Assembly: GCA_027490215.1 (NCBI GenBank)
Contig: JAIXYO010000019.1
Coordinates: forward strand, 1-64,000
Reading direction: 5' to 3'
From: Rubrivivax sp.
GTDB lineage: Bacteria > Pseudomonadota > Gammaproteobacteria > Burkholderiales > Burkholderiaceae_C
DNA: 64,000 nucleotides
Shown: positions 1 to 64,000 of the stretch, in pieces
Position numbering within the stretch: position 1 is the stretch's first letter
How the letters are laid out: each line of letters starts with the position of its first letter
The notes under the pieces: model-generated
What the model was told of the DNA's origin: nothing
The model's database searches: none
The model's input: the letters and a program-made list of their open reading frames with translations, nothing else
Made by a program: the position numbers and the translations under genes

Positions 1-27
1 AAGCTGGGGGCTCGGACGGCCGGGTTT

Positions 28-258
28 TCACTCTAGTACCGGCTTCGCAGGTGCGGTGATCGCATCAACAGCAGCCTTGGTACGAGAGTCAGATTCAGCA
101 ATGTAGCGCGCAGCAAGCAGGTGCGCGCCCATCGCGAAGTCCCGGCCATGGGCAGCGATCATCGCGTCGGAGACGCTTGCCAATTGCGCAAAGAATGCGT
201 CCTTGCTGGCCGTCTCTTCCGGGCTCGGTGTGTCGTTTGTGGGTGTGCTCTCGCTCAT
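28..258 (-). CDS. small hypothetical protein, third gene of the cobW-WD40 unit
   Basis: A 76-residue protein that I do not recognise. The ATG at 258 overlaps the stop of the WD40 gene in an ATGA junction and has GGAGA just upstream, so it is probably translated by coupling. The first 20 residues are rich in Ser, Thr, Pro and Glu and look disordered; the middle (AFFAQLASVSDAM onward) looks helical. There is no signal peptide, membrane segment or Cys/His metal motif. A longer reading from 339 is possible but would sit inside the WD40 gene. The function is unknown; position suggests it works with the two genes before it. Confidence 0.6.
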   Translation of the reverse strand: MSESTPTNDTPSPEETASKDAFFAQLASVSDAMIAAHGRDFAMGAHLLAARYIAESDSRTKAAVDAITAPAKPVLE

Positions 259-1427
259 TTCGAAGTCTCCTCTGAGGTGGTTTGTGATGGGTTGCCGCTG
301 GTTCGGAACAGCGCGTCGGGCAGGTTCACCCAGCCGCACAGCCCCCCTTGATTGCCAAAAGCCAGACGCTGTCCGTCGGAAGACCAGGCCAGCGCATTCA
401 GAGCGCCCTCTCCCGAGCCTTTGACAAACAAGGCGTCATCACTGCCCGGACGGCACAAAAGAACGGCGCCGTTGAAGTAGCCAACCGCAATCAGCGTCTG
501 ATGCGGGTGACAAGCGACGGCCGTCACTGGTGTTTTGCTGGCTATGCCGCATTGGGTCGGCTGCTGCGAATTGCCCGGCGGGTCGAAGCTCCAGCACACA
601 GGTCGTGTGGCGCCGCTGGTAACCAGATAGCGGCCATCGTGGGCGAAAGAAAGAGAAAGCGGCTGCCCGCCATAGCCGCTCATCTCCATGTCCATGCCGT
701 CAGACACACGCCAACCATGGAGAGCGTTCTCCTGCATCGCAGAGACAAGGTAGTTGCCGTCTGGACTCCAGCACAGCGCGCGGTGGTAGCCTGGCCAGGC
801 CAGCAGCCGAGTCGCACCGATACAGGGCCACAGCGTCACGCCACCGCTGTGGGCGATTGCCAGAACGAGTCCGTCGGGACTGAATGCAAGCGCGGTGGCT
901 GGCGCTGGCAGCTCGATGGTAGTGCTGGCGCCCGATGAACGACGATGTACGGTGCGGCCATGCGCATACGCCACGCCACCCGCAAGACCGCCTTCGGGGT
1001 GGCCAGCCAATGCCGTGATCCATTCTTCGGTGGTGTGCTCCAACACCGTCGGTGCGCCAGCGCGCGGCAGATAAACGACGCGACCATCATCTCCGCCACT
1101 CACAAAGCCGCCTTGCGGGTGCGCCGCCAGAGCCAGGCAGGTGCCTTGATGACATTCGGCGCGGACAGGGGCCGCCGCAGGCTCATTGGCTGGCACAACC
1201 GTGACACCGCCACCGGGGCGAGGCTGCACACGTGGCCCTTGCGGCCATTTGGTGTCGGCCACAAGCACGTGCCCGTTGCCCAGGGCAAAAGCAGCGGAGT
1301 TGCCGTCGATATCCCAGCTCACCGCAACAGCGGGGGCGTCGACCGACCAAGAAACGCCCATCACCGCCATCAGCGGAGGAGCGACGGTAGCTGGCGGAGC
1401 GCCAGCAGCTTCAGTGACTGAACTCAT
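255..1427 (-). CDS. WD40 repeat protein
   Basis: A 390-residue protein with about seven degenerate WD40-like units, each carrying a turn such as SPDG or HPQGG followed by a W/F-containing strand; examples are SPDGNYLVSA, AHDGRYLVTS and SSDGQRLAFG. This predicts one beta-propeller acting as a protein-binding platform. There is no signal peptide, so it is probably cytoplasmic. The ATG at 1427 lies two bases after the cobW stop and has GAGGTG about six bases upstream. The coupling links it to the upstream G3E GTPase, possibly as a partner or client scaffold; that role is inference. Confidence 0.85.
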   Translation of the reverse strand: MSSVTEAAGAPPATVAPPLMAVMGVSWSVDAPAVAVSWDIDGNSAAFALGNGHVLVADTKWPQGPRVQPRPGGGVTVVPANEPAAAPVRAECHQGTCLALAAHPQGGFVSGGDDGRVVYLPRAGAPTVLEHTTEEWITALAGHPEGGLAGGVAYAHGRTVHRRSSGASTTIELPAPATALAFSPDGLVLAIAHSGGVTLWPCIGATRLLAWPGYHRALCWSPDGNYLVSAMQENALHGWRVSDGMDMEMSGYGGQPLSLSFAHDGRYLVTSGATRPVCWSFDPPGNSQQPTQCGIASKTPVTAVACHPHQTLIAVGYFNGAVLLCRPGSDDALFVKGSGEGALNALAWSSDGQRLAFGNQGGLCGWVNLPDALFRTSGNPSQTTSEETSK

Positions 1428-1429
1428 GA

Positions 1430-2437
1430 CTACACCTCACAGACATCTTCCAAACAATGAACCAGTTCTTCACGCAGCGTCGATTCATCGAGCCGCCTCC
1501 CAATGAAAACCAACTTTGATTCGACCGCCTCACCAGCAGCCCAGGCGCGACCCATCCCGCTGTCCACCGTCATGTGCACAGCCTGAAACACGAAACGACG
1601 TGATTCACCGCTGAACGCAAGGATGCCTTTGGCGCGCAGAAGATCGGCACCGTGCTCGATCACCAGGCGCTGCAACCAGGGCAGAAAGCGCGTGCGTTCG
1701 AAACGCCGATTGAAAGCGATAGACACGCTGCTCACACCCACAGTGTGGCGGCCAGCGTCCACGGGCCGGTAGCCGTGCGGCGACGAGTCGCTGGCCGGCT
1801 TGCCCAGCCCCAGGCTGGGAAGTCGCAACCGCGCGTTGTCGAAAGCCCCGCGGTCAAGCAACTGCGACAAAGGCAACTCCCCGCGGACGACGCGACGCAG
1901 CTCAGCGGTCGGGTTGACCTCCGCCACAGCCTGTTCGGCCGCAGCCAACATCGCCTCGTCCGCCAGATCGGCCTTGTTGAGCAGCACCATGTCTGCCTGC
2001 GCGAGCTGCAAGGCAGCCTCGGGCGTGGAGCTCAATTGCATCGGAAGGTGTCGGGCATCAGCCACGCAGATCACGCTGTCGAGCCGCGTGTGCTGACGAA
2101 GCAGATCGTCGAGTTGAAAGGTTTGCGCCACCGGCGCCGGGTCCGCCAGGCCGGTGGTCTCGATCAGGATGCCATCGAAGCCACCGGGCCGGCGCACGAG
2201 ATTGCTGACCACGCGTACAAGGTCGCCGCGCAGCTTGCAGCAGACGCAGCCGTTGTTCAGCTCGTAGACCTCTTCCTCGGCACCGACCACCAAGTCGCCG
2301 TCGATGCCGATCTCGCCATATTCATTGACGATCACTGCATAGCGCTTCCCATTGGTCTCCCGCAGCAGGCGGTTGAGCAGCGTGGTTTTGCCTGCACCGA
2401 GAAAACCGGTCAGTACAGTCACTGGAATGGGTGCCAT
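1430..2437 (-). CDS. CobW/P47K-family G3E GTPase, putative metallochaperone
   Basis: A 335-residue G3E-family GTPase. It has a Walker A motif GFLGAGKTT at residues 11-19, the family metal motif CVCC at Cys64-Cys67, an NKAD G4 motif at 154-157 and a C-terminal CobW_C domain. Family members (ZigA, YeiR, CobW) insert zinc or cobalt into client proteins. The chosen ATG at 2437 starts [12 protein letters not shown], the usual N-terminus; the frame runs 12 codons further upstream without support. It leads a unit with the WD40 and small genes. The metal is not determined by sequence, and I saw no Zur-type palindrome. Confidence 0.9.
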
Positions 2438-2464
2438 CGTGAAATCTCTTGCAGGACGCGAACA

Positions 2465-2480
2465 GCCCCACACATGGGGC
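2465..2480 (-). promoter_or_regulatory. leader hairpin upstream of cobW
   Basis: A perfect 6-bp stem GCCCCA/TGGGGC with a four-base loop, 27 bases before the cobW ATG. No U-tract follows, so it is not a terminator. It would lie in the 5' leader if transcription starts in the AT-rich zone upstream. Confidence 0.35.
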
Positions 2481-2551
2481 AGGCAATTCAGAAACTCAAG
2501 GGATCAGCCTGCGTCACTTGCGAACACCGACCGAAATATGATCACAAGCTG

Positions 2552-2573
2552 TTGATTTTATTGAAAAAATCAA
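2552..2573. promoter_or_regulatory. AT-rich inverted repeat, candidate operator of the cobW unit
   Basis: A perfect 8-bp inverted repeat, TTGATTTT and AAAATCAA, separated by six bases and lying about 115 bp before the cobW start in otherwise GC-rich DNA. Its size fits a binding site for a dimeric repressor. It does not match the Zur consensus known to me. An operator role is inference. Confidence 0.35.
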
Positions 2574-2777
2574 TCAAAAGCTGATGGATTTCCCGACACG
2601 CGGTGAACAACAGGTCGTTGCAAGAATGGACGCTGCTCAAGCAGACACGGGGCTCTTGGTGTCTCGAAACGAGACAGCGTTTTCCCGCTGCCTCTGTTTG
2701 GAAACGATGCTGAGCCGGTCGAGAGTCGCCGCTTTAGCTTGGCGCAGCCGCTGAATCAGCTTGGATTTTTGATCTTT

Positions 2778-2854
2778 TGGTAGGCCGTGTTGGACTTGAA
2801 CCAACGACCAAAGGATTATGAGTCCTCTGCTCTGACCAACTGAGCTAACGGCCC
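2778..2854 (-). tRNA. tRNA with CAT anticodon, probably tRNA-Ile2 (lysidine-modified)
   Basis: A complete 77-base tRNA including an encoded 3' CCA. The acceptor arms are GGGCCGT and ACGGCCT (G1-U72 wobble), the D arm begins AGCTCAG, the anticodon loop is CTCATAA with anticodon CAT, and the T arm contains GTTCAAGTC. The stem and TTCAA T-loop resemble E. coli ileX rather than elongator tRNA-Met, so isoleucine-2 is preferred; tRNA-Met is the alternative. It follows hrcA by 37 bases on the same strand. Confidence 0.9.
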
Positions 2855-2863
2855 GAGCGACTC

Positions 2864-2869
2864 ATTGTA
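2864..2869 (-). promoter_or_regulatory. -10 box of the CAT-anticodon tRNA gene
   Basis: TACAAT on the minus strand, centred about 12 bases before the mature 5' end, would place the start site about three bases before the tRNA. The -35 region shows no good match. The tRNA may therefore be transcribed independently of hrcA. Confidence 0.4.
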
Positions 2870-2891
2870 GGCAAGGGGGTGAAGCAACCGC

Positions 2892-3905
2892 CTACTTGGT
2901 GCTCAGCGCATTGCCGACCAGCCGCGCGGTGATGTCGACAATCTGGATCATCCGGTCGTAGGCCATGCGGGTCGGGCCGATCACGCCAAGCGTGCCGACC
3001 ACGATGCCGTCAACTTCGTAGGGCGCGGACACTACCGACAGTTCCTCGAAGGGCACGACGTGGCTTTCGCCACCGATGTAGATGCGCACGCCCTCGGCGC
3101 GACTGCTGACGTCGAGCAGGCGCATCAGCTGGGTCTTCTGCTCGAACAGATCGAACAGCTTGCGCAGCGAGCCCATGTCTGTCGAAAAATCCTGCACCGT
3201 CAGCAGGTTGCGCTCGCCCGAGATGACAACCTGCTCCTGGCTGTCAGCCACCGCCTCACTGCCCGCCTGCACCGCCGCCTGCATCAGGGTGGCGATCTCG
3301 CCGCGCAGCGCATCGACCTCGGTCTTCAAACGCTCGCGCACTTCCTCGAGGGTACGCCCAGCGTAGTGGGCTGTAAGGAAATTGCTGGCTTCGATCAGCT
3401 GGGCCTGGGTGTAGTCCTTGGCGGTGAAGATGACCCGGTTCTGCACGTCGCCGTCGGGGGCCACCAGAATCACGAGCACGCGCCGTTCGCTCAGACGCAT
3501 GAACTCGATATGGTGGAACACGCTGGTCTTGCGCGGCGCGGTGATGACGCCAACAAAATTCGACAAACTCGACAGCATCTGCGCCGCGTTGGCAATCACT
3601 CGCTGCGGCTGGTCGGCCTGTAGCTGCGTTTCGAAGGCCGGCGACTGCTGCAGGTGCAAGGGCTGCGCCGTCATCATCGTGTCGACGAAAACGCGGTAAC
3701 CGCGTGCCGTGGGAATGCGCCCGGCACTGGTGTGGGGACTGGCAATCAGACCGAGCTCTTCCAGATCGGCCATCACATTGCGGATGGTGGCAGGCGACAA
3801 CTCCAGCCCGGAGGCCTTGGAGAGAGTGCGCGAACCGACTGGCTGGCCATCGGCGATGTAGCGCTCGACCAGGGTCTTCAGAAGGGTTCGAGCGCGATCG
3901 TCCAT
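2892..3905 (-). CDS. hrcA: heat-inducible transcription repressor HrcA
   Basis: A 337-residue HrcA, a normal length. The N-terminal winged helix ([38 protein letters not shown]) binds CIRCE operators of chaperone genes; the C-terminal GAF-like part senses the chaperone state. The ATG at 3905 gives the family N-terminus MDDRAR. The frame stays open to 3977, but that would overlap nadK. No Shine-Dalgarno precedes the ATG. I see no CIRCE element nearby, so autoregulation is not supported here. Divergent from nadK with 70 bp between them. Confidence 0.95.
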
Positions 3906-3914
3906 GCGATTTTC

Positions 3915-3920
3915 ATTGTA
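3915..3920 (-). promoter_or_regulatory. candidate -10 box for hrcA
   Basis: TACAAT on the minus strand lies ten bases before the hrcA ATG. A start site six or seven bases downstream would leave a leader of about three bases, matching the lack of a ribosome binding site. The -35 region is poor. Confidence 0.35.
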
Positions 3921-3961
3921 TGGCGCGAGGGCTTTTTGACACCGTGATGCGAAAAGTGCTG

Positions 3962-3970
3962 TGGTGTAAT
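3962..3970 (+). promoter_or_regulatory. candidate extended -10 box for nadK
   Basis: TGGTGTAAT reads as an extended -10 element (TGn plus TGTAAT) ending five bases before the nadK ATG. A perfect TTGACA lies at 3936-3941, but 23 bp from this box. Either combination puts the transcription start within about five bases of the start codon. Confidence 0.35.
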
Positions 3971-3975
3971 TCCGC

Positions 3976-4851
3976 ATGAAAAGCCGGTTTCGTCATGCCG
4001 CACTGGTCGGAAAGTACAACGCGCTGGGAAGTCGCAGCGTGCTCGACGAGGTCGCTCGCTTTCTCATCGGGCAGGGGCTAGAAGTCTCGATGGAGCACGA
4101 GACTGCGCTAAACACCGGCCTCACAGACTACGGCGCGCTCACCCCGGCACAACTAGGTCGGTGCTGCGACATTGCAGTGGTGGTCGGCGGCGACGGCACG
4201 ATGCTGGGCATCGCCCGCCAGATGGCCCGCTTCAACATCCCGTTGGTCGGCATCAACCAGGGACGACTTGGCTTCATCACCGATATCCCGATCGGAGAAT
4301 TCGCCGCCGCACTGGCACCGATGATCGCTGGCAGCTACGAGGAAGAGCATCGCACGATGCTTGAAGGCAGCGTTCGGCGAGACGGCGAGACCATTTTCGA
4401 AGCCTTCGCGCTGAATGATGTGGTGGTGAGCCGCGGGGCCACCTCGAGCATGGTCGAGCTGAAGATCGACATCGGCGGAGAGTTCGTCGCCAACCTCCGC
4501 GCCGACGGCCTGATCGTCGCGTCGCCCACTGGCTCCACCGCTTACGCACTGTCGGCGGGCGGGCCGATCCTGCACCACAGCATCCCGGGGTTGGTGCTGG
4601 TGCCGATTGCGCCGCACGACCTGTCGAACCGGCCCATCGTGTTGCCCGACTCGGGCGAGATCAGCGTGGAAATCGTTGCCGGCCGCGATGCCAGCGTCAA
4701 TTTCGACATGCAGAGCCTCGCCAGCCTGCTGCACGGCGACCGCATCACCGTGCGCCGCGCCGCGTTTCAAGCGCGCTTCCTGCACCCGCCGGGCTGGAGC
4801 TATTACGCCACGCTGCGCCGCAAGCTGCACTGGAACTCGGGAACCTCGTGA
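3976..4851 (+). CDS. nadK: NAD kinase
   Basis: A 291-residue ATP-NAD kinase that phosphorylates NAD to NADP in the cytoplasm. The nucleotide-binding GGDGT is at residues 71-75, followed by the family segments [16 protein letters not shown] and the [15 protein letters not shown] loop. The length is normal. The ATG at 3976 gives the expected start (RHAALVGKY) but has no Shine-Dalgarno, and a -10 element ends just before it, so the mRNA may be leaderless. The nadK-recN order is common in proteobacteria. The gap to recN is filled by a GC-rich repeat. Confidence 0.97.
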
Positions 4852-4854
4852 TGT

Positions 4855-4925
4855 GCCCCCCACGCTCATTGCCTTCGCTGCCCCCCGAGGGGGGGCGTCA
4901 GCGCCTTCGGGCGGCCGGGCAGCAC
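4855..4925 (+). repeat. GC-rich intergenic repeat, copy A
   Basis: Begins with GCCCCCCACG, has a core dyad CTGCCCCCCGAGGGGGG and ends GCGGCCGGGCAGCAC. It fills the nadK-recN gap from four bases after the nadK stop to five bases before the recN ATG. A diverged copy in the same transcriptional orientation lies at 25757-25823. Similar GC-rich intergenic elements are known from Comamonadaceae genomes. Confidence 0.7.
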
Positions 4926-4929
4926 TGAC

Positions 4930-6624
4930 ATGTGGCGGCGCCTGGTTCTGCGCGATTTCGTCATCGTGACCGCGCTCGACGTGGAGCTTGCTGGAGGCTT
5001 CTCTGTGCTCACCGGTGAAACTGGCGCCGGCAAGTCGATCCTGATCGATGCACTGCAACTCGCACTCGGCGGCCGAGGCGATGTCGGCGTGGTGCGCGAA
5101 GGCGCGCAGCGCTGCGAGATCAGCGCCGAATTCGACACGCCTCCCGGATTGAGGGCCTGGTTGACCGAAGCCGGATTCGACGCCGCCGACAGCCTGCTGC
5201 TGCGCCGCACGATCGACACCCAGGGCAAGAGCCGAGCCTGGGTCAATGGCAGCACAGCAACGATTGCGCAGTTGCGTGAGATCGCTGACCACCTGGTGGA
5301 CATCCACGGCCAGCATGCCTGGCAAAGCCTGACCCGGCCTGCCGCGGTGCGCGAGATGCTTGACGCCTACGCAGGCGTCGACACGTACGTGCTCGGCAGT
5401 TCCTGGGGGGAGTGGCGTTCGGCCAGCGACGCTCTGGCGCGAGCACAAACGCAGCAGGCCGACATTGATCGCGAGCGCGAGCGGCTGGCATGGCAGATCG
5501 GCGAGGTCGACAAGCTCGCGCCCGGCGCTGATGAATGGGCGGAGCTGAACACCGAGCACACCCGACTGGCGAATGTGCAAACCCTGCTCGACGCCGCCCG
5601 CGAAGCACTTGACGCCGTCAGCGAGACCGATGACAGCGCCAACACGCTGACCGGCCGGGCGATCGACCGCCTGCGCGATGCTGCAGAGATCGACGGCGAG
5701 CTCGCCGCAGTGGTCGAAGTGCTGCAGGGTGCCCAGGCACAGCTGCAGGACGCGGCGCATACGCTGTCGGGTTTCCTGAACGACACCGACGCCGATCCCG
5801 AGCGCCTCGGCGAGCTCGACGAACGGCTGTCGGCCTGGATGGGCTTGGCACGCCGTTACCGCCGCCCGCCCGCTGACCTGGCCGCGCTGCTGGCGCAGTG
5901 GAAAGGCGAGCTGCGTGCACTCGACGCAGCAGCCGACCTGGACGCGCAGCGGGCGCGGCTGGCGCAGGCACGATTGGCCTATGAAGCGGAAGCCTCCCGC
6001 GTGTCGGCGACCCGCCGGCTGGCGGCTCCGAAGCTGTCGGATGCCGTCTCGCGGGCGATGCAGCAGCTTGGCATGGTCGGCGGTCGATTCGAGGTGCTGC
6101 TCACGGCGCAGGATTCGCCCCAATCTTTCGGCATGGAGTCGGCCGAGTTCCTGGTCGCCGGGCACGCAGGAGGTACGCCAAGGCCGCTGGCGAAGGTGGC
6201 GTCGGGCGGCGAGCTGTCTCGCATCGCGCTGGCGATCGCGGTAACAACCAGTCAGCTGCGCCGGGGCGACGCAAGCGCCGGCACGCTGATCTTCGACGAG
6301 ATCGATGCCGGAGTCGGGGGCGCAGTGGCCGACACCGTCGGGCGTTTGATGAAGCAGCTGGGGGCCGATCGTCAGGTGCTGGCCGTCACCCATCTGCCAC
6401 AGGTCGCCGCCAGTGCCGACCACCATCACGTGGTGGCCAAGTCCATGGCCGGCGGCGTGGTGCGCAGCGAGATCCATGACGTGACAGGTGAGGCCCGTGT
6501 CGTCGAGATCGCGCGCATGCTGGCTGGCGAGCGTCTCTCGGGCACCAGCCTCGCGCACGCGCAGGAGATGCTGGACATGGGTCTGACCTCCGGCACAGAC
6601 ACACCGTACACACGACAGGAGTAG
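4930..6624 (+). CDS. recN: DNA repair protein RecN
   Basis: A 564-residue SMC-like ATPase acting in double-strand break repair. Walker A GETGAGKS is at 29-36, the ABC signature SGGELSR near 423 and Walker [10 protein letters not shown] near 452. The middle is Ala/Glu/Arg-rich coiled coil. The N-terminus resembles E. coli RecN. No Shine-Dalgarno is visible because the GC-rich repeat abuts the start. Its last codons carry AGGAG, which serves as the ribosome binding site of rapZ. Confidence 0.96.
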
Positions 6625-6629
6625 CCCTC

Positions 6630-7637
6630 ATGAACGCCACAGACGACCGTGAAGCAAGGGCGGCTGACGAGCGCAGCGGGGAAGAGGCAGAACGCGAAGT
6701 CGTACTGGTCACGGGCATTTCTGGCTCGGGCAAATCGGTCGCGCTCCATGCGCTCGAAGACGCCGGTTTCTTCTGCGTCGACAACCTGCCGCCCGAGCTG
6801 CTGCGCGGCTTTCTGCAACTGGAGCACAGGCTGCACGACCAGCGTGTGGCGATTGCAGTCGATGTGCGCAGTGCCGGTTCACTGCCGTACCTGCTGCCGC
6901 TGCTCAAGCAGCTCAACGATGAAGGCGTTCGGGTGCGCTCGATATTTCTCGATGCCAGCACCGATGCGCTGGTGCGCCGCTTCTCGGAAACGCGCCGCCC
7001 TCACCCCTTGTCGCAAGGCCCGGGGCGTACACATGACCACCGAGATCAGCATGATGACGACACCAGCTACACGATCCCTGGTGATCTCGAGCTGGAGCGG
7101 GTGTCAGCACCCGATGGCCATCGGGCACTGATCGACGCGATCGAACTGGAGCGCCAGCTGTTGTCGGAGCTGCGCGAGGTCTCGACGGTGATTGACACCA
7201 GTCAGTTGCGCCCCGCCCAGCTTCGCATCTGGATCCGCGATCTGATGAGCGGCACCGGCAACCGGCTGACGCTGGTGTTCGAGTCGTTCGCGTTCAAGCA
7301 TGGCGTACCGCTGGACGCCGACTACGTGTTCGACGTTCGGGTACTGCCGAACCCGCACTACGTGCGTGAACTGCAGCCGCAGGATGGGCGCGATGCGCCC
7401 GTGGTGGCTTACCTCGAAGCGCAACCAGATGTCATCGAGATGTTGTCGCACATCGAGGCCTTCCTGACGCGCTGGCTGCCGGCCTTCAACAACGACCAGC
7501 GCAGCTACCTGACTGTGGCCATCGGCTGCACGGGTGGTCAGCACCGCTCGGTTTATTTCGTCGAGATGCTGGCGCGCCGCTTCGCCGGTAGTACGGTGAC
7601 GCTGATACGCCATCGCGAGCTCGACGCGCGCGACTGA
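6630..7637 (+). CDS. rapZ: RapZ/YvcJ-family nucleotide-binding protein (RNase adapter)
   Basis: A 335-residue member of the RapZ/YvcJ P-loop family, about 50 residues longer than E. coli RapZ. The Walker A GISGSGKS is at 29-36; [20 protein letters not shown] and [13 protein letters not shown] are conserved C-terminal blocks. In E. coli RapZ brings RNase E to GlmZ; whether that target exists here is unknown. Residues 129-163 form an insertion rich in His and Asp ([11 protein letters not shown]) not present in E. coli. An acidic 22-residue N-terminal extension precedes the fold. The gene starts five bases after recN and is probably cotranscribed. Confidence 0.93.
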
Positions 7638-7653
7638 GCGTCGATCGGCCGCA

Positions 7654-8724
7654 TCAACTCAGCAGCAGTCTGCGCAGCGGTGCCGGCAGGCCCGCGGCCA
7701 GGGCCTCGTCTTGCGTGAACCAGCGACCAGTCGGCCAGGCGGTCACGATGGAGCAGGCAGTCTTGTCGTCCAGATCAGGCGGCAGGTTCCAGCGCACCGG
7801 GTGCAAGGTCCAGTCGAGGTGGGTCAGCACATGGGTGAATGACACCAGCTTTTCAGCGTGGCCCGGCCAGCCAGCGCAGTGCCGTTCAAAGTTGGTGGAA
7901 GTGTCGAATTCCGGCAAGCTCCACAGCCCCGCCCACACCCCTTGATCGGGACGCTGCGCCAGCCAAACCCGATCGCGCCAGGACAGCCAAAGCCACAGAT
8001 GTTCGCGCTTGCTTCGCTTGAGCTTGCGCGTTTTCACCGGAAAGCGCGCCTGCGTTTGCGTGGCGGCAGCGACGCAACGCTCGCGCACCGGGCACAGCAA
8101 GCACTGCGGCGCACGCACGCTGCACAGCGTTGCTCCCAGGTCCATCAAACCTTGCGTGTAGGCCTCGATCCCCTGCTCGGGCAGCAGGCCAGCGGCCCGG
8201 GCCCACAGGGAGCGTTCCTGGGCAGCCTCCGCCAGATCGCCTTCGAAGCCAAGCACCCGCGTCAACACCCGTTTCACATTGCCGTCCAGGATGGCCACAC
8301 GCTCGCCGAAGCAGAACGCGGCTACCGCTGCGGCGGTCGAGCGGCCGATGCCCGGCAGGCTTTGCAACTGCTCGCTGGTTCTCGGAAATTCGCCGCCATG
8401 CTGCGCCACCACCGCCTGTGCACAGCGGTGCAGATTGCGTGCGCGGCTGTAGTAGCCCAAGCCGCTCCAGAGGGCGAGCACCTCGTCCTGCGACGCCACC
8501 GCGAGTGCTTCCACATCGGGGAAGCGCTGCAGGAAACGGTCGTAGTACGCCAGCACCGTCGTCACCTGCGTTTGCTGCAGCATGATTTCTGACAGCCAGA
8601 CGCGGTAAGGATCGCGGGTGCGCTGCCAGGGAAGGCCATGCCGGCCGTGCTGCAGTTGCCATTGAATCAGTTGCGACGAGAACGCCAACGCCGACGCTGG
8701 CTCGCCTGGATCGAGTCCACTCAC
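7654..8724 (-). CDS. mutY: A/G-specific adenine glycosylase MutY
   Basis: A 356-residue glycosylase that removes adenine opposite 8-oxoguanine. It shows EIMLQQTQV with the catalytic Glu, the helix-hairpin-helix LPGIGRST, the catalytic Asp in ILDGNVKRV, a C-X6-C-X2-C-X5-C iron-sulphur cluster (CSVRAPQCLLCPVRERC) and a C-terminal NUDIX-like domain. The start is uncertain: GTG at 8724 gives the usual length and no overlap, whereas the open frame reaches 8838 inside the preceding gene. It pairs functionally with mutM two genes upstream. Convergent with rapZ. Confidence 0.93.
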   Translation of the reverse strand: MSGLDPGEPASALAFSSQLIQWQLQHGRHGLPWQRTRDPYRVWLSEIMLQQTQVTTVLAYYDRFLQRFPDVEALAVASQDEVLALWSGLGYYSRARNLHRCAQAVVAQHGGEFPRTSEQLQSLPGIGRSTAAAVAAFCFGERVAILDGNVKRVLTRVLGFEGDLAEAAQERSLWARAAGLLPEQGIEAYTQGLMDLGATLCSVRAPQCLLCPVRERCVAAATQTQARFPVKTRKLKRSKREHLWLWLSWRDRVWLAQRPDQGVWAGLWSLPEFDTSTNFERHCAGWPGHAEKLVSFTHVLTHLDWTLHPVRWNLPPDLDDKTACSIVTAWPTGRWFTQDEALAAGLPAPLRRLLLS

Positions 8725-8768
8725 GGCGGGTTGACTGGCAGTGGGCAGCACGGCCCCAGCTGCAACAT

Positions 8769-10760
8769 TCAGGCGTGCGCCTGACGAACTGAGACGAACT
8801 CGTCCACCGGCAAGGACACATCGATGTTGCCCTCGCAAGCCACGACGGTCGAAGCGCTGGAGAGCACCGCTTGGGCCACAACGGCCAGACGCTCGCTGCG
8901 ACTTTGCAGCGCTTCGTCCTGCTGCTCGATGTCGGTGATGCGCGACTCGAGCTCGTCGGATGCACCACGGATGCGCGACAGTGCTTCAGCCCGCTTCTGA
9001 AAGCTGCGCCGGCGCTCGTGCAACTGCACCTCGACATGCGTCGTCATGGCGCCATTCCATGACTCGATGTCGCTTCGCGCACCGTCCCATGCCGGGTCAA
9101 GGCGCGAAAGCAGCATGCGACGGAACTGCACCATGAACTGCGGCTGCGACAGGCGCAGGGCCTGTCCGAGCCCCAGGTACTGGGTATAGCTGCGTTCGAT
9201 GGCGTTCAGCTCGTCGACAAACCGCGACAGGTCGGGACCCGGCATCAGCACCAGGCCGAACCCGAACTCGGCATTCAGGTGAGTGAACGTGCCCGCCAGC
9301 ATCTCCCGGATTTCCTGGGCTTGCTGACTGGCTTTCGTGAGACGCTCACGCAGCCGATCGCACGCCGCGACAAACGCCTTGCGGGCGCCGAGCTTGAGCA
9401 TGCTGGCCTTGATGTCCGTCAGAAACCGATCGACCTCGGCCTTGAGCTGATCTTCCGACAGCCCTTCAAGTGCCGCGTCGAGCAAGCGTGAGTGCAGACC
9501 CCGCAGAGCGACCAGTCGCGAGTGGCAGTGCTCGAATTCGAGTGCCTCCTGCTCGATACGCTGGCGAATCGTGCGCAGCCGGCCGCTGCTCTTGCCGCGC
9601 AGGCCGCGCAATTCCAGCATCTGTTCGGCGATCTGCCGGCGCGCATCACCGAGCCGTCGCGCTGCCCGCTGCTGAAGCTGGGTGACCGTGTCGTTGATCA
9701 AGCGCTGCAGCACCTGTTGCCGTTGCGGCAACAACTCGGCCGACAGCGCGGCTTCGAACTCGGCAACGTGGCTGGCGGCCAGGCTTTGTGGATCGGACTC
9801 GACGCGCGCGACCAGCGCCTGCCGCGCCGACAGTGCGAACACCCGTTGCACAGGCACCCCAAGCGCTCGCGCGGTGGCTGTGCGTTGGGCCTCGATGTGC
9901 GCAGCCACTTGCAGCGGGGTGAGCAAGGGATCCCGCAGCGCATCGATCTTGTTGAGTACGACGAAAGCAGCGCCTTGGCGGCTGCCCAGGTGATCGCGCC
10001 AGATCGCCATGTCGGACTGCGTCACCCCGGTGTCGGCGCCCACAACGAACACCGTGGCATGCGCCGACGGCAGCAGGCTCAATGTCAACTCCGGCTCGGC
10101 ACCGAGCGCGTTCAGACCCGGGGTGTCGAGCACCACCAGACCCTGACGCAGCAACGGATGCGGGTAATTGATCAGCGCATGGCGCCATGCCGGTACCTCG
10201 ACACGGCCGCTGTCATCGGGCTTCGGGTTGTTGTCGGAATTCGATTCATCCCACAGCCCAAGCGCATGCGCCTCGGCGATCGACACGCGCTGGGTGCCCA
10301 TCACCTCACGCAGCGCACTCGACAGGTGCTCAGGACGTCCCGCATCGAGCGGCACATGGGTCCATGCCTGGGGGTCACGCCGCAATTCGGCTAGAGACGC
10401 GCCGGAGAGCCGGCTGGCGATGGGCAACAGCGACACGGTGATCGGCTGCGTCGGGTCGTTGGAGAGTTCGACCGGGCACATCGTCGTGCGCCCTGGCGTG
10501 GCCGGCAGCACGCGGCGCCCTGTGTCGGCGAAGAAAATCGCGTTGATCAGTTCGGATTTGCCGCGCGAGAACTCGCCGACAAATGCGACGACCAACTTGT
10601 CGGTGGACAGTCGCTGGCGCAGCGAGGCGATCTGCGACTGCTCCACGGCGTCAGAGGGCCCTTGTTCGGCCAGGAATGCCGCCAAGCCGTCGAGGCGAGC
10701 ACGAACTGCGTCGCGCCACTGGTTGAGTTCATCGAAGCGACCGGAAAAAGCAGAAGTCAT
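8769..10760 (-). CDS. dynamin-family large GTPase
   Basis: A 663-residue protein with a dynamin-type GTPase domain: G1 GEFSRGKS at 62-69, G3 DTPG at 212-215 and G4 NKID at 270-273. Residues after about 330 are long helices (RQQVLQRLINDTVTQLQQRA and similar), as in stalk regions. No strong membrane segment is seen. Bacterial dynamins remodel or tether membranes. The gene lies between mutM and mutY on the same strand, 45 bp before mutY, but nothing in the sequence ties it to DNA repair. The function in this lineage is not known to me. Confidence 0.85.
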   Translation of the reverse strand: MTSAFSGRFDELNQWRDAVRARLDGLAAFLAEQGPSDAVEQSQIASLRQRLSTDKLVVAFVGEFSRGKSELINAIFFADTGRRVLPATPGRTTMCPVELSNDPTQPITVSLLPIASRLSGASLAELRRDPQAWTHVPLDAGRPEHLSSALREVMGTQRVSIAEAHALGLWDESNSDNNPKPDDSGRVEVPAWRHALINYPHPLLRQGLVVLDTPGLNALGAEPELTLSLLPSAHATVFVVGADTGVTQSDMAIWRDHLGSRQGAAFVVLNKIDALRDPLLTPLQVAAHIEAQRTATARALGVPVQRVFALSARQALVARVESDPQSLAASHVAEFEAALSAELLPQRQQVLQRLINDTVTQLQQRAARRLGDARRQIAEQMLELRGLRGKSSGRLRTIRQRIEQEALEFEHCHSRLVALRGLHSRLLDAALEGLSEDQLKAEVDRFLTDIKASMLKLGARKAFVAACDRLRERLTKASQQAQEIREMLAGTFTHLNAEFGFGLVLMPGPDLSRFVDELNAIERSYTQYLGLGQALRLSQPQFMVQFRRMLLSRLDPAWDGARSDIESWNGAMTTHVEVQLHERRRSFQKRAEALSRIRGASDELESRITDIEQQDEALQSRSERLAVVAQAVLSSASTVVACEGNIDVSLPVDEFVSVRQAHA

Positions 10761-10897
10761 GGCGCGATCGGACTGTTTTGCGTAGGTCGGGCGATGCCGC
10801 AGCCCCTGAGAGCTTCAAGCCACCTCATCCTAGGGCAAGCCCGAGCTTGTTCATCGCGAGAAACGGCTGGTGAGTAGCCCTTTTTTTGAGCCCGCGC

Positions 10898-11755
10898 TCA
10901 ACGTTTCTGGCAGTTCGGGCAAAAGAAGGTCGAGCGCTGCGTCTGCACGATGCGTCGCACCGGAACGCCGCACACGGTGCACGGTTGCCCCGCGCGACCA
11001 TAGACCCGCGCGCTCAGCTGGAACTGGCCGGCCATGCCGTGCGCGTCGCGAAAGTCACGCAAGGTGGAACCACCTAGGTCGAGTGCGGTCTGCAGCGTCT
11101 GCCGTATTGCCTGAGCCAGGCGCTGGCAGCGGGGGCGGCTCAGCCGATCACTGCGGGTGCGCGGGTCGATCCCCGCAGTGAACAGCGCCTCGCACGCATA
11201 AATGTTTCCGGCGCCGACGACGATGTCACCGCCGAGCAGCGCGAGCTTGATGGCCACACGGCGTCGTTGCAATGCGGCATGCAGATGCGCACCATCGAAA
11301 GCGGTATCGAACGGCTCCAGCCCGAGGCTGGCCAGAAGCTTCCCGGCCATGCCCGTATCCAGCGTGGGCGACCAGACCACCGCGCCAAAGCGGCGTGGGT
11401 CGGTCAGACGCAGCGTGCCGCGGTCAGTGGCCAGGTCAAAGTGGTCGTGCAATCCGGGCGCGGCAGGCTGCGGGCTGAAGGCCAGCGAGCCCGACATGCC
11501 CAGATGCAGCAGCAAGCCGCCATCACTCGGGGGCACGCCGGTCGCGTTCGGCAAGGCTTCACGGGCCCGCAGCGACAGCCACAGATACTTGCCGCGCCGC
11601 GTGACCGCACCGACGCGCAGACCCGTCAGATGCAATGGCTCGATGCCAAGGGGCCAGCGCAATGGCTTGCCGACACGCACGCAGGTAACGACCGCGCCAT
11701 CGATCCGATCGGCAAAGCTCAAGCGGGTGACTTCGACTTCCGGCAGTTCAGGCAT
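10898..11755 (-). CDS. mutM: formamidopyrimidine-DNA glycosylase MutM (Fpg)
   Basis: A 285-residue Fpg that excises 8-oxoguanine and cuts the strand by beta/delta elimination. The catalytic start PELPEVE (Pro2, Glu3) is intact, the Lys in RRGKYLWL matches the conserved Lys57 region, and the C-terminus carries the zinc finger CTVC...CPNC. The length is slightly above the E. coli enzyme. With mutY it forms the GO repair set. It is divergent from the TPR gene. A 137-bp gap separates it from the dynamin gene, where I see no terminator in the right orientation. Confidence 0.96.
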
Positions 11756-11849
11756 TGGCGGAATTATCGGCAGCCGGCGAGGTCGTATCCGGCGGGTCGG
11801 GCTTTGCAGCGCCCCGCTCTAGAATCTTTTCCCTATCCAGGAGTCGCTG

Positions 11850-13685
11850 ATGCCAGCTCGTTTCCCCACCGCAAAAGCGGTCTGTGCGCTTGTCATGACG
11901 GGCTGCACCTGGGCTCCGTTGGCGTGGTCACAAGCGCCTGCTTCCGCAGCGCCAGCGGCAGATTCCACCGCTTCTGAACCCACATTCCAGAACTCCGGCC
12001 TCGATGCCGCGCTGTTCTACCAGTTGCTCATCGGCGAGCTCGAACTCAGCGCCCGCGAGGGCAGCACCGCCTTCCTGGTGGTGCTTGACGCGGCCAACAA
12101 GACCAAGAACGAACAGCTTTACAAGCGCGCAGTCGACATGGCCTTGCAGATTCGGGCGGGCAGTCAGGCGCTGATCGCCGTGCAGTCGTGGCGCAAGGCG
12201 CTGCCGACCTCGCGCGACGCACACCGCTACCTGATCGAATTGCTCGTGGCGTTGAACCGCTCCCCTGAGACGGCAGAGCCGTTGCGCTCCCTGATCAGGC
12301 TGACGCAGGAGAGCGAACGGCCTGGCCTGATCAGCAGCCTGCCGCGGTTTTTCGAGCGCACAGGAGACCGCAGCCTGATCCCCGAGATCCTGACCGGCGC
12401 GCTGCAGCCCTATGTTGATGCGCCAGCAACGGCTGACGCGTCACTGATTGCGATTGGTCGATCCTGGCAGGCGGCAGGTGACAGCGCGCGTGCGCTGGAG
12501 TACGCACAGCGCGCGCATGCGCGGGATGCGAGCGCCGATGGCCCGGTGCTGCTTGCGCTGGAACTCCTGCCGACGACCATCGACGCCGAGCCCATCGTCC
12601 AGGGATATCTGAAGGCCCGGCCGCAAGCCAGTGCGGTGCGCATGTTTTACGCACGAGCCTTGGGCATGTCGCAGCGCTACCTGGAGGCGCTGACGCAGGT
12701 CGATCGGGTCACTCGGGACAATCCTGCGCAAAGCGCGCCGTGGCTGACACTCGGTGCCTTGCACCTGGAACTGCGCCAACCCAAGGAAGCCACGGTCGCC
12801 ATCACGACCTTCATCGAGCGCATTCAATCGACGCCGCAGGTCAGCAACCCACCGAAAACCGCCGCCGCAGGGCCAGCCGCTGAGGCGGGAAGCGAGGCCG
12901 TCGTCGAATCCGACGACCGTGGCCTGACCCAGGCCTGGCTGATGCTCGCGCAGGCAGCAGAGCAACAAGGCAATTTCAAGGCCGCCGAAGCTTGGCTCGC
13001 GAAGGTCGACACCCCTGCTCGCGCGCTGGAAGTGCAGGTACGCCGTGCGTCGCTGCTGGCCAAGCAAGGTCGCCTGAGCGAAGCGGTGGAACTGATTCGA
13101 CGGGCGCCGGAAGCCAGCGATGAAGACGGTCGCGCCAAGTTGCTGGCCGAAGTCGCACTGTTGCGCGATGCGCGGCAGTGGGCGCAGGCCAGTGCAGTGC
13201 TGAAACGGGCCAATGAGCGCTTCAAGGACGATCCCGACTTGCTCTACGAGCAATCGATGATGGAGGAGAAGCTGGATCGCATCGACGAAATGGAGCGCCT
13301 GCTGCGGCGCGTGATCGAGTTGCGCCCCGACCATGAGCATGCCTACAACGCACTCGGTTTCTCGCTGGCAGATCGCGGGCTGCGGCTGCCGGAAGCGAAG
13401 GCCTTGATCGTGCGGGCGCTGGAATTGGCCCCAGGAGAGCCTTTCATCACCGACAGCCTGGGCTGGGTCGAGTACCGCATGGGTAACCTCGCTGAGGCCA
13501 TCAAGCAGCTCAAGCGTGCGTACCAGTCGCGCCCCGACCCGGAGATTGCCGCCCACCTGGGCGAAGTGCTGTGGGTCAATGGCCAGCGCGAGGAAGCTCG
13601 TCGCATCCTGCGCGAAGGCAAGAGCCGCGATCAGGCCAATGACGTGCTGCGTGAGACCGTGGTGCGACTGAAAGTTAACTTGTGA
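11850..13685 (+). CDS. tetratricopeptide repeat protein with signal peptide
   Basis: A 611-residue TPR protein. The N-terminus (Arg/Lys, then a hydrophobic stretch ending about LAWSQA) is a signal peptide, so it is exported to the periplasm, possibly as a lipoprotein through the Cys in MTGC. Repeated TPR helices occupy most of the chain; the C-terminal part (YNALGFSLADRG, ADSLGWVEYRMGN-like units) is typical of the family found before lolB in Burkholderiales. Its stop overlaps the lolB GTG start. A role in the envelope together with LolB is inferred from position only. Confidence 0.88.
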   Translation: MPARFPTAKAVCALVMTGCTWAPLAWSQAPASAAPAADSTASEPTFQNSGLDAALFYQLLIGELELSAREGSTAFLVVLDAANKTKNEQLYKRAVDMALQIRAGSQALIAVQSWRKALPTSRDAHRYLIELLVALNRSPETAEPLRSLIRLTQESERPGLISSLPRFFERTGDRSLIPEILTGALQPYVDAPATADASLIAIGRSWQAAGDSARALEYAQRAHARDASADGPVLLALELLPTTIDAEPIVQGYLKARPQASAVRMFYARALGMSQRYLEALTQVDRVTRDNPAQSAPWLTLGALHLELRQPKEATVAITTFIERIQSTPQVSNPPKTAAAGPAAEAGSEAVVESDDRGLTQAWLMLAQAAEQQGNFKAAEAWLAKVDTPARALEVQVRRASLLAKQGRLSEAVELIRRAPEASDEDGRAKLLAEVALLRDARQWAQASAVLKRANERFKDDPDLLYEQSMMEEKLDRIDEMERLLRRVIELRPDHEHAYNALGFSLADRGLRLPEAKALIVRALELAPGEPFITDSLGWVEYRMGNLAEAIKQLKRAYQSRPDPEIAAHLGEVLWVNGQREEARRILREGKSRDQANDVLRETVVRLKVNL

Positions 13686-14218
13686 TCTTTCGGGTCAGTG
13701 GGGTCTGTGCAGCGCTGGTGTTGGCGGGCTGCTCGACACTGACACCGCCCGATGACCAGCCTTCGGGCGAGCTTCTGGCGGGCAGGATGTCGGTACAGGT
13801 GGCTGCCACCGACACCGAGCCGGCGCACAGCCTCTCAGCGTCATTCGAGCTGAGTGGCACCCCGCAGCGGGGTCGCCTTGATATGAACACACCGCTGGGC
13901 AGCACGGTGGCACGCGCCAGCTGGAGCCCCGAGGCCGTGGTGCTCAACACGCCGCAGGGCCAGACCCGTCACGAGAACCTCGACGAAATGACGCGCGCCG
14001 TGGTCGGAGAAGCGCTGCCGGTGCCCGCCTTGTTCGATTGGTTGCGTGGTCGCCCGTGGCCCGGCGCAGTCAGCGTGGCGGCCGTCACACCGGAGCCGGC
14101 CGGATTCAGTCAGCTCGGCTGGCGAGTTGACCTGTCGCGCTTTGATGAAGCGAGGCTCGTCGCGCGCCGCGCTGCACCGCCAGCCGTCACAGTACTGGTG
14201 AAGCTCGACCTGCGATGA
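13682..14218 (+). CDS. lolB: outer-membrane lipoprotein receptor LolB
   Basis: A 178-residue lipoprotein with lipobox LAGC (Cys17). LolB accepts lipoproteins from LolA and inserts them into the outer membrane. The body has the beta-rich pattern of the LolA/LolB fold, including GRMSVQVAA, GRLDMNTPLGSTVA and LPALFDWLRGRP-like segments. The start is GTG, overlapping the TPR stop by four bases (GTGA); the end overlaps ispE (ATGA). Translation of the three genes is thus coupled. The sequence is diverged, but the order lolB-ispE is well conserved. Confidence 0.92.
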   Translation: MIFRVSGVCAALVLAGCSTLTPPDDQPSGELLAGRMSVQVAATDTEPAHSLSASFELSGTPQRGRLDMNTPLGSTVARASWSPEAVVLNTPQGQTRHENLDEMTRAVVGEALPVPALFDWLRGRPWPGAVSVAAVTPEPAGFSQLGWRVDLSRFDEARLVARRAAPPAVTVLVKLDLR

Positions 14219-15120
14219 CGCTCAACGCCTTGTGGGATGTGAGCGCCCCGGCCAAGCTCAATGTTTTCTTGCATGTCGTCGGCCGGCGGGCCGACGGACA
14301 CCATCTGCTGCAGTCGCTGTTTGTGCTGATCGACTGGGCCGACACCCTGCATTTCGAGCGGCGCAGCGATGGTGAATTGCGCCGGCACGACCTGACAGTC
14401 GCCTTGCCATCGGACGATCTGTGTCTGCGTGCTGCAAGGGCCTTGAAGGCAGCGAGCTGTACCACCTGCGGCGCAGACATCAGCATCGTCAAGGAGGTGC
14501 CCTGGGGCGCCGGCCTGGGCGGCGGCAGTTCCGATGCGGCGACGACCTTGCTGGCGCTGAACCGGCTCTGGGGATTGAACTGGTCGCGCGCGCAGCTGCA
14601 TGCGCTGGGCCTGACGCTGGGCGCCGACGTGCCGTTTTTCATAGGCGGGGACAACGCCTGGGTCGAAGGCATCGGCGAACAGCTGACGCCTGTGGCCGTT
14701 CCCGAACAGAGCTATGTCCTGATCAAGCCGGCGGTATCGATCGAAACGCGTGCTGTTTTCAGCCATCCTCAGTTGGTTCGCGACACGCCTCGCGCTATAC
14801 TTGAGGGCTTTGATGCGGACGAACTTCTGCGCATCACCGCACCTGCGGATGGTGTCGGCTGGGGTCACAACGACCTGCAAGCCGTTGCCGAGTTGTTGCA
14901 CCCTGAGGTGCATGACGCGGCGACGCTTTTGCAGTCTCGCTACGGCAACGGTCGCATGAGTGGTTCGGGCAGTGTGGTGTTTGCGCGCGTCGCGTCAGAG
15001 TCGAACCCGGCGCTTGCGCTGGACGGCGAGCTGCCGTCAGGCTGGATCACGAAAGTGTGCCGTAGCCTGCCGCAGCACCCGTTGCGTGACTGGGTTAGAG
15101 ATGTAGAGATCCAGGATTGA
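14215..15120 (+). CDS. ispE: 4-diphosphocytidyl-2-C-methyl-D-erythritol kinase
   Basis: A 301-residue GHMP kinase of the non-mevalonate isoprenoid pathway; it phosphorylates CDP-methylerythritol. The substrate segment APAKLNVFLHV is at 11-21 and the ATP loop PWGAGLGGGSSDAA at about 96-109. The later GSGSVVFA is the third GHMP motif in modified form. Starts within the lolB stop. The gene is followed by a strong hairpin and tRNA-Gln, the usual order in proteobacteria (ispE-tRNA-Gln-prs). Confidence 0.97.
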   Translation: MTLNALWDVSAPAKLNVFLHVVGRRADGHHLLQSLFVLIDWADTLHFERRSDGELRRHDLTVALPSDDLCLRAARALKAASCTTCGADISIVKEVPWGAGLGGGSSDAATTLLALNRLWGLNWSRAQLHALGLTLGADVPFFIGGDNAWVEGIGEQLTPVAVPEQSYVLIKPAVSIETRAVFSHPQLVRDTPRAILEGFDADELLRITAPADGVGWGHNDLQAVAELLHPEVHDAATLLQSRYGNGRMSGSGSVVFARVASESNPALALDGELPSGWITKVCRSLPQHPLRDWVRDVEIQD

Positions 15121-15142
15121 AAGTCATATCCTGAAAGTTGTG

Positions 15143-15167
15143 GGTGAGTGGCCTCGGCCTACTCACC
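15143..15167 (+). other. stable hairpin immediately before tRNA-Gln
   Basis: Arms GGTGAGTGGC and GCCTACTCACC pair over ten bases around a CTCG loop with one bulged T. The hairpin ends five bases before the mature tRNA 5' end and follows ispE by 22 bases. No U-tract follows, so it is a poor terminator. It may define a boundary in the ispE-tRNA-prs transcript. Confidence 0.55.
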
Positions 15168-15172
15168 GGTGT

Positions 15173-15249
15173 AGGGGAGTCGCCAAGTTGGTTAAGGCAT
15201 CGGATTTTGATTCCGACATGCGAAGGTTCGAATCCTTCTTCCCCTGCCA
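15173..15249 (+). tRNA. tRNA-Gln (TTG)
   Basis: A 77-base tRNA with encoded CCA. Acceptor AGGGGAG pairs with TTCCCCT, the D arm is GCCAAGTTGG, the anticodon loop TTTTGAT gives anticodon TTG, and the T arm contains GGTTCGAATCC. It sits between ispE and prs as in many proteobacteria. Confidence 0.96.
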
Positions 15250-15309
15250 GATTCATTGATTCCCGGATCGTCCTGACAGCAGGCCTGGGCTGGACTGAAA
15301 GGAAGCAAC

Positions 15310-16302
15310 GTGCTTCCACAGAGCCTCGTCGGAGGGAATGTGCTTTTCAACACTGTGCTTTTCACTGGCAACGCCAATCCGGCGCTGGCCAAGGAAATCG
15401 CCACCCACTTGGGTGTCGAACTGGGCAAGGCGTCGGTCGGCCGCTTCTCTGACAGCGAAGTCGCTGTCGAGATCGAGCAGAACGTGCGGGCTCGCGATGT
15501 GTTCGTTGTGCAATCGACCTGCACGCCAACCAACGAGAACCTGATGGAGTTATGCATCATGGTCGATGCCTTGAAGCGCGCCAGTGCGCGCCGCATCACC
15601 GCCGTGATTCCCTACTTCGGCTACGCGCGGCAGGACCGCAGGCCTCGCTCGACACGCGTGCCGATCAGCGCCAAGGTCGTTGCCAACATGCTGGAAGCGG
15701 TGGGCGTTGAGCGCTTGCTGACGATGGATCTGCACGCCGACCAGATCCAGGGTTTCTTCAACATCCCGGTCGACAACATCTATGCGTCTCCGGTGCTGCT
15801 GTCCGATCTGCAGTCGAAGCGCTATGAAGACCTCGTGGTGGTCTCGCCAGACATCGGCGGTGTGGTGCGAGCACGCGCGCTTGCCAAGCAACTGAACTGC
15901 GATCTGGCGATCATCGATAAGCGTCGCCCCAAGGCCAATGTGTCTGAGGTGATGAACGTCATCGGCGAGATCGACGGGCGCAACTGCGTGGTCATGGACG
16001 ACATGATCGATACCGCCGGCACGCTGGTCAAGGCAGCAGCGGTGCTGAAAGAGCGCGGCGCCAAATCTGTTTACGCCTACTGCACCCATGCGGTGTTCTC
16101 GGGCCCGGCGATCGAACGCATCCAGACCTCGATGCTGGATGAGGTCGTGATCACCAACACCATTCCGATGACCGAGGCTGCCAGGGTGTGCGCAAAAGTG
16201 CGCCAACTGTCGGTGTCGTTCCTGTTTGCCGAAACCATCCGTCGCATTTCCGACGGCGAATCGGTCACTTCTTTGTTCGCCGAGCAGAACAGCAATTTCT
16301 GA
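15310..16302 (+). CDS. prs: ribose-phosphate pyrophosphokinase
   Basis: Makes PRPP from ribose 5-phosphate and ATP, supplying nucleotide and histidine synthesis (the his operon is in this window). It carries the family blocks [24 protein letters not shown], the metal/ATP segment [12 protein letters not shown] and the PRPP loop [12 protein letters not shown]. 330 residues from the GTG at 15310, which has AAGGA six bases upstream; E. coli Prs has 315. A second GTG at 15340 (320 residues) follows a GGAGGG and is possible. The first start lies in a small hairpin. Confidence 0.95.
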
Positions 16303-16404
16303 TCGTCGAACCAGGCGTCCGGCCGACCAGCCGGATGTTTACCCGGACCGCAAGGTCCATTTCGAAGCACCTGGTCGCGGGGCTTCTCACCTTTTGGAGT
16401 CAAC

Positions 16405-17049
16405 ATGAAATTCGTCGCATACGAGCGTACGTTGCAGGGGACCGGAGCGAGCCGCCGCCTGCGCAACGCCGACAAGGTCCCAGGGATCGTCTATGGCGCC
16501 GGCACACCGGCAATGATCGAACTCGATCACAACGCCTTGTTCTTCGCCTTGAAGAAGGAAGCGTTCCACTCGTCCATCCTCGAGATGGAACTGGCCGGCA
16601 AGTCAGAGAACGTCTTGCTGCGTGACTACCAGTTGCATCCATTCCGCCCGATCGTGCTGCACATCGACTTCCAGCGCGTCGATGCCACCACCAAGATCAC
16701 CAAGAAGGTGCCGCTGCACTACATCAACGAGGAAGAGTCACCGGCAGTGAAGGTCGACAAGTGCGTGGTCAACCACGTCGTCACCGAATTGCGTATTCAA
16801 TGTCTGGCCTCGCAACTGCCTGAGTTCCTGACTGTCGACCTGGGTCAACTCGCCAAGGGCCAGTCATTGCATGTCAATGACATCGCGCTGCCTGCTGGCA
16901 TCAAGGTCATGACGCAGGGCAAGCCGAACCCGGTGCTGGTGTCCGCGTCGGTTTTGTCGGCCGAAGAAGAAGCCGCGCCGGTGGTGGTGGCTGCTGCTGC
17001 AGCCGCTCCGACCAAGGGCAAGAAGACCGAAAAGCAGAACAAGAAGTAA
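16405..17049 (+). CDS. rplY: 50S ribosomal protein L25 (CTC form)
   Basis: A 214-residue L25/TL5/CTC protein that binds 5S rRNA. It has the N-terminal L25 domain ([19 protein letters not shown]), the second CTC beta domain ([15 protein letters not shown]) and a variable Ala-rich then Lys-rich tail ([12 protein letters not shown]). TTTTGGAG provides the ribosome binding site before ATG at 16405. It lies 102 bp after prs and 96 bp before pth, a common order, and is followed by a strong terminator. Confidence 0.97.
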
Positions 17050-17055
17050 GGCGTC

Positions 17056-17076
17056 GCAGGAGCCCCTAGCTCCTGC
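17056..17076 (+). other. hairpin just after rplY
   Basis: A perfect 8-bp stem GCAGGAGC/GCTCCTGC with a five-base loop, six bases after the rplY stop. It lacks a T-run, so it probably protects the 3' end or assists the terminator that follows. Confidence 0.45.
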
Positions 17077-17093
17077 TCCCGTCCCCCTTCGGA

Positions 17094-17116
17094 GCCCCAC
17101 CACGGTGGGGCTTTTT
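17094..17116 (+). terminator. rho-independent terminator of the prs-rplY unit
   Basis: Stem GCCCCACC/GGTGGGGC with a two-base apex (or a 7-bp stem and four-base loop), followed directly by TTTTT. It ends 29 bases before the pth ATG, so pth needs its own promoter or read-through. Confidence 0.85.
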
Positions 17117-17145
17117 CTTGGGCGGCCGAAATCGATAATGAAACC

Positions 17146-17763
17146 ATGATCAGACTGATGGTGGGCCTCGGCAATCCCGGGGCGGAGTACGACGGCACGC
17201 GGCACAACGCGGGCTTCTGGTTCATCGATGAGGTGGCGCGCCAGCTCAAGGTGACGCTGGTACCCGATCGGTCATACGTCGGATTGGTCGCGCGCGTCAA
17301 CCTCCCGGGCGGCCCGCTGTGGCTGCTGGAACCGATGACCTTCATGAACCTGTCGGGCAAGTCGGTGGCACCGCTGGCGCGGTTCTTCAAGATCGCGCCA
17401 GAAGAGATCCTCGTCGCGCACGATGAGCTGGATCTGATGCCCGGGCAGATGAAGATGAAGCTCGGCGGCAGCCATGCAGGGCACAACGGTCTGAAAGACA
17501 TCCAGGCGCAACTGGGTTCTGCTGGCTTCTGGCGACTGCGCCTGGGCATTGGCCACCCCGGCGTCAAGGCGGAAGTCATCAACCATGTGCTTCGCAAGCC
17601 GCCCGTGGCAGAACGCGAAGCGATCGATCAGAGCATCGCGCAGGCCTTGGGCGCCCTCGATCTGCTGATCGCCGGCGACATGGAGCGCGCGATGCTGAAG
17701 ATTCACGCCAGGCCGCCTCGCCCGAAGAAGCTGCCAGATGCACCCGGAGGAGCCTCGCCATGA
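17146..17763 (+). CDS. pth: peptidyl-tRNA hydrolase
   Basis: A 205-residue Pth that frees tRNA from peptidyl-tRNA released by stalled ribosomes. The N-terminus [19 protein letters not shown] contains the catalytic His20; [18 protein letters not shown] and [12 protein letters not shown] are the other conserved blocks. Normal length. Its stop overlaps the ATG of the next gene (ATGA). Confidence 0.97.
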
Positions 17764-18188
17764 CGAAACTGCACGCCTTGATCGCCGCCTGGATCGGCCT
17801 GACGATCGCGGGCCCTGTGGCCGCGGCAGAGATCTACCGTTGCGGCCCGAACGGTGCCGTCTATTCACAGACACCGTGCGGAGAGGGTCGCCGCGTGGAG
17901 CTCATGGACGAACGCAGCGATGAGCAGCGATTGCAGGCCAAGCAAGTCAATGAGCGCACCGTGGCGCTGGCTTCGTCCCTGGAGCGCGATCGACTCTCCA
18001 GCGAAGCGGCCCATCAGCCAGCGCTGGCGGGCAGTTTCAGCGCGCCGGCAAAGAAGGTGTCAAACACCACCTCCCGATCGAAAGTCAAGGCGAAGGCCAA
18101 GAAGCGGCGACACCTTCTGGCCCAAGCGGCGAATCGTGGTTCGCCCCAGTCAACGCCTGGAGCCATTACGGCACCACCAAGCAACTGA
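17760..18188 (+). CDS. DUF4124-type exported protein
   Basis: A 142-residue protein with a clear signal peptide ending about [10 protein letters not shown], so it is periplasmic. The next 40 residues ([19 protein letters not shown]) are the DUF4124 pattern: two Cys framing a short beta segment. The rest is helical and ends in a Lys/Arg-rich stretch ([10 protein letters not shown]). The function of DUF4124 is unknown. The ATGA overlap with pth implies coupled translation, although no functional link to peptidyl-tRNA is evident. Convergent with the ferredoxin gene, 17 bp apart. Confidence 0.8.
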
Positions 18189-18205
18189 CCCCGCGCCAGG
18201 AAAAA

Positions 18206-19727
<1,522 letters not shown>

Positions 19728-19728
<1 letters not shown>

Positions 19729-20507
19729 CACAACCGCACCGGGATGCCGTCGCGCGCCATCAGTGCCTTGGCCTGGCCCACGGTGAATTCGCCGTAGTGA
19801 AAGATGCTGGCGGCGAGCACCGCGTCTGCACCGCCAATGCGGATGCCTTCCGACAAATGCTCCAGCGCACCCACGCCACCCGAGGCAATCACCGGCACCG
19901 CGACGCGGTCGCTGACCGCGCGTGTCAGTGCCAGGTCGAAGCCGGATTTCGTCCCGTCGCGGTCCATGCTGGTCAGCAGGATCTCACCCGCACCGTGCTC
20001 GGCCATCTGTCCAGCCCACTCGACCGCATCCAGGCCGGTGTTCTTTCGCCCTCCGTGGGTGTAGACGTCCCAGCCGGGCCCACGCGCGGCGAGGTCGTCC
20101 CCGCAACGACGCTTGGCATCTATCGCGACGACGATGCATTGCGCGCCGTAGCGCCCCGAAGCATCGCGGATGAGCTGCGGGTTCGCCACCGCCGCCGAAT
20201 TGAAGCTGACCTTGTCGGCACCGGCGTTGAGCAGGCGCCGCACATCGTCGACCGATCGCACGCCGCCACCGACCGTCAGCGGGATGAAAACCTGCGACGC
20301 CACCGCTTCGATGATGTGCAGGATCAGGTCTCGGCCATCGCTGGTGGCGGTGATGTCGAGAAAGGTCAGCTCGTCAGCGCCTTGCTCGTTGTAGCGCGCA
20401 GCGATTTCCACCGGGTCACCGGCGTCGCGCAACTCGACGAAATTGACGCCTTTGACGACGCGACCGCCGGTCACGTCGAGGCAGGGAATGATTCGCTTGG
20501 AAAGCAT
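19728..20507 (-). CDS. hisF: imidazole glycerol phosphate synthase, cyclase subunit HisF
   Basis: A 259-residue TIM barrel that joins ammonia from HisH to PRFAR, giving IGP and AICAR. The catalytic Asp11 (CLDV) and Asp130 (VVAIDAKR) are present, with the phosphate-binding loops TVGGGVRS and ASGGVG. It is last of the his genes here. In many Burkholderiales hisI and hisE would follow; instead rsmD begins in its stop codon. Confidence 0.97.
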
Positions 20508-20559
20508 CTGGTGTCGCCGGCTGCCATCGCAGGGCGTCGGGAAAGGTAGAAGACGCCGG

Positions 20560-21303
20560 TCAGTTCCCGTTCAGTTCGTCAGCGCGCGCCTGTGCGGCGG
20601 CGAAATCCAGGTCTCCGGTGTAGATGGCTCGCCCGCAGATGACACCGTCGATGCCTTCGAACTCGACCTCGCACAGCCGCTCGATATCAGCGAGGTTGCT
20701 CAGCCCGCCCGAGGCGATGACCGGAATCGTCAGCGCCTGCGCCAGCTTCACCGTCGCATCGATGTTGATGCCCGACAACATGCCGTCGCGCCCGATGTCG
20801 GTGTAGATCACGCCTTCAACGCCGTAATCCTCGAATTTCTTCGCCAGGTCGATGACCTCGTGGCCGGTCAGCTTGCTCCAGCCGTCTGTGGCGACCTTGC
20901 CTTCCTTCGCGTCGAGGCCGACGATGATGTGGCCGCCGAACGCGCTGCAGGCATCGCGCAGAAAGCCGGGGTTCTTCACTGCGGCGGTACCGATGATGAT
21001 GAAGCTCAGGCCATCGTCCAGGTAGCGCTCGATGGTGTCGAGGTCGCGGATGCCACCGCCCAACTGCACCGGGATCTCGTCGCCGACTTCGGCGAGGATC
21101 GCCTTGATTGCAGGCTCATTGACTGGCTTGCCGGCAAACGCGCCGTTCAGGTCGACCAGATGCAGACGTCTCGCGCCGGCATCGACCCAGCGCCGCGCCA
21201 TCGCTGCAGGGTCTTCACCGAAGGTCGTTGAGTTGCTCATGTCACCTTGCTTGAGGCGCACGCATTTGCCGTCTTTGAGATCGATCGCAGGAATGAGCAA
21301 CAT
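20560..21303 (-). CDS. hisA: ProFAR isomerase HisA
   Basis: A 247-residue TIM barrel that isomerises ProFAR to PRFAR. Asp8 (PAIDLKDG) and Asp131 (VGLDAKEG) are the catalytic pair; QLGGGIRD and ASGGLS are phosphate loops. Normal length. It is 52 bp before hisF and 77 bp after hisH. Confidence 0.97.
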
Positions 21304-21380
21304 GACCAGAACAAACAGTTGAAGAAATCAGCGCCAGAAAGATGCCGCAGCGCCAGGACCTCCGCGGCATGTCGCGGGGA

Positions 21381-22040
21381 TCATGGCTTCCAATGGAGAA
21401 AGTTTCGGTACACGGTCAGACCATGCATCGCGCTCTTCTCCGGATGAAATTGCGTCGCAAAAATATTATCCCGCCCCAAAGCGCAGGTAAAGCGATGTCC
21501 GTAGTCGGTTTCGCCCAAGCTGTGGTGCGGATCGGTCGGCCGCGCGTAGAAACTGTGTACGAAGTAGAAACTCGATCCATCGGGTACACCCGCCCACAAA
21601 GGGTGCGTGCGGGCCTGGATTACCTGGTTCCAACCCATCTGCGGCACCTTGTAGCGGCTCCCGTCGGGCTGGAATTGCCCGTCAAGCTGGAAGCGGATCA
21701 CCTCACCCGGAATCAGCGACAGCCCGGGCGTGCCCGCACCGGCGGGGCCTTCCTCGCTGCGAGACAGCAACATCTGCATGCCGACGCAGACGCCCAGCAA
21801 TGGCTTGCGCGCCGCCGCATCGATCACCGCCTCTTTCAGCCCGGAGTCGCGCAGCTCGCGCATGCAGTCGGGCATGGCGCCCTGTCCAGGCAACACCACG
21901 CGCTCAGCGGCATAGACAACCTCGGGGTCGGCGGTCACCCTGACCTCCAGGCCGGAGCCCTGCGCCACATGCATCACCGCTTGCGATACCGAGCGCAGAT
22001 TGCCCATGCCGTAGTCGACCACGGCGACGACTCGACTCAC
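21381..22040 (-). CDS. hisH: imidazole glycerol phosphate synthase, glutaminase subunit HisH
   Basis: A 219-residue class I glutamine amidotransferase that supplies ammonia to HisF. The triad is Cys85 in GVCVGMQM, with His199 and Glu201 in [16 protein letters not shown] forms the oxyanion region. The 77-bp gap to hisA contains a 7-bp stem (21342-21348 with 21364-21370) but no gene. Confidence 0.97.
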
Positions 22041-22050
22041 CGCATCACCT

Positions 22051-22665
22051 TCACAAACTGCCTTTGGTCGACGGAATCAGATTGCCCATGCGCGGGTCGA
22101 TTTCCAGCGCCATGCGCATCGCTCGTGCAAAAGCCTTGAAGATGGTCTCGCACTGGTGGTGGGCGTTGTCGCCGTGCAGGTTGTCGATGTGCAGGCTGAC
22201 ATTGGCGTGGTTCACGAAGCCCTGAAAGAACTCGTAAACCAGCTGCGTGTCGAGCGCGCCGATCATGCCGCTCTTGAAATCGGCACGCATGTGCAGGCCG
22301 GGCCGACCGGAAAAATCGATGACCACCCTCGACAGCGCCTCGTCCAGCGGCACGTAGGCGTGGCCGTAGCGGCGCAGCCCGCGCTTGTCGCCAACCGCCT
22401 TCGCCACCGCCTGCCCCAGCGTGATGCCGATGTCTTCGACGGTGTGGTGGCCGTCGATGTGCAGATCGCCCTTCGCCTCGATGTCCAGATCGATCAGGCC
22501 GTGGCGCGCGATCTGGTCCAGCATGTGATCGAAGAAGCCGATGCCCGTGGCCAGCTTCGATACACCGCTGCCATCCAGGTCGATGGCCACACGGATCTGG
22601 GTTTCGGCGGTGTGACGCGTCACCTCCGCCAAGCGGTGCGGTACGGCCGTCGTGTCAGAACTCAT
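22051..22665 (-). CDS. hisB: imidazoleglycerol-phosphate dehydratase HisB
   Basis: A 204-residue monofunctional dehydratase, without the histidinol phosphatase domain fused in E. coli. The manganese-binding motifs are [13 protein letters not shown] and [10 protein letters not shown], with a second DHMLD-like set later. The ATG at 22665 overlaps the hisC stop. Ten bases separate it from hisH. Confidence 0.97.
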
Positions 22666-23759
22666 CGTGTGCTCTCTTCGAGGGAAGACTTCAGGGCAGA
22701 CATCAGGCTGACATTCTCTTCCGGTGTACCGACCGTCAGGCGCAGACAGTCGGCCAGCAAGGGATGGAGATTCGAGACATTCTTGACCAGGATGCCGCGA
22801 AGCTTCAAGGCGGCGAACAGCGCAGCCGCATCCGGCACACGCGCCAGAATCATGTTGGCCTCGCTCGGATACGGATGCACCCCGGGTAACGCCTGCAAGG
22901 CAGACATCAGCTTGGCCCGCTCGCTGCGCAGCACCGCCGCCTGGCGATCGAACTCATCGGCGTGCTCCAGGGCGAACAGCGCCGCCTCGCAGTTCAGCAC
23001 GCTGACGTTGTACGGCGGGCGCACCTTGTCGATCTCGGCGATGAGCGCTTTCGGCCCCATCAGATAACCAAGCCGCACTCCAGCCAGGCCGAACTTGCTG
23101 AGCGTGCGCATGATCAGCACGTGGCCGTGGCGCACCACGCGGTCGATGTAGCTGCGCGAGGCAAACGGCTGGTACGCTTCGTCGATCACGACCAGCCCCG
23201 CCGCCGCTTCGATCAAGCGCTCGATGATCCCGTCATCGAACAGGTTGGCCGTCGGATTGTTTGGATAGGCGATATAGACGATCGCAGGCTGATGCTTTGC
23301 CATCGCAGAGAGCATGGCGGCCTCGTCGAGCTCGAAGTCGGCGGTCAGCGGCACGCTGATCGAGTGCAGGCCCTGCAAGCGCGCCGACACGTCGTACATC
23401 ACGAAGCCTGGCACCGGCGCGACGACGCTAGCGCCTGGGTTTGCGCAGGCCAGGCTCAGCATCGAGATCAACTCGTCCGAGCCATTGCCAAGGATCAGGT
23501 CGAAGCCTGCGGGCAGACCGGCGTGCTGCGCCAGCGCGCGGCGCAGGTCATCGTTGCGGCTACCGGGATAGCGGTTGATCGCCACCTCGGCCAGACGGGC
23601 GCCGAGCGCGGCGCGCAGCGGCTCGGGCAGGCGAAACGGGTTCTCCATCGCATCGAGCTTGACCAGGCCGTCGCTCACCTGCACCGCATAGGCGCGCATC
23701 GCGCGCACATCGCTGCGGATGTGGCGCTGGATCACGGTGTCGGTGGTCAAGCGGGGCAT
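22662..23759 (-). CDS. hisC: histidinol-phosphate aminotransferase HisC
   Basis: A 365-residue PLP fold-type I aminotransferase converting imidazole acetol phosphate to histidinol phosphate. The Schiff-base lysine is Lys222 in TLSKFGLAG; the NPNNPT-like YPNNPTAN and GNGSDE motifs are conserved. It overlaps hisB by four bases and is 27 bp after hisD. Confidence 0.96.
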
Positions 23760-23786
23760 GGGGGTCGACTCGGCAGCAGACGGGCC

Positions 23787-25100
23787 TCAGCGCTTCAGCC
23801 GCATCTCGGCGGCTTGCGCGTGGGCTTGCAACCCTTCGCCATAAGCCAGTTCAGCCGCGACAACACCAAGCTGCTGCGCGCCGGCTTCGCTGACCTCGAT
23901 CAGACTGCTGCGCTTCTGGAAGTCATAGACGCCCAGCGGCGACGAGAAGCGTGCGGTGCCCGAGGTCGGCAGCACATGGTTCGGCCCGGCGCAGTAGTCG
24001 CCCAGGCTCTCGCTGGTGTACGCGCCGAGGAAGATCGCGCCAGCGTGCCTGAGCAGCGGCTCCCAGCGGTGCGGGTCGCGCGAGCTGACTTCGAGGTGCT
24101 CGGGCGCGATGCGGTTGCTGATCTCGCAGGACTCTTCCATGCTGCGCGTGTGGATCAGTGCGCCACGGCCTTCGAGCGAGGCGCGGATCACGTCGCGGCG
24201 AGGCATGTTGTCGATCAGACGGTCGATCTCGGCCTGCACGCGTTCGATGTAAGCCGCGTCCGGGCACAGCAGGATGCTTTGCGCCAGCTCGTCGTGCTCG
24301 GCCTGGCTGAACAGGTCCATCGCCACCCAGTCGGCCGGCGTGCTGCCATCGGCCAACACCAGGATTTCGCTCGGGCCCGCGATCATGTCGATGCCGACCT
24401 TGCCGAACACACGGCGCTTGGCGCTGGCAACGTAGGCGTTGCCGGGGCCGGTGATCTTGTCGACCGCCGGCACCGTGGCCGTGCCGTAGGCAAGCGCCGC
24501 CACCGCCTGCGCGCCGCCGATCGTGAACACGCGATCGGCACCAGCGACAGCGGCGGCGGCCAGCACCAGCAGGTTCTTCTCGCCCTTCGGTGTCGGCACC
24601 ACCATCACGATCTCGCCGACGCCAGCCACCTTGGCGGGCAGCGCATTCATCAGCACGCTGGACGGATACGCCGCCTTGCCGCCGGGCACGTAGATGCCCA
24701 CGCGATCGAGCGGCGTGACCTTCTGGCCCAGCAAGGTGCCATCGGCATCGCGATACGTCCACGAGCGGCCACAGGCCTCGAGCTGACGCTGGTGGTACTC
24801 ACGCACCCGGTGGGCAGCGAACTCCAGCGCGCTGCGCTGCGCTGGCGTGATCGCATTCAGCGCAGCCTGCAACTCGGCGTGGCCGATTTCCAGCGAGGCG
24901 ACCGAAGCGGCTTCGAGTCCGTCAAAGCGCCGTGTGTACTCCAGCACTGCCGCATCGCCGCGCTGCTGCACTTCGGCCAGGATCGAGGCCACGCGCTCCT
25001 CGATGGCGCCATCGGTCTCGGCCGACCAATGCAAGACGCGCTCGAACTCGGCCGCGAAGGCGGCCGCAGATGTGTCCAGGTGGCGAATGCGGACGGTCAT
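23787..25100 (-). CDS. hisD: histidinol dehydrogenase HisD
   Basis: A 437-residue zinc enzyme performing the last two oxidations to histidine. The conserved parts are [25 protein letters not shown], the general base and zinc residues in [10 protein letters not shown], and AGPNHVLPT. Normal length. It lies 11 bp after hisG. Confidence 0.97.
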
Positions 25101-25111
25101 GGCGGGTCAGC

Positions 25112-25750
25112 TCAGTCGGGGATGGCCGACGCAAACGCATCGATGATCGCGCGGATCGGCTCGCGCTTGAGCTTCAGCGCGGCCTGGTTGACGACCAGTC
25201 GCGCCGAGATCTTCATGATTTCCTCGACCTCAATCAGGTGGTTGGCCTTCAGCGTGTTGCCGCTGGACACCAGATCGACGATCGCATCGGCCAGACCCGT
25301 CAGGGGCGCCAGTTCCATCGAGCCGTAGAGCTTGATCACATCGACGTGCACGCCCTTGTCCGAAAAATGCTGACGCGCAGTGAGGGTGTACTTGGTCGCC
25401 ACACGGATGCGCGAGCCCTGCTTCACCGCATTGGCATAGTCGAAATCGGCGCGGGTCGCGACGCTCATGCGGCACTTGGCGATGCGCAGATCGAGTGGCT
25501 GGTACAGGCCCGAGCCGCCGTGTTCGATCAGCGTGTCCTTGCCGGTGACACCCAAATCGGCGCCGCCGTATTGCACATAGGTCGGCACATCACTGGCGCG
25601 TACCAGCACCACGCGCACATCGGGCCGGTTGGTGCCAATGATCAGCTTGCGCGATTTCTCCGGGTCTTCAGCAACCTCGATGCCGGCCGCTCGGAGCAGC
25701 GGCAAGGTCTCTTCGAAGATGCGTCCCTTGGACAAGGCGAGGGTGATCAT
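25112..25750 (-). CDS. hisG: ATP phosphoribosyltransferase, short form HisG
   Basis: A 212-residue short-form HisG catalysing the committed step of histidine synthesis from ATP and PRPP. It has [13 protein letters not shown] at the start and the PRPP loop in [13 protein letters not shown] near 150-165. It lacks the C-terminal regulatory domain of the long form, so by family rule it needs HisZ for activity and feedback; hisZ is not in this window. The upstream gap to murA is filled by the GC-rich repeat, and no clear Shine-Dalgarno is seen. Confidence 0.96.
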
Positions 25751-25756
25751 TGGACG

Positions 25757-25823
25757 GTACCGCCGGGCCGCCCCAAGGGCCGGACAACACCCTCGGGGGG
25801 CAGGAGCGCAGCGACGTGGGGGC
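25757..25823 (-). repeat. GC-rich intergenic repeat, copy B
   Basis: On the minus strand it reads GCCCCCACG, core CTGCCCCCCGAGGG, and ends GCGGCCCGGCGGTAC, aligning along its length with copy A at 4855-4925. It fills the murA-hisG gap, from the base after the murA stop to six bases before the hisG ATG, in the same orientation relative to transcription as copy A. Confidence 0.65.
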
Positions 25824-27167
<1,344 letters not shown>

Positions 27168-27198
27168 TCAACAGCCGCAGCACGTGCCGCGGCGACTT

Positions 27199-27468
27199 TC
27201 AGTGATGTTGCAGTGGGGCTTTATCCGGGCTGACAGCCCATTCGGCTGGGGTCAGCGTCTTCATCGACAGGGCGTGAATCTCGGCGCGCATCTTGTCACC
27301 CAGCGCCTGGTAGACCATCTGGTGACGCTTGATCCGGCTGGCGCCTTCAAAGTCGGCGCAGACGATGGTGGCGAAGAAGTGCCGGCCGTCGCCCTGCACC
27401 TCCAGATGCTCGCAATTCAGGCCCTGCGCAATGAAGCGCTGCACATCGTTTGGCGTCGGTTCAGACAT
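27199..27468 (-). CDS. BolA/IbaG-family protein
   Basis: An 89-residue BolA-fold protein. It has the helix-turn part DFEGASRIKRHQMVYQALGDKM with the conserved His, preceded by a CEHLEVQGDGRHF strand pair, where the Cys/His may ligate a shared Fe-S cluster with a monothiol glutaredoxin. The ATG at 27468 is the natural start; the long open frame upstream lies in the permease gene. Position beside murA matches IbaG (YrbA) of gammaproteobacteria. Confidence 0.93.
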   Translation of the reverse strand: MSEPTPNDVQRFIAQGLNCEHLEVQGDGRHFFATIVCADFEGASRIKRHQMVYQALGDKMRAEIHALSMKTLTPAEWAVSPDKAPLQHH

Positions 27469-27491
27469 CGCGGAATTATCGCTCAGGCGAC

Positions 27492-28283
27492 TCAGTAGCG
27501 AATCTTGTAGCCGATGCGCAGCAGACGAAGGCACAAGCCGCAGACAGCGAGGAGGCCCGCCGCGACCACGCCCAGGCTGACCCACGGCGATACATCGCTG
27601 ACACCGAAGAAGCCGAATCGAAAGCCATCGACAACGTAGAAAAACGGGTTCAAGTGGCTGGCGACCTGCCACGGCGTCGGCAGGCTGGTGACCGAATAGA
27701 ACACGCCGGACAGGAACGTCATCGGCATGATGACGAAGTTCTGGAAGGTGGCGATCTGGTCGAATTTCTCCGCCCACAAGCCGGCAATCAAGCCCAGCGC
27801 GCCCATCAGCACCGCGCCGAGCAGAGTGAACACACCGATCCATACCGGCTGCGCCAAGTGCAGCGGTGCAAACCAGATCGTCACCGCCAGCACCCCGGCA
27901 CCGACGGCAACGCCGCGCACCACAGACGCGCCTACGTAGGCCACAAACCAGGCCCAGTGCGACAGCGGCGTGACCAGCAGAAACACCAGGTTCCCGCTGA
28001 TCTTGCTCTGGATCAGCGACGAGCTGCTGTTGGCGAAGGCGTTCTGCAACACACTCATCATCACCAGGCCCGGCACCAGGAAGCTGGTGTAACCAATGCC
28101 CTCGAAGGGCTGCACCTTGTCGCCCAACGCGTGGCCGAAGATCAAGAGGTACAGCACCGCCGTGAGCACCGGCGCGGCCACGGTCTGGAAGCTGACCTTC
28201 CAGAAGCGCAGCACCTCCTTGTAGAACAGCGTGCGGGCACCGGACAGCAGGTGCATCGCGGGGGGAGCGGCCAGTGGCGTCAT
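27492..28283 (-). CDS. ABC-2 type transporter permease (YadH-like)
   Basis: A 263-residue inner-membrane permease with about six hydrophobic segments (for example VLTAVLYLLIFGHAL, GVLAVTIWFAP, GVVAAGLLAVCGLCL) and the ABC-2 signature region PMTFLSGVFYSVTSLP. The ATG at 28283 overlaps the stop of the ATPase gene. The substrate is unknown. Homologues of this pair usually sit next to the Mla genes in betaproteobacteria, where they are separated here by 8.5 kb. Confidence 0.93.
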   Translation of the reverse strand: MTPLAAPPAMHLLSGARTLFYKEVLRFWKVSFQTVAAPVLTAVLYLLIFGHALGDKVQPFEGIGYTSFLVPGLVMMSVLQNAFANSSSSLIQSKISGNLVFLLVTPLSHWAWFVAYVGASVVRGVAVGAGVLAVTIWFAPLHLAQPVWIGVFTLLGAVLMGALGLIAGLWAEKFDQIATFQNFVIMPMTFLSGVFYSVTSLPTPWQVASHLNPFFYVVDGFRFGFFGVSDVSPWVSLGVVAAGLLAVCGLCLRLLRIGYKIRY

Positions 28284-29263
28284 GCAGACACCTGCATCGG
28301 TGACTGCGACATTCCGTGCGCCGGCACGCCGTGCATGATTTCGAGGAACACGTCTTCCAGGTCGGCGCGACCGATCTCGAGATCTTCCGGCTGGCACCCG
28401 TCCGCGCGCAAGGTCGCGAGTACGGATTCCACCTCGGCCGCATTGCGGGTCTTGATCTGCACGATGCGACCTGTCACCCGCGCGTTCGCCTGCAATGTGA
28501 GCGGCAGCGGCGTGTCGAGCTTGAAGCGCAGCATCGTGCTGGCGCGGCCGGCCAGCAAGGCCGATGTGCGATCAAGCGCCACCACGCGGCCCTGCTTCAG
28601 CATCGCCAATCGGCCGCACAGCGCTTCCGCTTCTTCCAGATAGTGCGTGGTCAGCAGCACGGTGTGACCTTCCTTGTTCAGCCGTGCAATGAACTGCCAC
28701 AAGGTCTGGCGCAACTCGACATCGACGCCCGCAGTGGGCTCGTCGAGCACGATCACCGGCGGGCGGTGCACCAGCGCCTGCGCGACCAGCACGCGGCGCT
28801 TCATGCCCCCCGAGAGCTGTCGGGTGTTCGCATCGGCTTTGTCAGCGAGGCCCAGGTTCTCGAGGAGTTCGTCGATCCAGGCATCGTTGGCGCGGGGATC
28901 GGCGCGTGCGCCGAAGTAGCCACTTTGAATCTGCAAGGTCTCGCGCACCGTGAAGAACGGGTCGAACACCAGCTCCTGCGGCACGATGCCGAGACTTCGG
29001 CGGGCAGCGGCGTAATCAGCGACGACATCGTGCCCGTGCACCAGCACCTGGCCCGCGCTGGCCCGCGACAACCCGGCGAGGATGCTGATCAGCGTGGTCT
29101 TGCCAGCACCGTTGGGGCCCAACAGGCCGAAGAATTCGCCGGCCGCGATGTCAAAGGAGACATCATCCAGTGCCTGCACACTGCCCCGGGCGCTGCTGTA
29201 GCGCTTGCTCACGCCGCGAAAGGAGACAGCGAGATTGGCAGCGCCGGGATTGAAAACGTGCAT
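28280..29263 (-). CDS. ABC transporter ATP-binding protein (YadG-like)
   Basis: A 327-residue ATPase: Walker A GPNGAGKTT at 49-57, signature LSGGMKRRV, Walker B VIVLDEPTAGVD and the H-loop TTHYLEEAE. The last 90 residues form the accessory C-terminal domain seen in DrrA/CcmA-like exporters. It energises the downstream permease, with which it overlaps by four bases. The export substrate is unknown. Divergent from the TetR gene with 152 bp between; no strong operator was seen there. Confidence 0.94.
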   Translation of the reverse strand: MHVFNPGAANLAVSFRGVSKRYSSARGSVQALDDVSFDIAAGEFFGLLGPNGAGKTTLISILAGLSRASAGQVLVHGHDVVADYAAARRSLGIVPQELVFDPFFTVRETLQIQSGYFGARADPRANDAWIDELLENLGLADKADANTRQLSGGMKRRVLVAQALVHRPPVIVLDEPTAGVDVELRQTLWQFIARLNKEGHTVLLTTHYLEEAEALCGRLAMLKQGRVVALDRTSALLAGRASTMLRFKLDTPLPLTLQANARVTGRIVQIKTRNAAEVESVLATLRADGCQPEDLEIGRADLEDVFLEIMHGVPAHGMSQSPMQVSA

Positions 29264-29415
29264 GGAGCGAAAGATTGTAGGCAGTGCGATCGCCTGACGC
29301 AGCCACGGTGTCAGCGTACTTCGGCCACTGCGTCGATTCAGGGCAGATGCCGCTGGACACGCGCAGACTAGGTGCTAACTTGATCGATAGTCCGACTGCA
29401 ACGAAAGCAGATGCC

Positions 29416-30159
29416 ATGGCGACTCCCGTCAAGAAGACACGCCGCACCGCCGAGCGCATCCTCGACGTGACGCTCGAGCTGTTCAACCGCTTCGGCGAGC
29501 CGAATGTGTCGACCACGCTGATCTCGGCCGAACTGAAGATCAGCACCGGCAATCTTTATTACCACTACCCCGCGAAGGACCTGCTGGTCGATCGGCTGTT
29601 CGATCGCTACGAAGCGGCACTCAACGCCTTGCTGAAAGCAGCCGACGACGTGCACGATGTCGAGGACGCCTGGCTCTTCTTTCACATGCTGTTCGAGCTG
29701 ATCTGGCAGTACCGATTCCTGTACCGCGACCTGAACGACCTCCTTAGCAAGAATCGGCGGATCGAAACCCATTTCCAGTACGTTCTCAAGGAGAAAACGC
29801 TGGCGGTCCAGCGGGTGCTGGCCGGTCTGGCCCGCGGCCAGGCGATCCGTTTGACGGCGCCAGAGGCCGAATCGGTAGCGACTGCGATGGTCGTGGTGTC
29901 AACCTACTGGCTCAGCTACGAGTACGTGCGCGATCCGCGACACGCGCTGGAACCCGAGAACGCTGGCGCGGCCCTGCTGCGTGGGGCTTCCCACGTGCTG
30001 AGTCTGCTGGCGCCTTACTTTGAGCCGGCGCAGAAGCAACACCTGCTGGGCCTGGCAAAGGCCTATTCAAGGCCAGCTTCACCCTCGAGCCCAACACCGC
30101 ATGGTTCCACCGCACCGGCGGCGAACACCCGCAGCCGCATCGCGCAGCAGGGAAGCTGA
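29416..30159 (+). CDS. TetR-family transcriptional regulator
   Basis: A 247-residue regulator with an N-terminal helix-turn-helix (RILDVTLELFNRFG, TTLISAELKISTGNLYYHYPAKDLL) and an all-helical effector domain in the style of YcdC/PF13972 (LFFHMLFELIWQYRFLYRDL). The ATG at 29416 gives MATPVKKTRRT; an upstream start at 29284 is less likely. The C-terminal 25 residues are a Ser/Pro-rich tail. It is divergent from the ABC exporter, its most likely target by position; the effector is unknown. Confidence 0.9.
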   Translation: MATPVKKTRRTAERILDVTLELFNRFGEPNVSTTLISAELKISTGNLYYHYPAKDLLVDRLFDRYEAALNALLKAADDVHDVEDAWLFFHMLFELIWQYRFLYRDLNDLLSKNRRIETHFQYVLKEKTLAVQRVLAGLARGQAIRLTAPEAESVATAMVVVSTYWLSYEYVRDPRHALEPENAGAALLRGASHVLSLLAPYFEPAQKQHLLGLAKAYSRPASPSSPTPHGSTAPAANTRSRIAQQGS

Positions 30160-30174
30160 CAGAGCCTCTCCGGC

Positions 30175-30507
30175 TCAGTCGTTCGCTTCTTCCGCGTGGC
30201 CGCTGGATGCGGCCACGGCCTTGGCGATCGCGGCATCCAGGTTCTTCTCGATCTCGCCACGGATGCGATCGCTGAACCCCGACAGCAAGAATCCCAGCTC
30301 CACCTTCAGTTCAAAGTTGTCGGCGGTGGCCACCAGGCGGCCTTCTACGCCGGAGCGCTCGAAGGTCACCCGCTCGCGGTCGGCGTCGGCATGGACGCAG
30401 CAGTCCATATCGTGCTGGCGTCGCGCGTGGTTGGCCCATTGCCGGGCCAGCTGTCGGGCGCCTTCGAGGCCGAGCGCGTGGCTGCGTTGGATGGTGAAGT
30501 CGGTCAT
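30175..30507 (-). CDS. polyhydroxyalkanoic acid system family protein
   Basis: A 110-residue protein resembling the PHA_gran_rgn family (PF09650): start MTDFTIQRSHALGLEGAR, a central strand pair with FERSGVEGRLVATADNFELKVELGFLL, and a helical acidic C-terminus. Family members are encoded near PHA storage genes in pseudomonads but are also widespread elsewhere; the biochemical role is not established. The ATG at 30507 is preferred over 30552. It overlaps no neighbour and is convergent with the TetR gene. Confidence 0.8.
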   Translation of the reverse strand: MTDFTIQRSHALGLEGARQLARQWANHARRQHDMDCCVHADADRERVTFERSGVEGRLVATADNFELKVELGFLLSGFSDRIRGEIEKNLDAAIAKAVAASSGHAEEAND

Positions 30508-30548
30508 TGCAGGGTGTCCGAAAAGTTGGCAAGCAGGCGGGCCCGGGT

Positions 30549-31625
30549 TCACGGTGGCGGCGCAAGCCCTTGCAAGCGATGCCGTCGCTCATCCATTGGC
30601 AAAGCTGTCAGCCGCTGAACCTCGGCATAGAAGCGTGACAGATCACCGCCCTGCTCGACGAGCAGATGTTCGAAGTACGGAACCAGCTCGGTGTATGCCG
30701 CCAGCATGCCAAGGGACGCATTGTTGACCTGGGTGAACCAGCCGTCATAGCCGGTGAATCCCTGCCATCGGCCGGATTTCAGTGCCGCATGCTCGGCTCG
30801 CATTTCTGCCAGCAATTCGAACTTGCCACGCCGCTTGTCCTCGTCCGACGCGGCACTCCGATACAGCGCGCTCAGGCGGTCGCGATAGCGGGTTGTCAGC
30901 TCGCGGAACTCGTCGCGACGTGATGTCTGCGTGGCAAAGGCCTCTCGCGCCGCAGGGCTGCCGTGCTCGGCCAGCCAACGGGCGGTTCCAAGACGTTCGA
31001 CCATGGTGGCGAAGGATTCGTTGAAGACGGTGTCGTCCGGCGCGAAAGCGACCTGATGCGCGAGTTCGTGGAAGATCAGTCGGGCCAGCTCGCCTTCAGG
31101 CCACTGCACGAAGGTGTTGAGCAAAGGATCGGCAAAGTAGCGACCGGGGATCTTGCCCAGCGTGGAATAGGCAGGCACCGGAATGACCCTGGCATCCAGC
31201 CCGCTGGCGCGCAGCTGCTCGGCGTAGGCCTCGGCCTGTTCGCGGTCGTAGTAGCCGCGGTAAGCCACACAACCGACGACCGGGAAGCACCAGGTGCGCA
31301 GCGTCAGGCTCAGCTCCGGCGCTGCCACCACATTCCACACTGCGGCGCTGCGCTTCAGGTCGGCATAGCGCCGGTAGCTGTCGTTGTCGGGCAGCTTCAG
31401 CGCTGTCACCGCGTAATGACGGATGCGCTGCGTCAGTTCAAGTCGCGCCTTCAAAGCGCCAGCGGTCGCCGGGTCGGCCAGCACCTCCGGCACCGGCCGC
31501 GCGGCGTTCAGCAATTTCAGGTGGCCGCTGACCGACTGCGTGTAATAGCCGAGGCTGCTGCAACCGGTGGTGAAAGCTGCCAACAAGCCAGCAGCGACAG
31601 TGGCACGAAGGGTGTGTCGGCTCAT
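30549..31625 (-). CDS. putative metallo-aminopeptidase, exported (PF10023-like)
   Basis: A 358-residue exported protein. The signal sequence ends in FTTGC (Cys22), a non-ideal lipobox, so a lipoprotein is likely. LIFHELAHQ contains the HExxH zinc motif, and the downstream FNESFATMVE supplies the second Glu typical of gluzincin-like enzymes. WCFPVVGCVAYRGYY and NNASLGMLAAY are family blocks of the putative aminopeptidase family. The frame extends upstream over the M20 gene on the other strand and is rejected there. 41 bp before the PHA-system gene. Confidence 0.85.
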   Translation of the reverse strand: MSRHTLRATVAAGLLAAFTTGCSSLGYYTQSVSGHLKLLNAARPVPEVLADPATAGALKARLELTQRIRHYAVTALKLPDNDSYRRYADLKRSAAVWNVVAAPELSLTLRTWCFPVVGCVAYRGYYDREQAEAYAEQLRASGLDARVIPVPAYSTLGKIPGRYFADPLLNTFVQWPEGELARLIFHELAHQVAFAPDDTVFNESFATMVERLGTARWLAEHGSPAAREAFATQTSRRDEFRELTTRYRDRLSALYRSAASDEDKRRGKFELLAEMRAEHAALKSGRWQGFTGYDGWFTQVNNASLGMLAAYTELVPYFEHLLVEQGGDLSRFYAEVQRLTALPMDERRHRLQGLAPPP

Positions 31626-31716
31626 GCTGATCGATGATTGCACAGCCCTGGGCCCGGCAGGCACACCCACGGCTTCGCTAAACTGACCTGAGTTCCCGAA
31701 TACACGCCGCCACGCC

Positions 31717-32913
31717 ATGCGCCTGATCGACTCCATCGTCACCGACGCGCCCGCCATGGCCACAGTGCGCCGCGACCTGCATGCGCACCCTGAGTTGTGC
31801 TTCGAGGAGCGGCGTACTGCGGACGTGATCGCGCGGCAGCTCACCGACTGGGGCATCCCGATCCATCGCGGACTGGGTACGACCGGCGTCGTCGCGATCC
31901 TCAAGAACGGCAGCTCGGATCGCGCGGTCGGCCTGCGCGCCGACATGGACGCGCTGCCGATGACCGAGCGCAATGAGTTCGCCCACGCCAGCCGCCACGC
32001 CGGCAGGATGCACGCCTGCGGGCACGACGGCCACACCACGATGCTGCTGGCCGCCGCCAAACATCTGGCCCGGCACCGGAACTTCGACGGCACGGTGTAC
32101 CTGGTGTTCCAGCCGGCCGAAGAAGGCGGTGGCGGGGCGCGCGAGATGATCGCCGACGGCTTGTTCGAGAAGTTCCCGATGGAGGCCATCTTCGGCGTGC
32201 ACAACTGGCCCGGCATCCCCTTCGGCCAGTTCGCGATCAAGAGCGGCCCGTGTTTCGCCAGCAGCAACGAGTTCCGCATCACCCTGCGCGGCAAGGGCTC
32301 GCATGCGGCCATGCCCAACCTGGGGCTGGACCCGGTGCCGGTAGCCTGCCAGCTGGTACAGGCCTTCCAGACCATCATCACCCGCAACAAGAGACCGATC
32401 GACGCCGGCGTGATTTCGGTGACGATGATCCACACAGGCGAAGCGACGAATGTGGTGCCCGACACGTGCGAGATCCAGGGCACGGTGCGCACCTTCACGC
32501 TGGAGGTGCTGGACCTGATCGAGCAGCGGATGCAGCAGATCACACAGCACACCTGCGCTGCATTCGGCGTGGGCTGCGAGTTCGAGTTCAAGCGCAACTA
32601 CCCGCCGACCATCAACCATACCAACGAGACCGCTTTTGCGCGTCGTGTGATGAACGATCTGGTGGGTGCGGAAAACGTGCTCGAATTCGAGCCGACGATG
32701 GGTGCGGAAGACTTCGCCTACTACCTGCAAGCCATCCCTGGCGCCTATTTCGTGATGGGCAATGGCGACGGTGGCCATCGGCAGTCGGGCCACGGTCTCG
32801 GCCCCTGCATGCTGCACAACCCGTGCTACGACTTCAACGACGCGCTGATCCCTCTGGGTGCGACGCTGTGGGTTCGCATGGCCGAGGAGTGGCTGGCGCA
32901 GCCGCGCTGCTGA
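31717..32913 (+). CDS. M20 family amidohydrolase (hippurate/N-acyl-amino acid hydrolase type)
   Basis: A 398-residue M20D metallohydrolase that removes acyl groups from N-acyl amino acids. It shows RRDLHAHPEL, the metal motif HACGHDGHTTML, QPAEEGGGGA with the catalytic Glu, GVHNWP, and GAEDFAYY. The dimerisation domain occupies about 185-295. Exact substrate cannot be fixed from sequence. No signal peptide; cytoplasmic. Divergent from the aminopeptidase gene, 91 bp apart, which may indicate shared regulation of peptide scavenging. Confidence 0.94.
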   Translation: MRLIDSIVTDAPAMATVRRDLHAHPELCFEERRTADVIARQLTDWGIPIHRGLGTTGVVAILKNGSSDRAVGLRADMDALPMTERNEFAHASRHAGRMHACGHDGHTTMLLAAAKHLARHRNFDGTVYLVFQPAEEGGGGAREMIADGLFEKFPMEAIFGVHNWPGIPFGQFAIKSGPCFASSNEFRITLRGKGSHAAMPNLGLDPVPVACQLVQAFQTIITRNKRPIDAGVISVTMIHTGEATNVVPDTCEIQGTVRTFTLEVLDLIEQRMQQITQHTCAAFGVGCEFEFKRNYPPTINHTNETAFARRVMNDLVGAENVLEFEPTMGAEDFAYYLQAIPGAYFVMGNGDGGHRQSGHGLGPCMLHNPCYDFNDALIPLGATLWVRMAEEWLAQPRC

Positions 32914-32937
32914 GCTGGGCGCTCCCGCTTCGGTTGA

Positions 32938-33585
32938 TCACTCGATCAAGCCGAGTTCACGCAACTCGGCTGCCAACGCATCCGGCGCTGTGAACAGCCG
33001 CGCCCGCCAGCCGTGGCGTTGCGCGGCCTCGATGTTGTCCGGGTGATCGTCAATGAACAGCGTGGTCGCCGGGTCGAGCCCGAAACGCTGTTGGGCCAGT
33101 GCATAGATCGCCGCCTCGGGCTTGATGAGCTGCACATGCGACGAGTAGATGCCGCTGGCGAACAGCGACAGGAACGCATGCTGACGCTGCAGATGATCGG
33201 CCAGCGGCGCCGGCATGTTGGACAGGAAGTGCAGGCGATGGCCGCGCTGGTGCAAGGCCTGCAGCAAACGCACACTGCCCTCGATCGGCTGCAGTTCGTC
33301 GGGGACCGCATTGACCACCGCTCGCACCTCGGCTTCCGGCCATTCGAGGCGTTGTGCGATGCCCGAAACCACATCGTCCACTCCGAGCGCGCCGCGGTCG
33401 AAGTCGATCCACGCGCCATCCGGTCGGGCGAAGAACTCGTGCTTCCAGTGCTGTGCACTGTGATCGGCGCTGATGCGATGCGGCAGTGTCCGCGCGATGA
33501 GCGCTGCCGGATCCCACCGGAACAGCACGGCGCCGAAGTCCCAGACGATGGCCGTCGGCTGTGGCCGATTCAGGCCCAAGGTCAT
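32938..33585 (-). CDS. HAD-superfamily phosphatase, YihX-like
   Basis: A 215-residue class IA HAD enzyme. Motif I is WDFGAVLFRWD, in which the usual second Asp is Gly, as in YihX and the epoxide hydrolase N-domain group; motif II is LSNMPA; the Lys is in LIKPEAAIY; motif IV is FIDDHPDN. YihX of E. coli is a glucose-1-phosphate phosphatase. The ATG at 33585 overlaps the pgi stop by four bases, consistent with a sugar-phosphate substrate; that is inference. Confidence 0.88.
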   Translation of the reverse strand: MTLGLNRPQPTAIVWDFGAVLFRWDPAALIARTLPHRISADHSAQHWKHEFFARPDGAWIDFDRGALGVDDVVSGIAQRLEWPEAEVRAVVNAVPDELQPIEGSVRLLQALHQRGHRLHFLSNMPAPLADHLQRQHAFLSLFASGIYSSHVQLIKPEAAIYALAQQRFGLDPATTLFIDDHPDNIEAAQRHGWRARLFTAPDALAAELRELGLIE

Positions 33586-35216
33586 GCGCGCAGGCGTGCG
33601 ATCAGGCCGGCCGTCGAGGCATCCAGGTCGGCAGTAGCGCCACCCGCAGCGAGCCTCGGCAGCAAGTCGCGGCACAGCACCTTGCCCAACTCCACACCCC
33701 ACTGATCGAAGCTGTTGATGCCCCACAGCGCGCCGCTGGTGAACACGCGGTGCTCGTACAGCGCAATCAGTGCGCCGAGGCTGTGCGGCGTCAGGCGATC
33801 CAGCAGCAGGGTGGTGCTCGGGCGGTTACCCGGAAAGCTGCGGTGACGCGACAGGGTGGCGGCATCGGTCTGCGTCGAAGTCGGCAGCGGCTTGTCGGCC
33901 AGCGCCTGTTCGGCAGTCTTCCCGCACATCAGGGCCTGCGACTGCGCGAGCCCGTTGGCCAGCAGCAGCGTTTGCTGGCGCTCCAGACGCAAGAACAGAT
34001 CCGCGTCGAGCCCGACGCTGCCGAAGGTCGGCCGGCGCACCAGGATGAACTCGACCGGGATCAGGTCGGTGCCCTGATGCAGCATCTGGAAGTAGGCATG
34101 CTGGCCGTTGGTGCCTGGTTCGCCCCAGACCACCGGGCTGGTCGCGTATGGCAGCAACTCGCCATCGCGATCGACCCGCTTGCCGTTGCTTTCCATTTCC
34201 AGCTGCTGAAGGTAGGCTGGCAGGCGCCGCAGTCCCTGGTGGTACGGCGCCACACTGCGGCTGGTGGCGCCATGGAAGTTGCGATACCAGACATCGAGCA
34301 GGCCCAGCAGCACAGGCAGATTGGCCGCCAGCGGGGCTTCAACGAAATGCCGGTCCATCGAATGTGCTCCGGCCAGCAGCTCGCGGAAATGGTCTGCTCC
34401 GATGGCCACCGCGATCGGCAAGCCGATGGCCGACCACAGCGAAAAACGCCCTCCGACCCAGTCCCAGAAGCCGAAAGTGGTGGTGATGCCAAAGGCAGCG
34501 GCCGCCTCGACGTTCGTGGTGGTGGCGATGAAATGCCGGGCGATGTCGGTGCCGCCCTCGGCCTCGAACCAGGCCCGCGCGAGCTGCGCATTGGCCATGG
34601 TTTCCTGGGTGGTGAAGGTCTTGCTGGCGATGATGAACAGCGTTTCAGCCGGCTTCAGCCGGCGCAGGACCGTGCTGATGTCGTGGCCATCGACATTGGA
34701 GACGAAATGGAATTGCAGGCCCGGATGCACGTAGGCATCGAGCGCCGGCACCACCATCTGCGGGCCCAGATCGCTGCCGCCGATGCCGATGTTGACAACG
34801 TGGCGGATGCCGCTGACGGCGGTATCGCGCACCGTCTCGACCCAGGACAGCATCGCGTCGAGCACAGCGTGCACCTCAGCGCTGTGCGGCCCCTGGCCGC
34901 GCGGCGCGCGCAGTGCGGTGTGCAGCACAGCGCGGTCTTCGGTGGTGTTGATGGCCGCGCCGGCAAACATCGCGTCGCGCTGTGCCTCAAGACCGCATTC
35001 GCGCGCCATGTCGATGAGGAAATGGGTCGTGGCCGCATCGAGCAGGTTCTTCGACAAGTCTGCGAAGACGCCCGGCGCCTCGAAGCTCAGCGTGGCAAAC
35101 CGAGCCGGGTCACGCGCGAAGGCTTCGCGCAGGTCGAAATGGCGGCCATGCGCTTCGAAATGGCCCTTCAGCGCAGCCCAGGCGGCGGTGCGGTCACAGC
35201 GGATCATGTGGTGCAA
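33582..35216 (-). CDS. pgi: glucose-6-phosphate isomerase
   Basis: A 544-residue SIS-fold isomerase interconverting glucose 6-phosphate and fructose 6-phosphate. Conserved parts are NIGIGGSDLGPQM, ASKTFTTQET, VGGRFSLWSAIGL and NSFDQWGVELGK. The start may be 35216 or the Met three residues in. It begins four bases after tal and its end overlaps the phosphatase gene, so tal-pgi-phosphatase form one unit. Confidence 0.96.
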   Translation of the reverse strand: MHHMIRCDRTAAWAALKGHFEAHGRHFDLREAFARDPARFATLSFEAPGVFADLSKNLLDAATTHFLIDMARECGLEAQRDAMFAGAAINTTEDRAVLHTALRAPRGQGPHSAEVHAVLDAMLSWVETVRDTAVSGIRHVVNIGIGGSDLGPQMVVPALDAYVHPGLQFHFVSNVDGHDISTVLRRLKPAETLFIIASKTFTTQETMANAQLARAWFEAEGGTDIARHFIATTTNVEAAAAFGITTTFGFWDWVGGRFSLWSAIGLPIAVAIGADHFRELLAGAHSMDRHFVEAPLAANLPVLLGLLDVWYRNFHGATSRSVAPYHQGLRRLPAYLQQLEMESNGKRVDRDGELLPYATSPVVWGEPGTNGQHAYFQMLHQGTDLIPVEFILVRRPTFGSVGLDADLFLRLERQQTLLLANGLAQSQALMCGKTAEQALADKPLPTSTQTDAATLSRHRSFPGNRPSTTLLLDRLTPHSLGALIALYEHRVFTSGALWGINSFDQWGVELGKVLCRDLLPRLAAGGATADLDASTAGLIARLRA

Positions 35217-35220
35217 GCCT

Positions 35221-36168
35221 TCACAGAGCCTGGATCAAAGCATCCAACTTGCCGGCGTCGACTGCGAAGGCGCGGATGCCTTCGGCCAGTTTCTCGGTGG
35301 CCATGGCATCTTCGTTCAGCGCGTAGCGGAAGCTCGCTTCGGTGTGGCTCACGGGCTCGAGTGCAGCTCCGCGCGCCTCGGCAGGATCGAGTCGGCGGCT
35401 CACCGGGGCCTCGCTCGTCTGCAGGGTGGCGAGCAGCTCGGGGCTGATCGTCAACAGATCACAGCCGGCCAGCGCCACGATCTGGCCCACGTTCCGAAAA
35501 CTCGCACCCATCACCTCGGTCGCGATGCCGAACTTCTTGTAGTGGCGGTAGATGTGCGCCACCGACTTCACGCCAGGATCGTTGACTCCGGCGTTCGCGG
35601 CTTCATCCCACGTCGCCCCCGCCGCCTTCTTGTACCAGTCGTAGATGCGCCCGACGAAGGGCGAGATCAGCTGCACGCCGGCTTGGCCACAGGCGACCGC
35701 CTGGGCGAAGGAGAACAGCAAGGTCAGGTTGCAATGGATGCCTTCGCGCTCCAGTGTGCGTGCGGCCTGGATGCCCTCCCAGGTGGCGGCGATCTTGATC
35801 AGCACGCGGTCGCGGCCGATGCCTGCGGCTTCGTACAGGCTGATGAGTCTGCGTGCGCGGGCGAGCGTGGCCGGGGTATCGAAGCTCAATCGGGCATCGA
35901 CCTCGGTCGACACCCGGCCCGGCACGACCTTCAGAATTTCGAGCCCGAAGCGCACCAGCGTGCGATCGACGATTTCATCGAGTGCAGCGCCCCGGTGCGC
36001 GTGGGCGACTTCGGCCAGAAGCGGCGCATAGTCGGGCTGCTGCACCGCTTTCAGGATGAGCGACGGGTTGGTCGTGGCGTCGCGCGGCGCAAAGGCGGCC
36101 AGCTGCTTGAAGTTACCGGTGTCGGCAACGACGGTGGTGTACTGCTTGAGTTGTTCGAGTTGGTTCAT
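35221..36168 (-). CDS. tal: transaldolase
   Basis: A 315-residue class I transaldolase of the non-oxidative pentose phosphate branch. The Schiff-base Lys lies in [21 protein letters not shown] and [11 protein letters not shown] are signatures. The ATG at 36168 gives the standard start [11 protein letters not shown]; the frame opens further upstream into the dyad region and is rejected. Divergent from zwf, with a 134-bp region holding a long inverted repeat. Confidence 0.96.
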
Positions 36169-36178
36169 GGGAGCGCTG

Positions 36179-36224
36179 GCAGGTCGAGCACACCGCATTA
36201 GAACCCGAGCCGGTGTCGACCTGC
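36179..36224. promoter_or_regulatory. long inverted repeat in the tal-zwf divergent region
   Basis: GCAGGTCGA at 36179-36187 and its exact complement TCGACCTGC at 36216-36224 frame 28 bases. Inside them, ACACC at 36190-36194 and GGTGT at 36212-36216 also pair, and outside them GAGCG at 36171-36175 pairs with CGCTC at 36235-36239. The site begins 11 bp from the tal ATG and ends 79 bp before the zwf ATG. It may be an operator or an RNA hairpin in either leader. Confidence 0.5.
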
Positions 36225-36302
36225 ACATCTGGCACGCTCCTAGCGTCTATCCTGCGCATTGAGTTGCAGCTTCCCCCCGACCCCAACGAGAGGACTTTGA
36301 CG

Positions 36303-37757
36303 ATGTCGTTCGACCTGGTTTTTTTCGGTGGCACCGGCGATCTGACCTGGCGCAAGCTGATGCCTGCGCTGTTCCAGGCGTTTCGCCATGGCAAGCTGCC
36401 GCCCGGCGGACGCATCCTGTCGGTGGCCCGCGACGAGCAAAGCGACGACAAGTACCGCGGCTGGCTGAAGGAGCGCTTCCAGGATGTCGAAGGCGGCAAG
36501 CGGCCGAGCGACGAGGAGTTCGCGCGCTTCGCCGAGTTGCTGCACTACCGCCGCATGGACCTGTCACAGCCCGAGCACTACGCCGGGCTGAAGCAATGGC
36601 TGGAGGATCGCGGCGCCGCCACGGCGGTGCTGTACCTTGCAACCAGCCCGCACCTGTTCCCGCAGATCTGTGCACAACTCGGCGCCGTCGGCCTCAACGG
36701 GCCTCACGTGCGTGTGGTGCTGGAGAAGCCGCTGGGCCACGACCTCGCCAGCGCGCAGGACATCAACCGCGTCGTTCGTTCGGTGTTCAGCGAAACCCAG
36801 GCCTTTCGCATCGACCATTACCTGGGCAAGCCCTCGGTGCAGAACCTGATGGCGCTGCGCTTCGGCAACGCGCTGTTCGAGCCGCTGTGGCGCCGGGAAA
36901 GCATCGCCAACATCCAGATCACATTGGCCGAGAGCCTGGGGGTGGGCACACGCGGTGACTTCTACGACCGCACGGGCACGCTGCGCGACATGGTGCAGAA
37001 CCACGCGCTGCAGCTGCTCAGCATGGTGGCCATGGAACCCCCCTCGCGCTACGACGCTGACGCCATCCGCGACGAAAAGCTGAAGGTGCTGCGTTCACTG
37101 AAACCCTTCACCGACGACAGCGTGGCGCGCGACGTGGTGCGCGGCCAGTACCGAGCCGGCAACGCGGCAGGCAAGCCCGTCGCGGGGTACCTCGACGAAA
37201 TCAGGGTGCCGCCTGACAGCCGCTGCGAAACCTTCGTCGCACTTCGCACCGAGGTGCAGAACTGGCGCTGGGCCGGCGTGCCCTTCTACCTGCGCACCGG
37301 CAAGCGGCTGCCGGCGCGTGATGCGCAGATCGTCGTCAATTTCCGGCCCACACCGCACAGCATCTTTCCGGGCATCAACCGGCCGAACAAATTGGTGATC
37401 AAGCTGCAGCCGGAAGACGGACTGGAGCTGCACCTGCTGGCCGCCAAGGGCACCAGCCAGAACGAGGCGCTGTCGGCGGTGTCGCTTGACCTGGATTTCG
37501 ACAAGGCCTTTCCCGAAACCCGGGTAGGTGCCTACGAACGCCTGCTGCTCGAAGCCATCGCCGGGCGGCTTAACTTGTTCGTGCGCAGCGACGAACAGGA
37601 GCAGGCCTGGAGCTGGGTCGAACCGATCCTGCAAGCCTGGAACCGCGAAAACGCCGCGGGTGGCGTTCCCAGGCCCTATGCAGCAGGCACCTGGGGGCCA
37701 GCCGCAGCCAGCGCCTTGGTGGCACGCGACGGATTCGCGTGGTCGGAAGAGCAGTGA
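36303..37757 (+). CDS. zwf: glucose-6-phosphate 1-dehydrogenase
   Basis: A 484-residue dehydrogenase at the entry of the oxidative pentose phosphate and Entner-Doudoroff pathways. The NADP loop GGTGDLTWRK is at 8-17, the substrate motif RIDHYLGK near 175 and the C-terminal FYLRTGKRLP follows. The ATG at 36303, after GAGAGGA, is preferred to an upstream in-frame ATG at 36213. It is the only plus-strand gene of the sugar-phosphate group and is convergent with mlaB. Confidence 0.96.
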   Translation: MSFDLVFFGGTGDLTWRKLMPALFQAFRHGKLPPGGRILSVARDEQSDDKYRGWLKERFQDVEGGKRPSDEEFARFAELLHYRRMDLSQPEHYAGLKQWLEDRGAATAVLYLATSPHLFPQICAQLGAVGLNGPHVRVVLEKPLGHDLASAQDINRVVRSVFSETQAFRIDHYLGKPSVQNLMALRFGNALFEPLWRRESIANIQITLAESLGVGTRGDFYDRTGTLRDMVQNHALQLLSMVAMEPPSRYDADAIRDEKLKVLRSLKPFTDDSVARDVVRGQYRAGNAAGKPVAGYLDEIRVPPDSRCETFVALRTEVQNWRWAGVPFYLRTGKRLPARDAQIVVNFRPTPHSIFPGINRPNKLVIKLQPEDGLELHLLAAKGTSQNEALSAVSLDLDFDKAFPETRVGAYERLLLEAIAGRLNLFVRSDEQEQAWSWVEPILQAWNRENAAGGVPRPYAAGTWGPAAASALVARDGFAWSEEQ

Positions 37758-37800
37758 GTTCAGGCGGTTCGCTGGGCCGGCCCACGTCCCACGGGCTTAC

Positions 37801-38097
37801 TCAGGAGGAGGCTGAAGCGTCCTGCAGAGGCGCGATGCCGAGCAACTCGGCGACACCATAAAGGCGAGCCAACTGGCTCAAACGTGGCGGTGCACCGCTG
37901 AGCTGAAAAGACCGGCCCGATTTCTCGGCGAGCCGGCGGCACTCGAGCAACACCGCCAGCGCCGACGAGTCGAATTGCTGCAAGCCGCTGGCATCGATGC
38001 TCAGCCGGTCTGCGGGCTCACGCGAGACGGCCTCGACCAGCGGGCGCATCACGGCGTTGGCCTCGGTCAGACCGATCGTGGCGGGCAAGGTCAACAT
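37801..38097 (-). CDS. mlaB: STAS-domain protein MlaB
   Basis: A 98-residue STAS domain (DASGLQQFDSSALAVLLE is the central strand-loop-helix). MlaB binds the MlaF ATPase and stabilises the inner-membrane MlaFEDB complex. It is last in mlaFEDACB, 25 bp after mlaC. The gap to zwf (43 bp) contains a 12-bp GC palindrome, TGGGCCGGCCCA, without a T-run. Confidence 0.9.
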   Translation of the reverse strand: MLTLPATIGLTEANAVMRPLVEAVSREPADRLSIDASGLQQFDSSALAVLLECRRLAEKSGRSFQLSGAPPRLSQLARLYGVAELLGIAPLQDASASS

Positions 38098-38122
38098 GGC
38101 TTGCGCAGACGAGCTGGCGCAC

Positions 38123-38782
38123 TCACTTGCGCGACGCTGCCGACTTGTTGCGCTCGCTGAGCTTGGCGATCAGACCGTCAATGCCGCCCTTGGAGATTTC
38201 CTGCGCAAAGCTGTTGCGGTAGTTCTCGACCAGCCAGACACCCAACACGTTGACGTCATAGATCTTCCAGCCCACGGTCGGTGACTTTTCGACGCGGTAG
38301 TCGAGTTGAACAGGATCGCCGCCGCCGCCACGGACTTCAGTGCGGACGATCTGCTCTTCGTCTTCCGGCAGATTACGCGACGGCTTGATGGCCACCGTCT
38401 GATCCTTCACCTGAGACAACGCGCCGGCGTAAGTGCGCATCAACAAGGTCTTGAACTCGTTTTCAAGGCTGGCCTGCTGCTCAGGCGTCGCCTGACGCCA
38501 ATAGCGACCCACCGCCGATGAGGTCATGCGTTGGAAGCTCACATAAGGCACCACCCGCTCATCCACGATCGCAAGCACCTTCTTCGTGTCGCCGGCCTGG
38601 ATCGACTTGTCGGCGCGAACCGCGTCAAGCAACTCATTCGACAAGCGGTTGATCAGCTGATCCGGCGATTGGGCGGCAGCGGCAGCCACAGTGGGCGCGT
38701 TGGCAGATTGCGCCTGCGATGCCGGCGTCAACACCGTCAGCAAAGCTGCACACAGCGCGGCAAATGTGGTCTTTTGGATCAT
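38123..38782 (-). CDS. mlaC: periplasmic phospholipid-binding protein MlaC
   Basis: A 219-residue protein with a signal peptide (ending about PASQAQSA) and the Ttg2D/MlaC fold. Recognisable parts are VPYVSFQRMTSSAVGRYWR, LLMRTYAGAL and GWKIYDVNVLGVWLVENYR. MlaC shuttles phospholipid between MlaA at the outer membrane and MlaD at the inner membrane. A 136-bp gap without a gene separates it from mlaA. Confidence 0.95.
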   Translation of the reverse strand: MIQKTTFAALCAALLTVLTPASQAQSANAPTVAAAAAQSPDQLINRLSNELLDAVRADKSIQAGDTKKVLAIVDERVVPYVSFQRMTSSAVGRYWRQATPEQQASLENEFKTLLMRTYAGALSQVKDQTVAIKPSRNLPEDEEQIVRTEVRGGGGDPVQLDYRVEKSPTVGWKIYDVNVLGVWLVENYRNSFAQEISKGGIDGLIAKLSERNKSAASRK

Positions 38783-38918
38783 GTGGCGATTCTCTCTTCG
38801 GTCTACAGGACCGGTCGTGGGTGTTGGAGATGGCGGTCTTCAGAAAGTTCGCTGCGCGCTGTCCGCACCTGTCGGCCCTGCCTGTTGCACAGCGTCGCGC
38901 ACGCGACAGTGGGTGGGA

Positions 38919-39647
38919 TCAATTCTTCGGCGCGTCAGGCGGATTGCCATCGTAGACCTGGCTGCGGCGACGCTGCAGGAAGCCGTCGCGAACGAAGATG
39001 TACTTGTCGAGCACGATGTCATCAAGCAGCGCCGTGCTGTCCAGTAGGTTGGCACGGGTGTTGACCACATTGAGCGCCGTCACGCCGATGGACACCGGCG
39101 TGCTGTTGATGACCAAGCCCGGGCCTGCTGCCATGTCCACAGGCAAGGCGACCGAGTCACGTGCTGTCGATGGGCCAAGCAAAGGCCAGACGACATAGGC
39201 ACCCTCGCCCACGCCCCAGTAACCCAAGGTCTGCCCCAAATCCTCGTTGTAGCGCTTCAGGCTCATCGCCGAGCCCCAGTCGAGTAAACCACCGAACCCC
39301 AGGGTTGTGTTCACCATCACCCGCATCGTGTTGCTCGCGGCGTTTTCGAACTTCAGTTGCAGCAAGCTGTTGACCGCCGACCAAGCGTCTTCGAAATTGT
39401 TGTAGAAATTGGTAATGCCTGTCCGGGCGGGGCTCGGAACCACATTCTTGTAGCCGGTCGCCACGGGCTTCAGCACGTTCTCGTCGACCTTTTCGTTGAA
39501 ACCGAACATCGACCGGTTGAAGCCCTCGATCGGATCATTGACGGCAGCGTTGCTGCCGGGCGCAGGCGTCGAGGCGCAACCCTGCATGACAAGCACCACC
39601 GTGGCGCAGGCCAAAGCCTTCAAACCGCTGAGGGACCAGGACTTCAT
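38919..39647 (-). CDS. mlaA: outer-membrane lipoprotein MlaA (VacJ)
   Basis: A 242-residue lipoprotein with a lipobox ending MQGC (Cys24). The family segments DPIEGFNRSMFGFNE, NFYNNFEDAWSAVN and GYWGVGEGAYVVWPLLGPS are intact. MlaA removes mislocalised phospholipid from the outer leaflet of the outer membrane. Its ATG overlaps the mlaD stop. Inclusion of mlaA within the operon is a betaproteobacterial trait; in E. coli it is unlinked. Confidence 0.95.
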   Translation of the reverse strand: MKSWSLSGLKALACATVVLVMQGCASTPAPGSNAAVNDPIEGFNRSMFGFNEKVDENVLKPVATGYKNVVPSPARTGITNFYNNFEDAWSAVNSLLQLKFENAASNTMRVMVNTTLGFGGLLDWGSAMSLKRYNEDLGQTLGYWGVGEGAYVVWPLLGPSTARDSVALPVDMAAGPGLVINSTPVSIGVTALNVVNTRANLLDSTALLDDIVLDKYIFVRDGFLQRRRSQVYDGNPPDAPKN

Positions 39648-40144
39648 TTTTCTTCTCCTTTGGCGGCTTCGGCACTCGGCTTGCCCTCTGAGGCCTTGTT
39701 GAACAGAAACTGACTGATCAGATTTTCCAGCACCACCGCGGATTGCGTTTGGGTGATGACATCACCAGCAGCCAGATTCTTCTCATTACCGCCGGGTTCG
39801 ATCCCGATGTATTGCTCGCCCAACAGACCCGAGGTCAATATTTTGGCGGAACTGTCCTTGGGAAACTTGAATTTCTCCTGAAGCTGCAGCGCCACGCTGG
39901 CCTGGAATGTCTTGTCGTCGAAGCTGATGGATTCCACCCGACCGACCACCACACCGGCACTCTTCACCGCAGCCCGCGGCTTCAAGCCGCCAATGTTGTC
40001 GAACCGAGCGACGACGCCATAGGTCGCGTCGAAATTCAGACTCAACAAATTACCGGCCTTCATCGCCAGGAACAGCAGCGCAGCTGCACCTGTCATCACG
40101 AACAGCCCAACCCACACGTCATGACGAGATTTTTGCAACGTCAT
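39644..40144 (-). CDS. mlaD: MCE-domain protein MlaD
   Basis: A 166-residue inner-membrane protein: one N-terminal membrane segment, then a single MCE domain (FDNIGGLKPRAAVKSAGVVVG, SGLLGEQYIGIEPGG). Six copies form a ring on MlaE that contacts MlaC. The C-terminal tail is charged. It lies 39 bp after mlaE and overlaps mlaA. Confidence 0.95.
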   Translation of the reverse strand: MTLQKSRHDVWVGLFVMTGAAALLFLAMKAGNLLSLNFDATYGVVARFDNIGGLKPRAAVKSAGVVVGRVESISFDDKTFQASVALQLQEKFKFPKDSSAKILTSGLLGEQYIGIEPGGNEKNLAAGDVITQTQSAVVLENLISQFLFNKASEGKPSAEAAKGEEK

Positions 40145-40183
40145 TCCCCTTGAGAAACCATATCGGTCATTGAATCAGAAAGC

Positions 40184-40966
40184 TCAAATCGAGAACATCA
40201 TCGCGGTCAGCATGAAGTCCAGGGCCAACACCGCCAGCGACGACACCACCACCGTCCGTGTCGTGGCCTGCGACACGCCTTCCGGCGTCGGCTTGCAGGT
40301 GTAGCCCTGCCAGAGTGCGACGAAGGTCACGGTGATGCCGAAGACGATGCTCTTGATGACGCCGTTGCCGACGTCAGAGGTCCAACGCACACCGCCTTGC
40401 ATCTGAGACCAGAAGGAGCCGTCGTCGATGCCGAGCAACGGCACTGCGACCAGCCAGCCACCGATCACACCGACCGCACTGAATACTGCGGCCAGCAGCG
40501 GCATCGCGATCAGGCCGGCCCAGAAGCGCGGGGCGAGCACGCGGCGCACAGGGTCCACCGCCATCATTTCCATCGCCGCCAGCTGTTCGCCGGCCTTCAT
40601 CAAGCCGATTTCAGCGGTGAGCGAAGTGCCCGCGCGGCCTGCGAACAACAGTGCAGTGACCACAGGGCCCAGTTCCCGGACCAGCGACAGCGCCACCAGC
40701 AGCCCGACAGCCTCGGCGGATCCATAGCGCTTCAAGGTGTAGTAACCCTGCAGTGCCAGCACGAAGCCGACGAAAAGTCCAGACACGCTGATGATGGACA
40801 GCGAGCGGTTACCAAGGAAAAACGTCTGCTCGGTGACCAGTGAAAACCGCCGCAGCGCTGCGGGCGTCAACGCCACCAGGCGGGCAAACAGACGCGCCGC
40901 CATGCCCAGACTGGCGAGCTGGCTGCGCACCAGGTGGCCGACCGACGCCGGATTGAGCCAGTTCAT
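40184..40966 (-). CDS. mlaE: phospholipid ABC transporter permease MlaE
   Basis: A 260-residue integral membrane protein with five or six hydrophobic segments and the family core RELGPVVTALLFAGRAG and AEIGLMKAGEQLAAMEMM. It forms the membrane channel of MlaFEDB. The ATG overlaps the mlaF stop by four bases. Confidence 0.96.
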   Translation of the reverse strand: MNWLNPASVGHLVRSQLASLGMAARLFARLVALTPAALRRFSLVTEQTFFLGNRSLSIISVSGLFVGFVLALQGYYTLKRYGSAEAVGLLVALSLVRELGPVVTALLFAGRAGTSLTAEIGLMKAGEQLAAMEMMAVDPVRRVLAPRFWAGLIAMPLLAAVFSAVGVIGGWLVAVPLLGIDDGSFWSQMQGGVRWTSDVGNGVIKSIVFGITVTFVALWQGYTCKPTPEGVSQATTRTVVVSSLAVLALDFMLTAMMFSI

Positions 40967-41799
40967 CGGCGCGCTCCAGCGCCAAAGTCTTCAGCGACCG
41001 ACACGGCTGGGTAATGGAACTCCACCGGGCCGTCAGGCGACGCGGTGAAGAACTGGTGCACCAGCGGGTCGGTGCTGGCACGCATCTCATCGGGTGTGCC
41101 CTGGGCCACGATGCTGCCGTTGGCAATGAACACAATACGATCGGCGATGGCGAAGGTCTCCTCGACGTCGTGCGACACAACGATGCTGGTGACACCCAGC
41201 GCCTGCCCGAGATCACGTATCAGGCGCGAGGCGCTGCCCAGCGAGATCGGGTCGAGCCCGGCAAAGGGCTCGTCGTACATGATCAGATCGGGGTCGAGTG
41301 CGATGGCGCGGGCCAGAGCGACGCGACGCGCCATGCCACCCGAAACTTCCGATGGCATGAGGTTGCGCGCACCGCGCAACCCGACCGCATCGAGCTTCAT
41401 CAGCACCACGTCGCGGATCATCGATTCGCTGAGGTTGGTGTGCTCGCGCAATGGGAAGGCCACGTTGTCAAACACCGAAAAATCGGTGAAGAGCGCGCCG
41501 AACTGGAACAGCATGCCCATGCGGCGACGCAGTGCGTAGAGCCCGTTGCGGTCGAGCGTGGCGATATCCACGCCATCGAACATCACCTGCCCGGACATCG
41601 GCGCCAGCTGGCGGCCGATCAGCCGCAGCAGCGTCGTCTTGCCACCACCCGAGGTGCCCATCACCCCGATCACCTGGCCGCGATGCAGATCGAGGTCGAC
41701 GTTGCTGAGAATGACTCGATCGCCATAACCGCAGCTCACACCACGCATGGAAACCAAAGCTGGCGATGTGGGCGAACGGGGATGAGGCACAGGGGTCAT
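40963..41799 (-). CDS. mlaF: phospholipid ABC transporter ATPase MlaF
   Basis: A 278-residue ATPase: Walker A GTSGGGKTT at 48-56, signature EVSGGMARRVALARA, Walker B LIMYDEPFAGLDP. It is the first gene of the Mla operon, 124 bp after gltD. That gap contains a dyad (CCGATG with CATCGG) but no T-run, so read-through from gltD cannot be excluded and a separate promoter was not convincing. Confidence 0.96.
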   Translation of the reverse strand: MTPVPHPRSPTSPALVSMRGVSCGYGDRVILSNVDLDLHRGQVIGVMGTSGGGKTTLLRLIGRQLAPMSGQVMFDGVDIATLDRNGLYALRRRMGMLFQFGALFTDFSVFDNVAFPLREHTNLSESMIRDVVLMKLDAVGLRGARNLMPSEVSGGMARRVALARAIALDPDLIMYDEPFAGLDPISLGSASRLIRDLGQALGVTSIVVSHDVEETFAIADRIVFIANGSIVAQGTPDEMRASTDPLVHQFFTASPDGPVEFHYPAVSVAEDFGAGARR

Positions 41800-41923
41800 G
41801 GAGCGGCACTATGTGATGAGGCATGCCGCCTCCCACCGGGCTGCCGATGATAGGGGATGCCCGCTGGAGCGACCGATGGCCCCGCGACCCCACGGTCATC
41901 GGCGGCCCAGGCCGTTCAGCGAT

Positions 41924-43414
41924 TCAGCGAGGCAGGTCGCTGCGCCCCATCAACGCTGCGTCGATCTCGCGGGCTGCCTGGCGGCCTTCGCGGATCGCCC
42001 ACACAACCAGCGACTGGCCACGCCGCACGTCACCAGCGGCATACACCTTCGGCACATTGGTCGCATAGCCGCTGCCTTCGTCAGTGCCCGCGCGGGCATT
42101 GCCGCGGGCATCCTTGTCGACACCGAAGGCCTCGAGCACGCTGGCGACAGGGCTGACGAAGCCCATGGCGAGCAGCACCAGGTCGGCCGGGATGATCTGC
42201 TCCGTCCCTGGAACCTCGACCATCTTGCCGCCCTGCCATTCGACGCGCACCGCCTTCAGCGACTTGACCTTGCCCTTGTCCTTGCCCTCGCCGCCGATGA
42301 ACTCCTTGGTGGCAATGGCGAACTCACGCTCGCAGCCTTCTTCATGGCTGGACGAGGTGCGCAGCTTGGTCGGCCAGTACGGCCATACCAGCGGGCCGTT
42401 CTCTTGTTCGGGGGGCATCGGCATCAGCTCGAACTGGGTGACGCTTTCGGCACCATGGCGGTTGCTGGTGCCCACACAATCGCTGCCCGTGTCACCACCA
42501 CCGATCACGACGACATGCTTGCCATCGGCACGGATCTGGTTGATGCCCAGCGTCTTCAGCTTGTCACCCGCGACCACCTTGTTCTGCTGAGGCAGGAACT
42601 CCATCGCGAAGTGGATGCCCTCCAGATCGCGCCCCGGCACCGGCAGGTCGCGTGACTGCTCGGCACCGCCGGCCAGCAGCACCACATCGAACTGCGCCTT
42701 GAGTTGCTCGGGCGCGATCACCTCCTTGGCCCAATTGGTGACCTTGGAGCCTTCCGGCAAGGCGCCGATCATCACACCGGTGCGGAACACCACGCCCTCG
42801 AAGCGCATCTGGTCGACACGGCGATCGATGTGCGACTTCTCCATCTTGAAGTCGGGAATGCCGTAGCGCAGCAGGCCGCCGACACGGTCGTTCTTCTCGA
42901 ATACCGTCACCTCGTGTCCCGCGCGCACCAGTTGCTGCGCAGCGGCCAGACCGGCCGGTCCCGAACCGACGATCGCGACGGTCTTGCCCGTCTTGTGCTT
43001 GGGCGGACGGGGCAGCACCCAGCCCTCGGCCCAGGCGCGATCGATGATCGCGTGCTCGATGCTCTTGATGCCAACCGCATCGTCGTTGACGTACAGCGTG
43101 CAGGCCGATTCGCACGGCGCCGGGCAGATGCGGCCAGTGAACTCGGGGAAGTTGTTCGTCGAGTGCAGAACTTCGATCGCGTTCTTCCAGTCACCGCGGT
43201 ACACCAGGTCGTTGAAGTCCGGGATGATGTTGTTGACCGGACAACCGCTGTTGCAGAACGGCGTACCACAGTCCATGCAGCGCGCGCTCTGAATCTTGGC
43301 CTCGTCTTCCTTCAGCCCGATCGCCACTTCGTTGTAGTTTTTCAGTCGGAGTTGCACCGGCTGATAGGGCTCTTCGAGACGCTCGTACTCCATGAAGCCG
43401 GTGACTTTTCCCAT
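41924..43414 (-). CDS. gltD: glutamate synthase, small subunit GltD
   Basis: A 496-residue flavoprotein that passes electrons from NADPH to GltB. Cys46, Cys49, Cys54 and Cys58 form the N-terminal Fe-S motif; two nucleotide-binding Rossmann motifs follow ([15 protein letters not shown] and [12 protein letters not shown]). Normal length. It lies 87 bp after gltB in the same unit. Confidence 0.97.
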
Positions 43415-43501
43415 GATGTTCCTGCTACTTTCTGACTGACGGGTTGATTCGGTTCACAGCCTGCAGCAGTCGGCGCGCTGGCGCTGCCGACCGCCGAGAC
43501 A

Positions 43502-48295
<4,794 letters not shown>

Positions 48296-48325
48296 CGCGG
48301 GCTCCTGAGGTGCATGGGAGGGTTA

Positions 48326-48354
48326 ATCCTAGCGCTTCGCAGTAAGCATGCCAA
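48326..48354 (-). promoter_or_regulatory. sigma-70 promoter of gltB
   Basis: On the minus strand TTGGCA (48349-48354) and TAGGAT (48326-48331) are separated by exactly 17 bp. The start site would fall about 48319, giving a leader of about 24 bases with AGGAG near its end. It is the best-formed promoter in the window. Confidence 0.7.
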
Positions 48355-48365
48355 GAACTTAAAAC

Positions 48366-48409
48366 GGGGTCTGACCCCATTATTTAAATCTACCCCAGGA
48401 GGCCTCCTG
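48366..48409. repeat. REP-like dyads between gltB and the RAYT gene
   Basis: GGGGTCTGACCCC (48366-48378) is a 5-bp stem with a three-base loop; CAGGAGGCCTCCTG (48396-48409) is a perfect 14-bp palindrome. They are separated by an AT-rich stretch around TATTTAAAT. GGGGTCAGACCCC-type dyads are known companions of REP-associated tyrosine transposases. The first dyad ends 12 bp from the gltB -35 box. Confidence 0.6.
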
Positions 48410-48423
48410 AAAATAGGGCCAGA

Positions 48424-49143
48424 TCAAGTGGCGCGTCGTCTGGCCTTCACATCCAGCGCAGGCCGGCCACGGGACAAGGGCTCGAGTCGCCGGCCGGTCA
48501 ATGCTTCGATCGATTGGGCAAATGCAGGGCTGCCCAGCGCCCAGCCCTTCAGCGTGGCATGGCGGATGCGCTCGACGATGTGGGCCGGCAGCGCATGAGC
48601 CAGTACGCGGCGATACGCGACCTCTCGATCAAACGGTGTGTTCCCGAGCCCCCAGAACAGGGCGTGCTCGGAGATCGCGTCATCGATGCGCAGCCCGAGG
48701 TGATGTCCCGCGCTGGACGACTGCGGATCAACCTGCGGCACGGGCTCGGTACCGTCCGCGTCCGCGACGGCGCAGTCTTCTGCGTACTGCAGGCAACGCA
48801 TGAACCAATCCGGGGCGTCGATGACCGTCGAACGGAAGCGCCCTTCCCAGGGCGTGCCTCTGCGGCCGTGCCGCAGATTGAAGCCGCGCACATAGCGCCG
48901 ACCGATGCTTTGCATCATCGCGGACAGCGACTGCGGCGAAGAAGGCGTCATCAGCAGCCGCACCTCGTCCCGGCACAAGCCGTAGCCATGGACCATGACA
49001 CCAGCCTCGCGTGCGGCTTGCACCAAGGCATGCCGGTAGGCCGAACGGTCGGCGTCATCGTGAAAGACGACCTGCCCATTCAAGCCACGATGAATCACGA
49101 CATGCGGATAACCCGCCACCACGGAACGCGGCAGACGTGCCAT
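48424..49143 (-). CDS. RAYT-type (Y1/HUH) transposase homologue, probably catalytically inactive
   Basis: A 239-residue member of the REP-associated tyrosine transposase family: PHVVIHRGLNGQ at the start, GRRGTPWEGRFRSTVI at 92-107, and the candidate catalytic Tyr119 in CLQYAED. The HUH motif, normally NHVHLL, reads DEVRLL: both histidines are replaced, by Glu60 and Arg62. Without them divalent metal binding and nicking should fail. The reading frame is otherwise intact, which argues against a simple decayed gene. It lies between the minor pilin operon and gltB on the same strand, next to REP-like dyads. Confidence 0.82.
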   Translation of the reverse strand: MARLPRSVVAGYPHVVIHRGLNGQVVFHDDADRSAYRHALVQAAREAGVMVHGYGLCRDEVRLLMTPSSPQSLSAMMQSIGRRYVRGFNLRHGRRGTPWEGRFRSTVIDAPDWFMRCLQYAEDCAVADADGTEPVPQVDPQSSSAGHHLGLRIDDAISEHALFWGLGNTPFDREVAYRRVLAHALPAHIVERIRHATLKGWALGSPAFAQSIEALTGRRLEPLSRGRPALDVKARRRAT

Positions 49144-49168
49144 GGCAATGCCGCCTCAGCGCGTGGGC

Positions 49169-49780
49169 TCAGAAGCCGGCAGCCACGCTGCAACCGGCAT
49201 CGCTCGGCTTGCACACCCGGACACGCCCCGCCACGCTGGCCAGCACCCGCCGGGTTTCGCTGGCGCCGTTGGTGAAGTCGAGCGAGTCGGCGCCGCCAGC
49301 GGGGAATCCGCCCCCGATCAAGCTCATGAAGCCACTGCCGTTGAACATCGCGTACTGGACGCCGGCGTGTTCAAAACTGGTCGCGCTGGAGGTGTCAATG
49401 GCAATCGATGCAGGCAGCGCACCGCCGCGTACCAGTTCAATGTCACCGGAGTCCATGGACAAAGCGCTGGCCGAGACATTGCTGTTCACATCGACAAACG
49501 CCAGCCATCCGCTGGACCAGTTGCTGCCGTCCGCGGGAATCACGAAGGTTCGCATTTGCCGCTTCATCGCCTCGGCCCGCGCAGCCGCCAAAGTCGCCAG
49601 AAAGCTGTTCGCGGTGGTCGTGAGTTCGGAGTTGCGCTGAAAGGTGGTGAAGCTCGGCGCAGCGAGCACCAGCATGACGCTCACCAGAACGAGCGTAACC
49701 AGCAGCTCGATCAACGTGAAGCCGCGCCGCGTCGATTTGCTTGCGAGTCCGGGTCGGGACATCAATGGGCGCAAGTTCAT
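49169..49780 (-). CDS. type IV minor pilin, FimT/GspH family
   Basis: A 203-residue prepilin: leader of 20 residues, cleavage G20/F21 (RRGFTLIELLV), Glu25 at +5, a hydrophobic helix, then the GspH-type C-terminal domain with a Cys pair near the end (RVCKPSDAGC). FimT pilins of this type prime pilus assembly and in some species bind DNA during uptake. The ATG at 49780 overlaps the pilE stop. Last gene of the operon. Confidence 0.9.
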   Translation of the reverse strand: MNLRPLMSRPGLASKSTRRGFTLIELLVTLVLVSVMLVLAAPSFTTFQRNSELTTTANSFLATLAAARAEAMKRQMRTFVIPADGSNWSSGWLAFVDVNSNVSASALSMDSGDIELVRGGALPASIAIDTSSATSFEHAGVQYAMFNGSGFMSLIGGGFPAGGADSLDFTNGASETRRVLASVAGRVRVCKPSDAGCSVAAGF

Positions 49781-50304
49781 CACCAGCAAACCTTGGGAAC
49801 GTCTTTTTTCGCGCCATTGCAGTACTTCACCCCGGCGCTGTTCAATGTCAAGGTGCCAGCAGCCGCATCCGTTCTTTGCGGGACAGCCGAGAGCAGGACG
49901 CATTCGTCGAGGCCCAGGGTGTTGCTGCATGGAGCGGCACTCAGGCTGTAAGCAAAGCTGGTCGAGTCTCCCGATGTCGTCCTGAAGGGGATGGCGACAC
50001 CGCTCGACGCCGTCGCGGTAACTCCGTTGGCGCCAGTCGCACCCGCAGCGAACTGCAGATAGCTGCCGTTCTGAGTGTAGTAGCGCTCCTGCTGCTGCAG
50101 CATGTTCAGCAAGGCAGTGCGCCCCTCGGCACGCCGGCCCTTCAAGACCGAGTCCTGATACGACGGATAGGCGACAGCCGCGAGGATGCCGATGATGGCG
50201 ACCGTGATCATCAGCTCGATCAAGCTGAAGCCACGCCCGAGGCCGGGGGCACGAGGCACCCGACGTTCGCCCGCGTTGTCAGCGAAGAATGGAGGCGGGT
50301 TCAA
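49780..50304 (-). CDS. pilE: type IV minor pilin PilE
   Basis: A 174-residue pilin with processing site G25/F26 (GRGFSLIELM), Glu30 at +5, hydrophobic helix and the PilE features SYQDSVLKGRRAEG, YYTQNGSYL and a C-terminal Cys pair. No ATG is available. I chose TTG at 50304 because GAGG lies eight bases before it and it overlaps the pilY1 stop (TTGA). GTG at 50259 (159 residues, 10-residue leader) is possible but has no ribosome binding site. The open frame upstream runs inside pilY1 and is not real. Confidence 0.9.
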   Translation of the reverse strand: MNPPPFFADNAGERRVPRAPGLGRGFSLIELMITVAIIGILAAVAYPSYQDSVLKGRRAEGRTALLNMLQQQERYYTQNGSYLQFAAGATGANGVTATASSGVAIPFRTTSGDSTSFAYSLSAAPCSNTLGLDECVLLSAVPQRTDAAAGTLTLNSAGVKYCNGAKKDVPKVCW

Positions 50305-53300
50305 TTGGCGTTCCTCAGGTCCTGATAGTTGCTGATCTCTCGCCAGCTCAGCCGACCGACGGTGTTGTGGATCGTCTGGCTGGCCTGGGTGCCGAGTCCG
50401 CTGGAACCCTGCTTGATGATCTGATACCGCGTCGTTTCCTTGCGGGAGCCAGTCGGGTCGCTGTTGAGCAGCGTCGAGTAACCGACCCGTGTCAGGAACG
50501 GTTCGCCGAGGATACCGACGTCGGACACCGTCGCGGAACCGTTGCCACTGAGCGTGTCGATCACATACAGGTTGCCCGTGCCGTTGTCGCAGCTGGTGAC
50601 GGCCGGAATCACCGATCCGAAGATCAGGCGACCGGCCAGGACACCCAGGCCACTGATCTGCCGTTCGCCTGTCCCGGTCACGGTGCTCGTCGTGCCGGAG
50701 TTGTAGAAGTCGAAGTACCAGCCCGCACGCGACGTGGTGACGTTGTCGGCCGAAGGCCGACCCCAGGCGAAGCCGGAGAAGGTGATCGACGTCGATGTCA
50801 CGGTACCCGCTTGCAAGCGGCCGCGGCCCGAAATGGCGGCCGTCGGCGAACTGGACGAGTCCGGTGTGACGCTGTTGTTGTCGAACACGGAGTACATCGA
50901 TTGCACCTTGAACGGCGCCGAGTTGTCTGCAGCCGACAGGTAGCGCCCGGTTCCGAACGACACGATGATGCCGCGGTTCGGGCCAAAGCTCAGCGCTGGC
51001 GGCATCGTGATCGGCTGCCGATTCGGCGTTGTTGCACCATCGGTCGCCACGAACATCGGAATGGCACTGCCGCTGTTCTTGAAGAACGACAGATTGTCCA
51101 GGCTCCAGGAGTCGGCAGAGGTGGTCCGGAAATCGAGCTTCCACAGGTTGCCCTGCAGGTCTCCCGCGTAAAGGTAGCTGACCTCCCTGGCGATGCCCAG
51201 CCGCACCGTGAAGTTGGCAAGACCCGACGGAAGCGAACTGTCGGTTGTGATGACGGGGAACTTCACCTTGTAGTAGTTGACGCCCAACTCCCAGGCAGTC
51301 GATTTCGCCTTGTCGAGCCGAAGGAAAAACAACGCCGGCTGACCCGTCGTGCTGGCTTGACCGTCCGCCGCGTGGTTGTTGACTCCGCTGGCCACCACGG
51401 CGAAGTAGCGATAGTCGGGCGTGGAGCTGCCAGCCGCGACATTCAGCTTCAGGATCTGCGGCGTGCCGATCACATTGCCCATGTCGACATCGTGCTTGTC
51501 GGTGAACTCCCACAGGATGCTGCTGTTGCCAGCGCTGGTGGTGGCAAAGGCCGTTGGATCGGTCACGTCGAGCGCATACACACCCTGACCACCACCGCCA
51601 GAGCCACCCACGAGCACGGTGCGCCAGTCTGCCGAGCTGGTAGAGCCCAGGTTGGCCTCGTTCACGACCGGGGTGGCGTCGACATAGCTGCGGTGACTGT
51701 AGTTCGTCGAGGTCAGCGCCATCAGGTTGGGAACCACCCAGCTCGGGATATAGGCGAACAACTCCTCGCCGGTCGTCGCGTTGAAAGCGTGGAGCATGCC
51801 GTCGTTGGCGCCGACGTAGAGGGTCGGCACGCGGCTCAGGGTGCTGCTGTAGAAGCTCGCATAGGAGGAGTCCGAGATCGTCTGCGTGGGCCCTGCGACG
51901 TAGGCAATGCCCGAGTTCACGATGTCGCCCAGCTTGCTGCCGCGCTTGCGGAAGTTGCCTCCGGCCGTGCCGCCCGCTTCCAGCGTGCGATCACCTCTCA
52001 GGTAGTTCAGGCGGTTCTGACCCTGCACGTCGGCCGTCTCGGGCGAAGTGAACAGCGCCGACTTGACTGAGGTATCGACTGCCGCCCAGGTGAAGGCGCT
52101 GCTGTCGAACACCGGCGTCGTTGCCGACGAGTTGAAGCCGACGTAGATGTTGCGACTGCCGGGCGCGGTGTCATCGAGCTTGCCGGCGGCACCGACCGAC
52201 TGACCGGCTGAATTGGTCCAGATCGAGCTGGTCGCCGAGCCAATCTGGATCTGCGTGCCATCGGTGGACAGCCCCAGCGAATAAGCCACCAGGTCGCCGC
52301 TCCAATCGGCCGGGTCGAACTGGGCCTGGTAGATCAGGCCACCGGAACTGGTGACTCGCGAAGTCGAGATGGCGCCACCTGCAATGCTGTTGGCCTCGGA
52401 CGCGACGTTGGCGAAGATCTCGTCGAGCGCCGCCAGCACGGTGTCTGCAGAACTCGACAGGAAGTAGTTCTTGGCTTCTTTCAGGTTGGTGTCGCTGGTC
52501 TGGCGCTGCCAGTTCACATTGCTGGTGTCGGTGACCACGCTGCCGCTGGCGTCCAGCTTCTTGAACGGATCGCCCGTCCCCGTCACATCCTTGAAACCCC
52601 CGTACTTCGCAGACAGGTAGAACTGGTTGCTGGCGCGGCGCACGGCAGGATTGGTCTGCTGTCCGAATTCGTTGACGTCGAGCCAATAGGTCGTGACGCG
52701 CATGCCCGGGCGCTGCTTGGAGGGTTGATCAGTCCACAGCGTTCCGCGGATGTCATGGGTATTGGCCCAGTAAGCGGCTCCGGCGACGTAGTAGGTCGCA
52801 CCGCCCGAGAAAGTCTGGCTTTCCATGCCCCATCGCGCGGTGTTGGCGGGTGTGTTGGGGTTGCTGGTGGTGCGATTCGCCACGCCCGACACACTCTTTC
52901 CATCGGCGTAAGACACTGCATTGTTCGACTCGAAACCTCCAACCACTTTGGTCCAGGCCTTGAAGTCGGGCTCGTTGAGGGCATTGTTGGCGGTGCGTGC
53001 AATGTCACCGTTGCCGGTCAGATCGTTACCTGGAAGGTATTTGTCGCTGTTGGCGTTCACGTCTCCGATGCCGACGATGTTGTTCTTGAAACAGGAGTAG
53101 TCCGTGGTGCCGTTGGACGCCGGGTGCGGATCGGTGTACGCGGGGTAGTCGGCGTAGACCACCGGAAAACCGTCACGCAAGGTGTTGTCGATGCCGTGCA
53201 TCGCGTTGGTGGCGGTGCTGGTGCCCACCAGCGTCGGCGGCAATCCCTGGAGGTAGCGCAGGCTCTCGTAGTAAAGCTCACCCACCGGGTCACGCCTTTT

Positions 53301-54830
53301 GTACTGGCCGAAGGTGCCGGTGCGACCGAACTGGTTCAGGTAGTTGATCACGCCACTGATCGGCAGGTTGGGCCGATTGCTGTCAGCACCGCTGTTGGGA
53401 GCCGTCGCACCGTCGGGATTGGTTGCGAAAACTCCCGTTTCCGGATCCCATTCCTGCGCCGCATTGGTGCCTGAGATCAGCGAGAAGTTGGCGTCGTAGG
53501 CGCGCGGGCCGACGTACTTCATCGGGGCGCGCAGCACACCGCCGTACCGCTGCGTGGAGTCGTTGTTGTCGTTCAGGTAACCAAAGGCGGCCACGCGGAC
53601 GCGGTCGCTGTACTTCTGCAGGTTGCCGACCGGCTTGTAGTTGCCGTTCGGGTAGCGCAGGCAGAGGTTGGTGCGCGGGTCAGTCAGCACGCCTGAACTG
53701 TTGGTTTCACAGACCCTGACGCGGGAGTAGAAGAACTTGTCGGCGGTCAGTCCGGTGACCGCGCCAGTCGACTCCGTGCTCCCAGATGCGCTTCGCCAAA
53801 AGCATTTCTTGGCGACACCAGGCGTTGGATCACCGCTTGAAGCGAGCCCCGGAACGCCATACGTCGACCAAGGGGTATTGCTGCAGGCCACCGTGCCTCC
53901 GGTCCGCGTGATGATGGCCCAGGTGCTGCCTGAACCGTAGGCGATCTGCTGGGTTCCCGTGACCGTATAACTGGGACCGGGCCCGGGAAAGGCCTCGCTG
54001 CCGAATTCCGTGAAGCCCGAAGGCAGTGTGCCGCTGTAAATGCCTGTTGTCGGCACCGAACCTGTTGCTGCGACGTCTAGACCCAGGTTGCCGTTCTTGC
54101 CCGGCGACCCGCAGTTGCCCGCCTTCTCGGTACCAAAATGCACGCGGTTCAGGCAGTTGGCGACATACAGCGTGCCCGTGAAACCGCTGGGCAGCAAGGC
54201 ACTCGGCACCGCACCCGCCGCTTGCGCGCTGGTGATCTGCTTCGAGGGGAAGTTCGTGCCGTTCCAGAAGTTGGTGTTGTTGTTGGCCGAATTTCCGGGC
54301 AGCACCGCCCGTTGCAAAACGGTGAGCGTGGAGGTGTCGATAACGCGGTCGCCGCCCGTCAGACCCAGGCGCAGCACATCGACGGCCGAACTGGTCGCCC
54401 AGTTCATGAAGTTACCGCTGAAACCTGTGCCGCCACAGGTGCGGTTGGTGGCCGCACCATCACGATAGAAGTACCGCAGGCTCGCGTCCCCCGAACTGCG
54501 GTTGTAGAGGTAGCAGCTTTCGGTGTCGAAGTAGCCGACGTACCTGTTATCGGACGAATAGCTGGCGTCGTCGGTGGTGTTCGGCGTGCTGACGTACTGC
54601 GCGCCCACGGTCGGAAACTCCACTGACAAGGCCAGGGTCAGCGTGGGCTTGGCGCGCGCGCCCTTCGCATACAGCGGTTCGGGAGACAGACTCACCGTCG
54701 GTGGCAGGGACGGCGTGGTCTGCGCCGACACGATCGCCAGACCGGCAGCACACAGCGCGGGCAGCACCACCCAACGTGTCAGCGGGTTCGCTGCCATCGA
54801 ATAGAACGGGCTCATGATGCGTGACGACAT
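50301..54830 (-). CDS. pilY1: PilC/PilY1-family type IV pilus tip protein
   Basis: A 1509-residue exported protein, with a signal peptide ending near IVSAQ. The last 550 residues are the PilY1 beta-propeller (LYVGANDGMLHAFN, VGGSGGGGQGVYALDV, YLYAGDLQGNLWKLDF, FGTGRYL). PilY1 caps the pilus with the minor pilins and affects adhesion and retraction. The residues before YLYAGDL lack the DxDxNxxxD-type calcium loop usual in the family. ATG at 54830 follows AAGGG by six bases; an earlier TTG at 54836 has no spacing for it. The first 900 residues are variable. Confidence 0.94.
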   Translation of the reverse strand: MSSRIMSPFYSMAANPLTRWVVLPALCAAGLAIVSAQTTPSLPPTVSLSPEPLYAKGARAKPTLTLALSVEFPTVGAQYVSTPNTTDDASYSSDNRYVGYFDTESCYLYNRSSGDASLRYFYRDGAATNRTCGGTGFSGNFMNWATSSAVDVLRLGLTGGDRVIDTSTLTVLQRAVLPGNSANNNTNFWNGTNFPSKQITSAQAAGAVPSALLPSGFTGTLYVANCLNRVHFGTEKAGNCGSPGKNGNLGLDVAATGSVPTTGIYSGTLPSGFTEFGSEAFPGPGPSYTVTGTQQIAYGSGSTWAIITRTGGTVACSNTPWSTYGVPGLASSGDPTPGVAKKCFWRSASGSTESTGAVTGLTADKFFYSRVRVCETNSSGVLTDPRTNLCLRYPNGNYKPVGNLQKYSDRVRVAAFGYLNDNNDSTQRYGGVLRAPMKYVGPRAYDANFSLISGTNAAQEWDPETGVFATNPDGATAPNSGADSNRPNLPISGVINYLNQFGRTGTFGQYKRRDPVGELYYESLRYLQGLPPTLVGTSTATNAMHGIDNTLRDGFPVVYADYPAYTDPHPASNGTTDYSCFKNNIVGIGDVNANSDKYLPGNDLTGNGDIARTANNALNEPDFKAWTKVVGGFESNNAVSYADGKSVSGVANRTTSNPNTPANTARWGMESQTFSGGATYYVAGAAYWANTHDIRGTLWTDQPSKQRPGMRVTTYWLDVNEFGQQTNPAVRRASNQFYLSAKYGGFKDVTGTGDPFKKLDASGSVVTDTSNVNWQRQTSDTNLKEAKNYFLSSSADTVLAALDEIFANVASEANSIAGGAISTSRVTSSGGLIYQAQFDPADWSGDLVAYSLGLSTDGTQIQIGSATSSIWTNSAGQSVGAAGKLDDTAPGSRNIYVGFNSSATTPVFDSSAFTWAAVDTSVKSALFTSPETADVQGQNRLNYLRGDRTLEAGGTAGGNFRKRGSKLGDIVNSGIAYVAGPTQTISDSSYASFYSSTLSRVPTLYVGANDGMLHAFNATTGEELFAYIPSWVVPNLMALTSTNYSHRSYVDATPVVNEANLGSTSSADWRTVLVGGSGGGGQGVYALDVTDPTAFATTSAGNSSILWEFTDKHDVDMGNVIGTPQILKLNVAAGSSTPDYRYFAVVASGVNNHAADGQASTTGQPALFFLRLDKAKSTAWELGVNYYKVKFPVITTDSSLPSGLANFTVRLGIAREVSYLYAGDLQGNLWKLDFRTTSADSWSLDNLSFFKNSGSAIPMFVATDGATTPNRQPITMPPALSFGPNRGIIVSFGTGRYLSAADNSAPFKVQSMYSVFDNNSVTPDSSSSPTAAISGRGRLQAGTVTSTSITFSGFAWGRPSADNVTTSRAGWYFDFYNSGTTSTVTGTGERQISGLGVLAGRLIFGSVIPAVTSCDNGTGNLYVIDTLSGNGSATVSDVGILGEPFLTRVGYSTLLNSDPTGSRKETTRYQIIKQGSSGLGTQASQTIHNTVGRLSWREISNYQDLRNAN

Positions 54831-54832
54831 GG

Positions 54833-55453
54833 TCAACCCTTCTCTTTCCGGAACACCATCTGAAGCACGACTTGCACATCAACGCGCGGGCCGAAGCCGA
54901 TGGCGGTGACGCGGTACATCTTCGGCACCTGCCCGCCCGCAGCGTTGTTGCCCTGGGCCTGGTCGTCGATCAGTTCGATGATGTAGCGGGGACGGCGTGC
55001 AGGCCGGATGCCGCTGCCCGCATCGAAGCTGCGCGCGGTGAACTCGCCGAACTCGACGGTGCGCGCGCTGTTGGTGGTGTCGAGAAAGTCGACACGTGCC
55101 CAGACCGGCTTGGCGGTGTCTGCGTACGGGGCGCACAGCCCACGCGTCGTGGTCTCGGAGCTGCAGCCCGAGACAAAAATCCCGTCATTGCCCTGCGCGA
55201 ACTGGGCGGTGCGGCTGTTGACGGCGGTGTTGGGCCCGCGAATGTCGAACTCGGCATCCATCAGCGCGGCTTCGGCCGCTTGTGAGGCGATGAGGTAATC
55301 GCGGTCGTAACGCGCGGTGCGCTCGCTGAGCAGCGCGATCTGCGCACCGCCGACGCCTAGGACGACGACGACCAGCAGGATCAGCATCACGACGACCAGC
55401 GCGATGCCACGCTGAGCGGGGCGCGCGGACGATGAAGTGCGGTGACGTTTCAT
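54833..55453 (-). CDS. pilX: type IV pilus assembly protein PilX
   Basis: A 206-residue minor pilin with leader ending G16/I17 (RGIALVVVM). As in other PilX/GspK-type pilins, +5 is Val rather than Glu. A hydrophobic helix and a helical SQAAEAALMDAEFDI segment follow; the C-terminal half has two Cys. ATG at 55453 follows GGAG by nine bases. A GTG at 55459 would overlap the pilW stop and is the alternative. Confidence 0.9.
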   Translation of the reverse strand: MKRHRTSSSARPAQRGIALVVVMLILLVVVVLGVGGAQIALLSERTARYDRDYLIASQAAEAALMDAEFDIRGPNTAVNSRTAQFAQGNDGIFVSGCSSETTTRGLCAPYADTAKPVWARVDFLDTTNSARTVEFGEFTARSFDAGSGIRPARRPRYIIELIDDQAQGNNAAGGQVPKMYRVTAIGFGPRVDVQVVLQMVFRKEKG

Positions 55454-55455
55454 GC

Positions 55456-56520
55456 TCACGGACTCCAGGTGGGCGGCGTCACGTACTGCCGATTGCGCAG
55501 GTGCACGGTGAACACCATGTTCTGGCGCAGTCGGCCGTCGGCAGCAACCGTCAATCGGGACAACGTGTCATTGGTCGCATCGGTCAACCCGGGACCCAGT
55601 ACGTCGTAAGTCTGGCCGCTCGCGGCACGGTCGACGGCAGAGTTGAGATCGCCGCGCAGCAACAGCCCGATGTGCACACTGCGCACGCGTCGCCAGTTGT
55701 CCATGGTGGCGTTGGCATTGCCGGTCACCGTCATCTGGGAGGCCCGCAGGTAGCGGTCGGGGACATCATCGAAGCCGGCGCTTCCGACCGCAGGTGGCGC
55801 AGCGTTCGGCGTCAGGTTGTCCACGCCGTACAGCACCTGGAAGCTTTCGACGCCCTGCATCAAGGGCACGGTCTGCCAGGTACCGCTCGAGTCGCGGTAG
55901 GTGCAGGCCAGCGTGGGTTCACCGGAGGCGCCACGGGCCACGTGGAAGATGCTGTAGGCCGGCACGTCGCCGTCCATTTCGTTGGCGCCGGAGCAGTTGA
56001 TCATCGAACCATCGCCGGCTGCCGCACCAGCGCGGCCATCGCCCCAGTAGCGCACGACGAGGATGTCGCTGCCGTTGGCGCAGCTGGTGTCTGAGACGCT
56101 GCCGCATCCGCTGGTGCGGTTGCCATTGACGAGTCCGGTCGGCAGCGTCAGGCTGCCGACCAGGGCATTGTCGAATCCGACGATCCCTGGATTCTGGTCA
56201 CCGTTGATGTCGCCGCAGGGCTGGCCCGAGCCTGTGCAAAAGTAGCGCCAGGCGCTGGCCGCAGTGCCGTCGCGGTGGCTTTCATAGCCGGCCTGGATGA
56301 CGATGCGCTGGATCAGGTTGGTGGCAAAGCGGGCGTTCTCGCGCAATTGCGAAGATTGGTCCACCGAGGTGAAGCCCTGGCGGCCGATCAGCAGAGAGGC
56401 CACGGCAGCGAGCGTCACCAGCAAGCCCAGGGTGACCGCGACCAGCAATTCGACCAGCGTCAAGCCGGCCTGGCGCGAGCGAGGGCGGACCGGAGTTGAT
56501 GCGAAGTGGCGCGTGCTCAT
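55456..56520 (-). CDS. pilW: type IV pilus assembly protein PilW
   Basis: A 354-residue minor pilin: processing site G19/L20 (AGLTLVELLV), Glu24 at +5, hydrophobic helix, then a large beta domain. The segments SSQLRENARFATNLI and SFQVLYGVDNL are typical of PilW. Its ATG overlaps the pilV stop (ATGA). It lies in the pilV-W-X-Y1 core that makes the tip complex. Confidence 0.92.
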   Translation of the reverse strand: MSTRHFASTPVRPRSRQAGLTLVELLVAVTLGLLVTLAAVASLLIGRQGFTSVDQSSQLRENARFATNLIQRIVIQAGYESHRDGTAASAWRYFCTGSGQPCGDINGDQNPGIVGFDNALVGSLTLPTGLVNGNRTSGCGSVSDTSCANGSDILVVRYWGDGRAGAAAGDGSMINCSGANEMDGDVPAYSIFHVARGASGEPTLACTYRDSSGTWQTVPLMQGVESFQVLYGVDNLTPNAAPPAVGSAGFDDVPDRYLRASQMTVTGNANATMDNWRRVRSVHIGLLLRGDLNSAVDRAASGQTYDVLGPGLTDATNDTLSRLTVAADGRLRQNMVFTVHLRNRQYVTPPTWSP

Positions 56521-57131
56521 GTGGCACTGCCTGCAATCAAGGGAAGGATGACGGCAGGACGACTGCCCGCCGAGGTGGCTTTCAGAGGCCCATCGGATGC
56601 CGAAAGCGCCTGTTGAGTCCAGCCGATCTTCACCACCAGAGTCTCACCCGGGGTATTTGGGCAATCCCAATCGGGCAGCCCGCTGGACGATTGGTACGGC
56701 GTGTCGTCGAAGCAGACCACCACGCGCGCCTGAGGCAACGCGGCGCTGACGCGCGCCAGCCACTGATTCATGTCGAACTGGGCGGCGGCCTTGGGGGTGG
56801 CGCAGGCCCCGGTGAAGCAATTGGCTGTGATCGTGGGCGCGGTCCCGGTGTAGTTGGCAATCAGGTAGGGGTTGTCTGTGGTCGAGGTGGCCAGCGCCAC
56901 ATCCTTGTTGCCGCGCATCAAGTCAGCCAGCTCCCGGCCCAGCGCAATCGCGGTCGACTGGTTGCGCGCGGCACGATTGGACTGCAGCGCGGCCGCCTGC
57001 ATGCCGACCACGCCGAGCACGCCGAACGACAGCACGACGATCGCCACCAGGATTTCCACGAGGGTGAAACCGAGCGCTGCGCCGGCATGCGGCGCGCGCG
57101 AACGGAGCCAACGGACATGAGCGGTATTCAT
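56517..57131 (-). CDS. pilV: type IV pilus modification protein PilV
   Basis: A 204-residue minor pilin: processing site G21/F22 (LGFTLVEILVA), Glu26 at +5, then VLSFGVLGVVGMQAAALQ typical of PilV. Four Cys occur in the C-terminal domain. First gene of the operon; no good Shine-Dalgarno is seen. The 98-bp gap from dgt has short GC-rich dyads but no promoter that I could define. Confidence 0.91.
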   Translation of the reverse strand: MNTAHVRWLRSRAPHAGAALGFTLVEILVAIVVLSFGVLGVVGMQAAALQSNRAARNQSTAIALGRELADLMRGNKDVALATSTTDNPYLIANYTGTAPTITANCFTGACATPKAAAQFDMNQWLARVSAALPQARVVVCFDDTPYQSSSGLPDWDCPNTPGETLVVKIGWTQQALSASDGPLKATSAGSRPAVILPLIAGSAT

Positions 57132-57229
57132 GCGCCGATTGTTGCGAAGCGCTGCGCCGCGTGCGAGGAACGGGCAGCCGTTGGTCTGCCGTCATGGGCC
57201 GTTCGTCGGCCGAACAGGAGCTCAACGCG

Positions 57230-58417
57230 TCAAAACGGTAATAGTTGGCGCGGGAGCTGGCTGGTGAGCTGGTCGCCGAACAGTCGCGCGTGCTCGCGCA
57301 AGGCAAAGCGGTCGGTCATGCCGGCGATGTAGTCGGTGATCGCCAGTTGAAGCGGGATGCGCGCCGCATGTGATGGCGGCATCTGATCGGGCGCTTCGAG
57401 GTAAGCCAGAAACAGGTCGCGCACGACCTGCCGCACCACATCGTTGGCGGCCACCACCCGCGGGTGCTGGTACAGCTGCAGGCGCAGGAGCGCCTTGAGC
57501 TGCGCCGAATCCGCCGACACCTCGTCGCTGCACGCCACCAAGGCGGGGGCCAGCGCGACCGCGGTGGCATCGACCGGCGCGTGTTGTGCAATGCGTGCGC
57601 TCGAAGCGGCGATCAGGTCAGCGACCTGGTGCGACAGCATGCGCCGAATCACCTCAAAGAGCAGCCGGCGCCCGTCGGCCTGAGGGTGCTCGGCCAGAAC
57701 TTCCTGATGGAAGCGCTCGAAAAATGGCAGCTCGAGCAACTGCGCAAGGTCCAGCAGACCGGCCCTTACACCGTCGTCAATGTCGTGCGCGTTATATGCG
57801 AGCTCATCAGCGACATTGCACAGCTGGGCCTCGAGACTGGGACGCGTGCGCTGCAGAAATCGCAAACCCACCCCACCCGGCTCGGCAACCTCGAGCGCCA
57901 GCGCATACCGCTGCGAACAGTGCTTCAGGATGCCTTCGCGGGCCTCATAGCTGAGGTTCAGTCCGTCGTGCGTCAGGCATTGCTGCTCGAGCTGATCGAC
58001 CACCCGCAGGCTTTGCGCGTTGTGCTCAAAGCCCAGACTGCTGGAGTCTGCGGCGCGAACGCAATCGTCGAGCGCATGCTGTCCGGCGTGCCCGAATGGG
58101 GTGTGTCCGAGGTCATGCGCGAGAGAAATCGCTTCACACAGGTCTTCGTTGAGCCGCAGTGCTCTTGCAATTGACCGCGCCAGCTGCGCGACTTCCAGCG
58201 AGTGGGTGATGCGCGTGCGGAAGAGGTCTCCCTCGTGGTTGAGAAAAACCTGCGTCTTGTAGGCCAGCCGACGAAACGCGGTGCTGTGGATCACGCGGTC
58301 ACGGTCGCGCTGGAACACGGTCTGACCCGGCCCATTGGGCTCTGGGAACCGACAGCCGCGGCTGCGTTCGGGCCAACTGGCGTACGGCGCGAGACCCGCG
58401 GCTGAAAGCGTGCTCAC
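57230..58417 (-). CDS. dgt: deoxyguanosinetriphosphate triphosphohydrolase-like protein
   Basis: A 395-residue HD-domain hydrolase that cleaves dNTPs to nucleoside and triphosphate. The HD metal ligands are His72 (THSLEVAQ), His101-Asp102 ([12 protein letters not shown]) and a later Asp in [15 protein letters not shown]. The length matches the shorter dGTPase-like subfamily, not E. coli Dgt (505). The GTG start overlaps the aroB stop (GTGA). Confidence 0.94.
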
Positions 58418-59535
58418 ACCGTGTTGGCGTCTATCACCTGGGCCACCAGCGCGTCGTCGGCGTGGTGGAGGCTGGCCTGACCCGGCGCATCGATCAGCAC
58501 GAAGCGGATCTGGCCAGACTCCGACTTCTTGTCGATGCGCATCAATTCGAGGTAGCGGGCTGCGCCCAGGCGGGGCCCTCGGGTCGGCAACCCTGCGCGT
58601 TCAATCAGCCTGGCAATGCGCGCCGCATAGGTGGCATCGATCAGGCCGCAACGCACCGACAGTTCCGCTGCCATCACCATGCCGCAGCCCACCGCTTCGC
58701 CGTGCAGCCACGCGCCAAAGCCGAGCCCGGCCTCGATCGCATGTCCGAAGGTGTGGCCGAAATTGAGAATGGCGCGCAGACCCGATTCGCGCTCGTCCTG
58801 GCCAACAACCCACGCCTTGATCTCGCAGGATCGCCGCACGGCATGCGCGAGCGCCGCCTTGTCGCGAGCGCGCAGCGCATCGATGTGCTGCTCGATCCAG
58901 CCGAGAAAATCGTCGTCGGCAATCGGCCCGTACTTGATGACCTCGGCGAGGCCAGCCGAGATTTCTCGATCGGGCAGCGTGTCCAGCGTGTCGAGGTCGG
59001 CGATCACACGCAGCGGTTGGTAGAACGCGCCAATCATGTTCTTGCCCGCCGGGTGGTTGATGGCGGTCTTGCCGCCGACCGACGAATCGACCTGCGCGAG
59101 CAGTGTGGTCGGCACCTGCACATAGGCGACGCCACGCATGTAGCAGGCCGCGGCAAAGCCGGTCATGTCGCCGATCACGCCCCCGCCCAGCGCGTACACC
59201 ACCGCCTTTCGGTCGAAACCATCGCCGAGCAGCCGGTCGAAGATCAGGTTCAGCGTCTCAAAGTCCTTGTGCGCTTCGCCATCCGGCAAGGCGATCGTGC
59301 ACACGCGCGCGTGGTGCTTGGCGAGCGCGTGCTGCAGCCGCGCGGCATACAGTGGCGCAACGGTGGTGTTGGTGACGATCAGCGCCTCGGATGACCTCGC
59401 ACCGCAGGCGACGGCATCCGGGTGATCAAGCAATCCACAGCCGATCTGGATGTCGTAGCTGCGGTCAGCCAGCTCGATGCGGAGCTGCGTGGTCGGTGGG
59501 AGGGTTGGTGATGAGATCGGTGGCGACAGCGGCAT
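58414..59535 (-). CDS. aroB: 3-dehydroquinate synthase
   Basis: A 373-residue zinc/NAD enzyme for the second shikimate step. NAD loop [30 protein letters not shown]; zinc ligands in [11 protein letters not shown] and [11 protein letters not shown]. The ATG at 59535 is used; the frame opens 11 codons earlier. 42 bp after aroK and overlapping dgt. Confidence 0.97.
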
Positions 59536-59577
59536 GGCTGTATTTTGCCGTGCCCCGCTTCGAACCACGCCAGGCGA

Positions 59578-60144
59578 TCAGTGGAGCAGCGGTTCGATGC
59601 CATCGACGGGCGATGGCACCAGGTCGATCGGCAACACACCGGCCAGCTCGAGCTGCATCAGCAGCATGTTGACGAGGTTGTGTACCGAGGGACGCCCCGT
59701 CTCGATGACGAAGTGCGCCACGCTGTGATAAAGCGGGTCGCGCTCCTGGAACAGCGCACGCAGACGTGCCAGCGGATCGGCGACCTGCAACAACGGGCGC
59801 TGCGTGTCATGCCGCAACCGGCGAAACAATTCTTCCGGCGTGGAGCGCAGATAGATCGCAGTGGTGTGCCGGTGCAATGCATGGCGATTGGCATCGCGCA
59901 ACACCACCCCACCACCCGTGGCCAGCACGCCGCGGTCAGCACGCACGAGATCGGCGATCACGTCCTGCTCGACATCGCGAAAGCGCTCTTCGCCTTGGGC
60001 ATCGAAGAACTCGCGGATGCTGCAGCCGATCTGCCGTTCGATGACCGCATCGCTGTCACTGAAGGGCACACCCAGCCGCCGTGCCAGATTCCGCCCGACA
60101 GTCGACTTGCCGCCGCCGGGCATGCCGATCAGGCTGACGAACAT
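59578..60144 (-). CDS. aroK: shikimate kinase
   Basis: A 188-residue P-loop kinase: Walker A GMPGGGKST at 7-15, substrate Asp30/Asp32 (FSDSD), GGGVVL in the shikimate site, and the LID Arg in RDPLY. It phosphorylates shikimate. The pilQ-aroK-aroB order is conserved across proteobacteria. 37 bp after pilQ. Confidence 0.97.
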   Translation of the reverse strand: MFVSLIGMPGGGKSTVGRNLARRLGVPFSDSDAVIERQIGCSIREFFDAQGEERFRDVEQDVIADLVRADRGVLATGGGVVLRDANRHALHRHTTAIYLRSTPEELFRRLRHDTQRPLLQVADPLARLRALFQERDPLYHSVAHFVIETGRPSVHNLVNMLLMQLELAGVLPIDLVPSPVDGIEPLLH

Positions 60145-60181
60145 CGCGCCCTGGAGACAGGCTGGCGCAGTGCGAGCCTGC

Positions 60182-62365
60182 TCAGCGAGCAGCCGTGCGT
60201 TCGCTGACGACCTTGGGTGTCAGGAAGATCAGCAGTTCGGTTTTTCTGGAGGAGTTGGTCCGGGACTTGAACAGGTTGCCGACCACCGGGATGTCGCCCA
60301 ACAAGGGCACCTGCACCACGTCGGATCGGTCGGTCTGCTCGAAGATGCCACCGATCACCACCGTGCCGCCGTTTTCAACCAGAACCTGCGTCTGAATCGA
60401 CTTGGTGTCGATGGACGGCACATTGTTGGTCACGGCACCGACGCTGTCCTTGTTGACGATGACGTCCAGGATGACGTTGCCCTCAGGAGTGATCTGCGGC
60501 GTCACATCCAGCTTCAAGGTCGCATCGACGAATTCGATCGATGTGGCACCGCTGGAGGTTGCGCGCTGGTATGGAATCTTCGTACCCTGCTGAATGATGG
60601 CCTTGATCTGATCGGCCGTCACGATGCGCGGACTCGAAACCACCTTGCCGCGGCCATCGGCTTCGAGCGCTGACAGTTCCAGGTTCAGGAACCGGTTCAG
60701 GCCGGACCCGAACAGCGACAGCGCAAAAGTTGCCGGCTGGAACCCGCCTTGCGCAGAGGCCGGAAGGTTGAGGAAATTGGTGTCGTTGAGCAGGGGCACG
60801 CTGGCAGTCTGGCCTGTGCGGTTGGCGACCACGTTCAGGTTACCGCCGATCGCAAGCCGCTGGCTGCCCCCGACGCCGAAGCCCGCATCGTTGCCTCTGC
60901 GTGCGTCATTGACGCCGAGGCGCACTCCCAGCGAGCGGCCAAACGAATCGTCCGCTTCGACGATGCGGGCCTCGATCAGCACCTGACGCACCGGGATGTC
61001 GATCTTCGCAATCAGTTCCTGGATTTCCTGCAGCTTCGACGGGGTGTCGCTGACGAACAGTTGGTTGGTGCGGGTCTCAAAGAGCACGCTACCGCGCGGC
61101 GACAGGATGCGCGTGGTGGTCGAGCTACTGCCGCCACCACCGCCGCCGCCTTGGCCGGAATTCTGTCCGGTGAGGCCGCGCGCAATTTCCTCGGCCTTGG
61201 TGTAGTTCAGCTGGAAGGCCTGGGTGCGCACCGGCTCGAGAGCGGCAATCTGCAGCTTCGATTCAAGGTCGGCCTTTTCCTTCGCAGCCAATTCGTCCTT
61301 AGGTGCAATCAGGATCACATTGCCTGATTTACGCAGCCCCAGCCCCTTTGCCTGTAGGATGATGTCGAGCGCCTGATCCCAGGGCACGTCCTTCAGACGC
61401 AAGGTCACGTTGCCTGTCACGGTGTCACTCGTGACGACGTTGAAGTTGGTGAAGTCGGCAATCACTTGGAGCAACGCCCGCACTTCGATGTTCTGGAAGT
61501 TGAGTGACAGCTTTTCACCGGCAAAGCCGGGGCCCTGCGTCAGCTTGTTCGGGTCGATCTTCTGCGCACGGACCTCGACCACAAACTGGTTGTCGCTCTG
61601 GTAGGCGCTGTGCTCCCAATCGCCACGCGGCTCGATCACCATGCGAACGCGGTCACCGATCTGCACCGTAGAGACGGTTTGCACTGGGGTGCCGAAATCG
61701 GTCACGTCCAGACGACGCCGCAGCGAATCGGGCAGGCTCGATTGCAGGAACTCGACGACCAGGCCTTTGCCTTGCTGGCGGATGTCGACACCAACCTGGT
61801 TGTTGGCCAGGTCAACCACCACACGGCCGGCTCCATCTGCACCACGGCGGAAGTCGATGTCCTTGACTGGCAGCTGCTGACGATTCTGGGGCTCGGCAAA
61901 TCGGGTGGGAGGCTGGGTCGCGGAACCCGTGGCGCTGGCCACCTCCGGCGAGGCACTCGATTCGAGCACGATCACAAGCGCCTTGCCTTGCAGTTCTGCG
62001 CGGTAGGTGGCCGGCTGACGAAGATTCAGCACCAGGCGCGTACGTTCATCGGATTGCGCGATGTTGACCGAACGCAAGTTGCCCTGATTGACATCCACCA
62101 CCGGCTTGCCGGTCGCATTGCCCACGCCAGGCAGGTCAATGGCGATACGAGGCGGCGTCTGCACGACGAAGCCCTTCGGCAGCGCTGCCAACGGCTCCGA
62201 CAACTCTATGCGAATGACTTCGGATCCTGCTTGCAGCGAACTGTTGATTGACTGGATCGCGCTCTGCGCCAGCGCGGAGAAAGAAGCGCCGCACAACAAC
62301 GCCAGCGTCCACAGACGCGCCCGCCATTCAATTCCCATGTTCATTTTGTCCTGCATGGCCTTCAT
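60182..62365 (-). CDS. pilQ: type IV pilus secretin PilQ
   Basis: A 727-residue outer-membrane secretin. A signal peptide is cleaved after about ALA (residue 33); AMIN domains bind peptidoglycan (RIELSEPLAALPKGF); then the STN/N0 domain (LSLNFQNIEVRALLQVI), an N1 domain with a seven-glycine linker near residue 407, and the C-terminal secretin (VGAVTNNVPSIDTKSIQTQV). The ATG at 62365 overlaps the pilP stop. Confidence 0.96.
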   Translation of the reverse strand: MKAMQDKMNMGIEWRARLWTLALLCGASFSALAQSAIQSINSSLQAGSEVIRIELSEPLAALPKGFVVQTPPRIAIDLPGVGNATGKPVVDVNQGNLRSVNIAQSDERTRLVLNLRQPATYRAELQGKALVIVLESSASPEVASATGSATQPPTRFAEPQNRQQLPVKDIDFRRGADGAGRVVVDLANNQVGVDIRQQGKGLVVEFLQSSLPDSLRRRLDVTDFGTPVQTVSTVQIGDRVRMVIEPRGDWEHSAYQSDNQFVVEVRAQKIDPNKLTQGPGFAGEKLSLNFQNIEVRALLQVIADFTNFNVVTSDTVTGNVTLRLKDVPWDQALDIILQAKGLGLRKSGNVILIAPKDELAAKEKADLESKLQIAALEPVRTQAFQLNYTKAEEIARGLTGQNSGQGGGGGGGSSSTTTRILSPRGSVLFETRTNQLFVSDTPSKLQEIQELIAKIDIPVRQVLIEARIVEADDSFGRSLGVRLGVNDARRGNDAGFGVGGSQRLAIGGNLNVVANRTGQTASVPLLNDTNFLNLPASAQGGFQPATFALSLFGSGLNRFLNLELSALEADGRGKVVSSPRIVTADQIKAIIQQGTKIPYQRATSSGATSIEFVDATLKLDVTPQITPEGNVILDVIVNKDSVGAVTNNVPSIDTKSIQTQVLVENGGTVVIGGIFEQTDRSDVVQVPLLGDIPVVGNLFKSRTNSSRKTELLIFLTPKVVSERTAAR

Positions 62366-62904
62366 CGAGCGTTCTCCTGGAGTTGGATCGAACTGGTGCG
62401 CTCGATCCATTCACCTGATGCGTCCTGCACGATCTCCCGGAGGGACATATCGGTTTCTGTGATCTTGATGATCTTTCCGTAGTTCTGGCCGAGGTAATCG
62501 CCCAGCTTGACCTGGTACAACAGCTTGTCAACCTTCAACAGCACGAACGGCTGCTTGCCACGCGTGACGCTGCCGACCATCGTGACGCTGTCCAGCGGAT
62601 ACGCTTCCAGCGGCTCAGGACGACGGTTGATCTCCGACTGCAGCAGTGAATTCGGCTGACGCGACTCCTGCTTGATGGCCACCGCAAGCTTTTGGTTGCT
62701 GAAGGGCTCCACCACCTCGCCAGCCGTGTAGGGCTGCGGGTCGAATTTCTTCGGCGGCGAGATCGGCTGCACGTTGGGCTTGACTTCCTTGCGCTGCTGC
62801 TCAATCCACTGGGCCAGTTCCTGCTGATCACCGCTGCAAGCAGCGAGCAGTGCGGAACAGCAGGCCACGACTGCGCCAACGCGATAAATGCGACTGCCGC
62901 TCAT
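62362..62904 (-). CDS. pilP: type IV pilus lipoprotein PilP
   Basis: A 180-residue inner-membrane lipoprotein with lipobox LAAC (Cys23). The linker (FDPQPYTAGEVVEPFS) binds PilNO and the C-terminal HR beta domain (VGSVTRGKQPFVLLKVD, YLGQNYGKI) binds PilQ. Its ATG overlaps the pilO stop and its end overlaps pilQ. Confidence 0.95.
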   Translation of the reverse strand: MSGSRIYRVGAVVACCSALLAACSGDQQELAQWIEQQRKEVKPNVQPISPPKKFDPQPYTAGEVVEPFSNQKLAVAIKQESRQPNSLLQSEINRRPEPLEAYPLDSVTMVGSVTRGKQPFVLLKVDKLLYQVKLGDYLGQNYGKIIKITETDMSLREIVQDASGEWIERTSSIQLQENAR

Positions 62905-63611
62905 GGGTTGCCACCCGGCTTCTTCGCTGCCTTGTCTTTGCGCATCGAATCAAGTTCACTCGCGTCGAGATAGCGGTAGGTCCGCGCCGTCGCCTCCATG
63001 ACGAGGACATCGCCGCCACCGCGATTGCCTTCGATGGAGATGTCGTGCAGCGTGACGATGCGAGACAGGTTCGACACGTCGGCGGCGAATGCGCCTACAT
63101 CATGGTAGCGCCCGGACACCTTCAAGGCGATTGGCAACTCGGCGTAATAGTCTTTGACCACGCTCTGGCCAGGCCTGAACAACTCGAACTGCAAGCCACG
63201 ACCGAGGCCGGCTTGATTGATGTCGGACAACAACGCGTCCATTTCAGCCTTGCCTGGCAGTTGCTTCTCGAGCTGGGTCACGTACTCCTCAACCTGCAGC
63301 TTCTGCTTGCGCAACTCGCTGAGGTTGACAGCCTGCCCGAGCTTGTTGCGGTAATCGTTCTTGAGCGCCGGCTCTTTGGCGACTTCGGCATCGAGTTGGT
63401 CGTGCGCATCAGAGAGCAGCATGAACCACCCCATAGCGACGACCACGGCAGCGGCGATCAGCCATGCGACCAATTTGGGCAACGCCGGCCATTGGCCCGG
63501 TTGGTTGAGGTTGAGCCCTCGAAACTGAGACGCGGCGTCCTGAAACACCGAGTTCATGTCGGCGCTTCCGGCGGGGATGGTGGCGGGTGCGGAGGTGGCC
63601 ATCGGTGTCAC
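62901..63611 (-). CDS. pilO: type IV pilus inner-membrane platform protein PilO
   Basis: A 236-residue bitopic protein: cytoplasmic N-terminus, one membrane helix at about 47-66, a coiled coil (LRKQKLQVEEYVTQLEKQL), then a ferredoxin-like domain (YAELPIALKVSGRYHDVGAFAADVSNL). It dimerises with PilN. GTG at 63611 overlaps the pilN stop (GTGA); an ATG at 63602 is the alternative. Confidence 0.94.
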   Translation of the reverse strand: MTPMATSAPATIPAGSADMNSVFQDAASQFRGLNLNQPGQWPALPKLVAWLIAAAVVVAMGWFMLLSDAHDQLDAEVAKEPALKNDYRNKLGQAVNLSELRKQKLQVEEYVTQLEKQLPGKAEMDALLSDINQAGLGRGLQFELFRPGQSVVKDYYAELPIALKVSGRYHDVGAFAADVSNLSRIVTLHDISIEGNRGGGDVLVMEATARTYRYLDASELDSMRKDKAAKKPGGNP

Positions 63612-64000
63612 CCCTTCTTGGCTGCAGGCGCGACGGGCACCGCGCCGGGTTGTTCCTGGGGTCGCTTCACACTCACCCGGAGCGAGAAGTCGAACAAGCG
63701 CTTTTGCGAACGGTCAGCGGTCTGGACACCGGACACCTTGATCTCAACGAGTTCTGGCTTGACCAGCCATTCCGAGTTGTAGGCGGTGTTACGCAACAAC
63801 TCTGACACCCGCTCATTGGTTTGTGCCACGCCAAGGATGGCGATCACCTGGCCCTTTTGCTTGACCGATGTCAGGTAAACGCCTTCCGGCGTTTGCCGCA
63901 CCAGTTCATTGAGCAGGTGGACGGGCACGTTGCGGTCGATCTGCAGGTCTTCAACGGCCTTTTGCCGGGCCTTGAGCGATTCAATCTCGGCTTTCAACGC
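63608..64000 (-). CDS. pilN: type IV pilus inner-membrane protein PilN (3' part)
   Basis: The C-terminal 130 residues of PilN; the frame runs past the window edge, so the start and the membrane helix are outside. Visible are the end of the coiled coil (EIESLKARQKAVEDL) and the ferredoxin-like domain (PVHLLNELVRQTPEGVYLTSVKQKG). pilN would be preceded by pilM. Its stop overlaps the pilO start. Confidence 0.93.
   Translation of the reverse strand, partial: ALKAEIESLKARQKAVEDLQIDRNVPVHLLNELVRQTPEGVYLTSVKQKGQVIAILGVAQTNERVSELLRNTAYNSEWLVKPELVEIKVSGVQTADRSQKRLFDFSLRVSVKRPQEQPGAVPVAPAAKKG

Follow-up and report, generated by a model that had tools for sequence, protein, structure and literature searches.

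A RAYT homologue without its metal site upstream of gltB: possible exaptation as a regulator of glutamate synthase

The locus and its protein

The window, the whole stretch of DNA analysed here, comprises 64,000 nucleotides of a Rubrivivax genome (contig JAIXYO010000019.1). It carries a RAYT/TIRYT-type gene that follows a set of pilus genes and lies 128 nt upstream of gltB (Table 1). This position was already apparent in the first-pass annotation, as were the intact, full-length frame of 239 codons and the GTPWEGRF block, both of which are present. The candidate catalytic tyrosine, there numbered 119, is residue 120.

Table 1. Features of the RAYT-gltB locus, with positions in the window
Feature	Position	Strand	Basis or remark
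gltB, glutamate synthase large subunit, usual downstream neighbour	43502..48295	minus	ORF; Pfam GATase_2, Glu_synthase, Glu_syn_central, GXGXG
Predicted gltB promoter, TTGGCA-17-TAGGAT	48326..48354	minus	Promoter prediction; conserved in clade
GGGGTCAGACCCC palindrome, TIR-type site (GGGGWSAS), proposed operator	48366..48378	minus	Only exact copy in window genome
Degenerate second TIR-like site, TGATCTGGCCCTATTT, overlapping the RAYT stop codon	48411..48426	minus	Sequence; similar at same place in other clade species
RAYT/TIRYT-type Y1 transposase homologue, 239 aa, metal site destroyed (E60, R62, C124; Tyr120 kept)	48424..49143	minus	Open frame, profile match, predicted fold, dN/dS
Codons 120-124: Tyr120 (retained; 48784-48786) to Cys124 (replacing metal-ligand Asn; 48772-48774)	48772..48786	minus	Alignment; role of Asn from the available text of PMC6006769
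Codons 60-62: Glu-Val-Arg replacing His-x-His (Glu60 48964-48966; Arg62 48958-48960)	48958..48966	minus	Alignment with relatives
FimT/GspH-like minor pilin, 25 nt upstream of RAYT	49169..49930	minus	Pfam GspH, N_methyl

Both HUH histidines had been read as replaced by Glu60 and Arg62, and alignment confirms this. The window protein has LCRDEVRLL where most HUH-intact relatives have LM-x-NHxHLL, and the metal-binding motif of an active RAYT is absent (DEVRLL). The Y---NP motif is also broken: it reads YAEDCA, with Tyr120 present, Asn replaced by Cys and Pro by Ala. The Asn four residues past the catalytic Tyr is described in the available text of PMC6006769 as the third metal ligand; with Cys124 in its place, all three metal ligands are replaced in the window protein.

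The protein misses the curated family cut-offs, scoring 16 bits against a cut-off of 23 for Pfam Y1_Tnp and 17.4 bits against 80 for NCBIfam REP_Tyr_transpos (NF047646), and a phmmer search of the single sequence against the PDB matched nothing relevant. Members of alignment A2 match both families at E <= 0.01 (56/65 for Y1_Tnp, 61/65 for NF047646), and the profile built from these 65 sequences, which include the window protein, matches solved Y1 transposases (best 2xm3, E 7.2e-5; 4er8, E 0.0055). The AlphaFold2 model of the window protein (mean pLDDT 89.1, pTM 0.85) has as its closest PDB structure 4er8, the E. coli TnpAREP-hairpin complex (Foldseek E 6.4e-5, TM 0.49 by query length; VIA-align Z 14.7 over 156 residues, rmsd 2.6). 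By alignment profile and predicted fold, which is that of Y1 transposases, the window protein is a member of the RAYT family despite its sub-cut-off scores. Its C-terminal part is mainly helical in the model (residues 141-220, mean pLDDT >= 88 in each ten-residue block), and no Pfam domain, HTH included, was recognised there at E <= 0.01 when this part was taken within the whole protein.

A set of 214 distinct homologues drawn from 235 loci was examined for neighbouring genes. In 193 of them, the window's included, the next gene downstream is gltB, in the same orientation, and 197 have it anywhere in the fetched stretch; the remaining 17 include rows from other families without gltB there and rows cut by a contig end. 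Among 299 genomes of the family, a match to the RAYT protein was found in 288 and to gltB in 293: both occur in 287, neither in 5, gltB alone in 6 and RAYT alone in one (G144). Presence here means a match at E <= 0.001, not necessarily to the gltB-linked copy, and both linkage and shared ancestry contribute to the association (Fisher p 1.4e-7). In the six gltB-bearing genomes (of 293) without a RAYT match, RAYT is dispensable. Distances in RAYT run parallel to those in gltB, with r 0.55 for the full set of rows and 0.73 for the HUH-intact ones (0/199 permutations as high), a correlation that mainly vertical descent would lead one to expect. Plasmids also carry relatives of the window protein (19 records), and one phage record has a partial match.

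The upstream neighbour is variable. A dgt-like signature, scored by motif pattern, occurs in 50/197 rows; we take dgt to be the name of this frame, which has HD and HD_assoc domains in two examples. The window clade and Piscinibacter L158 have a pilin there, and other lineages have several different genes, named by eye. Four genomes of other families have no RAYT (L245-L248), and in these the dgt-like frame ends 84-211 nt before gltB (HD and HD_assoc in L246). Since the dgt-like frame adjoins gltB in these RAYT-less genomes, RAYT was probably inserted between the two genes. In the window, the pilus genes (49169-54836, pilin-like to PilY1 by Pfam domains) run into the RAYT gene across the 25-nt gap, and in the window clade the RAYT may be co-transcribed with them. 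A function through the pilus operon was rejected because the pilin neighbour is not common to most lineages inspected.

Recurrent HUH loss and selection on the remaining protein

The gene is found in 14 of the 15 genomes of the window genus, the window's own included, the remaining genome (G005) being 74% complete. Both HUH histidines are missing in all 14, which goes beyond a chance change in one genome. Eight loci have E60 with R or K62 (L001-L008); in the other six, Q60 is paired with Q or L62 (L031-L036). Outside the genus, the closest of the loci collected are two from Piscinibacter at 59% and 58%; E60/R62 is also found in L051 (59%, G303) and in L159 (Piscinibacter). The suggestion that the change from His to Glu and Arg might be fixed in orthologues at the gltB locus is borne out for the genus as regards loss of the histidines, but other genera have HUH-intact orthologues there.

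Across the 214 rows both histidines are retained in 143 and not in 71. On a gltB tree of 191 rows (125 HUH-intact, 66 HUH-less) the distribution takes at least 19 state changes, or 23 losses if loss is irreversible, and on the tree of RAYT itself 13 changes, these trees being made with fasttree or quick IQ-TREE runs without mixture models. Similarity to the window protein partly decided which rows were taken, and the 68/197 gltB-linked rows that are HUH-less are therefore not a prevalence. In a sample of one genome per genus, 10 of 42 genera are HUH-less. These 42 come from the 45 other genera of the family, two of which (G054, G057) had no match while G046, which matched in two pieces, was at first omitted; with G046 added the count is 11/43. 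The G046 relative (L253, G046:C5:108900-112800), which is outside the 214-row set, is a single HUH-less frame (Ala/Trp) upstream of gltB. About 20 extra residues are inserted between its HUH and Tyr regions. Relatives in G091 (C91, C33, C80) match in separate pieces on short stretches, and are possibly broken genes or contig ends.

The residues that replace the histidines are diverse: E, Q, R, A, S, G or Y at position 60 and R, Q, L, W, M, K, D or C at position 62. None of the 68 HUH-less gltB-linked rows retains H60 or N124; H62 is kept in 29% and Tyr in 44% (30/68). Among the 129 HUH-intact gltB-linked rows, 110 retain HUH, Tyr and Asn, with Tyr lost in 12 and Asn in 13.

Several side observations concern these substitutions. 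Tyr has been lost together with HUH in several genera, to Leu, Trp, His or Arg (L021, L022, L025, L067, L133, L148, L152 and others). Seven HUH-intact rows without the metal-site Asn (L013, L068, L107, L162, L183, L208, L210), in all of which except L013 the Tyr is also gone, are possible intermediates of catalytic loss, to judge from the alignment. The pair E60 and R62 recurs in four HUH-less clades of the gltB tree (L001, L003-L008, L051, L053, L056, L058, L059, L071, L161) and may form a salt bridge in place of the metal site.

Neutral dN/dS had been named beforehand as a sign of decay, and was not found: among eight species of the window genus all 28 pairs give values of 0.16-0.30, with bootstrap upper limits of 0.27-0.54 in the five window-clade pairs tested. 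Nei-Gojobori estimates for pairs with protein identity >= 62% and dS of 0.1-1.5 have a median of 0.20 over 82 HUH-less pairs (largest 0.41) and of 0.245 over 1306 HUH-intact pairs. Many positions outside the metal site are invariant in the 68 HUH-less gltB-linked rows (R3, R6, Q78, R82, W99, R102, S144, W164, G167, T169, P170, F171, R173, G226, R227 and P228), and D32, P67, N89, G96 and G150 are conserved in 99%. The positions conserved in HUH-intact rows that drop in HUH-less ones, H15 (to 26%), M57 (to 6%), P125 (to 47%) and R129 (to 40%), are mostly near the active site in sequence. All 68 rows are near full length (221-250 aa), although badly broken copies may be missed by the similarity search through which they were found. 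Frameshifts beside HUH-intact orthologues had also been proposed as a mark of simple decay; other genera have such orthologues at this locus, but the HUH-less frames have kept their length. The codon comparisons indicate that the window gene is under purifying selection although its active site is gone.

In the window genome (G000) nothing matches Y1_Tnp at E <= 0.001 and the window protein has no second match, and a role as dominant-negative inhibitor of another RAYT was rejected for this reason.

The candidate site before gltB

In the window, 12 nt separate the core of the palindrome, TCAGACCC, from the predicted -35 box of gltB. The core GGGTC(A/T)GACCC is present in 8/8 species of the window clade. 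Of the columns compared among these eight species, 11/13 are invariant in the palindrome, 9/45 in the spacer before it and 44/55 after it, in the promoter region. A role of the palindrome as terminator was set aside: a terminator scan gave a terminator-like match at 48366-48378 on the plus strand only, RAYT and gltB being on the minus strand. An RNA leader structure before gltB was rejected, its stability being not clearly above that of shuffles (z -0.98).

A TGTCCC-type motif, as in the degenerate second site, is enriched across the 193 RAYT-gltB intergenic regions. Exact TCTGACCC occurs in 82% of those of HUH-intact and 42% of those of HUH-less loci (shuffles 0-1%), and with at most one mismatch in 100% and 94% (shuffles 6-7%). 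When the search is confined to the 154 nt before gltB, 124/127 HUH-intact and 61/66 HUH-less loci have TCTGACCC at <= 1 mismatch, and at least one member of 22 of the 23 loss clades retains it; loci share ancestry, in their site counts as in their losses. The predicted -35 of gltB begins 12-13 nt past the site in 95/105 HUH-intact and 39/49 HUH-less loci. This spacing was scored in the 154/193 regions with a site at <= 1 mismatch and a long enough tail, and in some window-clade loci (L004, L007) the scan anchored on the other, RAYT-proximal site.

The other end of the presumed element is less well kept. The upstream end motif GGGTCAGA is found exactly in 39% of 127 HUH-intact versus 8% of 66 HUH-less loci. 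The 300 nt before the window gene lack GGGGWSAS on both strands and contain GGGTCAGA only with two mismatches, so that the gene is not flanked by TIRs on both sides: the downstream site at 48366-48378 fits and the upstream end is absent. From the scarcity of GGGTCAGA in HUH-less loci and its absence before the window gene, the element seems to be no longer mobile but to have kept its gltB-side end.

Promoters of gltB in genomes without RAYT provide a comparison. With at most one mismatch in the 154 nt before gltB, TCTGACCC is found in 1 of 12 of them, namely 1/5 in the family, where five of the six RAYT-less genomes with gltB had usable upstream DNA (the contig of G141 ends), and 0/7 outside it. 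The lone case is G299, with one mismatch, at -50. Exact six-letter motifs lie at -107 in G262 and at -310 in G184. The RAYT-less genus g128 (G141, G232, G302) nests in an HUH-less clade on the gltB tree (support 76 and 82 around it), and the motif was not found before gltB in G232 and G302, its members with upstream DNA. As a genus within an HUH-less clade has neither, the dead RAYT and its site seem to have vanished together.

Copies of TSTSWCCCCAWTTA away from the gltB locus were found in 10/32 HUH-intact and 0/10 HUH-less genomes of the 42-genus sample, small numbers read by hand with patterns that cover some end variants, and some single copies may be due to chance. At least five dispersed copies occur in each of four HUH-intact genomes (G020, G023, G043, G049). 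In the HUH-less window genus G004 has one dispersed TSTSWCCCCAWTTA, and G004, G007 and G009 each have one GGGGTCWGACCCC off the locus. The window genome has one exact GGGGTCWGACCCC site and no TSTSWCCCCAWTTA, and shows by these patterns none of the dispersed TIR copies that some TIRYT/subclass 2.1 members have. Two genomes of other families, G071 and G081 (L099-L101), without gltB in the fetched stretch, contain 75 and 19 copies of GGGGTCWGACCCC, some of those in G071 in back-to-back 13-bp arrays; on sequence grounds these look like spreading TIR families.

Proposed role and known systems

The picture of a dead RAYT beside DNA dyads understates the case: the association with gltB extends across the order and HUH has been lost on many occasions. 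Reuse of the protein, raised in the first-pass annotation, is supported by the fixed HUH change at the gltB locus of the genus, by purifying selection and by the retention of non-catalytic residues. We propose, with a confidence slightly better than even, that the window protein is a transposition-dead RAYT/TIRYT exapted as a DNA-binding regulator at gltB. A TIRYT unit would have settled long ago upstream of gltB, where the arrangement is now shared across the order, and its gltB-side end, by its position and spacing before the -35 box, may have become part of the gltB control region. RAYT would bind there and influence transcription of gltBD and possibly of its own gene. If only binding was needed, the metal site could be lost, as it repeatedly has been, while selection would maintain the fold and the other residues, as their retention suggests. 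No further Y1 transposase match or exact palindrome copy was found in the window genome, which leaves the gltB site as the only evident target of the protein. With its centre some 54 nt upstream of the inferred start of transcription, this site would suit an activator or an anti-activator.

More tentatively, and at somewhat less than an even chance, the gltB-linked RAYT could be an order-wide host regulator of glutamate synthase derived from a TIRYT transposon, in which regulation through its own end came first. Such an order of events would explain why catalysis was lost some 20 times without loss of the gene. Some observations count against a regulator. The site is also a transposon end near the gltB promoter and may persist for the promoter alone; exact TCTGACCC falls from 82% to 42% after HUH loss; part of the co-loss and synteny can come from physical linkage; and RAYT is missing from six gltB-bearing genomes, one of which (G299) has a near match to the motif, and its C-terminal part has no HTH domain recognised by Pfam.

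Among the alternatives, the one that survives best, although we think it unlikely, is that RAYT is retained for a non-catalytic role apart from gltB transcription, such as binding of ssDNA or RNA hairpins or a role at the replication fork or in the chromosome, the linkage being historical. Selection on the protein, the RAYT fold kept in the model, the E. coli RAYT solved in complex with a REP hairpin (4er8) and the dispersed end motifs of some HUH-intact genomes would all accord with this. It is less easily reconciled with a gltB neighbour that stays constant while the upstream neighbour changes, with the fixed spacing between site and promoter, or with the single exact palindrome of the window genome.

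An improbable alternative is that selection acts only on the DNA site, which another factor would recognise as part of the gltB promoter, RAYT serving some other purpose or just itself. The conserved block of the clade, which runs from the palindrome through the promoter, could be read in this way, but the motif is missing from 11/12 RAYT-less gltB promoters and is thus not intrinsic to gltB, and the protein has its own dN/dS near 0.2. We regard as very improbable, and rejected, the idea of a branch with different chemistry, also raised at first, in which Glu, Arg and Cys would form a new and perhaps metal-free active site with Tyr120: Tyr120 is indeed retained in the window clade and E60 accompanies R62 in four loss clades, but replacements at 60 and 62 are too varied for a common new site, and of the 68 HUH-less gltB-linked rows 38 no longer have the Tyr and none has the metal-site Asn. 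That a stranded transposase gene is decaying neutrally has next to no likelihood and was rejected on dN/dS, frame length and the retention of specific sites, even though the scarcity of exact GGGTCAGA in HUH-less loci suggests that the element itself has decayed.

RAYTs are not known to serve a particular host function, and our searches of an open-access library found no report of a RAYT-gltB link. The HUH-less gltB branch separates host function from transposition, at one locus, with one metabolic operon and, in the window genome, one exact site, and brings host function within reach of tests on a single gene, site and promoter. Should the proposal be correct, a former transposase, only weakly recognised by family models, affects nitrogen assimilation in a large bacterial group. 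On the order-wide reading, the host role of at least one branch of vertically inherited RAYTs would be explained. RAYTs are described in the available text of PMC8049555 as vertically inherited, single-copy, domesticated transposases, a view that fits the proposed mechanism. The HUH-less branch may have gone unseen because the phylogeny in PMC6006769 was limited to the 722 of 924 proteins that had a complete core with HuH and Tyr motifs, and HUH and Tyr were conserved in all the RAYTs and TIRYTs aligned in PMC3733652, as far as the available text of both papers goes.

Like E. coli RAYT/TnpAREP (4er8), a member of RAYT group 2, the window protein has a Y1 fold and a link to a palindromic DNA site. 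It differs in the replacement of all three metal ligands and in a C-terminal extension beyond the core, and its site is a GGGGWSAS-type end instead of a GTAG REP and is present in one exact genome copy. We place the window protein with the TIRYTs, or Y1 subclass 2.1 (RAYT group 1; PMC3733652 and PMC6006769, both in the text available), on the C-terminal extension and the terminal motif and not on a tree with subclass members; those texts make no mention of a gltB linkage. In subclass 2.1 the extension resembles helix-turn-helix domains, and GGGGWSAS is given in PMC3733652 as the consensus of TIRYT ends. HUH-intact relatives at the same locus carry GGGGWSAS-type motifs, with dispersed copies in some genomes. 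In contrast to the TIRYTs described in the available text of PMC3733652, the window protein has lost HUH and has no GGGGWSAS in the 300 nt upstream of its gene.

In outline the proposed course resembles that of TnpB, in which, according to the available text of PMC13418256, nucleases were repeatedly inactivated, kept DNA binding and became stably tied to host genes as the TldR repressors. The gltB-linked RAYT, on the order-wide reading, would be the Y1-transposase counterpart of these nuclease-dead proteins. TnpB is unrelated and RNA-guided, whereas the window protein, a relative of Y1 transposases, would work without a guide RNA, and its binding and regulation are proposals.
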